In this document: positions 1 to 38,880 of the stretch, in pieces
Layout: each line of letters starts with the position of its first letter
How positions within the stretch are numbered: position 1 is the stretch's first letter
NCBI GenBank assembly: GCA_016213065.1
Contig: JACRBV010000012.1
Coordinates: forward strand, 1 to 38,880
DNA: 38,880 nt
Reading direction: 5' to 3'
Source of the DNA: Deltaproteobacteria bacterium
Lineage (GTDB): Bacteria; UBA10199; SPLOWO2-01-44-7
Position numbers and translations under genes: made by a program
Notes under the pieces: model-generated
Database searches by the model: none
The model's input: only the letters and a program-made list of their open reading frames with translations
What the model was told of the DNA's origin: nothing

Positions 1-1
1 G

Positions 2-604
2 AAAGTTGCGTATGATGTCTGCAGTTCCCAAGTTTCTTCAAATCTCAAATGTGCGAAATGTGCGGAGTTGACCAAAATGAGCGTAAAAAGGCTGGAGGAC
101 ATTGCGGAAGAACTTCTCACAGAAAGAAAAATTCTCGCAGTTCCGTCGGCGATTTCGCTTCATAAAACCATCGATGAGTTGCTGATGGAATTGGCTTTAC
201 AGGAAAAATATCCAAATTTAACAGTTCAAAAGAATTACCATACTGCTCCCTTTCAAATTTCTGCGGAGAAGAATGATCTCAAACGCGCCTTCACTAATAT
301 TATCACCAACGCCGTTGAGGCCATGCGGGGAAATGGGGACCTGACCATTATAACCGCGTCAGACGGCAACTCCATTCGCATTGATATCAAAGACACGGGG
401 CCGGGAATGACGCCGGAAATTCTTGAAAAAGTTTTACAGGGTGGATTTACCTATAATAAAACGAATGGAAACGGAATTGGCATGACCGTAGTGAGAGAGG
501 TGATCGAAAAGTGCGGAGGAAATTTAACTGCAACATCGGCACCCGGAAAGGGCACCATCTTTCACATACAAATCCCTTTACCGACTAAGGCGTCACCGAC
601 ATAG
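2..604 (+). CDS. Sensor histidine kinase, C-terminal part (5' end outside window)
   Basis: The reading frame is open to the left edge, so the gene begins upstream. What is visible is the end of a dimerisation region and a complete HATPase_c domain: N-box NIITNAVEAM, G1 box DTGPGM, G2 box GNGIGMTVV, and a final strand GKGTIFHIQIPL. Known role of the fold: it binds ATP and phosphorylates a histidine on the dimerisation helix. The usual H-box of the type AHDIRSP appears here as AYDVCSS at about 8-28, so the phosphoacceptor His is Tyr. The helix that follows is also shorter than usual. The protein may therefore be an inactive or partner-dependent kinase. An internal TTG at 68 is a poor alternative start, because the H-box homology lies upstream of it. 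The 3' end overlaps the convergent membrane-protein gene by 20 bp. Domain call is secure; activity is doubtful. Confidence 0.85.
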   Translation, partial: KVAYDVCSSQVSSNLKCAKCAELTKMSVKRLEDIAEELLTERKILAVPSAISLHKTIDELLMELALQEKYPNLTVQKNYHTAPFQISAEKNDLKRAFTNIITNAVEAMRGNGDLTIITASDGNSIRIDIKDTGPGMTPEILEKVLQGGFTYNKTNGNGIGMTVVREVIEKCGGNLTATSAPGKGTIFHIQIPLPTKASPT

Positions 605-848
605 TTTTGTTTCTCTCCCTTAGAAGCTGTAAGAGTGTAAAAGAAGCAATTAAAGCCCAAATCAAATTCAGAAAAAAAGGTACCCAGGCGCTGTAAATAA
701 TACTGTTGATACCCAAAGAACCGGAGCCAATCACATTCCCCAACTGATTCGGCACGGAGCGCACGCGCCAGCGTCTTGTGGCTACTTGCGCGTAGCTGAA
801 AAGAACAACCGCAAATCCAAACCAGCCGACATAATCGCTCCAATTCAC
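585..848 (-). CDS. Small membrane protein, CBU_0592-like (second paralogue)
   Basis: An 87-residue hydrophobic protein with two or three predicted membrane helices: roughly residues 5-22, 40-58 and 55-75. The core pattern (VGWFGFAVVLFSYA, then a polar stretch with a conserved N-Q-L-G-N, then a hydrophobic I-N-S-I-I-Y and a C-terminal helix) resembles the CBU_0592 family of small uncharacterised membrane proteins. This assignment rests on memory of the family pattern. It overlaps the upstream paralogue by four bases (ATGA), which predicts translational coupling. No enzymatic residues are evident. Function unknown. Confidence 0.7.
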   Translation of the reverse strand: MNWSDYVGWFGFAVVLFSYAQVATRRWRVRSVPNQLGNVIGSGSLGINSIIYSAWVPFFLNLIWALIASFTLLQLLRERNKTMSVTP

Positions 849-1093
849 GCGGCCCTCCGCAAGTGTTTGTAAGCATTAAAAATACCAACGAGGGCGATGA
901 TGCTCCAGGCGATTTCGACAAACCCTACAGACAACACGCCTTTGCTGAAAGCGTTGATCATAACACCGCAGGCTCCCAAAATATTGATAAGATGATACAG
1001 ACATCGCGTATCATCCAAATAACGATGCGACGCGAGAAAAAAAACGGCCAGAAGCAAAACCATCCCCAGCCATCCAACAATTTCAATCCACAT
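845..1093 (-). CDS. Small membrane protein, CBU_0592-like (first paralogue)
   Basis: An 82-residue protein with an N-terminal helix at about residues 4-22, a polar turn containing Y-H-L-I-N-I-L-G, and further hydrophobic segments to about residue 75. It shares layout and key positions (I/V-G-W-L/F-G at the start, N-x-L-G in the middle, I-A-W-S-I-I-A at the end) with the gene directly downstream. The two look like a tandem duplication whose products may form a heteromer. Its start lies 11 bp inside the end of the YacG-type gene, so all three genes form one overlapping transcript. Function unknown. Confidence 0.7.
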
Positions 1094-1340
1094 TATTTTT
1101 CCCTTCGTCGTCGTCTTCGTCCTCTTTGGAAACGGGGTTGTCAGGGGGAGACTCTCCCCCTGACTTCAGCGAGTACGGGCTTTGCCCGTGCGAGCGAATA
1201 GATTCGCCCGGGATGGAGTATTTTCCACTCGCCCACTGCCCTAAGTCAATCAACTTGCAACGTTCCGAGCAGAAGGGCCAATAAGGATTATCCTTCTTCA
1301 GAGTTTTCTTTTTGCAGTATGGACAGGATTTAGACTGCAT
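1083..1340 (-). CDS. yacG: YacG-family zinc-binding protein (DNA gyrase inhibitor family)
   Basis: The N-terminal half carries the family signature: C-P-Y-C, then about 15 residues later F-C-S-E-R-C, followed by [16 protein letters not shown]. Family members bind one zinc through the four cysteines; the E. coli protein binds GyrB and inhibits gyrase. The family is usually about 60-70 residues. Here roughly 35 extra residues follow the Y-x-I-P motif, and their codons fall on three adjacent small hairpins (1140-1207) before an acidic D/E-rich end. The extension thus looks like a palindromic repeat that inserted into the 3' end and was read through. The ATG at 1340 is preferred because it puts the first Cys at the usual distance; a TTG at 1358 would add six residues. 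No clear ribosome binding site is seen. Inhibition of gyrase here is inference. Confidence 0.85.
1140..1207. repeat. Three consecutive small hairpins inside the yacG 3' end
   Basis: Three perfect stem-loops follow one another: GTCAGGGGGAG/CTCCCCCTGAC with loop ACT (1140-1164), ACGGGC/GCCCGT with loop TTT (1175-1189), and GCGAAT/ATTCGC (1194-1207). Short perfect stems with three-base loops also occur in the tRNA-Gly region (3872-3996) and at the borders of the toxin-antitoxin island. Confidence 0.8.
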
Positions 1341-1406
1341 GTTTTTCTGATATTTCAAGCCATGGCAAAACTCAACCGCTTTTTATGACAAACGACAATG
1401 TTTCCT

Positions 1407-1435
1407 TTGACAAATAGGTCCAGATGTGGTCACAT
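1407..1435 (+). promoter_or_regulatory. Possible promoter -35 and operator of the Phd/VapC pair
   Basis: A TTGACA at 1407-1412 is followed by the 12-bp palindrome ATGTGGTCACAT at 1424-1435, which ends six bases before the preferred antitoxin start at 1442. Phd-type antitoxins commonly bind palindromes at their own promoters. No convincing -10 box was found, so the promoter part is weak. Confidence 0.4.
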
Positions 1436-1441
1436 GTAGTC

Positions 1442-1711
1442 ATGACGCAGGTAAAAATTGCACAATTTAAAAGTCAGTTGAGCGGATTTCTCAAACGGGT
1501 TCGCGCGGGAGAAACACTCATCGTGACAGACCGCGAAACACCCATTGCGCAAGTCCTGCCTTACCAAACTCCTTCGGACCGCCTCACGATTTTGGCGGCA
1601 AAACAGACTCCAAAAATGCTTAAAAAAATTAAAGTTCCAAAGGCACGCAAAGGCACCGATTCCTTAAAAGTCCTTCTGGAAGAGCGCTCCGACGATCTGG
1701 AGCAGAAATGA
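1442..1711 (+). CDS. Phd/YefM-type antitoxin
   Basis: An 89-residue protein with the Phd/YefM N-terminal pattern: KIAQFKSQLSGFLKRVRAGE, then a strand LIVTDRETPIAQVLPY. This fold forms a DNA-binding dimer that represses its own operon; the variable C-terminal tail (here basic, then acidic) neutralises the toxin. The ATG at 1442 fits the usual family start; an in-frame ATG at 1424 would lie inside the putative operator palindrome. The stop overlaps the toxin start by four bases (ATGA), the typical arrangement for a type II pair. No strong Shine-Dalgarno sequence is seen. Confidence 0.85.
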   Translation: MTQVKIAQFKSQLSGFLKRVRAGETLIVTDRETPIAQVLPYQTPSDRLTILAAKQTPKMLKKIKVPKARKGTDSLKVLLEERSDDLEQK

Positions 1712-2130
1712 AGCCGTCCTTTTTGGATACCTCCATCCTTCTTCGGCATATTTTGGGAGAACCCAATGCCTATCAAAAGCTGAAGCAATTCGACAAAATT
1801 TATGCCAGCGAACTAACCCGCGTGGAAGCACTGCGCACCATTGACCGGCTTCGCATTCAAAATCGCTGGCCGCAAGAGGAAGTCGCATTGAGAATTCGTT
1901 TGTTAACGGCTTTCAGCGCTTCCGTGGAAATCATTCCTCTTCAGCCGGCCATTTTGCGGCGCGCTTCGGACCCTTTTCCGACGACGGTTGGAACCTTGGA
2001 TGCCCTTCATATTGCGACGGCGCTTCTAATACAAATCCAGTTGAATAAATCTCTCTTGTTTCTGACGCACGACACAAGACAAGGTCTTGCGGCAGTTGCC
2101 TCCGGCATGGATGCGGAAGGATTCAACTGA
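1708..2130 (+). CDS. PIN-domain ribonuclease toxin (VapC-like)
   Basis: A 140-residue single PIN domain. The expected acidic residues are present: D7 in FLDTSIL, E40 in SELTRVEALR, D98 in GTLDALHIAT and D122 in FLTHDTR. These coordinate the metal ions used to cleave RNA; several characterised VapC toxins cut tRNA or rRNA loops. Translation is coupled to the antitoxin by an ATGA overlap. The gene ends only 30 bp before a tRNA-Gly 5' fragment (2160-2182). The target is not predictable from sequence. Classified with high confidence as the toxin of a type II pair. Confidence 0.9.
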   Translation: MKPSFLDTSILLRHILGEPNAYQKLKQFDKIYASELTRVEALRTIDRLRIQNRWPQEEVALRIRLLTAFSASVEIIPLQPAILRRASDPFPTTVGTLDALHIATALLIQIQLNKSLLFLTHDTRQGLAAVASGMDAEGFN

Positions 2131-2159
2131 TTTGCCATGTTGACGCTCCTACCTCCAAT

Positions 2160-2182
2160 GCGGGTGCGATTCAATGGCAGAA
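2160..2182 (+). pseudogene. tRNA-Gly 5' fragment A (degenerate)
   Basis: Twenty-three bases match the first 23 of the intact tRNA-Gly gene at 4010 with two mismatches (positions 8 and 10). The match starts exactly at tRNA nucleotide 1 and stops before the anticodon arm. No 3' half is nearby. It lies between the VapC-like and Fic genes. Confidence 0.65.
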
Positions 2183-2246
2183 AGTCGTCATCAAATTCTA
2201 CAAAATACTTGCCATAATTTCTATTAAAAGTTAGCATTAACTTCTA

Positions 2247-3779
2247 GTGAAAAAAGAGGCTCCAAACAAATTATTGGCTTTGTCTTTGGCAAAAGCCAAA
2301 ACTGCAAGCAGGGAAGGCGTTCTCAAAGCCACGGACATTGATCGGGACACCAAGGCCCGGTTGATTGCGGCAAAGTGTTTAATGCCAATCATAAGAGGAT
2401 GGTATTTACTCGCAACACCGGGAACCGGCGGTGGCAGTACTGTATGGTTTGGGGGATTCTGGTCCTTTGTAAGATATTATCTTGAAGACCGGTTTGGGAA
2501 AAAAGGATATTGTCTCTCTGCGGAATCCTCCATTGATCTTCATTCCGGTGAAAGCTCCATCGCAAACCAAATAACGGTTCTTACAAAAAAGAACAGTAAT
2601 CAGATTGTCGCTTTACCCCACAACACATCCCTGTTTCTTTACAAAGAGGCCAAAAAATTTCCATTGCAAATGGAGACTCTAAGAAACATCAATGTCATGC
2701 CACCTGCATTGGCTTTATGCAGACTGTCTCCCGCCTACTTCTCAAACAAACCGCTCAACGTGGAAATCACCCTTCGCCTGCTTCCTTCTGTTTCCGACAT
2801 TTCACGCATACTGCTGGAAGGGCAAATGATCTCTGCCGCCAACCGATTGGTGGGAGCTTATTTCACCCTCGGAGAGAACAACAAGGCAAATCAAATTGCA
2901 GAAGACATGGCCGCAATGGGCCATATTCTTGCGACAACCAATCCGTTCTTAACTTACGAACCAATCATCGGAAAAAGCCCCGGACTTAAATCGCCTTATA
3001 CCGGACGCATCACAGCTCTTTGGGAAAAAATGCGGGACTCCGTGTTGAAAGTGTTTCCTGATGAACCGGGTTACCATCAGAAACCAGATACAATTTTTAA
3101 ATATATTCACGGACTTTATTCACAAGATGCTTATCATTCCCTTTCTATCGAAGGTTATCAAATCACTGAAACCCTGATTGACAAAATCGCAAAGGGTGAT
3201 TGGGACCCGGACAACAATGAAGACGATAAAAACCACAGGAATGCTTTGGCGGCCTTTGGCTATCATCAGGCCTTTGAAGCAGTAACAAAAAACATCCGGA
3301 CATTGCTCGCAAAGAAAAAAAATGCCGGAGAAATTTTCGAGGAGAATTTACAAACATGGTACAGAGAACTTTTTTCGCCTTTGATACAAGCCAATCTGCT
3401 GAAAACTTCTGATCTTGCGGGGTACAGAAATAATCAGGTGTATATTCGAAACTCACGACACGTTCCTCCACCGGCCAGTGCCGTTGTTGATTGTATGGAA
3501 ACTTTGTTCGTTCTTCTAAAAAAAGAAAAGAAGGCTTCGGTACGCGCCGTATTGGGACATTTTATTTTCGTTTACATTCATCCATACATGGATGGCAATG
3601 GTCGCATCGGCAGATTCCTCATGAACCTGATGTTAGTCTCGGGAGGATACCCTTGGACAATCATTCGAATGGAGCATCGAAAAGTGTATATGGATGCATT
3701 GGAACAGGCTTCCGTTCACAAAAACATCACTCCTTTTGCAAAATTTATCCTTTCAGAAATGAAGTCAAAGAACATTTAA
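2247..3779 (+). CDS. Fic-domain protein with AbiEi-like N-terminal region
   Basis: A 510-residue protein starting at GTG. The C-terminal Fic domain has the complete active motif HPYMDGNGRIGR at residues 445-456; this fold usually transfers AMP to a Ser, Thr or Tyr of a target protein. An inhibitory-helix motif S-x-x-x-E-G (S298, E302, G303) precedes the domain, as in class II Fic proteins that inhibit themselves intramolecularly. Residues about 15-55 read like the winged-helix start of AbiEi antitoxins: ASREGVLKATDI, then a basic patch and IIRGWYLL. Residues 55-230 continue in the manner of an AbiEi effector region. This combination suggests a toxin fused to a DNA-binding or antitoxin-like module. 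It sits between two tRNA-Gly fragments, with no integrase nearby. Fic call is secure; AbiEi similarity is by eye. Confidence 0.88.
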   Translation: MKKEAPNKLLALSLAKAKTASREGVLKATDIDRDTKARLIAAKCLMPIIRGWYLLATPGTGGGSTVWFGGFWSFVRYYLEDRFGKKGYCLSAESSIDLHSGESSIANQITVLTKKNSNQIVALPHNTSLFLYKEAKKFPLQMETLRNINVMPPALALCRLSPAYFSNKPLNVEITLRLLPSVSDISRILLEGQMISAANRLVGAYFTLGENNKANQIAEDMAAMGHILATTNPFLTYEPIIGKSPGLKSPYTGRITALWEKMRDSVLKVFPDEPGYHQKPDTIFKYIHGLYSQDAYHSLSIEGYQITETLIDKIAKGDWDPDNNEDDKNHRNALAAFGYHQAFEAVTKNIRTLLAKKKNAGEIFEENLQTWYRELFSPLIQANLLKTSDLAGYRNNQVYIRNSRHVPPPASAVVDCMETLFVLLKKEKKASVRAVLGHFIFVYIHPYMDGNGRIGRFLMNLMLVSGGYPWTIIRMEHRKVYMDALEQASVHKNITPFAKFILSEMKSKNI

Positions 3780-3828
3780 TTCAGAGTGGACATGGGGGAT
3801 GTTGGTATTATAGAGACACACATCATTG

Positions 3829-3860
3829 GCGGGTGTGGTTCAATGGCAGAATGCGAGCTT
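3829..3860 (+). pseudogene. tRNA-Gly 5' half, fragment B (identical copy)
   Basis: Thirty-two bases identical to nucleotides 1-32 of the intact tRNA-Gly(CCC) gene at 4010-4041. Identity begins exactly at the tRNA 5' end and stops just before the first anticodon base; upstream and downstream flanks are unrelated. It cannot fold into a tRNA because the anticodon 3' arm and T arm are missing. Confidence 0.85.
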
Positions 3861-3871
3861 GGCTATCTATA

Positions 3872-3996
3872 GGGGCTCGCGTCGCCCCCTCCAATGGCAA
3901 AGCCATTGGAGCCTCCCCCTCTCGCCGCTAACGCGGCTAGAAAAAGAAAAACAAGGGAATTGCCCTTGACGTCCCTTCACCAGCTTCGCGGTGAAG
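3872..3996. repeat. Cluster of five small hairpins before tRNA-Gly
   Basis: Five successive stem-loops occupy this gene-free interval: GGGGC/GCCCC (3872-3888), CTCCAATGGC/GCCATTGGAG with loop AAA (3889-3911), GCCGC/GCGGC (3924-3937), CAAGGG/CCCTTG (3952-3968) and CTTCACC/GGTGAAG (3975-3996). They differ in sequence but share geometry with the hairpins in yacG and at the toxin-antitoxin island borders. Otherwise 3780-4009 holds only tRNA fragment B. Confidence 0.75.
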
Positions 3997-4009
3997 AGAA
4001 ATACAACTT

Positions 4010-4083
4010 GCGGGTGTGGTTCAATGGCAGAATGCGAGCTTCCCAAGCTTGAGACGAGGGTTCGATTCCCTTCACCCGCTCCA
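4010..4083 (+). tRNA. tRNA-Gly (anticodon CCC)
   Basis: A full cloverleaf: acceptor GCGGGTG pairing with CACCCGC, D-arm with GGTTCAATGGCAGAA, anticodon stem CGAGC/GCTTG around loop TTCCCAA (anticodon CCC at 4042-4044), T-arm GAGGGTTCGATTCCCTT, and an encoded CCA end at 4081-4083. The sequence closely resembles the E. coli glyU type. Two truncated copies of its 5' half lie upstream at 2160 and 3829. Confidence 0.95.
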
Positions 4084-4124
4084 ATAATAATGGAAGTTTA
4101 TTTATGAAACAAAGGAGGAAGAAA

Positions 4125-5138
4125 ATGGCTACTGCAATGACGGCGGGAAAATTGAAGCACATGGAAAAGGTTGCGAATCAAAAAGGGGTTATTGCCGCGG
4201 CGGCAATGGATCAACGCGGTTCGCTTAAGAAATCGATTGCCAAGGCCAAGGGAGTTGATCCCAAAGAAATTAGTTGGGAGCAGATGGCTGAATTCAAAAC
4301 GGCTGTCACCAAAATTCTGACTCCTCATGCCAGCGCCATTTTGCTCGATCCTGAATATGGAATTGAAGCGGCGAAACAACGCTCCAAAAACGCGGGGCTG
4401 TTGCTGGCTTATGAATCTTCCGGTTACGATAACACCGGCCCGGGACGTCTTCCCATTTTAATGCCGACATGGACGGTCTCTCAATTAAAAGAGGCCGGAG
4501 CCAACGCCATTAAAATTCTTTTCTATTACAATCCGTTTGAACAAAAAGAAATTAACGAAACCAAAAAAGCGTGGGTGGAAAGAATCGGCGTGGAATGTGC
4601 CTATCAGGATATCCCCTATTTTCTTGAGTTTGTCGGCTACGACACAAAAGGCGGCGAGGGGAAAGACCTTGCATTTGCCAAACAAAAACCGGAAATTGTG
4701 AAAAAGAGCATGGAGGAGTTTTCCAAAGACCGCTACCATGTCGATGTGCTGAAAGTGGAAGTACCGGTTAATCTGCAATTCACCCAAGGAACCAAATCTT
4801 TCAAAAATGAAGGGGTTGCCTACACCAAAAAAGAAGCGATGGAACACTATAAAGCTTCTGCCGCCGTCACAAAAAAACCCTTTATTTATTTAAGCGCGGG
4901 TGTCAGTGACGAGGAATTCAGGGAAAGCCTCACGCTTGCCTGTGAATCAGGCATAAAATTCAACGGCGTCCTTTGCGGCAGGGCCACATGGAAAGATGGA
5001 ATTCCCGTTTATGCCAAATCAGGAATCAAGGCGCTGGAGAGCTGGCTCTCCGACCGCGGCGTACAAAACATTCAGGCTCTAAACGCCATCCTTGATAAGG
5101 GAGCCAGCTCCGTTTGGGATAAAATCAAGCGCTCTTAG
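4125..5138 (+). CDS. Class I aldolase, tagatose-1,6-bisphosphate (LacD) type
   Basis: A 337-residue TIM-barrel aldolase of the LacD family, which cleaves tagatose- or fructose-1,6-bisphosphate to dihydroxyacetone phosphate and glyceraldehyde-3-phosphate through a Schiff-base lysine. Visible signatures are AAAMDQRGSLKK near residue 25, LLDPEYGIEA near 73, ESSGYD near 97, and VDVLKVEVPVNL with the expected Schiff-base Lys at about 210. The ATG at 4125 is chosen because AAAGGAGG lies seven bases upstream (about 4111-4117); an earlier in-frame ATG at 4104 would place that site inside the gene. With no lactose or galactitol genes nearby, a general glycolytic or gluconeogenic fructose-bisphosphate role is plausible. 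The 3' end overlaps the convergent membrane-protein gene by 14 bp. Confidence 0.88.
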   Translation: MATAMTAGKLKHMEKVANQKGVIAAAAMDQRGSLKKSIAKAKGVDPKEISWEQMAEFKTAVTKILTPHASAILLDPEYGIEAAKQRSKNAGLLLAYESSGYDNTGPGRLPILMPTWTVSQLKEAGANAIKILFYYNPFEQKEINETKKAWVERIGVECAYQDIPYFLEFVGYDTKGGEGKDLAFAKQKPEIVKKSMEEFSKDRYHVDVLKVEVPVNLQFTQGTKSFKNEGVAYTKKEAMEHYKASAAVTKKPFIYLSAGVSDEEFRESLTLACESGIKFNGVLCGRATWKDGIPVYAKSGIKALESWLSDRGVQNIQALNAILDKGASSVWDKIKRS

Positions 5139-5565
5139 GTTTGTAAAGCATCCCCAAGATAAAGCCCAAGATAATACATTCCGCGACCCCAATCGCGAAC
5201 CAGTCGATGAGGAGTCTCTTGGGCCATGGCATATAGGGAGCGGAAATCAACAGCGAAGACCCGTGATAGAAAAGTCCGATCAGCAAACCGTAACGCAACC
5301 CTTGAGCCACTTTTGATTTCGCGGCTTCATAACCCGCGGCGAAAATGCAGACAAACAAGAGCCCAAAAACAAGATAACCCAGATATCCCCACCAGCGAAG
5401 AGGCACCATCGCATCCAGAGGGCGGAAAAGATGGGCATGGGCCGCATAAATTTTCATCATACAATAATGATGAAAAAACATGTCGAGCCCCAAATACAAA
5501 ACGGCGATGACAAAGCCTTGGACAACCCAAGTCTTGACATCACACTTGCAATTTCCCCCGAACAT
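5125..5565 (-). CDS. Four-helix membrane protein of unknown function
   Basis: A 146-residue protein with four hydrophobic segments, at about residues 12-30, 57-78, 90-108 and 118-140. A short Cys-containing N-terminus (N-C-K-C) and conserved-looking polar residues sit between the helices (F-F-H-H-Y after helix 1, Y-H-G-S-S in helix 3). The ATG at 5565 is chosen because GGGAGG lies a suitable distance upstream; an extension to 5607 has no such site. I do not recognise the family. It overlaps the aldolase gene tail to tail. Confidence 0.65.
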   Translation of the reverse strand: MFGGNCKCDVKTWVVQGFVIAVLYLGLDMFFHHYCMMKIYAAHAHLFRPLDAMVPLRWWGYLGYLVFGLLFVCIFAAGYEAAKSKVAQGLRYGLLIGLFYHGSSLLISAPYMPWPKRLLIDWFAIGVAECIILGFILGMLYKPKSA

Positions 5566-5630
5566 AATAACCTCCCTAGCCAATTGGCCTTTGAGCGGAA
5601 AGTACACTGCTTTTAAAAAGGCGTCAATTT

Positions 5631-7199
5631 ATGAATCTCAATGAATTCAAAAAGTTCCAGAATGTCCCCATCCTCAATCCGTGGGAAAAAACGGAGACGC
5701 ATAAGACGCTTCTTGCAGGTTTGAAAGAAGCCAGAAAAATTTTAAAGAAGCCTCACCAGATTTTGGTCGGTGAAAAATGGATCGATGGCACCGAAGGCAC
5801 CTTCACCAACGTCAATCCGAACGACAAAACAGAAATATACGGTCCCTTTCCCATAGCCTCGGGTACGCAGGCTTTGGAAGCCCTCGAATATACCAAAAAA
5901 ATTCAGCTCTCTTGGGGAGCCAAACCTTTTCACGAAAGAACAAACATTATTCGAAAAGTGCGCGCTCTTACTTGCAAACACCAGTGGACCATCATGGGAC
6001 TGTTGATGCTGGAAGTCGGGAAGACGGCTTTGGAAGCCTATGCCGACTGGGCTGAAGGCGTTGACTTTCTTGAATACTACGCCCGCGCGTGCGAGCTCAT
6101 CCATGATCCCGAATTTTTAAGCATCACGGCGCTTCAACACCACACCACGCTGATGCATCCGAAACCAATTGGCGTGGGTTTAAGTCTTCCACCTTTTAAT
6201 TTTCCCTTCGCCATTTTCACGGGTATGTGGGCCGCGCCAACCGTCATGGGCAATGTGTTGGTCGTCAAACCCTCTCCCAGAGCCCCAGCCACGGGCACTT
6301 TCATGGCAGAACTCATTTGTGAAGCGGGCGCACCCGTGCAACTGCTTGTGGACAGCCCCGCGCATCATGAAATCGGCCGGCTTTTGGTAAAACATCCCGA
6401 TATAGCACTCATCACTCTCACGGGAAGCCGCCAAGTGGGCATGGAAATCAACCGTGTTGCGGCCGAAACAAGTCAAAGATGGATCAAGCGCGTGGTGGCT
6501 GAAATGGGGGGATGTGATTTCATCGCCGTCAATGATTTTGATGATCTGCAATATCTTTTGGATCAGGTGCAAACCAGCGCATTGGGTTTTCAAGGGCAGA
6601 AATGCTCGGCTCTTTCCCGTTTGATTGTCAAAGAAGATCTTTACGACAAAGTTAAACAGGCGCTTGTCGAACAACTCTCAAAAATTTCTCCAAAAAATGT
6701 GACGGAACCCGGTGCAATCTTGGGCGGCGTTGTGGATGAGAGAGCACAGAAAACTATTTTGGATCAATGCACTGTCGTTCAAAAAGCCGGGGCCCGGTTT
6801 TTGCTCGGCGGAAAATCGGCTCAGAATTTTCCGGGTTGGGGAGTGTCCCCTTCCATTCATGAAGGATTGAATCCTTCGCAACCCGAAACTTCCATCGAAA
6901 TTTTCGGACCGGTTTTTGGACTCTATAAAGCGAAAAATTTTGATGACATGGTGCGCATTGCCAATGGCACACCCTATGCTTTAACCGGCGCCCTGTTCAC
7001 AAAAAATCCAGAATTAAAAAAGAGGGCGAAAGAATTTACGGCGGGCAACATGTATCTGAACAGAAAATGCACCGGCGCTTATGTCGGCGCAGAGCCTTTT
7101 GGCGGATGGTATGGTTCCGGCACCGATGACAAAGCCGGACATTGGTCTCACCTGCTTCGCTTCATTCACTGGCAGACGATTTCGGAGAGAGTGCTATGA
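5631..7199 (+). CDS. Aldehyde dehydrogenase, L-glutamate-gamma-semialdehyde (P5C) dehydrogenase type
   Basis: A 522-residue NAD(P)-dependent aldehyde dehydrogenase. Key elements are the substrate/cofactor loop PPFNFPFAIF, VVKPSPRAPAT, the nucleotide-binding LTGSRQVGMEIN, the general base E291 in VAEMGG, and the catalytic C325 in GFQGQKCSALSR. Length, N-terminal extension and the GxQGQKCSA form match the P5C dehydrogenase group, which oxidises glutamate semialdehyde to glutamate in proline and arginine breakdown. The usual GGKN motif after the general base reads GGCD here, so specificity may differ. No proline dehydrogenase is nearby. The last codon overlaps the next start as ATGA, so it is coupled to a secreted protein. 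Confidence 0.87.
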   Translation: MNLNEFKKFQNVPILNPWEKTETHKTLLAGLKEARKILKKPHQILVGEKWIDGTEGTFTNVNPNDKTEIYGPFPIASGTQALEALEYTKKIQLSWGAKPFHERTNIIRKVRALTCKHQWTIMGLLMLEVGKTALEAYADWAEGVDFLEYYARACELIHDPEFLSITALQHHTTLMHPKPIGVGLSLPPFNFPFAIFTGMWAAPTVMGNVLVVKPSPRAPATGTFMAELICEAGAPVQLLVDSPAHHEIGRLLVKHPDIALITLTGSRQVGMEINRVAAETSQRWIKRVVAEMGGCDFIAVNDFDDLQYLLDQVQTSALGFQGQKCSALSRLIVKEDLYDKVKQALVEQLSKISPKNVTEPGAILGGVVDERAQKTILDQCTVVQKAGARFLLGGKSAQNFPGWGVSPSIHEGLNPSQPETSIEIFGPVFGLYKAKNFDDMVRIANGTPYALTGALFTKNPELKKRAKEFTAGNMYLNRKCTGAYVGAEPFGGWYGSGTDDKAGHWSHLLRFIHWQTISERVL

Positions 7200-8248
7200 A
7201 AAAAATATTCTGGATTGTTTCATCACTCACACTTCTTGCAATGACAGCCTTCGCCAAACCGCTTGGGAACGGTCCGCTCAAATGGGAAGTGAATAACGAC
7301 ACTCTTTTCATCGACGATTTCACAATCTCTTTTCAACGGACGCTCCGCATTCCTGTTGATGGAAAGCAATATCCGCTCCCACCGGGATTGGGAAAACTTC
7401 CCCTATACCGCGTTGAAGATTACGCCAGCAAACTCCCGAAAGAATGGGTTGAACAGGGCGGCGTGTTCATGCCGATGTACCAACGCGAAGCGATGTGGAT
7501 TTCTTTTGGTGGGGAAGAATGGCGTCCCAGAGCTCTCAAAATCGGCATCGGCAAAATCAATGTGCTGACCGGAGATCCATGGACTCCCGATTTAAAGCAA
7601 CAAAAGGATCAGGATTATTTGGTGGCTCCAACGCCTCAACCATGGATTGATGGCATCAAAGCCGGCAAAGATTTCATCCGTCAATTTATAGCAATGCCGC
7701 TTGGAAAAAAAATGACGGTTGAAGGACAAATCACCGGTAAAGAAACAGAGGGAGGTTTGCAAATCACACTCTATGATCCTAAAAAAGGAATATTTAAAAA
7801 GCCGGTGCCAAGTCGTGACATAAAAAAGGGCGTGGGTTTTGAAATGATGACTCCTTCAGCGACCACCGCAGGGGGCACCCAAATGGGTTTGGGGGCGGGT
7901 GGCAAAATGCGCCAAAAAATTTATCCCGATCCTTACGGCTTCAACACTTGGGATCTGAAAAAATTTGGAACGCTTTATGTTCACATCGTCAACAGCACTC
8001 AATTTGAAAAAATCACGGGACAAAAACCACCGGACACACCAATCACCAAAAAAGATTACGCATTGTACAATTACCCATGGTTTGATTTGTATGACGAAAA
8101 ATATTCCGACATCAACGCCAGTGAAAAACTCAAAAAAATAAAACCAGTGAAAGAGAAGAAAGAAGAATCCATTAAAGTCAAAAAAACGATTAAATTTAAA
8201 GTACCCGGGGAAAAGAAACAGGATCAAGGACAAGCGACCGGCAACTGA
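7196..8248 (+). CDS. Secreted protein of unknown function
   Basis: A 350-residue protein. A clear Sec signal peptide covers residues 1-20 (K-K, hydrophobic core, then T-A-F-A before K21). The start at 7196 is chosen because it places the signal peptide at the N-terminus and overlaps the dehydrogenase stop as ATGA. The mature part has no cysteine-rich or repeated motif that I recognise; it is rich in G-K-P turns, aromatic residues and short beta-like stretches. The last 45 residues are Lys/Glu-rich and likely disordered. Coupled translation with a P5C dehydrogenase suggests co-expression, but no functional link is evident. Confidence 0.8.
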   Translation: MKKIFWIVSSLTLLAMTAFAKPLGNGPLKWEVNNDTLFIDDFTISFQRTLRIPVDGKQYPLPPGLGKLPLYRVEDYASKLPKEWVEQGGVFMPMYQREAMWISFGGEEWRPRALKIGIGKINVLTGDPWTPDLKQQKDQDYLVAPTPQPWIDGIKAGKDFIRQFIAMPLGKKMTVEGQITGKETEGGLQITLYDPKKGIFKKPVPSRDIKKGVGFEMMTPSATTAGGTQMGLGAGGKMRQKIYPDPYGFNTWDLKKFGTLYVHIVNSTQFEKITGQKPPDTPITKKDYALYNYPWFDLYDEKYSDINASEKLKKIKPVKEKKEESIKVKKTIKFKVPGEKKQDQGQATGN

Positions 8249-8311
8249 TGTGATGATTCCATGGCAACGCTTCCTTGATGGCTTCTTCACGGATTTGAGA
8301 GGCAAACTCTA

Positions 8312-8438
8312 GGGAACCTCCGAAAACTGCCCATCTGCGTTGTTGCCCGCGAACCCGCAATCCTCACATACCATTAAAGGTATGCTCCGGTTGCGGGTTC
8401 ACGGGCGCCTAGCATCTGGGCAGTTTTGGGAGGTTCCC
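8312..8438. repeat. 127-bp imperfect palindrome
   Basis: Arms of about 60 bp are complementary with few mismatches: GGGAACCTCC at 8312 pairs with GGAGGTTCCC ending at 8438, then AAAACTGCCCA with TGGGCAGTTTT, GAACCCGCAA with TTGCGGGTTC, and CATACC with GGTATG around the loop ATTAAA (8373-8378). It lies between the convergent secreted-protein and ndk genes. It resembles dispersed palindromic elements seen in many proteobacterial genomes; it may also act as a bidirectional terminator, although there is no T tract. Confidence 0.85.
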
Positions 8439-8474
8439 AATTATCACGGTTTCCGGATGTACCCTCTAATCTAA

Positions 8475-8906
8475 TTAAAGCCATTCGTAGTGGACGAGGT
8501 CGCTTGATTCGAAGAAAAAATTAACTTCGGCGCGGGCTGTGTCCGGCGAATCACTTCCGTGTGTGACGTTGCGTTCGATGTTGGTTCCGAAATCTTTACG
8601 CAGTGTTCCTGCGGCCGCCTTTTCAGGATCGGTAGCACCCATTGCATCTCTCCAACGTTTGATGGCGTTTTCCCCTTCAAGGCAAAGCACCACGACTGGA
8701 CCACTCGTCATATATTTAACGAGACTCGCAAAAAACGGTTTTCCCTGATGTACGGCGTAAAACCCTTCCGCTTTTTTCGGAGACAGTTGCATCATTTTGA
8801 TGCCGATAATTTTCAATCCCCCGTCTTCGACTCTTTTGCAAACTTCACCGATGATTCCCTTTTCCAGCGCATCTGGCTTGATAATCGCCAGTGTCTTCTC
8901 GATTGC
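8475..8906 (-). CDS. ndk: Nucleoside diphosphate kinase
   Basis: A 143-residue enzyme that equalises nucleoside triphosphate pools by transferring the gamma phosphate from ATP to other NDPs through a phosphohistidine. The fold-defining motifs are complete: TLAIIKPDAL with K11 at the nucleotide site, GPVVVLCLEGENAI, and the active site N-V-T-H-G-S-D with H117. The ATG at 8906 is chosen because AAGGAGGAA sits directly upstream; an extended reading to 8942 has no such site. It follows gyrA by 54 bp on the same strand, so both may be on one transcript. Confidence 0.95.
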   Translation of the reverse strand, partial: AIEKTLAIIKPDALEKGIIGEVCKRVEDGGLKIIGIKMMQLSPKKAEGFYAVHQGKPFFASLVKYMTSGPVVVLCLEGENAIKRWRDAMGATDPEKAAAGTLRKDFGTNIERNVTHGSDSPDTARAEVNFFFESSDLVHYEWL

Positions 8907-8928
8907 CATTGAACTTCCTCCTTGGGCA

Positions 8929-8960
8929 GGACCATGGACCATAGACTATGGACCACGGAC
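8929..8960. repeat. Short GGACCAT repeat between gyrA and ndk
   Basis: The spacer holds four imperfect copies of GGACCA/GGACCAT-like units, including the inverted pair CCATAG-A-CTATGG. It covers most of the 54-bp spacer and leaves only the ndk ribosome binding site. Confidence 0.6.
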
Positions 8961-11900
8961 TTATTGCGTTTCTGTTTCTTCGTCTTTCTCTGCAAGACGG
9001 GCCACTGAGGTTACCTTTTCTCCTTCTTCAACATTGATCAGGCGCACTCCCTGCGTAGCTCTTCCCTGTAAAGAAATGCCGGATACTGCGGTTCGTATTA
9101 TTTTTCCTTTATCGGACACCAACATGATGTCTTCGCCGTCGGTGACCTGCATCACGCCGATGACCACACCATTTTTTTCGGTCACTTTGCAAGTGAAAAT
9201 ACCGCTCCCGCCACGTGACTGTATGCGATATTCTTTGAGCTCGGTTCTTTTTCCGTAACCTTTTTCCGTCACTGTCAGGAGAACCGCGTTGTTGCCGTTG
9301 ACAACCTCCATGCTGACAACCTCATCCCCTTTTTCAAGCTGAATGCCGCGCACCCCGCCGGCTTGACGTCCCATGTTGCGAACGTCTTCCTCATGGAAGC
9401 GGATCGCTTTCCCGCGACGCGTCGACAAAACAATTTCCTGTTTTCCATTGGTCAGTTTGGCGGCCACCATTTCATCACCTTGATCCAAACCAATGGCAAT
9501 AATGCCGCTGGCTCTGGGATGACTAAACGCCGTCAATTCCGTTTTTTTGATCGTCCCCTGACGCGTCACCATTATAACCGAATGCCCTTCCATAAATTCC
9601 TTCACAGGCATGATGGCGGCGATTTTTTCTTCGGAGGAAATTTGAACAAGATTGCTGATGACTTTTCCTTTTGTCACGCGCCCCGCTTGCGGAATTTCAT
9701 GGACTTTGAGCCAGAAAAGTCGTCCACGCGTGGTGAAAACCAGCAAATAACTTTTTGTTGAGGCGATAAACAAATCTTCCACAAAGTCTTCATCGCGGGT
9801 AGCCATCCCCGTTTTTCCGCGTCCGCCGCGCCTTTGCGCACGATAAATACTGACGGCGTTGCGTTTGATGTAACCGCCATGGCTGATGGTAACCACCATC
9901 TCTTCTTCCTGAATCAAATCTTCCTCGTTAATTTCTTCGGCGGCGCCCTGAATTTCTGTGCGGCGTTCATCACCATATTTGTCGCGAATTTCTTTGATCT
10001 CGTCTGAAATAATTTTCATGATGCGGCGTTCATCGGCCAAAATCGCTTTGCATTCTTTGATGAACTTCAACAATTCTTCCAGTTCTTCCAAAATTTTGGT
10101 TCTTTCAAGTCCGGTCAGGCGTTGCAGTCGCATATCCAAAATGGCCTGAGCCTGAATTTCGCTTAATTTAAACTTCAAACGCAGAGCTTCTTTGGCGGCC
10201 TGTGGTTCTTTCGATTTTTTGATAAGGGCAATCACTTCATCAATGTGATCCAGCGCAATTTTCAACCCTTCCAAAACATGGGCACGCGCCTCCGCCTGTT
10301 TGAGATCGTAAACGGTTCTGCGGGTGACCACTTCTCTGCGATGATCGATAAAAAATTGAAGCGCCTCTTTAAGATTCAACACTTTGGGTTGTTGGTGGAC
10401 AATGGCCAGCAAAATCACGCCGTATGATTCTTCCATCAGAGTGTGTTTGTAGAGGTGATTCAAAACAATACCGGCAACCGCTCCGCGTTTGAGTTCCACC
10501 ACAACGCGCATACCTTCTCTGTCCGACTCATCGCGAATATCGGAAACCCCTTCCAGTTTTCCTTCCTGAACAAGGTATGCAATCTGCTCGATGAGTCGCG
10601 ATTTATTCACCTGATACGGAATTTCAGTGACGATAATCGCTTCACGATCCCCTTTCGCAATGGGTTCAATGAGGGCTCTGGCCCGCATGACAATTTTTCC
10701 GCGGCCCGTGGCATAGGCATTTTTGATTCCCTCTCTGCCGCAGATAAAAGCACCCGTCGGGAAATCGGGACCCGGCACATGTTTCATCAATTCTGGAATT
10801 GTGAGGGAAGGTTTATCAATCAACGAAATCAACGCATTCGAAAGTTCTTTTAAATTATGAGGCGGAATTTTGGTAGCCATCCCAACCGCAATACCATCGG
10901 AACCGTTGAGCAAAAGATTCGGAATTTTAGAGGGAAGCACCACGGGTTCCATAGTGGAGCCGTCAAAATTGGGAATAAAGTCGACCGTTTCCTTGTCAAT
11001 TTCCTCCAGCATCTCCTCCGCAATTTTTGTGAGACGCGCTTCCGTGTAACGGTAAGCGGCGGCAGAGTCGCCGTCTATGGAATTATGGACAAAAACACCG
11101 GCGGCCAAAGAAAAATTGTGGGTTCCATCAACAGTAAGATCATAAACGTCAGCCCTCCCAGCGGATTCCACCGAAACAACTTTGTGGTTGAGTCTTCCAT
11201 GATGCGACTGAGTAGCCAATTCCAGTGCTCTGCGGTTATTCGCAAAATAACGTTCAAAACCTTGTTCAAACCGAAGGATTCCCTTAACCTTGGTTGATTT
11301 TCGGATCTCTTCGTAATTTTTTTCTGTCAGTTCACCAAGCTGAAGCATCGCACGTTGGCAAATTGTTAAAAATCGGGATTGAGTCGTTTTTTGACCGTTA
11401 CTGGAAAGATGTTTGGCGTGTTGTTCCCGATATTTTGGATTTTGCCACTGTTGTTTACTAACTTGGGAACAAAATTCCCGATAGGATGGATCACTCCACC
11501 ATTTTTTGGATAAATCGCCAAAAGCTTTCCGTGCAACGGGGTCTTGCACTTTCTTGCTGGTAATCTGGGATATTTTTTCGCGATGAGCCGGGTCCGACCA
11601 AATTTTTGCGGAGATTTCCTTCATATACTCTCTCTGCAAGGCAACGTAGGCAGGGTCTTTCCACATTTTATTAAGCCATTCTTTTTGGGCTTTTTTAATG
11701 GATTCCTTCTGCTCTTTGGAACCGTAAAGCAGAACATTTTTCTTTAATCCGGCTTCGAGAATGCGTTGACGAAATTGAGAATCGTTCCAAAGCTTTCTTT
11801 TGGCTTCCATCTGTTTCTTTTGGAATGTTTTGTCTTGCCAACGGCGTTTATTTTCTTCCCCAATCGCGGCAATTGTTTTCTTACGAAATGCACTGCCTTT

Positions 11901-12836
11901 CCAAAGATTGGAAAGAACACTTTTCATTTTCTTTTGAAACTCTGGATTAGACCAAAGTACTTTCAAATATTCATGATGGAGACGACGATGTTCGCCCCAG
12001 CCCATGCGAATAATGTTTCTTGGGTCATTGTTTAATTTATTGAAATCTTTGTGGTGACGTACACGGCCGGCACTTTTGGGGTAGACACTTCTGTTTAAGT
12101 TATAAGCATCTGCCAGATGATGGGCAAAAACCCAGGAATCGGTAGCGGGATTATAAATCTCTTCATATTTTTTTAAATTCACATCCTTCCCATCATAAAA
12201 TCGGTTGTAAAGAGGCATTAAGGAATCATCCGTTTTTAAATTTTGAGCTTCGCGATAGGTCCCATTTCGCAACATAAAACGATGGTCCGGTGTACACCGT
12301 ATTTTTTCACCGTTGTCCAAAGTCACTTCTACAATGGGAGTATTTTGTTTGGTCAGGCGGGGCGCTTGAATGGGAGCCATCGCCACATTTCCATCTTGTG
12401 TAACAGTATAAGTGAAGTGGATTTTATCATTGGCGTAATCAGCGACAAGCTCCTCAAAAGATTTAGTTTCTCCATTGGCCATGCGGATTCTGGTGTCTCC
12501 CGTAAAACAACCAAAGTTTCCTTGCCCGTCGATCATGGGATAGCGCATGTTCCAGCTTTGGGCCATGCGGACCAATGTGTCATAAACGGCGGCGTCTCCG
12601 TGGGGGTGATATTTCTTAAGTACCTCTCCCACCACACCGGCGCAGTTTGAATAGCGTTTATTGGAGAGAAGTCCCTCGCGAAACATCGCGTAAAGAATGC
12701 GGCGATGAGCGGGCTTGAGACCATCGCGAATGTCGGGAAGCGCGCGACCGATGATCACGCTCATCGCGTAATCAAGATAGGAAGCTTTCATCTCCTCTTC
12801 GATATTGATTGGAACGAGTTCTGCGGACTTTGCCAT
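8961..12836 (-). CDS. gyrA: DNA gyrase subunit A precursor containing an intein
   Basis: A 1291-residue reading frame. Removing the intein (residues 110-585) leaves 815 residues, a normal GyrA length. GyrA cuts and rejoins DNA in the A2B2 gyrase that introduces negative supercoils. Landmarks are SYLDYAMSVIIGRALPD at the N-terminus, the winged helix AHRRILYAM, HPHGDAAVYD, and the catalytic tyrosine in AAYRYTEARL (precursor Y597, mature about Y121). The C-terminal pinwheel carries the GyrA box as QRRGGRG, which supports gyrase over topoisomerase IV ParC. The N-terminal MAKSAELVPINIEEEM fits the family start. There is no Shine-Dalgarno sequence before the ATG; a promoter abuts the start codon (separate entry). 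The gene for GyrB is not in the window. Confidence 0.96.
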   Translation of the reverse strand: MAKSAELVPINIEEEMKASYLDYAMSVIIGRALPDIRDGLKPAHRRILYAMFREGLLSNKRYSNCAGVVGEVLKKYHPHGDAAVYDTLVRMAQSWNMRYPMIDGQGNFGCFTGDTRIRMANGETKSFEELVADYANDKIHFTYTVTQDGNVAMAPIQAPRLTKQNTPIVEVTLDNGEKIRCTPDHRFMLRNGTYREAQNLKTDDSLMPLYNRFYDGKDVNLKKYEEIYNPATDSWVFAHHLADAYNLNRSVYPKSAGRVRHHKDFNKLNNDPRNIIRMGWGEHRRLHHEYLKVLWSNPEFQKKMKSVLSNLWKGSAFRKKTIAAIGEENKRRWQDKTFQKKQMEAKRKLWNDSQFRQRILEAGLKKNVLLYGSKEQKESIKKAQKEWLNKMWKDPAYVALQREYMKEISAKIWSDPAHREKISQITSKKVQDPVARKAFGDLSKKWWSDPSYREFCSQVSKQQWQNPKYREQHAKHLSSNGQKTTQSRFLTICQRAMLQLGELTEKNYEEIRKSTKVKGILRFEQGFERYFANNRRALELATQSHHGRLNHKVVSVESAGRADVYDLTVDGTHNFSLAAGVFVHNSIDGDSAAAYRYTEARLTKIAEEMLEEIDKETVDFIPNFDGSTMEPVVLPSKIPNLLLNGSDGIAVGMATKIPPHNLKELSNALISLIDKPSLTIPELMKHVPGPDFPTGAFICGREGIKNAYATGRGKIVMRARALIEPIAKGDREAIIVTEIPYQVNKSRLIEQIAYLVQEGKLEGVSDIRDESDREGMRVVVELKRGAVAGIVLNHLYKHTLMEESYGVILLAIVHQQPKVLNLKEALQFFIDHRREVVTRRTVYDLKQAEARAHVLEGLKIALDHIDEVIALIKKSKEPQAAKEALRLKFKLSEIQAQAILDMRLQRLTGLERTKILEELEELLKFIKECKAILADERRIMKIISDEIKEIRDKYGDERRTEIQGAAEEINEEDLIQEEEMVVTISHGGYIKRNAVSIYRAQRRGGRGKTGMATRDEDFVEDLFIASTKSYLLVFTTRGRLFWLKVHEIPQAGRVTKGKVISNLVQISSEEKIAAIMPVKEFMEGHSVIMVTRQGTIKKTELTAFSHPRASGIIAIGLDQGDEMVAAKLTNGKQEIVLSTRRGKAIRFHEEDVRNMGRQAGGVRGIQLEKGDEVVSMEVVNGNNAVLLTVTEKGYGKRTELKEYRIQSRGGSGIFTCKVTEKNGVVIGVMQVTDGEDIMLVSDKGKIIRTAVSGISLQGRATQGVRLINVEEGEKVTSVARLAEKDEETETQ
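11082..12509 (-). mobile_element. GyrA intein with HNH-type endonuclease region and tandem Trp repeats
   Basis: A 476-residue in-frame insertion with all splicing residues: first residue Cys110 (CFTGDTRIRM), block B T182-P-D-H185, block F VYDLTVDGTHNFSLAAG, block G F-V-H-N with H584 and N585, and Ser586 as the +1 nucleophile. Splicing should restore GNFG-SIDGDSAAAY. The middle holds an HNH-like motif (R-H-H-K-D-F-N-K-L-N-N-D-P, residues 260-272, then E-H-R-R-L-H-H at 282-288). Next comes an array of W-x-D/N-P/x-x-F/Y units at W295, 312, 333, 350, 392, 413, (Q431), 447 and 464. The array is probably a DNA-binding part of the homing endonuclease. All motifs look intact, so both splicing and homing could be active. 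Confidence 0.95.
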
Positions 12837-12844
12837 GGCGACGG

Positions 12845-12873
12845 ATTATGCAAGCCACATGCCAAAAAGTCAA
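12845..12873 (-). promoter_or_regulatory. gyrA promoter adjoining the start codon
   Basis: On the minus strand TTGACT (12873-12868) and CATAAT (12850-12845) are separated by 17 bp. The -10 box ends only eight bases before the gyrA ATG at 12836, so transcription should begin at or within a base or two of the start codon, giving a leaderless or nearly leaderless mRNA. This agrees with the absence of a ribosome binding site. Confidence 0.65.
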
Positions 12874-13093
12874 TTTACAAAATATCATTTCGGGAGAGTG
12901 AGAAGACGATTGAAGATGCGAGTTGCATCGCTCTTTTTTTTGCGTCTGGCGCGAGTTTATGGTTGACGCAAGTGAAAGCAGTGTAATAAGTTGCCGTCAC
13001 AGCTCGTATCGGCAAAGCACAATCGCTCTTGATATCCAACAAGAGTGGAACCGCAAATGCTGATAAATCGGAGAAGGAAGGGGGGTGAAGAAA
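12874..13093. other. Divergent intergenic region gyrA / HU
   Basis: About 220 bp without a gene beyond the gyrA promoter. A TTGACG at 12963-12968 followed at 15 bp by TAATAA (12984-12989) might be the HU promoter, though the spacing is short. GAAGGAAGGGGGG at about 13073-13085 supplies the HU ribosome binding site. Nothing else recognised. Confidence 0.4.
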
Positions 13094-13366
13094 ATGACAA
13101 AAGCAGAATTGGTTAGCTATATCGCCAAGGATTGCAAATGCTCCAAAGCCCTATCCGAAAAACTTCTCAACGCAACAACACACAACATCGCAAAATGTCT
13201 TCGCAAGAATGACAAAATTACACTGACAGGTTTCGGGACATTCTATCCAGCCAAGAGAAAAGGCCGTGTGGGACGCAATCCTCAGACGGGGGCCCAAATC
13301 AACATTAAGCCGCGCCGCGTTCCGCGTTTCAAACCGGGCAAACAGCTTAAAGATTGGGTTATCTAA
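13094..13366 (+). CDS. HU/IHF-family DNA-binding protein
   Basis: A 90-residue histone-like protein: helices at residues 1-40 (MTKAELVSYIAKDC), then LTGFGTFYPAKRKGRVGRNPQTG in the beta-arm region and KPRRVPRFKPGKQLKDWV at the end. HU dimers bend and compact DNA without strong sequence preference. The start at 13094 fits the family; a GTG at 13085 would bury the G-rich ribosome binding site. The final F-K-P-G-K-x-L-K is typical of HU. It stands alone, ends before hairpin element R1 and terminator T1, and marks the left edge of the toxin-antitoxin island. Confidence 0.93.
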   Translation: MTKAELVSYIAKDCKCSKALSEKLLNATTHNIAKCLRKNDKITLTGFGTFYPAKRKGRVGRNPQTGAQINIKPRRVPRFKPGKQLKDWVI

Positions 13367-13387
13367 AGTTCGTTTAGGAAGGAAGAA

Positions 13388-13440
13388 GTCAAGGCCCCGC
13401 AAGCGGAGCCGCGAAGCAAACTCGAAGAGTTTGCGGAGTA
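13388..13440 (+). repeat. Palindromic element R1 (left border of toxin-antitoxin island)
   Basis: Fifty-three bases beginning GTCAAG, with a CCGC/GCGG hairpin and then the stem GCAAACTC/GAGTTTGC with loop GAA, ending GCGGAGTA. The final 30 bases match the reverse complement of R2 (16184-16237) at 29 positions; the first six are identical. Confidence 0.85.
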
Positions 13441-13446
13441 AAATAG

Positions 13447-13490
13447 AAAAGCCTTTTGAGTTTCAAACCTCAAAAGGCTTTTTTGTTTTT
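13447..13490 (+). terminator. Rho-independent terminator T1 (first of three identical copies)
   Basis: Stem GCCTTTTGAG/CTCAAAAGGC (13451-13460 and 13469-13478) with loop TTTCAAAC, flanked by an A tract and a T tract. It terminates the HU transcript. The same 44 bases recur at 14069 and 15178. Confidence 0.92.
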
Positions 13491-13550
13491 ATATAAAACA
13501 CACTCCATTTAAAACTTGAAAACATTACAAAACTTACCTACTAAGTCCCC

Positions 13551-13829
13551 GTGCCTATCAAAACAAAAGAAATAGTTTTTTCCCAACATGCTTTGGATCA
13601 ACTGAAAGACAGAGGAACCACGCAGGAAGAAATTATTCAGACCATTTGGGAAGGGGAGATGCAAATTGCCAAAAAGGAGCGAATTTCATTCAAAAAAAAC
13701 TTTCCCTTTGAAAAAACATGGAAAAACAGGCACTATTCGCTTAAGCAGGTGATGCCAATCGTTGTCGAGGAAAAAGGTTGTTACGTCGTAATTACTGTTT
13801 ATGTTTTTTATTTTGGAGGACAACAATGA
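13551..13829 (+). CDS. DUF4258-type protein, probable toxin partner
   Basis: A 92-residue basic protein starting at GTG. The N-terminal FSQHALDQLKDRG followed by TQEEIIQTIWEG is the pattern of DUF4258 domains, which resemble RelE/BrnT-like small toxins. A central K/F-rich strand region and a C-terminal VVITVYVFYFG complete a small alpha/beta fold. It overlaps the next gene as ATGA. Genes of this kind are frequently paired with DUF2283 proteins; a toxin role is inferred from that pairing and the neighbourhood, not shown by catalytic residues. Confidence 0.7.
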   Translation: MPIKTKEIVFSQHALDQLKDRGTTQEEIIQTIWEGEMQIAKKERISFKKNFPFEKTWKNRHYSLKQVMPIVVEEKGCYVVITVYVFYFGGQQ

Positions 13830-14041
13830 AAATAAAATATGATCCCCGAGTGGATGCCGCATACATATCCTTTAAAAAAGGTCCGACACAAGTTACGACG
13901 GTCCGTTTGAACGAAGACATCGCTGTAGACTTGGGCCCACACGAAGAAATCGTTGGCATTGAAATCCTAGATGCCAGCGAACACTTAAACCTTAAAGGGA
14001 CTTCCTTTAAATTGGAGCTGGAAAATCTGAAAGTCGCTTAA
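13826..14041 (+). CDS. DUF2283 protein, probable antitoxin partner
   Basis: A 71-residue protein with the DUF2283 signature: MKIKYDPRVDAAYISFK, then D-I-A-V-D-L-G-P and VGIEILDASEHL. The ATG at 13826 is chosen because GGAGG lies at 13815-13819 and the start overlaps the preceding stop (ATGA); the longer reading from 13778 is an overlap artefact. DUF2283 proteins are short, uncharacterised and commonly encoded next to DUF4258 genes. The gene ends 27 bp before terminator T2. Confidence 0.8.
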   Translation: MKIKYDPRVDAAYISFKKGPTQVTTVRLNEDIAVDLGPHEEIVGIEILDASEHLNLKGTSFKLELENLKVA

Positions 14042-14068
14042 TCAAAAATCCGTTCAGGAAGAAATGAA

Positions 14069-14112
14069 AAAAGCCTTTTGAGTTTCAAACCTCAAAAGGC
14101 TTTTTTGTTTTT
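14069..14112 (+). terminator. Rho-independent terminator T2 (identical to T1 and T3)
   Basis: Same 44 bases as T1, including loop and T tract. The bases just upstream (AAATGAA) are also shared with T3, giving about 50 identical bases between T2 and T3. It closes the DUF4258-DUF2283 module. Confidence 0.92.
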
Positions 14113-14134
14113 TGAACACCTGCTTGCTTTTAGA

Positions 14135-14166
14135 CTCATATTGAGTATGATTGTACTCAATATGAG
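14135..14166 (+). promoter_or_regulatory. 32-bp palindromic operator over the start of the HTH-nucleotidyltransferase gene
   Basis: Perfect 13-bp arms CTCATATTGAGTA (14135-14147) and TACTCAATATGAG (14154-14166) flank TGATTG. The right arm includes the ATG at 14162-14164. It is a likely binding site for the encoded winged-helix protein and, as RNA, could hide the start codon. Confidence 0.75.
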
Positions 14167-14776
14167 CACAACGCAAACGGCACTTCATATACTTTTTGGC
14201 TCCAGAACAAGAGCGAATCTCATCACGTTGTTTGTAACTCATCCAAATGAAGCTTTTTATGTCCGCCAATTGGCCAAACGGATTTGTCAATCCACAACTC
14301 CCGTTGTTCGTGAATTGAAGAAACTCGAAAATTTGGGTCTGGTTACCAGTGAAACAAAAGCCAATGCCAAATACTATCTGTTGAACACAGCGTCGCCCAT
14401 CTACTCTGAATTGCAGTCACTTGTTCTAAAAACGACCGGCATTGGTGACATCCTTAAAAAATATCTGCAACCCTTCTCCTCTTTGTTGTTCGCATTTATC
14501 TATGGTTCCTTTGCAACCACAGAGGCAGGGCCAAAGAGCGATATTGATTTGTTTTTGATCGGTCAAATTTCCGCGAATGTACTGGCAAAAACAATCAAAG
14601 AAGCGGAAAAACAGCTCGGAAGAGAAGTGCAATATTCTTTGTTTGACAAAAAGGAATTTTTGAAAAAATCAAAAAAGGGCAATGACTTTATCGATCAAAT
14701 CATCAAGGGACCCAAAATAATGTTGATCGGAGATGAAAATGAATTTAAGCGATTTGCAAAAACAGGGATGGATTAG
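14162..14776 (+). CDS. Winged-helix plus MNT-type nucleotidyltransferase (probable antitoxin)
   Basis: A 204-residue protein. Residues about 8-75 form a winged-helix DNA-binding domain (RTRANLITLFVTH, FYVRQLAKRI, VVRELKKLENLGLV, NAKYYLLN). From about residue 105 there is a minimal nucleotidyltransferase with YGSFATTEAGPKSDIDLFLI, carrying the G-S and D-x-D metal-binding motif. In MNT-HEPN systems this enzyme modifies (AMPylates) and silences the HEPN RNase. The start at 14162 is chosen because upstream codons translate terminator T2. The gene overlaps the HEPN gene by 38 bp. The added DNA-binding domain and the operator palindrome suggest autoregulation. Confidence 0.88.
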   Translation: MSTTQTALHILFGSRTRANLITLFVTHPNEAFYVRQLAKRICQSTTPVVRELKKLENLGLVTSETKANAKYYLLNTASPIYSELQSLVLKTTGIGDILKKYLQPFSSLLFAFIYGSFATTEAGPKSDIDLFLIGQISANVLAKTIKEAEKQLGREVQYSLFDKKEFLKKSKKGNDFIDQIIKGPKIMLIGDENEFKRFAKTGMD

Positions 14777-15176
14777 GCCATTTAAGGCGGGCGCTTCACA
14801 GGCCAAAGACCGCCTGAATCTGGCCAAAAGGGATATTGCCACCGCCAGAAAACTCTTGGGCAGTGATTCCGACTGGGCCTTTAGCATCGCCTACAATGCT
14901 GTATTGCAAGCGGCCAGAGCATTGATGTTTGCCAAAGGCTGGCGGCCGGCAACGGGAGAAGGTCAGCATATGGCCGCCGTGCGATTTGCGAAAGCCGTCA
15001 TAGGCAAGGAATTGGGAGACGAAATATATCTCTTTGATAAAATGCGCTCCAAGAGACATCGAGTTATCTATGATGTTAGCGGTTCTGTCTCCAAACAGGA
15101 GGCAAAATCAGCGTTCGATTTTGCCATACACTTTGTCGAAACCGTCGAAAAATATCTTCAGAAAATGATCAAATGA
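14739..15176 (+). CDS. HEPN-domain protein (probable toxin of the MNT-HEPN pair)
   Basis: A 145-residue all-helical HEPN protein. Helices at about residues 20-42 (QAKDRLNLAKRDIATARKLL), 45-65 (AFSIAYNAVLQAARAL) and 115-140 are clear. The loop motif RSKRHRVIYD at 103-112 sits where HEPN RNases have their R-x4-6-H catalytic pair, but spacing here is R-x3-H, so catalysis is uncertain. The ATG at 14739 is chosen because GGAG lies six bases upstream; ATG 14733 touches it. The stop codon TGA is the first triplet of the sequence shared by T2 and T3. Confidence 0.85.
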   Translation: MNLSDLQKQGWIRPFKAGASQAKDRLNLAKRDIATARKLLGSDSDWAFSIAYNAVLQAARALMFAKGWRPATGEGQHMAAVRFAKAVIGKELGDEIYLFDKMRSKRHRVIYDVSGSVSKQEAKSAFDFAIHFVETVEKYLQKMIK

Positions 15177-15177
15177 A

Positions 15178-15221
15178 AAAAGCCTTTTGAGTTTCAAACC
15201 TCAAAAGGCTTTTTTGTTTTT
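15178..15221. terminator. Terminator T3 between convergent modules (identical to T1 and T2)
   Basis: Same 44 bases as T1 and T2, placed between the HEPN stop (15176) and the stop of the minus-strand nucleotidyltransferase gene (15220-15222). With A and T tracts on both sides it can terminate in both directions. Confidence 0.92.
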
Positions 15222-15849
15222 ATTTCTTCTGAAACCAGGCTTCCAGTTTTTTAGAAGCCTCGCTCTTGCTTAATTTTTTACGAAACACTTCTTCGTAAAT
15301 TTTGAGAACCCAATCGAGGGCATCCTGAATTTCTTTAGCTCCCGCCCTCTCCCTCAACCGTTGCATGTCGGCTTTTCCAAGCTCCAAAAGGAAAAGGGCG
15401 TTGAGTCCATCAATGCCGGATTTCCAAAACTTATAAGCGGCAAGGCGATCGACAATCAGATCTTCAAGGGAAATAATTTTCAGTGGAATGCTCTCAACAT
15501 CAATTTGATCGCTTTTTTCACCCGGATTCAAAGTCGCCGATGGAAATTCGATGTAAATTTTCAGGAGCTCATTTATAAAATCTTTTCCACGCCTCTTGAA
15601 ACCCAATTCTTCCATTACTTTCCAGAGTAAAGGACCTCCCATGGCAATCATGTCGATATCTTTCGTGGCATAATTGCCGTCGGTATAGAATTCAACGGCC
15701 GCACCACCCACCAAAACAGGATCTTCGCCAATTTTGCGCAGAGCTTCAGCTATCACGGCGGCAATTTTGACACCACGTCTGGCCAAATCTTTTTCCCCGG
15801 CGGCTTTGCGCAGGAGGCTTTTCAGATTATTTAAATTTTTTGAGCGCAT
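15220..15849 (-). CDS. AbiEii/DUF6036-like nucleotidyltransferase (probable toxin)
   Basis: A 209-residue protein with the nucleotidyltransferase core DPVLVGGAAVEFYTDG then TKDIDMIAMGG, giving the G-G (48-49) and D-x-D (D64, D66) metal site. A second region ISLEDLIVDRLAAYKFW is typical of this superfamily. It ends in a basic helix region K-L-S-K-S-E-A-S-K-K-L. The start at 15849 is preferred because it matches the fold and gives a 23-bp overlap with the antitoxin gene; 15921 is an in-frame upstream start. Related enzymes (AbiEii, MenT) block translation by transferring nucleotides to tRNA. Pairing with a Phd-type antitoxin instead of AbiEi is unusual in my experience. Confidence 0.8.
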   Translation of the reverse strand: MRSKNLNNLKSLLRKAAGEKDLARRGVKIAAVIAEALRKIGEDPVLVGGAAVEFYTDGNYATKDIDMIAMGGPLLWKVMEELGFKRRGKDFINELLKIYIEFPSATLNPGEKSDQIDVESIPLKIISLEDLIVDRLAAYKFWKSGIDGLNALFLLELGKADMQRLRERAGAKEIQDALDWVLKIYEEVFRKKLSKSEASKKLEAWFQKK

Positions 15850-16171
15850 TTTGTTTATATGGTTTTTGGCCTTTGCGACTGAGTTTGGAAATATCAAACA
15901 TATTTTTGATGGATTCAACAACGGCCTTTCTCTGCGGTCTTTCTTTTTCCCACTCTGTCAGACTTATTTTGCGTGGGACATAAACCGGCGCTTCTTTTTC
16001 TCCGACCCACGAAAGAAATTCGGAATAAGGAACTAAAATGGCGGCCGGCTTACCGTTGAGTGTAATAGCCAACAGACGTTTTTGTCCACTGACCTTGGCA
16101 ACTTTTTCGGAGAGCTTGGCCTTTACCTCAGTTAAAGGTTCAAAATCGATATTGAGAAGGTTGGTGTTCAT
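15827..16171 (-). CDS. Phd/YefM-type antitoxin, first gene of the minus-strand module
   Basis: A 114-residue protein. The N-terminal FEPLTEVKAKLSEKVAKVS and the strand AITLNGKPAAILVPYSEFLS are the Phd/YefM dimer core. The C-terminal 60 residues (PRKISLTEWEKERPQRK onward) are longer and more basic than usual and would contact the toxin. It has its own strong promoter and palindrome upstream, separated by element R2. It overlaps the downstream nucleotidyltransferase gene by 23 bp. Confidence 0.82.
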   Translation of the reverse strand: MNTNLLNIDFEPLTEVKAKLSEKVAKVSGQKRLLAITLNGKPAAILVPYSEFLSWVGEKEAPVYVPRKISLTEWEKERPQRKAVVESIKNMFDISKLSRKGQKPYKQNALKKFK

Positions 16172-16183
16172 AAGGGCTATTTA

Positions 16184-16237
16184 TACTCCGCAAACTCTCC
16201 GAGTTTGCTTCGCGACCCGGCAAAGCCGTGTCTTGAC
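16184..16237 (-). repeat. Palindromic element R2 (right border, inverted copy of R1)
   Basis: Fifty-four bases in inverted orientation to R1, with the stem GCAAACTC/GAGTTTGC (loop TCC), the small hairpin CGGC-AAA-GCCG and the end GTCAAG. It lies in the 5' leader of the minus-strand toxin-antitoxin operon. Confidence 0.85.
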
Positions 16238-16268
16238 TATTATAATAGTCTTTTAACTAGTCTGTCAA
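16235..16268 (-). promoter_or_regulatory. Promoter and operator of the Phd-nucleotidyltransferase operon
   Basis: On the minus strand a consensus TTGACA (16268-16263) and TATAAT (16244-16239) are 18 bp apart. The -10 box lies in the perfect 16-bp palindrome GACTATTATAATAGTC (16235-16250); a further GACTA occurs in the spacer. This is the expected layout for autorepression by the antitoxin. The leader of about 60 nt contains element R2. Confidence 0.85.
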
Positions 16269-16270
16269 GA

Positions 16271-17260
16271 TTACCCAATCTTCATCTCTTTGGGGACTTT
16301 GTTGGTGAAGTGGCAGGCGCTTTGTTGGTCTGGGCGGCCGTGATTTTCTAGCGGCGGCTCTGTGCGTACGCAGAGGTCTTCGCAATAGGTACAGCGCGGG
16401 TGGAAGGAACAGCCTGTGGAGAGTAGGATGGCGGAGGGAACGTCCCCTTTTAATGGGATTCTTTCGATTTTGTGTTCGGGATTTGGGAGAGGGACTGCGG
16501 AGATTAAAGCCTGCGTGTAGGGATGTTGTACATAAGCCAATTGTTCCGCGGGAAATGTTTCCACAATTTTTCCCAGATACATCACGGCAATGCGATCGCT
16601 GATTTGGGAGACTACTTTCAAATCGTGCGAAATAAAAATGGTGGTGAGATGAAATTGCTTCTGCAATTTTTTGAACAGATTCAAAATTTCACCCTGAATG
16701 GAAACATCCAACGCCGAAAGAGGTTCATCGGCCACAATCAGATCGGGTTTCAATGCAATGGCCCGCGCAATACCGACGCGTTGACGCTGGCCGCCGCTGA
16801 ATTCGTGGGGGTATTTGTTGTAATCATCGGCACTCAAACCCACCAACTCCAATAATTCCGCAACTTCTTCTTCCCGCTGTTTAGCATTGCCGCGTTTGTG
16901 AATGATGAGGGGTTCTTCGATAATTTCACCCACCTGCATGCGGGGATTCAAAGAGGCGAAGGGGTCCTGAAAAATCATCTGCATGCGGGCGCGCAATTCT
17001 CTTAATTTTTTCTTTGAAACCGCGGAAATATCCTGTCCGTCGAAAAATATTTTCCCTGCGTTGGGTTTCAGCAAATGGATCAAAAGATTTCCCAGTGTAG
17101 TTTTACCGCAACCGGATTCTCCCACAATTCCCAGAGTTTCTCCTTTGGCTAATTCAAAGGAAACACCGTTCACCGCGTGGACAAACTTTTTTCCCCGGCC
17201 AAAAAAACCGCCGCCAGTTGGGAAATATTTCATCAGATTTTCAGCTTTCAATAAATTCAT
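16271..17260 (-). CDS. Peptide/nickel-type ABC importer ATPase (DppF/OppF type)
   Basis: A 329-residue ATPase powering uptake through the permease pair encoded upstream. Motifs: Walker A GESGCGKTTLG, Q-loop FQDPFASLNPRM, signature LSGGQRQRVGIARA (as FSGGQRQ), Walker B LIVADEPLSALD, and the switch His in FISHDL. The C-terminal oligopeptide-specific extension with spaced cysteines (CSFHPRCTYCEDLC) is present. It begins 3 bp after the OppD-type stop, as last gene of the operon. N-terminal sequence KAENLMKYFPTGGG is typical of the F subunit, which pairs with the D subunit as a heterodimer. Confidence 0.93.
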   Translation of the reverse strand: MNLLKAENLMKYFPTGGGFFGRGKKFVHAVNGVSFELAKGETLGIVGESGCGKTTLGNLLIHLLKPNAGKIFFDGQDISAVSKKKLRELRARMQMIFQDPFASLNPRMQVGEIIEEPLIIHKRGNAKQREEEVAELLELVGLSADDYNKYPHEFSGGQRQRVGIARAIALKPDLIVADEPLSALDVSIQGEILNLFKKLQKQFHLTTIFISHDLKVVSQISDRIAVMYLGKIVETFPAEQLAYVQHPYTQALISAVPLPNPEHKIERIPLKGDVPSAILLSTGCSFHPRCTYCEDLCVRTEPPLENHGRPDQQSACHFTNKVPKEMKIG

Positions 17261-17263
17261 GTT

Positions 17264-18226
17264 TTATCCCGGATAAAAACAGCGGGCTGTCTGTTTCGGC
17301 AATTTTTCTTCCATCAACGGTTTTTCTGCGCGGCACCTCGCCTGCACTTTTGGGCAACGATTTTGAAAATAACAGGCCGCCGGCAAATTCATGAGAGACG
17401 GAACATCCCCGGGAATGGTGGCCAAAAGCTGATCCTTCGGTAATTTTTTCAAAGGCGGAATCGCGGCCAACAATCCTTTGGTATACGGATGTTGTGGTTT
17501 TGCAAAAACATCGGCACTGGGTCCCTCTTCCACCAATTCTCCCGCGTACATAACCATCACGCGGTTTGAAACTTCGGCTATCACACCGAGATCGTGCGAA
17601 ATCAAAAGGAGAGCCATCCCTAGTTCCTGTTGCAATTTCGCCAAGAGCTCCAGAATTTGCGCCTGAATAGTAACATCCAGCGCCGTCGTCGGTTCGTCGG
17701 CAATCAGCAAATCGGGTTTGCAGGCTAGAGCCATCGCAATCATTACGCGTTGGCGCATACCACCCGAGAGTTGATGAGGGTAATCGTCGATTCTCTCTTT
17801 GGGAGAGGGAATCCCAACCATGTGCAGAAGTTCCAAAATGCGGGAAGTCACCTGTTTTTTCGTTCCCCCCTCATGGATAATAATCGCTTCGCCAATCTGA
17901 TCGCCGATTGTAAAAACGGGATTGAGCGAACTCATGGGTTCCTGAAAAACCATCGCGATATTTTTGCCGCGAATTTTGCGCATTTCTTTTTCTGGAAGTT
18001 GCAACAAATCCGTCCCATTCCACAAAACCTCACCGCCAACGGTTTTCCCGGGCGGAGAAATAAGACGCATGAGAGATAGGGACATCACACTCTTGCCGGA
18101 GCCCGATTCCCCCACAAGCCCCACCGACTCTCTTTTGTTGATGATAAAAGAAACATCATCCACCGCTTTCACAATCCCCGCGGGAATATAAAAATAAGTC
18201 CGCAAATTTTTGACTTCCAGCAACAA
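17264..18226 (-). CDS. Peptide/nickel-type ABC importer ATPase (DppD/OppD type)
   Basis: A 320-residue ATPase. Motifs: Walker [14 protein letters not shown]-loop [12 protein letters not shown], signature [14 protein letters not shown], Walker [14 protein letters not shown], and ISHDLGV. The C-terminal extension [14 protein letters not shown] matches the oligopeptide/dipeptide family, in which these cysteines can bind an iron-sulfur cluster in some members. N-terminal [15 protein letters not shown] is the D-subunit form. Start follows AGGAGA at a normal distance. It lies between the OppC-type permease (36 bp upstream) and the F subunit. Confidence 0.93.
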
Positions 18227-18262
18227 AGATATCTCTCCTTTTCACCTCTCCCTTGAAGGGAA

Positions 18263-19111
18263 TTACACGTTTTTCAACCTCGGATCAATCGCGTCTCTTA
18301 ATGCTTCGCCTACTAAATTATAAGCGGTGATTGTGATAAAAATTGCGAAGCCCGGAGATAATGTGAGCCACCAAGCCACATCCATAAAGGCTTGCGCCTG
18401 AGACAAAATGGCGCCCCAACTTGGCACTTGTGGCGGAACTCCAAATCCCAAAAATGACAGCGCACTCTCGGTCAAAATTGCCGCCGCAACACCAAAGCTG
18501 GCGCTCACGAGCACCGGCGCCAAACTGTTTGGCAAAAGATGTTTAAAAATAATCCGAAAATTCGACGCGCCTTGTTGTCGAACCGCTTTCACAAAATCCT
18601 GATTCCTGAATTTCAAAAATTCCCCGCGAATCAAACGCGCAATTCCGGTCCACTGCGTTACGCCAATCACGACCATGATGTTGTAAATACTGGGACCGAC
18701 GAAAGCGAGAACGGCAAGAATTAAAAAGAAAGTTGGAAAACACAGCATCACTTCAATAGCTCTGGAAATAAGCATGTCGATCCAACCGCCATAGTAACCG
18801 GCCAAGGCGCCAAGAAAAATTCCGATGGCAACATAAATACCCACCGCCACAAAACCAACACTGAGAGAAATGCGCGAACCGTAAAGAAGACGGCTCAAAA
18901 CATCGCGCCCCAGATCATCGGTCCCCAACCAATGAATCCAACTTGGGGCTTTCAAAATTTGGTCGAGATCATACGCATCGGGAGAATAGGGACTGATCCA
19001 CGGAGCGCCAACCGCTAAAACCCCCATGAGCAAAACCAGCACCAAAGCAATCACCGCCAATTTCGAACGGCTATATTGTTGCCAAACCAATCGCCAATAA
19101 GATTGTTTCAT
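18263..19111 (-). CDS. ABC importer permease (DppC/OppC type)
   Basis: A 282-residue inner-membrane permease. A cytoplasmic N-terminus leads into a first helix at about residues 17-38, then an extracytoplasmic stretch HWLGTDDLGRDVLSRLLYGSR that is diagnostic of the C-type permease, then five further helices. The ATPase-contact EAA loop is visible as VRQQGASNFRIIFKHLLPN. The protein ends in R-D-A-I-D-P-R-L, also family-typical. A large hairpin (19135-19217) separates it from oppB upstream, which may lower its expression relative to the first two genes. Confidence 0.93.
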   Translation of the reverse strand: MKQSYWRLVWQQYSRSKLAVIALVLVLLMGVLAVGAPWISPYSPDAYDLDQILKAPSWIHWLGTDDLGRDVLSRLLYGSRISLSVGFVAVGIYVAIGIFLGALAGYYGGWIDMLISRAIEVMLCFPTFFLILAVLAFVGPSIYNIMVVIGVTQWTGIARLIRGEFLKFRNQDFVKAVRQQGASNFRIIFKHLLPNSLAPVLVSASFGVAAAILTESALSFLGFGVPPQVPSWGAILSQAQAFMDVAWWLTLSPGFAIFITITAYNLVGEALRDAIDPRLKNV

Positions 19112-19134
19112 TATAAATTCTCTCTATCTCTCTG

Positions 19135-19217
19135 AAAAGGTGGGTGGCAGGCGAATGCTTGTCAGCCCGATCTTTCGGGAGGGCGTGCAAGTATTCGCCT
19201 GACAGGACCCACCTTTT
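19135..19217 (-). repeat. Large hairpin between the two permease genes
   Basis: Arms AAAAGGTGGGT...GGCGAATGCTTG (19135-19161) and CAAGTATTCGCC...ACCCACCTTTT (19188-19217) pair over about 27 bp with minor bulges. The loop contains an inner CCCGA/TCGGG hairpin. It fills most of the oppB-oppC spacer, and the T run on the distal side is short. It could protect upstream mRNA or attenuate downstream genes. Confidence 0.85.
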
Positions 19218-19227
19218 CCGTGGATGT

Positions 19228-20223
19228 TTATTCAAATGAAATCCTTGGATCTACCATTACGTAAAGTAAATCGCTCAACAGCAAACTCACCAATGTTAAC
19301 ATGGCATCGATGGTTGCGATCGCCATGATGAGAGGATAGTCTCTGCTCAAGACCGCCTCAAATCCAAGTCTTCCCATTCCGGGAATTGCAAAAATTTGTT
19401 CGATGATGACACTGCCACCAAGCAAAGCCGGCAATAAAGTTCCCATCAGCGTCAACTGCGGAATGAGAGCATTGCGAAATCCGTGCTTCAAAATAACTTT
19501 CCATTCGCTCAAACCTTTGGCGCGCGCTGTGCGAATGTAATCTTGATGAACTACTTCCAGCATCGTGGCGCGGCTGAAACGCGCGAGGAATGCGAAACTG
19601 CCGTAGGTAAGACAGACAACCGGCAGAACAAGATGCCATGTGATATTCCCGAGTTTTTGAAAAAGAGAAAGATTCTCGGCACCATCCGAAATAATTCCCG
19701 CGATCGGAAACCAGTTGAGATAATCGCCGCCCGCCACAAAAACAATCAGAAGCATGGCGATCCAGAAAGACGGAAGAGAATATAAAACATACAAAAATAC
19801 GGCGCTAAGTCTGTCAAACCATCCAACCGGTTTGACGGCGGACAAAATTCCCCACGGGATGGAAACAAGATAAACAATCAAAAGCGTGATGATGTTCAGC
19901 GCCAGCGTGATAGGCAACGTTTGGGCAATTTTTTTCAGCACAGGTTGATGGTCTTTGTAAGAAGTCCCAAAATCAAAAGTCACCACGCGTTTCATCCAAA
20001 GCGCAAATTGTGTTGGAAGTGGTTTATCAAGTCCGTAGAGTTTGCGGGTGTCTTCGATGATTTTTGTGGCGGCTCTTCCAGAAATCATACCCTTCGCAGA
20101 GGCATGGATCTTCATTTCCGCCGGATCACCGGGCGCCAAGCGGATCACAATAAATGTGATCAAAACAATTCCAAACATCGTTGGGACAATCATCAAAAGT
20201 CGTTTGAATAGGTATCGAAACAT
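19228..20223 (-). CDS. ABC importer permease (DppB/OppB type)
   Basis: A 331-residue permease with an N-terminal helix (LLMIVPTMFGIVLITFIVI) followed by the diagnostic RLAPGDPAE, then five more helices. The EAA loop reads ARAKGLSEWKVILKHGFRNAL, and the C-terminus V-D-P-R-I-S-F-E is typical. The start at 20223 (MFRYLFKRLL) is chosen because it matches the family and GGTGGAA of the preceding gene serves as ribosome binding site; the upstream reading to 20253 translates part of the previous gene in another frame. It begins 1 bp after the binding-protein stop, implying coupled translation. Confidence 0.93.
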   Translation of the reverse strand: MFRYLFKRLLMIVPTMFGIVLITFIVIRLAPGDPAEMKIHASAKGMISGRAATKIIEDTRKLYGLDKPLPTQFALWMKRVVTFDFGTSYKDHQPVLKKIAQTLPITLALNIITLLIVYLVSIPWGILSAVKPVGWFDRLSAVFLYVLYSLPSFWIAMLLIVFVAGGDYLNWFPIAGIISDGAENLSLFQKLGNITWHLVLPVVCLTYGSFAFLARFSRATMLEVVHQDYIRTARAKGLSEWKVILKHGFRNALIPQLTLMGTLLPALLGGSVIIEQIFAIPGMGRLGFEAVLSRDYPLIMAIATIDAMLTLVSLLLSDLLYVMVDPRISFE

Positions 20224-20224
20224 T

Positions 20225-21775
20225 TTATTCCACCATCCATTCGCGCATATCAAGACCTACAAGATGTTCTTTTACATTTTTGAATCGCTTATCCCTCGCA
20301 ACCAGTTCCGGAAACGCATACAAAAAAAGATAGGGTTGGTCTTCGTACAAAATTTTATGAATCTGCTGATTTATCTGGTTCCGCTTCACCTCATTAAATT
20401 CCCGCCGTTGGTCTTCCAACAAGCGATCCGCCTCCGGATTCGAATAACCGATATAATTGGAACCTTCTTTGATCTGAGAAGAATGCCATATCTGGTACAA
20501 ATCTTCGTCATTGGCGCCACGACCCCATGCCCCCAGATAGGCATCAAAGTCGTGTTCTTCAACTAGCCGGAATAAAGTAGCTATATCCAGTCTTCTTAAT
20601 TCCAATTTCACACCCGCTCGGGAAAAATTTTCGCGCAGGATGGAAACCAACTGTTCCGCAAATTGTCCGCCACCCGGAAAAAGAAGTGTGAAATGAAGCG
20701 GTTTTTTTTCATCCCAACCCGCGGCCTTGAGTAATCTTTTTGCTTCTTCAATATCATAAGATATTGGCGGAAGCGTTTTGTCATAATTATTTCCAAAGGG
20801 ATAATACGGTCCTGTAATAGGATAAGCCAACCCAAATAGAAGTTTCTGGTTCAGCAATGCTTTATCAATAAGGTGAGCCAAAGCAAGTCGTACTCTTTTG
20901 TCCTGAAAAACGGGTCTTCGCAAATTCCAGCCGATATAATTGTAGGGATCAAATGGGGTAATGAATTTGTGTTTAACGAATCTTTTTAAAAAAGCCGCAC
21001 TGTCGGTTTGCCTTGCCCACTGGAGCGTTGTCAGATTGATAAAATCCAATTCGTTTTTTTTGAAAAGCTGAAAAGAAGTCAGCGTGTCCGGGATAATTTT
21101 GAAAACCATTTTCTGAATGCTGTAGGGTTTGGTGGTATTGTATCCCTCAAATTTTTTTAAAACAATTTGGTTTCCTGTGCGCCACTCCACGAATTGAAAG
21201 GGTCCAGTGCCAACAGGTGCGCGGTTGGCAGGATGGGAATTGAAATCCTGACCATCGTCAAAAACATGTTTCGGAACGATAACCATCAGGCCGATTGCCG
21301 TCAGGGCACCAATGTAGGGCCGGCGGTAGGTGAATCGAACCGTGTAGTCATCCACTTTCTCTGCCTTGATGATATCTTGAAGATAATTTCTGCTTGCTGC
21401 CGCATCTACTTTTGGATCCATGATTTTTTGATAGGTATAGAGTACATCATCGGCGGTAAAAGGTTTTCCGTCGTGCCACCGGATGTCGTTTCTCAGATAA
21501 AAAGTATAGTAGAGACGATCTGGCGAAACTTCCCAGCGCGTGGCCAGACGGGGAACGGGCTTTAGCGTATCCGGATCCAGATCAATGAGTTGTTCGTAAA
21601 TAAATCCGTAAACGGTGAAAGCTCCTGATGTGGTAGCAATAACGGGATTGAGCGTCTCCGGATCAGTCCCCAGAGTTTGCACAAGGACATGAGGATCTTT
21701 AGGAACACTCCACTTACACCCTTGCAACAGCATAAAGAGTACAAAGATAAAACCAGTGACTATTTTGGTTTTCAT
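20225..21775 (-). CDS. Periplasmic solute-binding lipoprotein, family 5 (DppA/OppA type)
   Basis: A 516-residue binding protein for peptides or related solutes. A lipoprotein signal ends in the lipobox L-L-Q-G-C at residues 16-20, so it is membrane anchored. Family signatures: DPETLNPVIATTSG near residue 38, YTFYLRNDIRWHDGKPFTAD near 90, NRAPVGTGPFQF near 185 and RLALAHLIDKALLN near 300. It delivers ligand to the permeases encoded directly downstream. The start overlaps the TPR lipoprotein stop (ATGA). The substrate cannot be named from sequence. Confidence 0.92.
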   Translation of the reverse strand: MKTKIVTGFIFVLFMLLQGCKWSVPKDPHVLVQTLGTDPETLNPVIATTSGAFTVYGFIYEQLIDLDPDTLKPVPRLATRWEVSPDRLYYTFYLRNDIRWHDGKPFTADDVLYTYQKIMDPKVDAAASRNYLQDIIKAEKVDDYTVRFTYRRPYIGALTAIGLMVIVPKHVFDDGQDFNSHPANRAPVGTGPFQFVEWRTGNQIVLKKFEGYNTTKPYSIQKMVFKIIPDTLTSFQLFKKNELDFINLTTLQWARQTDSAAFLKRFVKHKFITPFDPYNYIGWNLRRPVFQDKRVRLALAHLIDKALLNQKLLFGLAYPITGPYYPFGNNYDKTLPPISYDIEEAKRLLKAAGWDEKKPLHFTLLFPGGGQFAEQLVSILRENFSRAGVKLELRRLDIATLFRLVEEHDFDAYLGAWGRGANDEDLYQIWHSSQIKEGSNYIGYSNPEADRLLEDQRREFNEVKRNQINQQIHKILYEDQPYLFLYAFPELVARDKRFKNVKEHLVGLDMREWMVE

Positions 21776-23376
21776 TTTGTCGACTGTTGTATTTTATCTT
21801 CCAGTCTTTTTGTTTCTTCCAGATTTTTATCTTCTTTGGTTTTGCTAAAATCCAAAGCTCTCTTGAAATATTTCCGCGCCTCGTTTTTTTTGCCCTGACC
21901 AAGGAAAATATCCCCCAGATGTTCGTTGACGGTTACTTCTTTGGGAGAAGTTTGAAATGCCTTGTAAATATAAAGATAGGCTTTGTCCAGCTGGCCTCGT
22001 TGGAAATAGACCCACCCGAGGCTATCCAGAATATAAGGATCTCCCGGTTTAATTTTGAGCGCTTTTTGTATCATCGTTTCAGCTTCATCCAGATTTTTTC
22101 CCTCTTCGGCATAAGAGTAACCAATATAATTGAGTGCTGAACTGTTTTCGGGATTCAACACCAAAACTTTTTTCATCGCCTGAAGACTGGATTTTTTGTT
22201 GTGTAGTTTGTCGTAGAGAATACCGAGATTAAAATAAAGCACCTCTTCATTGGGCAATTCCCGAATCCCTTGTTTTAAAACATCAACCCCTTTTTCAAGG
22301 TTTTTCTGATCTTCGTACAGAAGAGAGAGGAGTTGATAGAATTGCGGAACTTTCGAATTTTTGTGAATCCCCTCTTTTAAAATACGTATCGAGTTATCAT
22401 TCTGTTTAAGCTCATTATAAATGGAAGCGGCATGGATAATGCCGTCTTTATAAACACCGGAGGATTTCGGAATTTTGACAAAATATTCGATCGCTTCGGG
22501 ATAGCGTTTCAGTTTTTCAAAAATCAAACCAAGGTAGTAATAAATGCGATCGGCATTGGGGTTCACCTTCAAAATATTTTTCAAACGGACTATTGACTCA
22601 TCCACATCTCCCAGTTCCTGATACAAGAGAGCAATATGAAGTTTGGTTCCCAAATCGGAGGGATATCGCTCTTCTATCACCAAAAACTGGTCCAGAGCCT
22701 CTTTGAATTTGTTTTGATTGAGATAAATCTGCGCGATTTGTTGACGGATGCGGATGTTGTCCGGGTCAATCTCCAAACATTTCTTAAAAAAACGCAGACC
22801 CTCATTTTGATTTTTAAGATACGTCAAATGAATCGTGGCCAGATAAATATAAGCGGAGACAGAATCGGGTGTCTTTGCCAGTAGGCGGTTAAGCACAACC
22901 ACCGCTTCTTTGTATTTCTTTTGGTCAATAAGACTTTGTGCCAGCTTCAGGTAATTTTCTTCCCGCGCGGGAGATTGTCTTATAAGCTTTTCAAAAATTT
23001 TGGCAGCTTGGACGGGGTCTCCTGATGCCTCAAGGATGGAACCCCAAAGCAGTTCGGCATCTTTCCAATCGGGTTTTTGTTTCAAAACTGCCTGAATATT
23101 TTTGGAGGCTTCTTCCCACCGGTGGAGCTGGGCATAACGTTCCGCCGCTATAAATTGTAAATAGGGATCATGCGGAAAAACATAATTTGTTTTTTCCAAA
23201 TCACGAACGGAATCTTCCATCTTTCCCGCGTAGGCTTCCAGATTGGAACGAATGAGATAATAATACGGATCTTCTTTGAGTTTGGGTTTGGGCGCCACCG
23301 CCGTTTTTTGCTGATGCGCGCAACCCAGTGCAAAAATAAAAGCCGGTATTAAGATGAGAAGAGCTCGCTGTTTCAT
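21772..23376 (-). CDS. TPR-repeat lipoprotein
   Basis: A 534-residue protein. The N-terminus MKQRALLILIPAFIFALGCA has a lipobox ending at Cys19, so the start at 23376 is preferred over 23472, whose extra codons translate a palindromic repeat. The mature protein is built almost wholly of TPR units (about 12-13), recognisable by A-x-x-x-Y/F and by P at the turn, for example YKEAVVVLNRLLAKTPD and LDEAETMIQKALKIKPGDPY. TPR arrays mediate protein contacts. Its gene overlaps the binding-protein gene as ATGA, so it may work with the importer or in envelope assembly. Confidence 0.9.
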   Translation of the reverse strand: MKQRALLILIPAFIFALGCAHQQKTAVAPKPKLKEDPYYYLIRSNLEAYAGKMEDSVRDLEKTNYVFPHDPYLQFIAAERYAQLHRWEEASKNIQAVLKQKPDWKDAELLWGSILEASGDPVQAAKIFEKLIRQSPAREENYLKLAQSLIDQKKYKEAVVVLNRLLAKTPDSVSAYIYLATIHLTYLKNQNEGLRFFKKCLEIDPDNIRIRQQIAQIYLNQNKFKEALDQFLVIEERYPSDLGTKLHIALLYQELGDVDESIVRLKNILKVNPNADRIYYYLGLIFEKLKRYPEAIEYFVKIPKSSGVYKDGIIHAASIYNELKQNDNSIRILKEGIHKNSKVPQFYQLLSLLYEDQKNLEKGVDVLKQGIRELPNEEVLYFNLGILYDKLHNKKSSLQAMKKVLVLNPENSSALNYIGYSYAEEGKNLDEAETMIQKALKIKPGDPYILDSLGWVYFQRGQLDKAYLYIYKAFQTSPKEVTVNEHLGDIFLGQGKKNEARKYFKRALDFSKTKEDKNLEETKRLEDKIQQSTK

Positions 23377-23396
23377 GAAGTTTTTATTTAGAGCAT

Positions 23397-23526
23397 ATCT
23401 CATAAATGTTGTCATCCTGAACTCATTCGCTTCGCTCAGTGTAAACTCCGTGAAGGATCTGTTTGATAACAAAGTGGATTCGAAGCACAGCGAGGAATGA
23501 CAGATCTCTAAAACAATTTATGAGAT
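23397..23526. repeat. Palindromic repeat with terminal inverted ends ATCTCATAAAT
   Basis: The terminal inverted repeats ATCTCATAAAT (23397-23407) and ATTTATGAGAT (23516-23526) enclose a GTCATCCTGA motif and an inverted GGAATGAC. It covers the 166-bp gap between the TPR and TlyA-type genes. It belongs to the same motif family as 28532-28568 and 32535-32604. Confidence 0.75.
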
Positions 23527-23542
23527 GCCCATTAATAACATC

Positions 23543-24121
23543 TTAAGTTTGAAAGTAAATTAGGAATTCCTTGTTTCCTTCGGGCCCCAACAGCGGCGAT
23601 TCACAAACTCCTTTCAAAGCCCATCCCTCTGAAATTCCCGCTTTGGTAATTTTATCAACCGCCCAGTCATGCAGTGCGGGATCTCTGACAACCCCCTTGG
23701 GTCCAACCTGATGACGCGCCACTTCAAACTGGGGTTTGATAAGGGCAACCACAATGGCTTTTGGATCCAAAAAAAGTTTCAGGCGGGGAAAAACAAGTTC
23801 CAACGAGATGAAGGCGACATCAATGACTGCCAGATTGATTTTTTCCGGAACGTCCGCTGGCGAAAGATAACGGATATTTTGCCGTTCCAGCACAACCACG
23901 CGCGGGTCTTTGCGGAGTTTCCACGCCAACTGCCCATAACCCACATCCACCGCATAAATTTTTTTGGCGCCCCTCTGCAAAAGGAGGTCCGTAAAGCCGC
24001 CGGTGGAAGCGCCCACATCGAGACAAACCCAACCGGTGGGGGAAATGGCAAACGTATCCAGTGCCTTTTCCAGTTTCAGACCACCCCGGCTTACAAACTT
24101 TTGCGGAGTTTTTTGTTTCAC
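23543..24121 (-). CDS. TlyA-type rRNA methyltransferase/hemolysin family, lacking the S4 domain
   Basis: A 192-residue Rossmann methyltransferase of the FtsJ/TlyA family, which uses S-adenosylmethionine to 2'-O-methylate rRNA. It begins at FVSRGGLKLEKALDTF, the junction that normally follows the S4 RNA-binding domain. The SAM motif is CLDVGASTGGFTDLLLQRGA, followed by YAVDVGYGQLAWKLR; the catalytic-region pattern AVIDVAFISLELVFP and ALIKPQFE is intact. Family proteins have about 245-270 residues; about 55-60 are missing at the front. The GTG start at 24121 and its ribosome binding site lie in the stem of a 61-bp hairpin between lon and this gene. Confidence 0.85.
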   Translation of the reverse strand: MKQKTPQKFVSRGGLKLEKALDTFAISPTGWVCLDVGASTGGFTDLLLQRGAKKIYAVDVGYGQLAWKLRKDPRVVVLERQNIRYLSPADVPEKINLAVIDVAFISLELVFPRLKLFLDPKAIVVALIKPQFEVARHQVGPKGVVRDPALHDWAVDKITKAGISEGWALKGVCESPLLGPEGNKEFLIYFQT

Positions 24122-24180
24122 CCTACCACCTGCTCTCGGGCAAAATGCCCGCTTTGTGCGGGCAGGGCAGGTGGTAGGGT
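24120..24180 (-). promoter_or_regulatory. Hairpin spanning lon stop and tlyA-type start
   Basis: Perfect 14-bp arms ACCCTACCACCTGC (24120-24133) and GCAGGTGGTAGGGT (24167-24180) enclose GC-rich inner hairpins made of CGGGC/GCCCG units. In the minus-strand mRNA the stem begins at the last base of the lon stop and ends on the GTG start and GGTGG-type ribosome binding site of the methyltransferase gene. Translation of the latter probably depends on ribosomes leaving lon. Confidence 0.75.
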
Positions 24181-26609
24181 CACATTACCACGGGTGCTAC
24201 GGTCGATCCCTTTTTGACCGTCGGTGTTGGAACATGATGAACACCCCTGAAAAGTTTTTCAGGGTTGTCTATGGCCAAGGCTTTTGTCAAAACCTCGTCC
24301 ATATTTTCCACCGGTTCAATCACCAACTCATTGAGGATCTTCTTGGGCATTTCTTTCAAGTCCTTCAAATTCTCTTTCGGAATCAGAACTTTTTTAATCT
24401 GGCCCCGATGCGCCGCAAACAATTTCTCTTTCAAACCGCCGATCGGCAAAACACGCCCACGCAGGGTGATTTCCCCCGTCATGGCGATATCTTTGCGAAC
24501 GGGAATCTTCAAAAGAGCTGACGTGACAGCGGTGGCCATGGTAATTCCGGCGGAGGGACCATCTTTTGGAATGGCGCCTTCGGGCAAATGAATATGAATA
24601 TCCAGCTTTTGGTAGAATTCTTTTCCAAGACCCAGCGCGTCCGCGCGCGAGCGAATGTAACTCACCGCCGCTTGTGCGGACTCTTGCATCACCTCACCCA
24701 ATTTCCCGGTGACGATCAGTTTTCCCTTTCCGGGCATCACGGTGACTTCCGTAGTCAAAAGTTCTCCTCCCACTTCAGTCCATGCAAGCCCTGTGCAAAT
24801 ACCAATTTGATCCTCCTCTTCGGCCAAACCAAAATGGAATTTGGGAACTCCCAGATACGCCGTGACTTTTTTAGGAGTCAACCGGATTGGTTTTCCGGTC
24901 CTCTTTAAATCCTTAACCACTACGTCGCGCGCCAATTTGCGCAAAACAGAAGCAATATCACGCTCCAGATTTCTCACGCCGGCCTCTCTTGTGTATTGGC
25001 GAATGATCAACTTGATGGCGGAATCGGTAAACTCCACATCTTTCTCTTGTAACCCATTCGATTCACATTGTTTCCGGACGAGATATTTCTTGGCAATATG
25101 TAATTTCTCATCTTCGGTGTAACCCGCCATTCGGATGATCTCCATTCTATCCTGCAGAGGCAATGGAATTGCGGGCAATGTGTTCGCCGTTGTGATGAAC
25201 ATAATGTGCGAGAGATCGTAATCAAGATCAAGATAATGATCGCTGAAAGTGAAATTCTGCTCCGGATCCAAAACTTCCAGCAGGGCCGAGGAAGGATCGC
25301 CCCTGAAATCCATGCTCATCTTGTCTATTTCATCCATGAGCAAAACAGGATTGCTGGAACCCGCTTTTTTGAGTGATTGGATAATTTTCCCGGGAAGGGC
25401 ACCGATGTAGGTTCTGCGGTGTCCCCTAATTTCGGCTTCATCACGCACACCACCCAATGAAAGACGAACAAATTTTCTTCCCATCGCTCTCGCAATGGAA
25501 CGACCCAGAGATGTTTTTCCAACTCCGGGAGGTCCGATGAAACAAAGAATCGGTCCCTTCACTTTTCCCATCAACTGGCAAACGGCCAGATATTCGAGAA
25601 TGCGCTCTTTGGGAGTTTTGAGCCCGTAATGATCTTCTTCGAGAATTTTTTCGGCCTCTTTCAAGTCCAGTTTATCCTGCGTCATTTCGCCCCATGGAAG
25701 AGAGAGAATCCAGTCGAGATAATTGCGCACTACGGTGGCTTCCGCCGACATCGGCGACATCATCTTCAGTTTTTTCAGTTCTTGTTTACAACGAGACAGC
25801 GCTTCCACAGAGAGTTTTTTCTTCTTCATCTTCTCTTCGAGTTCCTGAATTTCGCTCTTGAACTCATCTCTTTCGCCCAGTTCTTTCTGGATCGCCTGCA
25901 TCTGTTCATTGAGATAATATTCGCGCTGGGTTTTCTCCATCTGCTTTTTCACACGCGTGCGAATTCTTTTTTCCACTTGCAGAATTTCAATTTCGGACTG
26001 CATGAGACCCAGCAACTTTTCAAGGCGTTCCAACGGCGAAATAACTTCGAGAATTTTTTGTTTGTCGGAAAGTTTCAAAGTAAGATGCGCGACAATTGTG
26101 TCGGCCAAACGGGCCGGATCGTCAATGGTGGCAACGCTCGCCAGCATTTCAGGCGGAATTCGTTTGTTGAGTTTTACATATTGTTCAAACGTGGACTTCA
26201 CACCGCGCATCAGCGCTTCGATCTCGATTGTTTTGTCCATGGTTTCATCAATGGCTTCCGCTTCCACCATGAAAAAATTCGGATTGGAGACAAATTGCTG
26301 GATGCGGGCGCGTTTTTTTCCTTCGATCAACACTTTCACCGTGCCATCGGGCAGGCGAAGCAATTGAATAATGGAGGCCAACGTTCCCACTTTGTAAATG
26401 TCATCGGGTTTTGGATCGTTGGTCTTTGCGTTCACTTGCGCGGCCAACATGATATCTTTTTCTTTGTTCATGGCCTCTTCAAGGGCGGCAATCGATTTTT
26501 CGCGCCCCACAAAAAGAGGAACCACCATGTGCGGAAACACAACGATATCCCGCAAGGGCAGCAGTGGTACCAATGTTGATTCTTTTTTAACGGTCAGTTC
26601 GTCGCCCAT
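24180..26609 (-). CDS. lon: ATP-dependent protease Lon
   Basis: An 809-residue cytoplasmic protease that unfolds and degrades damaged and regulatory proteins. Order: N-terminal substrate domain from [20 protein letters not shown] (residues about 10-200), coiled coil (about 220-300), AAA+ domain with Walker [12 protein letters not shown] and Walker [11 protein letters not shown], and a serine-lysine protease domain with S686 in [11 protein letters not shown] and K729 in GGLKEKL. All catalytic residues are present. The length is standard. It follows clpX by 19 bp, a common proteostasis cluster order. The last codons abut a hairpin that covers the next gene's start. Confidence 0.97.
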
Positions 26610-26628
26610 TCATTCCCCCTAGCGGCCG

Positions 26629-27885
26629 TCAGGCCATTTGAGCTTTCTTTTCATAGACAATCACGGGTTTGGACTTCTTTAAAATCACATCTTCATTCAC
26701 AACCACTTCCAAAATTCCTTCCTGAGACGGAATGTCATACATTACATCAAGCATCACTTTTTCCAGAATAGCTCTCAAACCTCTAGCCCCCGATTTGCGG
26801 CGGATCGATTCTTTTGAAACCGCCTCAAGACTGCCCGCGGTAAACTGGAGTTTCACTTTTTCAAATTCGAAAAGGCGCTGATATTGTTTGACCAACGCAT
26901 TACGAGGTTGGGTCAAAATTTTAACCAACGCTATTTCATCGAGTTCATCCAGCGTTGCGAGAACCGGCAGGCGTCCCACGAACTCCGGAATTAAACCAAA
27001 TTTGATTAAATCTTCGGTCTCTATTTTTTTCAAAGTGTCGGAAAGTTTTCTGTCTCCCTTTCCCTTGACATCGACTCCAAAACCCAAATTCTTTTGCCCG
27101 ATTCTGCGCTCGATGGTGTCTTCAAGTCCCACAAACGTTCCGCCGCAAATGAATAAAATGTTGGTGGTATCAACCGGAATATATTCCTGTTGCGGATGCT
27201 TGCGCCCTCCCTTTGGAGGGACATTGGCGACGGTTCCTTCCAGAATTTTCAGCAGAGCTTGTTGCACGCCCTCTCCCGAAACGTCGCGGGTGATGGAGGG
27301 ATTTTCCGACTTGCGCGAAATTTTGTCGATTTCATCAATATAAACGATTCCGCGTTCGCATTTTGCTTTGTCATAATCAGCCGCCTGCAAAAGATTCAAA
27401 ATGATATTTTCAACGTCTTCTCCCACATAACCGGCCTCCGTAAGACACGTCGCATCGGCAATGGTAAACGGCACATTGAGCATCTTGGCTAAAGTCTGCG
27501 CCAAAAGGGTTTTGCCAACACCGGTAGGACCGATCAGCAAGATATTGCTTTTCTGAAGTTCAACATCTTCTTTATTATTCGCCCTCGCCTCGATTCTTTT
27601 GTAATGGTTGTGAACAGCCACCGACAAAACTCTTTTGGCGTAATCCTGACCGATCACATACTCATCCAAAAATGTTTTAATCTCGGAGGGTTTTGGCACT
27701 CCCAAATGCGGACCGTACTGGCGGGCCCTTGAATTTTCTTCGGCGATAATGTCGTTGCAGAGTTCGATGCACTCATCACAGATATAAACGGTGGGGCCAG
27801 CGATCAATTTTCTGACTTCTCGCTGATTTTTCCCGCAAAAAGAGCAACTCAGACTTCCGGGGTCATCCGCAATTCCTTTAGCCAT
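26629..27885 (-). CDS. clpX: ClpXP protease ATP-binding subunit ClpX
   Basis: A 418-residue unfoldase that recognises tagged proteins and feeds them into ClpP. The N-terminal C4 zinc domain reads C-S-F-C then, 20 residues later, C-D-E-C. Walker A is [15 protein letters not shown], the pore loop GYVGED, Walker [11 protein letters not shown], and sensor 2 SGARGLRAI. The ClpP-docking loop region appears as LGFG. The start overlaps the clpP stop by 8 bp, which predicts coupled synthesis. Length and order match the family. Confidence 0.97.
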
Positions 27886-28513
27886 TGGTACCTCCTCCTA
27901 CGGCGTGAATTGTTTTGTCACTCATTTTATCTCGTCGGTAATGGAGTACGTCGTCAACAATGCCATAGGCCTTGGCCTCGTGGCAACTCATGAAAAAATC
28001 GCGATCGGTATCCACCTGAATTTTTTCGAGCGGCTGACCGGTATGGTTCGTCAAAATTTCGTTGACCTTTTCGCGCATCCGTAAAATTTCCTTAGCTTGA
28101 ATGTCGATATCGGATGCCTGCCCCTGAAAACCACCCAACGGTTGATGAATCATGATCCGGGCATTGGGAAGGGCGAAACGCTTTCCTTTCGAACCCGCGG
28201 CCAACAAAATGGCGGCCATCGAGGCGGCCTGTCCCATACACAGAGTCTGAATAGCGGGTTTCACATATTGCATCGTATCGTAAATGGCGAGACCCGCGGT
28301 GACTATTCCGCCGGGGGAATTGATATAAACATGAATATCTTTGTCCGCGTCTTCTGATTCCAAAAAAAGAAGCTGGGCGATAATGACGCTGGCAACTTCA
28401 TCATTAATAGGACAGCCGATGAAGACGATGCGCTCTTTTAAAAGTCTGGAATAGATGTCAAAAGCTCTCTCTCCACGGCCGGTCTGCTCGATTACCATTG
28501 GGATTAAGTTCAT
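27878..28513 (-). CDS. clpP: ATP-dependent Clp protease proteolytic subunit
   Basis: A 211-residue serine protease forming the barrel that ClpX docks onto. The catalytic triad is S98 in GQAASMA, H123 in MIHQP and D172 in TDRDFFM. The ATG at 28513 is chosen: the protein then starts [10 protein letters not shown], typical for ClpP, and GAGG lies at a suitable distance upstream. The longer reading to 28579 translates a dispersed palindromic repeat. It stands between tig and clpX. Confidence 0.97.
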
Positions 28514-28531
28514 AAAAACCTCGCTCATATT

Positions 28532-28568
28532 GGTTCCTTCGGCCGCACTTGCGGCCTCAGGATGACAA
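28532..28568. repeat. TCATCCTGA-family palindromic repeat between tig and clpP
   Basis: On the minus strand TTGTCATCCTGA is followed by the hairpin GGCCGC/GCGGCC (28541-28556) and GAAGGAACC. It lies just upstream of the clpP ribosome binding site and shares TTGTCATCCTGA with 32535 and, in part, with 23408. Confidence 0.75.
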
Positions 28569-28584
28569 AAAACGATCAAAACAT

Positions 28585-29901
28585 CTATTTTTGAGGCCGT
28601 TTTTTGTCATTTTTCGACTTTACAACCTTGATTTTAGCCTCGTTGAGGACAAATTCAAGGGATTTCTCGTGTAAAATGCGATTTTTTAAGGATCCGAGCA
28701 GATTGTTTTTCTCGTAATGCGCCTTAATCTCTGCCAAAGGCCGCTTCACCTGTTTGGCCATGGACTCCAAACGATCTTCCAATTCTTTGTCCGTTGCATC
28801 CATTGAAGCCTCTTCAACGATTTTATCGAGGATCAGAAAACTACGGACCCGGTTTTCAGCTTCCGGTTGGAATTCTTTCAAAACCTCCTCCGCTTTTACA
28901 TCATCGAGTTTTTGTCCCCGTTTTTGGATTTCTTGAGCAAATTGTTCCAACATATGTCGTAATTCACTTGTAATTAATGATTGTGGTGCTTCAAATTTGA
29001 TTTTATCGACCAATTGTTTGAGAATTTGGTTAAAAAGTTCCCCCTTCTGATGTACCTCTTTTACCCCAACAATCCTTTTTTCCAAATCGACTTTTACATC
29101 CTCAAGAGTTTTATATTGTCCCAAATCTTTTGCAAAATCGTCATCGAGTTTTGGAACATTTTTTGTGCGAATTTCTTTGACGGTTATATCAAACTGCGCC
29201 TTTTTCCCCGCAAGTTCCTTGTTAAAATAATCTTTTGGATAATCAAAACTGATTTTGCGCACCTCACCAACTTTGGCGCCCTCAATCCCTTTTTCAAAAT
29301 CGCCCAACATTTCGCCATCGCCAAACTCGATCACATAATCTTTAGCTTCTCCCCCTTTGAAAGATTTCCCTTCCGCCGTTCCCTTGAAATCAATCACCGC
29401 CACAAGCCCTTTAACCAAAACAGTTTCCGCGGGGGCGGGCTCCAACTGTGTCATTGCTTTTTGAAGACGGATTAATTCCGATTCGACTTCTTCTTTGGTG
29501 ACTTCAATTTCTGTTTTTTCGAGTTTGAGTCCTTTGTAATCTTTTTCTGTGATGGGAATTGCGGGCAAAACATCAAACGTGGCGGTATAAGACAGACCGC
29601 CTGTACCCGCAAAAAGCCCCGGCGTGATTTCGGGGCGGGAAATGGGATAAACTTTTGCTTCTTTAAAAGCTTTGGCCAAAGTTAAATCGACCACTTTTTC
29701 AACCGTTTCATGCTGAACTTCATGGGCGAAACGCTGTTCAATAATGTTGGAGGGCACTTTCCCCGGGCGAAAACCCTCAACTTTCACCTTTTTCTGCAAA
29801 TCATGAACGGCCTTTATACGCGCTTGCGCAACAACATCGGCGGGCACTTCAATTTTTATTTTTTTTTGGACAGAACTGACATCTTCAAGAATAGTTTTCA
29901 T
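28585..29901 (-). CDS. tig: Trigger factor, ribosome-bound chaperone
   Basis: A 438-residue chaperone that meets nascent chains at the ribosome exit. The N-terminal ribosome-binding domain carries [18 protein letters not shown] near residue 38. A peptidyl-prolyl isomerase domain is centred near residues 160-245 ([33 protein letters not shown]). The helical C-terminal chaperone domain follows to a basic tail. Length is normal. It heads the tig-clpP-clpX-lon group; 53 bp separate it from argH. Confidence 0.96.
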
Positions 29902-29954
29902 GGTCCGCGCCTACAAACCACAAGTAAACAGGCGGCACAAGGGGATTTTTGGTT

Positions 29955-31322
29955 TTATTTCAACGCTTTTTCCCATTTTGTTCGTTCTGCTTTTACGAAG
30001 GTGGGGTTGGTGGAGCCTTTGGTTTTTTTTGCTTCGACGGAGGTTTCGGGTTTGAAGAGGTCCAACACATCTGATTCAAAATATTCGGAAAACTGTTGCC
30101 ATATTTTTACGGGAAGTTGGCTTAAGTTTTTTCCTGCTTCTTCGGCGTGGCGGACAATTTTCCCGACCGTTTCGTGGGCCTCGCTGAAGGGCACTTTTTT
30201 GCGGACCAGATATTCCAGCAGGTCCGTTGAAAAGAGATGATCTTCGGCAACCGATTTTTTGAATGCCTCTTTGTTGAAAGAAATGGTCGACAATGTTTCG
30301 GACAGAATTTCCAGTGCGAGTTTTGTTTTTCGGGCCGCATCAAAAACGGCGGGTTTGTCTTCCTGAAGATCGCGATTGTAACTTAACGGAAGACCTTTTT
30401 GCACGGTGAGAAGCGCCTGCAAATGTCCAAAAATTGAGCCCGTCCGCCCGCGGATGAGTTCAAAAACATCCGGATTTTTTTTCTGCGGCATAAGACTGGA
30501 ACCCGTGGCAAAAGCGTCGTCGATTTCCACATAGTTAAAAAATTCGGAATTCCACAAAATAAAATCTTCGGAAAGACGCGAGAGATGAACCCATAAAATA
30601 GCGAGGTCGCTTAAAAATTCGGTTAAAAATCCGCGGTCACTTACCGCCGCCAGAGAGTTGCCCGCGATTTTTGAAAAACTCAACTCCTTCGCCAGAAATT
30701 TTTGGTCGATGGGGAGCGAAGAACCTGCAAGGGCCGCGGAACCCAGCGGCAACACATCGACTCTTTTTAGAAGATCATTCAAGCGAGAGCGATCTTCGTC
30801 GAGCATCGCCACATAAGCCAACAAATGATGCGCCAATAAAATGGGTTGGGCTTTTCTAAGATGCGTAACACCCGCAACAATACCGTCTCCCGCTTTTTGC
30901 GCCGTATGGAGCAAAGCCGTTTCTGTTTTTTTCAGCGCGGCATCAATCTCCGAAATTTTTTGTTTGAGATAGATGCGGGTAGAAGTGACGACCAAATCAT
31001 TTCTGCTCCGACCCGTGTGAATTTTTTTGGCGACGTTGCCGATTTTTTTCTCAAGATGCGTTTGAATGAGTGTGTGGACATCTTCAAAGGGGGCGTTTGG
31101 ATCGACGGGTTGCAATTCTTTGCTGATCGCCTTCAGTCCATTCACCAATTTTGCGGATTCGTCTTGGGTGATAATACCGATGTGCCCCAACATTTTTGCC
31201 CAGGCAATATCGACGGCGATTTCGGCGTCAAACAATTCCCAATCAACATTGAGTGAATAACTGAACTCTTTTAAAAGAGGATGCATTTCTTTTTTGAAAC
31301 GCCCGCCCCATAACGCTTTCAT
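29955..31322 (-). CDS. argH: Argininosuccinate lyase
   Basis: A 455-residue enzyme that splits argininosuccinate to arginine and fumarate, the last step of arginine synthesis. The superfamily signature GSSLMPQKKNPDVFELIRG with the catalytic-loop serine is present, along with HTGRSRNDLVVT near residue 95 and THLRKAQPIL near 155. The N-terminus MKALWGGRFKKEMHP is standard. Start overlaps the argG stop as ATGA, so the two are translationally coupled. Confidence 0.97.
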   Translation of the reverse strand: MKALWGGRFKKEMHPLLKEFSYSLNVDWELFDAEIAVDIAWAKMLGHIGIITQDESAKLVNGLKAISKELQPVDPNAPFEDVHTLIQTHLEKKIGNVAKKIHTGRSRNDLVVTSTRIYLKQKISEIDAALKKTETALLHTAQKAGDGIVAGVTHLRKAQPILLAHHLLAYVAMLDEDRSRLNDLLKRVDVLPLGSAALAGSSLPIDQKFLAKELSFSKIAGNSLAAVSDRGFLTEFLSDLAILWVHLSRLSEDFILWNSEFFNYVEIDDAFATGSSLMPQKKNPDVFELIRGRTGSIFGHLQALLTVQKGLPLSYNRDLQEDKPAVFDAARKTKLALEILSETLSTISFNKEAFKKSVAEDHLFSTDLLEYLVRKKVPFSEAHETVGKIVRHAEEAGKNLSQLPVKIWQQFSEYFESDVLDLFKPETSVEAKKTKGSTNPTFVKAERTKWEKALK

Positions 31323-32503
31323 TTTTTATTTATCCCTTCGTAGGGAAGTCCCCAGATTTTCAAAAAACCTTTCGCGGCGTTCCGGTCAAAGGCGTCTTTC
31401 TCTGAGTAAGTCGCCAACTTTTCGAAATAAAGAGAATGCGGAGATTGACGGCCAACGCATGTTGCATGGCCTTTATCCAGTTTGATGCGGATTTTTCCCG
31501 TGACTTTATTCTGATTTGATTTGAAAAACTGGTCGAGAGATTCTTTGAGCGGCGAAAACCAGAGGCCAAAATAAACCAACTCCGCATATTTTTTCGACAA
31601 GAGTTCTTTGTAATGCAAAAATTCGCGATCCATCACCATGCCTTCAAGTTCCTTGTGTGCCGTGAGTAAAACGTGGGCCGCCGGGGCTTCATAAATTTCG
31701 CGGCTTTTAATTCCGACGAGACGATTTTCGATTTGATCAAAACGTCCCACACCATATTCGCCCGCAATTTGATTGAGCGTTTCAATCAGATCAACGAGTG
31801 ATTTTTTCTGCCCATCGAGCGCAACAGGAATTCCTTTTTCAAATTCAATTTCAAGATAACAGGGCGTTGCAGGAACTTTATCAAGCCCCTTTGTCATGAC
31901 ATAAGCCTCTTCGGGGGCTTCGAGCCACGGATCTTCCAGAATGCCGGCTTCAATCGCAATGCCCCAGATATTTTTGTCGATCGAATACGGGGAGGCTTTT
32001 GTCGCGTCGACGGGAATATTATTTTTGCGCGCATAATCTATTTCTTCTTCGCGCGATTTGAATTCCCACTCCCTGAGTGGAGCGATAATTTCCAAAGAGC
32101 TGTTGAGAGTGCGCACACCCACTTCAATGCGCACCTGATCATTTCCCTTACCAGTGCAACCGTGCGCCACGGCGTCGGCATTTTCCTGTTCCGCAATTCG
32201 CACCAGATGTTTTGCGATCAAAGGTCTGCCAAGTGCTGTGGCTAAAGGATATCCCCCTTCATAGCGGGCATTGGCCCAGAGGGCGGGCAAAATAAATGCG
32301 TGCGCAAATTCTTCTTTCAGATCTTCGACAAAAATTTTGCAGGCGCCGGCAGATTTTGCTTTTTGGTTGAGTTTTTCTTTGTCAGCCACCTCTCCGATAA
32401 ACGCGGAAAAACAGATGACCTCACAATCGTAGCGATCTTTGATCCACTTCACAGCGCAGGAAGTATCCAACCCCCCCGAATAAGCCAGAACCACTTTTTT
32501 CAT
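31319..32503 (-). CDS. argG: Argininosuccinate synthase
   Basis: A 394-residue ATP-dependent ligase joining citrulline and aspartate. The PP-loop VVLAYSGGLDTSCAVKWI is at the N-terminus; GCTGKGNDQVRIE and ATKASPYSIDKNIWG are further signatures. The ATG at 32503 is chosen because AAGGAG lies just upstream and the protein then begins MKKVVLAYSG; a longer reading to 32587 translates a dispersed repeat. It is coupled to argH downstream. Length is normal. Confidence 0.97.
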   Translation of the reverse strand: MKKVVLAYSGGLDTSCAVKWIKDRYDCEVICFSAFIGEVADKEKLNQKAKSAGACKIFVEDLKEEFAHAFILPALWANARYEGGYPLATALGRPLIAKHLVRIAEQENADAVAHGCTGKGNDQVRIEVGVRTLNSSLEIIAPLREWEFKSREEEIDYARKNNIPVDATKASPYSIDKNIWGIAIEAGILEDPWLEAPEEAYVMTKGLDKVPATPCYLEIEFEKGIPVALDGQKKSLVDLIETLNQIAGEYGVGRFDQIENRLVGIKSREIYEAPAAHVLLTAHKELEGMVMDREFLHYKELLSKKYAELVYFGLWFSPLKESLDQFFKSNQNKVTGKIRIKLDKGHATCVGRQSPHSLYFEKLATYSEKDAFDRNAAKGFLKIWGLPYEGINKK

Positions 32504-32534
32504 TGTAAGCTCCTTTTTGTCATCCAAAAACATA

Positions 32535-32604
32535 TTGTCATCCTGAGCGAAGCGAAGGATCCCGAGGACTTCTAGCAGATCCTTCACTGCGTTCAGGATG
32601 ACAA
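32535..32604. repeat. TCATCCTGA-family palindrome between argD and argG
   Basis: Arms TTGTCATCCTGA (32535-32546) and TCAGGATGACAA (32593-32604), with inner pairing GAAGGATC/GATCCTTC (32554-32561 and 32578-32585). It occupies most of the argD-argG gap of 110 bp, the position where argF often lies. Confidence 0.85.
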
Positions 32605-32613
32605 AGAAAAACT

Positions 32614-33798
32614 CTAGGATGACAGCACAGTTTCCAAAATTTCAAGTCCCTTATCTAATATTTCTTTTGTGACTGTCATCGCGGGCATGATGCGCAAAAC
32701 CTTATCTTGCGTGCAGTTAATCAGCAATCCTTTTTCTCGTGCACGGTTTGCGTAGGGCGTACCCGATACGAAAAGTTCCATGCCCTGCATCAGTCCAAAA
32801 CCACGCACCTCTTTAATAAATCCAAATTTTTCTTTTAATTTTTCAAGGCCGCCGCGCAAATATTGTCCCATTTCAACAGTGTTCTCCAAAAGTTTTTCCT
32901 CGCGGATAGCCTGAAACACGGCCAAAGCCGCCGCCGCGACCAACGGATTGCCGCCGTATGTGGAGCCGTGACTGCCCGGAGTAAAAACTTCTTTTTGAAT
33001 CCGTTTGTTCACGACAAACGCGCCGATGGGAACGCCTCCGCCCAGTGATTTTGCAAGTGTCATCACATCGGGTTCAATTCCAAAATGCTGATAACCAAAC
33101 ATTTTGCCGGTGCGCCCCATTCCTGTTTGGACTTCATCAACCATCAACAACAGATCTTTTTCTTCGCATATTTTTTTCAAATCCTGCATGAATTCTTGGG
33201 TGACGGGACGTACACCCCCTTCGCCCTGAATCGGTTCCAAAAAAATGGCGATGGTTTTGGGTGTGATCTCTGCTTTGACGGATTCAATGTCGTTGAGTTC
33301 GGCATAACAAAACCCTTCGGGCAATGGGGCAAAACCCGTTTTGACTTTTTCCTGACCCGTGGCGGTCAACGCCGCAAGCGTCCTGCCATGAAAGGATTGC
33401 CGCATTGTGATGATTTCAAACCGACCCGAATCGCTCCCATATTTTCTCGCAAACTTGATCGCCCCTTCAGTGGCTTCGGCCCCGCTGTTGCAGAAAAAAA
33501 TTTTCGCGGGGAAAGAGGCTTGAGAAATTTCACGCGCAAGCTTCGCCTGTTTTTGATTCAAAAAATTATTGGAAATGTGAAGAATCTGCGATGCCTGTTC
33601 CCGAATGGCGGCAACCACTTTGGGATGACAATGTCCCAATCCAGAAACCGCCCAACCCGGAAAAAAATCAAGATACTCTTTCCCCTCCGCATCCCACACG
33701 CGCGACCCTTCCCCGCGCACAAGACAAACAGGTATCTGCGCATACGTGGGCAAAATAAATTCAGCGTAAATACTTTGAATTCCCTGCGTCAAACTCAT
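32614..33798 (-). CDS. argD: Acetylornithine aminotransferase
   Basis: A 394-residue PLP enzyme of class III that converts N-acetylglutamate semialdehyde to N-acetylornithine. Signatures are [19 protein letters not shown] near residue 42, [17 protein letters not shown] near 105, [15 protein letters not shown] near 215, and the PLP lysine in [15 protein letters not shown]. Position between argB and argG supports argD over other class III transaminases. A strong palindrome lies between argB and this gene, just upstream of a GGAG-type ribosome binding site. Confidence 0.95.
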
Positions 33799-33818
33799 TT
33801 TAAAACCTCATCTCCGCA

Positions 33819-33853
33819 AAGTTACATATAGTACCTGGTACTATATGTAACTT
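33819..33853. repeat. 35-bp perfect palindrome between argB and argD
   Basis: Arms AAGTTACATATAGTACC (33819-33835) and GGTACTATATGTAACTT (33837-33853) around a single central base. It starts right after the argB stop and precedes the argD ribosome binding site. There is no T tract, so a simple terminator is unlikely; it may be an mRNA stabiliser, a protein-binding site or a dispersed element. Confidence 0.9.
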
Positions 33854-33855
33854 GT

Positions 33856-34719
33856 CTAATTTTTCACCATTGTGATTTCGGTGCCGATACCTTGATCCGT
33901 GAAAATTTCCAGAAGTAGGGAGTGTTTGATGCGGCCGTCAATGATGTGGGCTTTTTTCACGCCTCCTTCGAGTGCGTTCACGCACGCTTTCACTTTGGGA
34001 ATCATACCGGCGCTAATCACTCCTTTTTCAATCAAGTTGGGAATTTCGCTGACATGCAATGACGAGATGAGAGATTCAGCATCCGCGGGGTCGCGCAAAA
34101 TTCCTTTGACGTTGGTGAGGACGATGATTTTTTGTACATCCATCGCCACGGCAATTTTGGAAGCGGCTTCGTCGGCGTTTACATTGTAGGCAACTCCATT
34201 TTCATCAATGCCGATAGGATAGACCACCGGAATCATCCGGTACTCGGTCAGCTCCTTCATGGGAAAAATATTTACGGAAACAACATCGCCCACAAAACCC
34301 ACATCCCCGTGTTCCGTGTGTTTTTTCACATTCAAAATTTCTGCGTCATGACCGGAAAGACCGATGGCGCGCGCTCCAAAACGGTTGATGTCGTGGACAA
34401 TTTCTTTGTTCAACTCAGCCAGTGTTTCTTGCACCACATCAATTGTTGCTTTATCCGTGACGCGCAAACCATTCACGAACCGGCTCTCAATTCCCTTTTG
34501 CTTTAAATTGGCGGTGATGTGATTGCCACCGCCGTGAACCAAAATCGGTTTGATGCCAACATAATTCATGAAGACAAGATCCAAGAGCAAATTTTCATGA
34601 ACGTCGTCGTCTTTCATGGCGGCGCCGCCATATTTAATGAGAATTTCTTTCCCGCGAAATTTTTTGATGTAGGGAAGTGCCTCGATTAAAATACTGGCTT
34701 TTTCAACGTATCGTTCCAT
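33856..34719 (-). CDS. argB: Acetylglutamate kinase
   Basis: A 287-residue amino-acid kinase that phosphorylates N-acetylglutamate. Signatures: ILIKYGGAAMKD near residue 26, ILVHGGGNHITANLKQKG near 58, GLRVTD near 85, VYPIGIDENGVAYNVNADEAA near 170 and KVKACVNALEGGVKKAHIIDG near 235. The short N-terminal helix before the core (about 20 residues) resembles the arginine-inhibited hexameric form, so feedback inhibition is likely but inferred. It follows argJ by 9 bp. Confidence 0.96.
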   Translation of the reverse strand: MERYVEKASILIEALPYIKKFRGKEILIKYGGAAMKDDDVHENLLLDLVFMNYVGIKPILVHGGGNHITANLKQKGIESRFVNGLRVTDKATIDVVQETLAELNKEIVHDINRFGARAIGLSGHDAEILNVKKHTEHGDVGFVGDVVSVNIFPMKELTEYRMIPVVYPIGIDENGVAYNVNADEAASKIAVAMDVQKIIVLTNVKGILRDPADAESLISSLHVSEIPNLIEKGVISAGMIPKVKACVNALEGGVKKAHIIDGRIKHSLLLEIFTDQGIGTEITMVKN

Positions 34720-34728
34720 CGCTCTCCT

Positions 34729-35949
34729 TTACGAATAACTCGCGTTGATCACCACATATTTTGTGGTGAGATCAGAAGTCAAAAACTCTGCGCGGCCGCG
34801 GCCTTTTCCAATCGTCACGTCAATCGTGTAATCTCTTTTGTAAAGCACTCTCTCCGCCTTTGGAATATGGGTTGCCCTCAAACTGCCGTTGCTCAAGACA
34901 TGGGCATTGCCGAATGAAATGCTCAAATGTTCGGGATTGAAAACAACGCCACTCGCCCCAATCGCCGCGGCAATACGCCCCCAGTTTGGATTGGCGCCAG
35001 AAAGCATCGTCTTGAAAAGCATGGAATTGGCAATTTGGCGTGCGGCCTTTTCTGCTTCGGTCGGATTCTTGGCGCCAAAAACCCTGAGACGGCAGACATG
35101 ATTCACGCCTTCGCCGTCCTTCACCATTTTATAAGCCATGGCGCGGCAGACTTCTTCCAGCGCATCACGGAACATCCGGTAGTCGCGATCCACATTCTGG
35201 ATGATGGGATTCGTGGCCACACCGTTTGCCAAAACAAAAACCATGTCGTTGGTGCTCATGTCATTGTCGATCGAAATTTTGTTGAAGGTGTTATCAACCG
35301 CGTGACGGATGGCGCGCGAAAGAAGCGGCTTGGAAATCGCGGCATCGGTTGTGATAAAAGAAAGCATCGTGGCCATGTTCGGGTGAACCATCCCAGCCCC
35401 TTTAGCAATGGCGCCAATCGTCACTTTTTTGTCACCCAGAAAAAAAGAGAGGGCCGTCTCTTTGGTGTTGCGGTCCGTCGTCAAAATTCCTTTGGCGGCG
35501 GCATGGCCCCCGTCTTCGGAAAGACGGCGGAAGAGTTTCGGTAAACCGCCTTTTAAGGCATCCGTGGGAAAGGGAGAGCCGATCAATCCGGTCTGAGCAG
35601 TGAGAATTTCTTCTTCGGGAATATTCAAAAGTCTCGCCGTTTCTCCAACACACTCTTCAATCGCCTTTTTTCCCTGCGGACCGTTCATACAGTTGGCGTT
35701 GCCGCTGGAGACCAGAACGGCACGATGATACGGGTGGCGTATCCCTTTCATGGCATGGAGGACGCACCATGACTTCACACGGTTGGTGGTGAATGTTCCC
35801 GCCGCGGCGCAGGGTGTTTGCGAAACAATCAAGGACGCATCAAATTTTTGTTTGTTTTTTTTGATTCCGGTGTGAAGACCGCTGGCGAAAAATCCTTGTG
35901 GGGAAGTAATGGTCCCCCCTTTTTTCTTTTCCCAAAAAATTTTTACCAT
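34729..35949 (-). CDS. argJ: Glutamate N-acetyltransferase / amino-acid acetyltransferase (ArgJ)
   Basis: A 406-residue enzyme that recycles the acetyl group from acetylornithine to glutamate, and in bifunctional members also uses acetyl-CoA. The self-cleavage site KGAGMVHPNMATML is intact; Thr is the nucleophile of the new beta chain. AQTGLIGSPFP and SIDNDMSTNDMV are further family signatures. It begins 7 bp inside the end of argC. ArgJ removes the need for ArgE; whether a separate ArgA is required cannot be told from this window. Confidence 0.95.
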   Translation of the reverse strand: MVKIFWEKKKGGTITSPQGFFASGLHTGIKKNKQKFDASLIVSQTPCAAAGTFTTNRVKSWCVLHAMKGIRHPYHRAVLVSSGNANCMNGPQGKKAIEECVGETARLLNIPEEEILTAQTGLIGSPFPTDALKGGLPKLFRRLSEDGGHAAAKGILTTDRNTKETALSFFLGDKKVTIGAIAKGAGMVHPNMATMLSFITTDAAISKPLLSRAIRHAVDNTFNKISIDNDMSTNDMVFVLANGVATNPIIQNVDRDYRMFRDALEEVCRAMAYKMVKDGEGVNHVCRLRVFGAKNPTEAEKAARQIANSMLFKTMLSGANPNWGRIAAAIGASGVVFNPEHLSISFGNAHVLSNGSLRATHIPKAERVLYKRDYTIDVTIGKGRGRAEFLTSDLTTKYVVINASYS

Positions 35950-36986
35950 CTTCTCAATCCCTCTTCTTCGGGAAATCCCATCCGGATATTCATATTTTGC
36001 ACGGCTTGGCCCGAAGCCCCTTTCACAAGATTGTCAATGGCCGTAATAACAATGACACGGCCCGTTTTTGCGTCGACGCTAAAACCAATATCACAAAAGT
36101 TGGTTCGCTGAACATCTTTTATTGAGGGAAATTGGCCTTCGGGTCGCAGACCCTCGGGTCGCACTTTTACAAAAGGTTCTTTGTCGTAGGCTTCCAAAAA
36201 GGCGCGGTTGATTTCTGCATCCGCCACGTTTTTCTTTTTCTGTAAATAAATCGTCGTCAAAATTCCCCGTTCGATGGGGAGAAGATGGGGAACAAAAGTA
36301 ATGGCAATCGGGGCTCCGGCGATGTCTGTTAAAATTTGTTCAATCTCCGGCATATGCTGGTGTTTATTGACTTTGTAGGCGTTAAAATTTCCATCCACTT
36401 CGCAAAATTGTGTGGTGGAGGTCAATTTTTTCCCGGCGCCACTCACGCCGGATTTGGCATCTATTATAATAGAGTCTGTTTCAACAAGACCCCGTGCCAG
36501 CAAAGGGGCCAAACCTAAGATGGAGCCGGTGGGATAACAACCCGGGTTGGCAATGAGTTTCGCCTCCTTGATTTTTCCACGGTTGATTTCGGGAAGTCCA
36601 TAGACAGCCTCTTTCAAAAGTTCACTGCTGGGATGAGGCACACCATACCAGGTTTCGTAGCTCTCTTTGGATCGCAGTCTGAAATCGGCCGAAAGGTCGA
36701 TGACGATTTTCCCCGCATTATAAAAAGCTTTTCCCGTTTCAGCAGATTCGGTGTGGGGGAGACAAAGAAAAATAAGCTCCGCTTTGTCTTTAATTTGTTC
36801 GAAAGAATAAGGCTCCACTTTCAAATTAATATCTTTGGACAAAGTGGGAATTAAAGTTTGAATCGGAAAACTTTCCTGCTGACGTGTGGTCAGTGCAGTC
36901 AGTTTTACGCTCGGATGTTGGAGCAAAATCTTGACCAACTCAATTCCGGTATAACCGGTGGACCCAATAACAGCGCAGGGGAGCAT
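35943..36986 (-). CDS. argC: N-acetyl-gamma-glutamyl-phosphate reductase
   Basis: A 347-residue NADPH-dependent reductase. The N-terminal Rossmann motif AVIGSTGYTGIELVK and the active-site Cys in ANPGCYPTGSILGLAPLL are present, followed by KSGVSGAGKKLT. The ATG at 36986 places the Rossmann motif at the usual distance; an in-frame TTG at 37010 would add eight residues. No strong ribosome binding site is seen for either start. It opens the argCJB-D-GH cluster and overlaps argJ by 7 bp. Confidence 0.95.
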   Translation of the reverse strand: MLPCAVIGSTGYTGIELVKILLQHPSVKLTALTTRQQESFPIQTLIPTLSKDINLKVEPYSFEQIKDKAELIFLCLPHTESAETGKAFYNAGKIVIDLSADFRLRSKESYETWYGVPHPSSELLKEAVYGLPEINRGKIKEAKLIANPGCYPTGSILGLAPLLARGLVETDSIIIDAKSGVSGAGKKLTSTTQFCEVDGNFNAYKVNKHQHMPEIEQILTDIAGAPIAITFVPHLLPIERGILTTIYLQKKKNVADAEINRAFLEAYDKEPFVKVRPEGLRPEGQFPSIKDVQRTNFCDIGFSVDAKTGRVIVITAIDNLVKGASGQAVQNMNIRMGFPEEEGLRRW

Positions 36987-37046
36987 GACATTCTGTATAT
37001 CGCACTCCAAACCTTTTTCTATAGAAAATTTAGGAAATTTGGTCGG

Positions 37047-37598
37047 TTATGAACGCTCGGCAATCCATTCCTTCGCTAAGACAGAATAGACAAGGGCGTC
37101 AACGAAATGATCGTAGAGCCACTCCATCTGTCTTTTGACACCTTCTTTTTTTAAACCGAGGCGTTCAATCACTGCACGGCTTTTTTGATTTTCGGTGGCG
37201 CATCGAATTTCGACGCGATTGAGTTTCAAATCATGAAAGGCATAATCAATTAAAGCGCGGGATGATTTGGTCACCAAACCTTTCCCCTGCATTTCTTCGC
37301 TAATCCAATATCCGATGACAGTCCATTTATGCATCCAATCGATCGCAACAAGACTGGCTACACCCACCAAATTGTTATGATACCAAATACCCGTAACGAC
37401 CGATTTCTTTTCTTTATATTCCTTGATGGAATGTTCGATGAAACCTTGCGTATCTTTAAGGCCCTTGTTCAAATCAAGCCACGGCAACCATTGGCGCAAA
37501 TATTTTCTATTTTTTTCAATTAGCACACATAGAACCTCTGCATGAAGAGGATCAAACAAACGAAGTTCCAATTCTGAATCAATTTTCAAATGAAACAT
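37047..37598 (-). CDS. GNAT acetyltransferase, RimJ/RimL type
   Basis: A 183-residue acetyl-CoA-dependent N-acetyltransferase. The early motif LFDPLHAEVLCVLIEKNRKYLRQWLPW is typical of the RimJ/RimL group. The acetyl-CoA loop appears as EEMQGKGLVTKSSRALIDYAF, and NRVEIRCATENQKSRAVIERLG is the second family signature. Members acetylate ribosomal proteins or small amines; the substrate here is unknown. The start at 37598 lies 5 bp from the tRNA-Leu 3' end, so the two are probably co-transcribed. Confidence 0.88.
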   Translation of the reverse strand: MFHLKIDSELELRLFDPLHAEVLCVLIEKNRKYLRQWLPWLDLNKGLKDTQGFIEHSIKEYKEKKSVVTGIWYHNNLVGVASLVAIDWMHKWTVIGYWISEEMQGKGLVTKSSRALIDYAFHDLKLNRVEIRCATENQKSRAVIERLGLKKEGVKRQMEWLYDHFVDALVYSVLAKEWIAERS

Positions 37599-37603
37599 AT
37601 ATG

Positions 37604-37687
37604 TGCCGCGGGAGAGATTCGAACTCTCAATCCCTTACGGGAACCAGATTCTAAGCCTGGCACGTATGCCGATTCCGTCACCGCGGC
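37604..37687 (-). tRNA. tRNA-Leu (anticodon TAG)
   Basis: Read on the minus strand: acceptor GCCGCGG pairing with CCGCGGC, anticodon stem CCAGG/TCTGG around loop CTTAGAA (anticodon TAG), a long variable arm CCCGTAAGGG, and T-arm GAGAGTTCGAATCTCTC. The long variable arm and anticodon identify leucine. CCA is not encoded, unlike the tRNA-Gly in this window. Confidence 0.93.
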
Positions 37688-37696
37688 AAAAAACGA

Positions 37697-38880
37697 TCAA
37701 GAATTTTCTGCAAACGCTTCATATGCCAATGCCGCGCCTTTTATGCCATCGAAGAAATTGGGGAGGGACATTTTTTCGTTGGGGGAATGGACGCGGTCAT
37801 CGGGAAGTCCAAGACCTATGAGCACCACCGGCACTTTTAAAACCGACTGAAAAACGGCGGCGATGGGAATGGAAGCACCAAGTCTTTTGAAAACCATCTT
37901 TTCCCCCAACGCAGTTTCGTAGGCCTTGGCGGTTTTTTGAACAAAGAAATTTTCCCTCTCCACATGGAACGGAATTCCGGAAGAGTGCGTATGCACCTCC
38001 ACTTTCACGCCATCCACGGCGAGTGATTGAACATAATTCACAAACAGCTTTTCGATTTTTTTGGGATCTTGATTGGCCACGAGCCGGATGCTGACCTTGG
38101 CGCCTGCCTTGGATGGAATAATGGTCTTCGATCCGACTCCTTCATACCCACCCCACATGCCGCAAATATCAAGGGTTGGCCGGCACCAGTTTGTTTCCAC
38201 GGGGCTGAATGTTCCTTCCGAAATCAGGCGTGAAACTCCGGCACCTTCCGCCACTTTATTCGCATCAAAAGGAAGGGCGGCGATATCTTTTTTTTCGTCC
38301 GACGCCATGGGTTTTACATCGTCGTAAAAACCCGGAATCAAAATTTCTTCTTTCTCATTTTTAAGTTTCGATAAAATCCAACTTAAAGATTGAAGAGGAT
38401 TGCGCACCATGCCGCCGTAAAGACCGGAATGTAAATCATGCGAAGGGCCCGTGACATTAATTTCAAAATAGCAAAGTCCTTTGAGAGAATAGGAAATGGC
38501 CGGGCGCTCGCTGTCAAACCAGTCTGTGTCGCTGATCATCACGGCGTCGCAGGCCAAAAATTTTCCATGCTCGCGAACATATTTGTCAATCCCCTCTCCA
38601 CCCACCTCTTCCTCCCCTTCCAAAACAACTTTGATGTTGACGGGGAGTTTCCCGACCGTTTTCAGATAGGCTTCCATCGCGCAGATGTGGCTGAAATGCT
38701 GACCCTTGTTGTCCGAGGAACCGCGGGCAAATAAATTATCGCCAACAATCGTGGGTTCAACCGGCGGCGTTTTCCAAAGATCAAGGGGTTCGGGCGGTTG
38801 TACATCATAGTGGCCATATATAAGGATGGTGGGTTTGCCCGGTGCATGAAGCCAGTCGCCATAAACCAGAGGATATCCGC
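37697..38880 (-). CDS. M20-family peptidase (dipeptidase-like), N-terminus outside window
   Basis: The reading frame is open at the right edge, so the N-terminus is missing; about 393 residues are visible. Metal-site motifs are YGHYDVQP, the bridging Asp in ARGSSDNKG, and EGEEEVGG with the catalytic Glu. SYSLKGLCYFEINVTGPSHDLHSG in the dimerisation lid matches the CNDP/dipeptidase branch of M20. The C-terminal G-L-P-D-D-R-V-H-S-P-N-E contains the last His ligand. The enzyme probably cleaves dipeptides in the cytoplasm, and the peptide importer elsewhere in the window could supply substrates. It ends 10 bp before tRNA-Leu. Confidence 0.93.
   Translation of the reverse strand, partial: GYPLVYGDWLHAPGKPTILIYGHYDVQPPEPLDLWKTPPVEPTIVGDNLFARGSSDNKGQHFSHICAMEAYLKTVGKLPVNIKVVLEGEEEVGGEGIDKYVREHGKFLACDAVMISDTDWFDSERPAISYSLKGLCYFEINVTGPSHDLHSGLYGGMVRNPLQSLSWILSKLKNEKEEILIPGFYDDVKPMASDEKKDIAALPFDANKVAEGAGVSRLISEGTFSPVETNWCRPTLDICGMWGGYEGVGSKTIIPSKAGAKVSIRLVANQDPKKIEKLFVNYVQSLAVDGVKVEVHTHSSGIPFHVERENFFVQKTAKAYETALGEKMVFKRLGASIPIAAVFQSVLKVPVVLIGLGLPDDRVHSPNEKMSLPNFFDGIKGAALAYEAFAENS

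Follow-up and report, generated by a model that had tools for sequence, protein, structure and literature searches.

Two 5' pieces of tRNA-Gly(CCC) lie upstream of the intact gene in the window (the whole stretch of 38,880 nucleotides that we analysed), and the edge of the nearer piece at the anticodon is most likely the junction of a mobile palindromic repeat, not the mark of a cargo-bearing island or a cleavage scar. For the history of the locus as a whole, in which successive insertions would have struck one tRNA gene, with a Fic insertion followed by the palindromic element and its 32-bp target duplication, we estimate a probability of roughly 0.62. The features of the locus are the following.

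1083 to 1358, minus strand: yacG-like gene (Pfam PF03884, E 1.9e-20), marking the left edge of the inserted stretch
1424 to 1711, plus strand: Phd/YefM-type antitoxin (PF02604, E 1.5e-6, just under its cut-off)
1708 to 2130, plus strand: PIN-domain (VapC-like) toxin (PF01850, E 2.4e-14), outside the interval between fragments A and B
2130 to 2159, plus strand: probable remnant of the ancestral tRNA-Gly upstream region, ATTTGCCATGTTGACGCTCCTA, with a TTGACG -35-like hexamer at 2140-2145
2160 to 2182, plus strand: fragment A, matching nucleotides 1-23 of tRNA-Gly(CCC), probably its decayed original 5' end
2247 to 3779, plus strand: Fic-domain protein of 510 amino acids (PF02661, E 8.2e-14)
3829 to 3860, plus strand: fragment B, equal to nucleotides 1-32 of tRNA-Gly(CCC), left copy of a 32-bp direct repeat
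3863 to 3939, minus strand (coding sense): copy of a dispersed triple-hairpin palindromic element, recognised by its genome copies and covarying stem
3940 to 4009, plus strand: spacer from the element to the intact tRNA, unique in the readable genome, with TTGACG at 3966-3971 and TCCCTTCACCAGCT at 3972-3985
4010 to 4083, plus strand: intact tRNA-Gly(CCC) (ARAGORN), its first 32 nucleotides forming the right copy of the direct repeat
4104 to 5138, plus strand: DeoC/LacD-family aldolase of the class I fructose-bisphosphate aldolase type (PF01791, E 1.3e-41)

The description of the two fragments in an earlier, sequence-only reading of this DNA was accurate: fragment B is identical to the tRNA at 32 of 32 positions and stops immediately short of the anticodon, fragment A is identical at 21 of 23 with no match beyond, and both begin at tRNA nucleotide 1, on the strand of the intact gene and 5' of it. 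A search for 23-mers with up to three mismatches from nucleotides 1-23 returned the intact gene, B and A only (1.336 Mb searched, the readable 74% of a 1.798-Mb genome). Taken alone, fragment A had a BLAST E value of 0.065 over 1.34 Mb and a local score of 36, against 31 for the best of 30 shuffled windows. No further fragment was detected at any useful score in the first 7 kb of the window, and an Rfam search of 2100-4150 recovered tRNA alone, even at E 1.

Two bases after fragment B begins a triple-hairpin element of approximately 77 nucleotides, of which the readable genome contains 56 copies. The pattern of the element core matched 61 times in the whole genome, 55 times in a second genome of the class (G024) and a few times in each of a further group, 12 genomes of that class in all; a control with the reversed pattern gave no matches. 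In an alignment of 49 copies, the central hairpin is kept and three stem positions show paired, covarying changes; no terminal inverted repeat was seen when the aligned copies were inspected by eye. At least 18 copies lie in frame inside open reading frames: 18 of the 20 copies well inside such frames share one reading frame, which encodes a peptide like SEQSEREGEAPPALPVEGALPAPI. For glycerol kinase and dCTP deaminase, this peptide lies where the alignment to solved structures is interrupted. An exact match to the element core was not found in viral contigs. Among possible drivers, we rejected a reverse transcriptase, with no RVT_1 match in this genome (G000, 96% complete), and a RAYT/Y1 transposase, as Y1_Tnp occurs in most genomes of the class whatever their repeat count and no link is visible. 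No other transposase could be tied to the element.

Comparison of each copy's left flank with its own right flank revealed exact repeats of 51, 32, 24, 21 and 17 nucleotides at 5 of the 56 copies, against a maximum of 13 in a null of 3080 mismatched flank pairs. Each of these repeats stops only a few bases from the left end of the element. Two are at tRNA genes, tRNA-Gly and tRNA-Thr(TGT). The other three are at non-tRNA sites; going by the translations, we take these to be the 3' ends of an alcohol dehydrogenase-like gene (contig C2) and of an rpiB-like gene (contig C124), together with the 5' side of a third gene. At tRNA-Thr(TGT) on contig C54, nucleotides 25-74 are repeated 3' of the element, so that the element sits between the tRNA and the copied 3' part. 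Of two copies read from other genomes, one, in a member of another family (G009), has a 19-nucleotide exact repeat with almost no spacer. G010, also from another family, carries a 5' tRNA-Thr piece (79746), the element core (79813-79850) and the intact tRNA-Thr (79893), in that order. We interpret the flanking repeats as target duplications that would have been made on insertion. A classical MITE, which would have inverted repeats at its ends and a short target duplication of fixed length, was considered and set aside because no such end repeats were seen and the flanking repeats are long and variable.

Insertions into tRNA genes account for 2 of 61 copies against 0.09 expected (P = 0.004, assuming about 36 tRNA genes per genome), an excess biased by the fact that insertions sparing the tRNA are the ones that survive to be seen. 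The repeat identity stops at tRNA nucleotide 1 in the Gly case and, in the Thr case, a single base beyond the 3' end of the tRNA, and such coincidence with tRNA ends is unexpected under duplication of random length. A possible extension of the Gly repeat 5' of nucleotide 1 (12 of 17 with gaps) added too little score to count. One mechanism that would suit these ends is RNA-primed or target-primed copying, for example, in which long target copies would be bounded by mature tRNA ends and tRNA genes would be favoured and supply surviving hits; we regard this as a long shot, which, if true, would add a new route by which small repeats colonise essential RNA genes.

Comparison with relatives, which the sequence-only reading had called for as a search for empty sites, did reveal the empty order. 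In four relatives of the same family, tRNA-Gly(CCC) lies 5' of the same aldolase. In G003, yacG is directly 5' of the tRNA, giving the order yacG, tRNA-Gly(CCC), aldolase, and the 5' side of the tRNA in G005 holds no VapBC, Fic or tRNA fragment. Because these relatives without the cargo show the empty order, the window has gained about 2.7 kb between yacG and tRNA-Gly. G002 has other genes on the 5' side of tRNA-Gly(CCC), and G004 has a short insert on the other side, with a 17-nucleotide 3' tRNA tail; the locus is therefore an insertion hot spot. Furthermore, the 70 nucleotides 5' of fragment A can be aligned with the sequence that precedes tRNA-Gly in G005 (p 0.002) and in G004 (p 0.006), and no such alignment was obtained for the sequence 5' of fragment B. 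Since ancestral-like tRNA upstream sequence precedes it, fragment A probably represents the 5' end that tRNA-Gly had at first, which would have been severed earlier, when the Fic gene arrived.

Between fragments A and B, the Fic gene encodes a protein with the core motif HPYMDGNGRIGR and an SLSIEG stretch that, as read from the sequence, fits the [ST]xxxE[GN] inhibitory motif. In G010, a 67% identical Fic gene ends 107 nucleotides 5' of tRNA-Gly(CCC) in the same orientation. These two known cases suggest independent arrivals of Fic genes at the same tRNA-Gly(CCC). The contigs of two other Fic homologues in the class (65% and 48% identity) carry no tRNA, and Fic relatives at 80 genome loci include some near assorted tRNA genes, with no repetition of the tRNA-Gly(CCC) arrangement. 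Phage homologues align to no more than 41% of the protein, and plasmid homologues are 41% identical. Neither a recombinase nor an element end was found for fragment A and Fic. Both the VapC-like toxin and Fic had been named as cargo in the sequence-only reading; Fic keeps that place inside the A-B interval, whereas for VapC it finds no support, as VapBC (1424-2130) lies 5' of A. There it occupies the space between yacG and A with no bounding tRNA pieces, and what marks the toxin as VapC-like is its PIN domain.

Elsewhere in the window, from 13447 to 15225, three identical terminator-like hairpins of 46-51 nucleotides, with no other copy in the readable genome, separate two gene pairs, DUF4258/DUF2283 and nucleotidyltransferase/HEPN, in a cassette-like row of toxin-antitoxin-type modules. 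GyrA (8961-12836, minus strand) contains an intein, whose splicing domain (Pfam PF14890) is at residues 119-585. Within yacG, at its 3' end, is a different near-perfect palindrome at 1139-1165 (GTCAGGGGGAGA/TCTCCCCCTGAC), with a layout resembling hairpins 3' of tRNA-Gly in G002 and G003.

Several other tRNA genes are associated with partial copies or insertions. Copies of tRNA 3' ends, 17-25 nucleotides long and all starting from the T loop, are present at L026, L032, L043, L041 and contig C19 (7497-7610), 85-220 nucleotides 3' of intact tRNAs in four genomes and around short structured inserts; Rfam searches of the relatives' inserts with such 3' tails gave no convincing family other than tRNA. 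The 3' part of tRNA-Pro(TGG) (nucleotides 31-76, 98%) recurs on another contig (C129 133-208 and C67 6008-6053), with identity that passes the tRNA end. On contig C25 (193-417 and 542-763), the C-terminal part of an integrase adjoins tRNA-Thr(CGT), upstream of which is a decayed 5' tRNA-Thr copy. At L113 (contig C62, 10584-10835), a group I intron (Rfam RF00028, 62 bits) lies in a tRNA-like gene that ARAGORN misses, and the open reading frame just 5' of it resembles one beside tRNA-Gly(TCC) on C54.

We propose the following history for the locus. The ancestral order was yacG, promoter, tRNA-Gly(CCC) and aldolase, as relatives show. An insertion that left the Fic gene would then have split the original promoter and tRNA 5' part, now fragment A, from a tRNA with a restored 5' part. 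Later, the element of about 77 nucleotides would have entered the anticodon loop after nucleotide 32 and produced a 32-bp direct duplication, one copy of which would be fragment B and the other of which would complete the present tRNA-Gly. We infer this order of events, under which the spacer at 3940-4009 would now drive tRNA-Gly(CCC). Against this history, a visible duplication is kept at only 5 of 56 copies, and the 70 nucleotides of right-hand spacer are not accounted for. The sequence-only reading had envisaged repeated insertions that each supply a new 5' half, with the older copy decaying. Much of this stands: A carries ancestral-like upstream sequence, B is pristine, relatives are empty and a Fic gene lies by the same tRNA in G010. 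However, B is bounded by a dispersed repeat with similar duplications at non-tRNA sites and not by a cargo-bearing island.

The spacer also bears on a different reading, in which the whole tRNA-Gly was first duplicated in tandem and the element then entered the upstream copy at its anticodon loop; that copy would have lost its 3' half to decay and, through chance or gene conversion, kept an identical 5' half. The spacer sequence TCCCTTCACCAGCT matches tRNA nucleotides 58-71 at 13 of 14 positions (p 0.0008 against shuffles and 0.0002 against genomic stretches) at roughly the right distance, and tRNA-Thr(CGT) offers a precedent in its decayed, tandem-like upstream copy. This reading nevertheless requires that the 5' half stayed perfect while the 3' half next to it was almost erased; in addition, no matching other half was seen at tRNA-Thr(TGT), and a tandem gene is unnecessary for the repeats at non-tRNA sites. 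We therefore consider a prior tandem duplication a minority possibility that deserves to be kept in mind.

An integrase-type island of the rare 5' kind, attaching within the 5' half of the tRNA and restoring that half, would have had to act twice, with Fic and a small remnant as its cargo. Such islands are a known type (159 have a 5' tRNA fragment, compared with 3760 that have a 3' one; PMC4383910), Fic adjoins tRNA-Gly(CCC) in two families, and the 17-19 nucleotide 3' tails beside other tRNAs of the class resemble classical attachment sites. Yet contig C12, which holds the window, has no PF00589 match (the three in the genome are on C121, C35 and C25), the B interval is just 181 bp and contains a dispersed repeat, and a 7-bp crossover with its centre in the anticodon loop would not fit an identity that ends at nucleotide 32. 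Although an island is still viable for the step that brought Fic to A, as an explanation of the whole locus we judge it unlikely. The sequence-only reading had also raised the copying into DNA of a tRNA half released by cleavage in the anticodon loop, for which the VapC-like toxin would be one candidate. Fragment B does start at the mature 5' end and end after U33, and the Thr copy extends a single base beyond the 3' end of the tRNA. However, the end of B is a junction with a repeat element that behaves alike at non-tRNA sites, the Thr fragment lacks an added CCA, and the genome has no reverse-transcriptase domain. With the repeat found, a copied half is not needed for B, and we give it almost no weight.

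Genomic "tRNA halves" are usually read as island scars. Insertion of a small palindromic element is an alternative source of them, and at the two tRNA genes struck here the flanking repeat itself keeps an essential gene complete. How elements like the Rickettsia palindromic elements (RPE) move is, to our knowledge, still poorly understood, and the present family, in a different bacterial class, has flanking repeats that can be read base by base.

In behaviour, the element comes closest, among known systems, to RPE and the YPAL repeats of Yersinia. RPE are dispersed hairpin repeats that, like the element described here, occur between genes and in frame in genes for conserved proteins; they are also found in the RNA genes for tmRNA and M1 RNA, and their target duplication was listed as unknown in a 2007 review (PMC2229807). 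In contrast, our element resides in a different host class, encodes a different peptide, measures about 77 nucleotides rather than 105-146 bp and has repeats of 17-51 bp at some copies; we liken the two by behaviour and do not claim membership in RPE. YPAL, or RU-2, has internal rather than terminal inverted repeats, duplicates 3-26 bp of target and inserts at or near dyad symmetry (PMC2229807). The present element is likewise a palindrome of internal repeats with flanking repeats of variable length (17, 19, 21, 24, 32 and 51 nucleotides), and the anticodon arm is a dyad. Again the likeness is one of behaviour. YPAL is 168 bp long, and the duplications at our element extend to as much as 32 and 51 bp, with tRNA genes restored by them. 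Finally, the locus resembles Islander-type islands (PMC4383910) in pairing an intact tRNA with a displaced fragment, on the correct side and in the correct orientation for a 5' fragment, and differs from them in the shortness of the B interval, the lack of an integrase and the dispersed repeat that lies between the two copies.

Follow-up and report, generated by a model that had tools for sequence, protein, structure and literature searches.

Copies of a putative HU terminator divide three predicted toxin–antitoxin modules in a deltaproteobacterial genome

Introduction

Integron gene cassettes are small gene units divided by copies of a hairpin repeat. The array described here has the same general layout, yet it differs from integron cassettes in that its repeat is the predicted terminator of a resident gene. 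Homologous terminators also surround the gene unit of engineered T9002 plasmid circuits and drive its precise deletion there in fewer than 20 generations, according to the accessible text of PMC2991278; in contrast to those circuits, the present array is natural and its cargo may punish loss. No natural precedent for terminator-associated insertion, for terminator cassettes or for duplicated terminators was found in the accessible parts of the open-licence literature. How small toxin–antitoxin modules come to be clustered at chromosomal sites without transposases is not well explained.

Two further kinds of element serve as references. REP sequences and Rickettsia palindromic elements (RPE) are dispersed hairpins, some of which keep the reading frame of the genes they occupy, replication genes among them, as the available portions of PMC3733652 and PMC10969869 describe. 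In MNT-HEPN dyads the nucleotidyltransferase gene comes first and the HEPN gene second, and HEPN proteins that have lost the motif histidine carry a conserved histidine elsewhere (PMC3710099, accessible sections). PDC-M05 in PADLOC is a candidate defence system whose antiviral role is given as still to be confirmed in the accessible text of PMC12988326.

Results and discussion

Layout of the locus

The window, a stretch of 38,880 nucleotides, belongs to one draft assembly of 155 contigs. It contains an HU gene followed by three two-gene modules (Table 1), and the dppF stop at 16271 adjoins the promoter of the last of these. Pfam searches bore out the gene content that the sequence-only reading had proposed for this interval, namely a DUF4258–DUF2283 pair (DUF4258 scoring 23.0, under the cut-off of 25), a winged-helix nucleotidyltransferase with a HEPN protein, and a Phd-type protein with a nucleotidyltransferase.

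Table 1 Features of the HU-proximal array (positions in the window)
Feature	Position	Strand	Remarks
HU gene (Bac_DNA_binding)	13085..13366	+	Pfam 6.3e-30; gyrA-HU order in 12/12 relatives examined
HU stop codon with the 3' leader as far as R1	13364..13387	+	
R1, dispersed double-hairpin palindromic repeat within HU 3' leader	13388..13443	+	
T1, copy of the putative HU terminator hairpin with T run	13447..13490	+	stem behind HU in relatives
Module 1: DUF4258 (13551-13829) and DUF2283 (13826-14041)	13551..14041	+	
HU 3' leader-like stretch, 16/20, just before and into T2	14045..14064	+	
T2, second copy of the putative HU terminator	14062..14112	+	
Inverted repeat overlapping module 2 start, probable operator	14135..14166	+	same element in G002, G003
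Module 2: wHTH-nucleotidyltransferase (14162-14776) and HEPN (14733-15176), PDC-M05 type	14162..15176	+	
T3, third copy of the putative HU terminator, where modules 2 and 3 converge	15171..15221	+	
Module 3: Phd-type antitoxin (15827-16171) and nucleotidyltransferase (15220 to about 15849)	15220..16171	-	
R2, dispersed repeat between module 3 promoter/operator and Phd start codon	16181..16237	-	
Module 3 promoter/operator: TTGACA, 18-base spacer, TATAAT; palindrome GACTATTATAATAGTC	about 16235..16268	-	conserved in G003, G005, G035

An HU match was obtained in 45 other genomes, and the DNA downstream of HU was read in 12 relatives among them. In all five family relatives the island is absent behind HU and a pyridoxamine-phosphate-oxidase-like gene follows instead (Pfam-tested in G002 only). 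Because this neighbour is shared by all five, the HU–dpp neighbourhood itself is taken to be rearranged here. The comparison of this interval across relatives, which had been proposed with R1 and R2 as expected boundaries, yielded the absence of the island behind HU; the two repeats do not delimit it.

The palindromic repeat R

The arms of R1 and R2 (13403-13443 and 16181-16221) are inverted and 88% complementary, as had been noticed from the sequence alone. R is a dispersed repeat of 54-57 bp with two hairpins, whose pairing was scored in 33 of 37 copies. Genome-wide, 35 sites were found within three mismatches, and 40 with a slightly shorter pattern; the 35 sites are spread over 26 contigs, 15 in forward and 20 in reverse orientation. 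Some lie in ribosomal-protein operons and others inside genes, R being read in several frames. Reading frames were assessed in 39 rows; with four of these (L025, L026, L027 and L126 at position 8) counted as one contig-end copy, 36 distinct copies of the 40 sites were covered, 12 of which are flanked on each side by 50 or more open codons. The Pfam match spans the R insert in five of seven R-bearing proteins. In these respects R resembles REP and RPE sequences, which are likewise short dispersed hairpin repeats, some of them in frame within genes; it differs from them in its length, its two hairpins and its several reading frames, and no GTAG end was seen on R.

At module 3 the repeat lies inside the unit that it was thought to bound. 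In three relatives the Phd promoter/operator directly abuts the start codon, while here R2 stands in between, and DNA alignments showed about 61 extra window bases at R2 and none in G005. R2 interrupts module 3's own leader, and the module continues past R2 to its promoter. R1 and R2 are best read as copies of a palindromic element found throughout the genome that were inserted later.

The terminator-like hairpin T

A terminator-like hairpin, T, had been missed by the sequence-only reading. One copy stands at each junction (HU/module 1, module 1/2 and module 2/3), and the copies, with 11-base arms and an 8-base centre, are pairwise identical over 44, 46 and 51 bases. At T3 the initial bases contain the HEPN stop, and the stop of the module 3 nucleotidyltransferase falls at the end of this copy. 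T1-T3 are the sole copies genome-wide within three mismatches, and none was found in 59 other genomes.

The T stem occurs 3' of HU in four of five family relatives. Across 46 class genomes the exact stem was found behind HU only, plus three times in the genome of the window; a stem followed by a T run, with any loop of 4-20 bases, was present in four of these 46, namely this genome and the HU loci of G003, G004 and G005. A close variant follows HU in G002 and a different terminator in G001, and loop length varies among the relatives. A looser form of T retrieved five stretches from the genome_contigs database, of which four are apparently the HU contigs of G002-G005 and one is from Psychroflexus; viral contigs gave none. 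These occurrences identify T as the terminator-like hairpin of HU itself. Furthermore, the stretch preceding T2 resembles the HU 3' leader without R1, with a score that 0.13% of the 5551 stretches in the window attain. Four of the 20 positions distinguish the two leaders; T itself shows no differences. At T3 no HU-leader match was found.

In a strict scan that covered 56 loci around module matches and other sampled DNA, no second repeated terminator was detected; since the scan accepted perfect stems only (36, 27 and 15 hairpins), the rarity of repeated terminators may be overstated. The 56 loci include many weak matches and one locus (L151) from the window's own genome, and the scan covered 25 G000 pieces, a subset of the G000 loci. 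Besides T, no direct repeats of at least 26 bp within 5 kb were seen at module boundaries in the sampled DNA; the other repeats of this kind comprised tandem copies of R, further dispersed repeats, part of a tRNA, and low-complexity or coding repeats.

The three modules

Module 1 has a DUF4258 homolog at another locus in G001 (64%), with DNA homology over 13572-14041. Homologs of module 2 lie at other loci in G002 and G003 (63-64%), and those of module 3 at other loci in G005 (67%) and G003 (63%). Island DNA gave no match in plasmids; the module 2 protein was found in 17 plasmid records, all below 60% identity.

The adjacent components of module 2 matched the PADLOC models PDC-M05A (6.7e-54) and PDC-M05B (4e-23), so that the module is of PDC-M05 type by sequence. 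Its gene order, nucleotidyltransferase and then HEPN, is that of HEPN-MNT modules, from which it differs by a winged helix fused to the nucleotidyltransferase and by the lack of a conserved RX4-6H motif in HEPN. The HEPN protein of type VII HepT-MntA systems is characterised by the motif RX4HXY. Module 2 carries RSKRHRVIYD instead, with N at the H position in most homologs of an 11-sequence alignment, and its score against the MntA equivalog NF047752 was 30.4 bits against a cut-off of 60; both results depart from type VII. A HEPN-T match (PF05168, 1.7e-10) together with another histidine, invariant in the 11 aligned sequences, assigns the protein to HEPN-T. Among solved structures the first protein of module 2 had three weak SlyA matches, and the HEPN protein had no relatives up to E = 0.1.

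In module 3 the upstream gene encodes a Phd/YefM-type antitoxin (PF02604, 33.1 bits, cut-off 29.8). The description of its partner as AbiEii-like is weakly founded: DUF2204 scored above its cut-off (24.3 against 20.3 bits), but DUF6036 remained below (21.3 against 23.6), and no sequence relative was found in the PDB up to E = 1. Classification of the module as AbiE (AbiEi-AbiEii) was rejected, as DUF2204 alone exceeded its cut-off, the partner is Phd-type and PADLOC gave no match.

The toxin and antitoxin roles suggested by these assignments are predictions from sequence. The wHTH-nucleotidyltransferase antitoxin of module 2 probably represses its own promoter and would block the HEPN toxin, perhaps by modification. 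In module 3 a Phd protein would act as repressor and antitoxin beside its nucleotidyltransferase partner; module 1 is the DUF4258–DUF2283 pair. A bidirectional T would close HU, module 1 and module 2, and module 3 would also end on T3 from the opposite side.

Origin of the array

We consider it probable that three independent toxin–antitoxin modules of known kinds were gathered stepwise behind HU with duplication of the HU terminator, and that R1 and R2 came later. The suggestion of a slowly assembled cassette, made from the sequence alone, gains weight from the absence of the island behind HU in the five family relatives, the location of each module's homologs at other loci, and the T copies between the modules. 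The HU 3' leader and terminator may have been duplicated before each insertion or, if the template was switched at the hairpin, in the course of it; insertions that left a whole terminator on both sides would have been retained. No strain came to light whose site is empty or partly filled and would show stepwise insertion directly. Also counting against this reading, it comes from one draft genome, T3 has no HU-leader match, and identical repeats predict instability. Exact T copies should permit precise module loss by slippage or recombination, against which toxin addiction would select.

A different origin, with R1 and R2 as the termini of a mobile or mobilisable unit by which all three modules came in as one block, is extremely improbable. 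The island's coding part does lie between inverted copies, and the genome has two Y1_Tnp genes, members of the Y1-transposase family linked to REP elements. RAYT-mobilised REP copies lie beside a Y1 tyrosine transposase gene, but no R-like sequence was detected at either locus here (about 3.3 kb, up to 6 substitutions). The dispersal of R in both orientations, in frame inside genes and around ribosomal-protein genes, and the position of R2 within the module 3 leader also speak against R as an island end, and none of the 56 loci around module matches contains R. Such a spread is what the sequence-only reading had itself named as refuting its proposal. It is very unlikely, too, that short repeats were misassembled and that the real genome has fewer than three T copies or another order. 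Such an error would fit a draft of this kind and an HU–dpp adjacency unlike that of the family relatives; repeats of 44-51 bp are, however, shorter than common sequencing reads, and the copies have distinct contexts, with two different stops at T3 and a diverged leader at T2.

Two remaining readings concern T. Unrelated insertions, each of which arrived with a terminator or later acquired one, might have been followed by gene conversion from the HU terminator. The T2 leader bears on this: a single old duplication would predict some changes in T as well, which leaves room for gene conversion or for later copying. The extents of identity nevertheless vary among T1-T3, there is no sign of older, different terminators alongside, and we regard this course of events as unlikely. 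T might instead be a recombination site, at which toxin–antitoxin units with one T are gained or lost as circles, in integron-like fashion, through a recombinase acting in trans or short-homology recombination. Direct repeats do divide the units, and arms around a short centre are also known from recombinase core sites. Against this, T-module units were found nowhere else (59 other genomes; single T sites in genome_contigs; none in viral contigs), the loop varies in relatives, unlike a core site, and the relatives' homologous modules lack repeated terminators in the strict scan, which leaves this reading a small chance.

If the modules were gathered stepwise, the copy of a resident terminator found at every junction points to a simple route to clustering, namely duplication of a stop signal followed by insertion that harms neither neighbour. 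Precise T-to-T loss of single modules is predicted and should be visible in reads. A bolder proposal, which we hold to be unlikely, is that a chromosomal terminator has turned into a cassette site: toxin–antitoxin units with one HU terminator would be gained and lost there as a small array that has no integrase of its own, identical terminators promoting loss and toxins punishing it. The repeat R, for its part, occurs in frame within dnaX and other core genes, which cautions against taking scattered palindromes for mobile-element ends. On contig C110 an inverted pair of R copies, 3.2 kb apart, spans apparent ribosomal-protein and initiation-factor genes (named by eye).

Module content and homologs

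The window is contig C12 of a 1.8 Mb draft genome in 155 contigs; it is the only genome of its genus in the comparison set, which includes five others of its family (G001–G005). The three two-gene modules between the HU gene and dppF claimed in the sequence-only reading were all found by domain search of the window: a DUF4258-DUF2283 pair (module 1), a wHTH-nucleotidyltransferase with a HEPN gene (module 2), and Phd with a nucleotidyltransferase on the strand opposite to the other two (module 3). Toxin and antitoxin roles were assigned to these genes from family knowledge. Module 2 matched the PADLOC model of the PDC-M05 pair, and the MntA cut-off was not reached. Its homologs in G002 and G003 (63–64%) are located away from HU and share with the window an inverted repeat over the start codon, consistent with the fused winged helix acting as an autoregulator. 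The HEPN motif is unlike the HepT motif. Another histidine is invariant in an 11-sequence alignment of this HEPN protein, resembling HEPN-T as reported in an excerpt of PMC3710099. At locus L129 (G002:C55:2531-3142), the nucleotidyltransferase homolog carries an in-frame TAG and the adjoining HEPN gene looks open. Module 3 homologs occur in G005, G003 and other genomes, and module 1 has a homolog in G001. For module 1, DNA homology stops at the stop codon; for module 2, it begins 16–23 bases past hairpin T2 and ends ~19 before T3.

Features of the window
Feature	Position	Description
R1	13388-13443	copy of repeat R
R2	16181-16237	copy of repeat R
T1	13447-13490	hairpin with T run
T2	14062-14112	hairpin with T run
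T3	15171-15221	hairpin with T run
Second palindromic repeat	~3850-3920 (minus)	copy in the window
tRNA gene	4010-4080	
tRNA gene, first 32 bases	4010-4041	
Exact copy of these 32 bases	3829-3860	181 bases upstream
GyrA gene	8961-12836	1291 aa

Repeat R is a dispersed, intragenic element

Sequence comparison bore out that R1 and R2 are inverted copies of one repeat, whereas their proposed function as boundaries of a mobile unit was refuted, since R is dispersed in 35–40 copies, R2 lies within module 3, and R was present in none of the 56 loci around module matches. The R core pattern (≤3 mismatches) hit 35 sites on 26 contigs of the window's genome (15 forward, 20 reverse), and its reversed control none. 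A slightly shorter pattern gave 40 sites there and 3, 9, 9, 1 and 4 in G001–G005; 12 of 46 class genomes carry copies. Despite letter variation, 6 or 7 of the 7 pairs of the first stem are retained in 27 of 33 scored copies. Tandem copies are spaced 57 bp, and some adjoin apparent ribosomal-protein genes.

R is open in five of six reading frames, and 12 of 36 distinct copies sit in frames that stay open for 50 codons or more both before and after the repeat. Copies lie in frame within housekeeping genes of the window's genome (L125:4575-6311, L008, L010, L015, L033, L216, L217). The Pfam match spans the insert in five of seven scanned R-bearing proteins (dnaX product, ArsA-type ATPase, flavoprotein, ABC/AAA protein, DeoC; not in LolA and a radical SAM protein). 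The dnaX gene holds three inserts of ~19 codons each; G003 dnaX lacks both the double insert and the third, and the G003 flavoprotein gene also lacks R. For the ABC protein the G003 comparison is harder to read, the match being 45% identical and perhaps a paralog. Because of these in-frame copies, Pfam-spanning inserts and insert-free G003 genes, R is an intragenic element of the REP/RPE-like type, described earlier in PMC3733652 and PMC10969869. By eye, a replicative-helicase-like open frame of ~600 codons (L007) seems to hold both intein sequence and an in-frame R copy.

Upstream of Phd in G005, G003 and another compared genome, G035, TTGACA is followed after a spacer by the palindrome GACTATTATAATAGTC, which lies 2–5 bases before the start codon. 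The window has this element too, with 63 bases including R2 between palindrome and start codon, and alignment with G005 showed ~61 extra window bases at the R2 site and 0 in G005. Among nine module 3 relatives examined, the element was clear in these three, loose in two and absent in four. R2 is located inside module 3, between this element and the Phd start codon; module 3 therefore ends beside the dppF stop, past R2.

The HU terminator recurs at the module junctions

The sequence-only reading had missed the repeated hairpin T. Pairwise identity among its three copies runs to 44, 46 and 51 bases. At ≤3 mismatches only these three occur in the window's genome, and none was found in 59 other genomes. 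The stem plus T run (loop 4–20 bases) was found in 4 of 46 class genomes, with three copies in the window's genome and, in each of G003, G004 and G005, a single site behind HU. Since the relatives' sites all follow HU, T is HU's own terminator. Behind HU, G002 has a close variant and G001 a different terminator; a looser form matched five stretches in genome_contigs (four family HU contigs and one Psychroflexus). T3 holds the HEPN stop codon in its first bases and that of the module 3 nucleotidyltransferase at its end.

Perfect terminator-like hairpins sharing at least 16 bases were limited to T within 426,421 bases of the window's genome (window included), with none in 400,000 bases of G003 or in the 56 module-match loci; this strict scan saw just 36, 27 and 15 hairpins in the three sets. 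An open scan of sampled DNA for exact repeats of at least 26 bases within 5 kb also turned up repeats other than T; these were not seen to coincide with any module boundary. No natural precedent for a repeated terminator at module junctions was found in the literature searched. The repeated HU terminator is an unusual feature, resting on one draft genome.

Proposed assembly of the island

A 20-base stretch before T2 matches the HU 3′ leader at 16/20. Scores this high were found for 0.13% of 5551 stretches of the window; no such match precedes T3. R1 interrupts the leader at T1, and the leader-like stretch at T2 is free of R1, suggesting that leader and T were duplicated before R1 arrived. Slow, stepwise assembly, as the earlier reading had envisaged, is supported by three exact copies of the HU terminator at junctions of modules whose homologs stand at other loci in relatives; of that reading as a whole, the modules and inverted R copies stood, but not R as boundary. 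The terminator would have been copied ahead of each insertion or in the course of it, so that the genes on both sides kept a proper end. The likeness of the T copies may instead stem from gene conversion, or a true cassette system may operate at T. In an engineered circuit with homologous terminators, intervening DNA was lost in <20 generations (excerpt of PMC2991278), and by analogy the natural T array would be expected to undergo precise loss readily; toxin addiction would be a plausible reason for its persistence.

In all five family relatives, the gene after HU is pyridoxamine-phosphate-oxidase-like and convergent with it (Pfam on the G002 copy only). In the window's genome this gene has another location, divided between contigs C126 and C31, and T does not follow it. 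A radical SAM gene follows dppF in G002, and apparently the same gene, by eye, stands there or one gene further in G001, G003 and G005; G004 shows none behind dppF, its best dppF match being only 53% identical. The relatives' neighbours of HU and dppF differ, so a rearrangement brought HU and dpp together, with the modules at the join.

Other observations

A second palindromic repeat family (~26 copies in sampled DNA) occurs in the window, at L114, L121, L125 and others, and also within genes, e.g. the split pyridoxamine-oxidase-like gene. The first 32 bases of a tRNA gene in the window are repeated exactly upstream. GyrA contains an intein-like insert at residues 119–585 (Intein_splicing, 9.6e-21).
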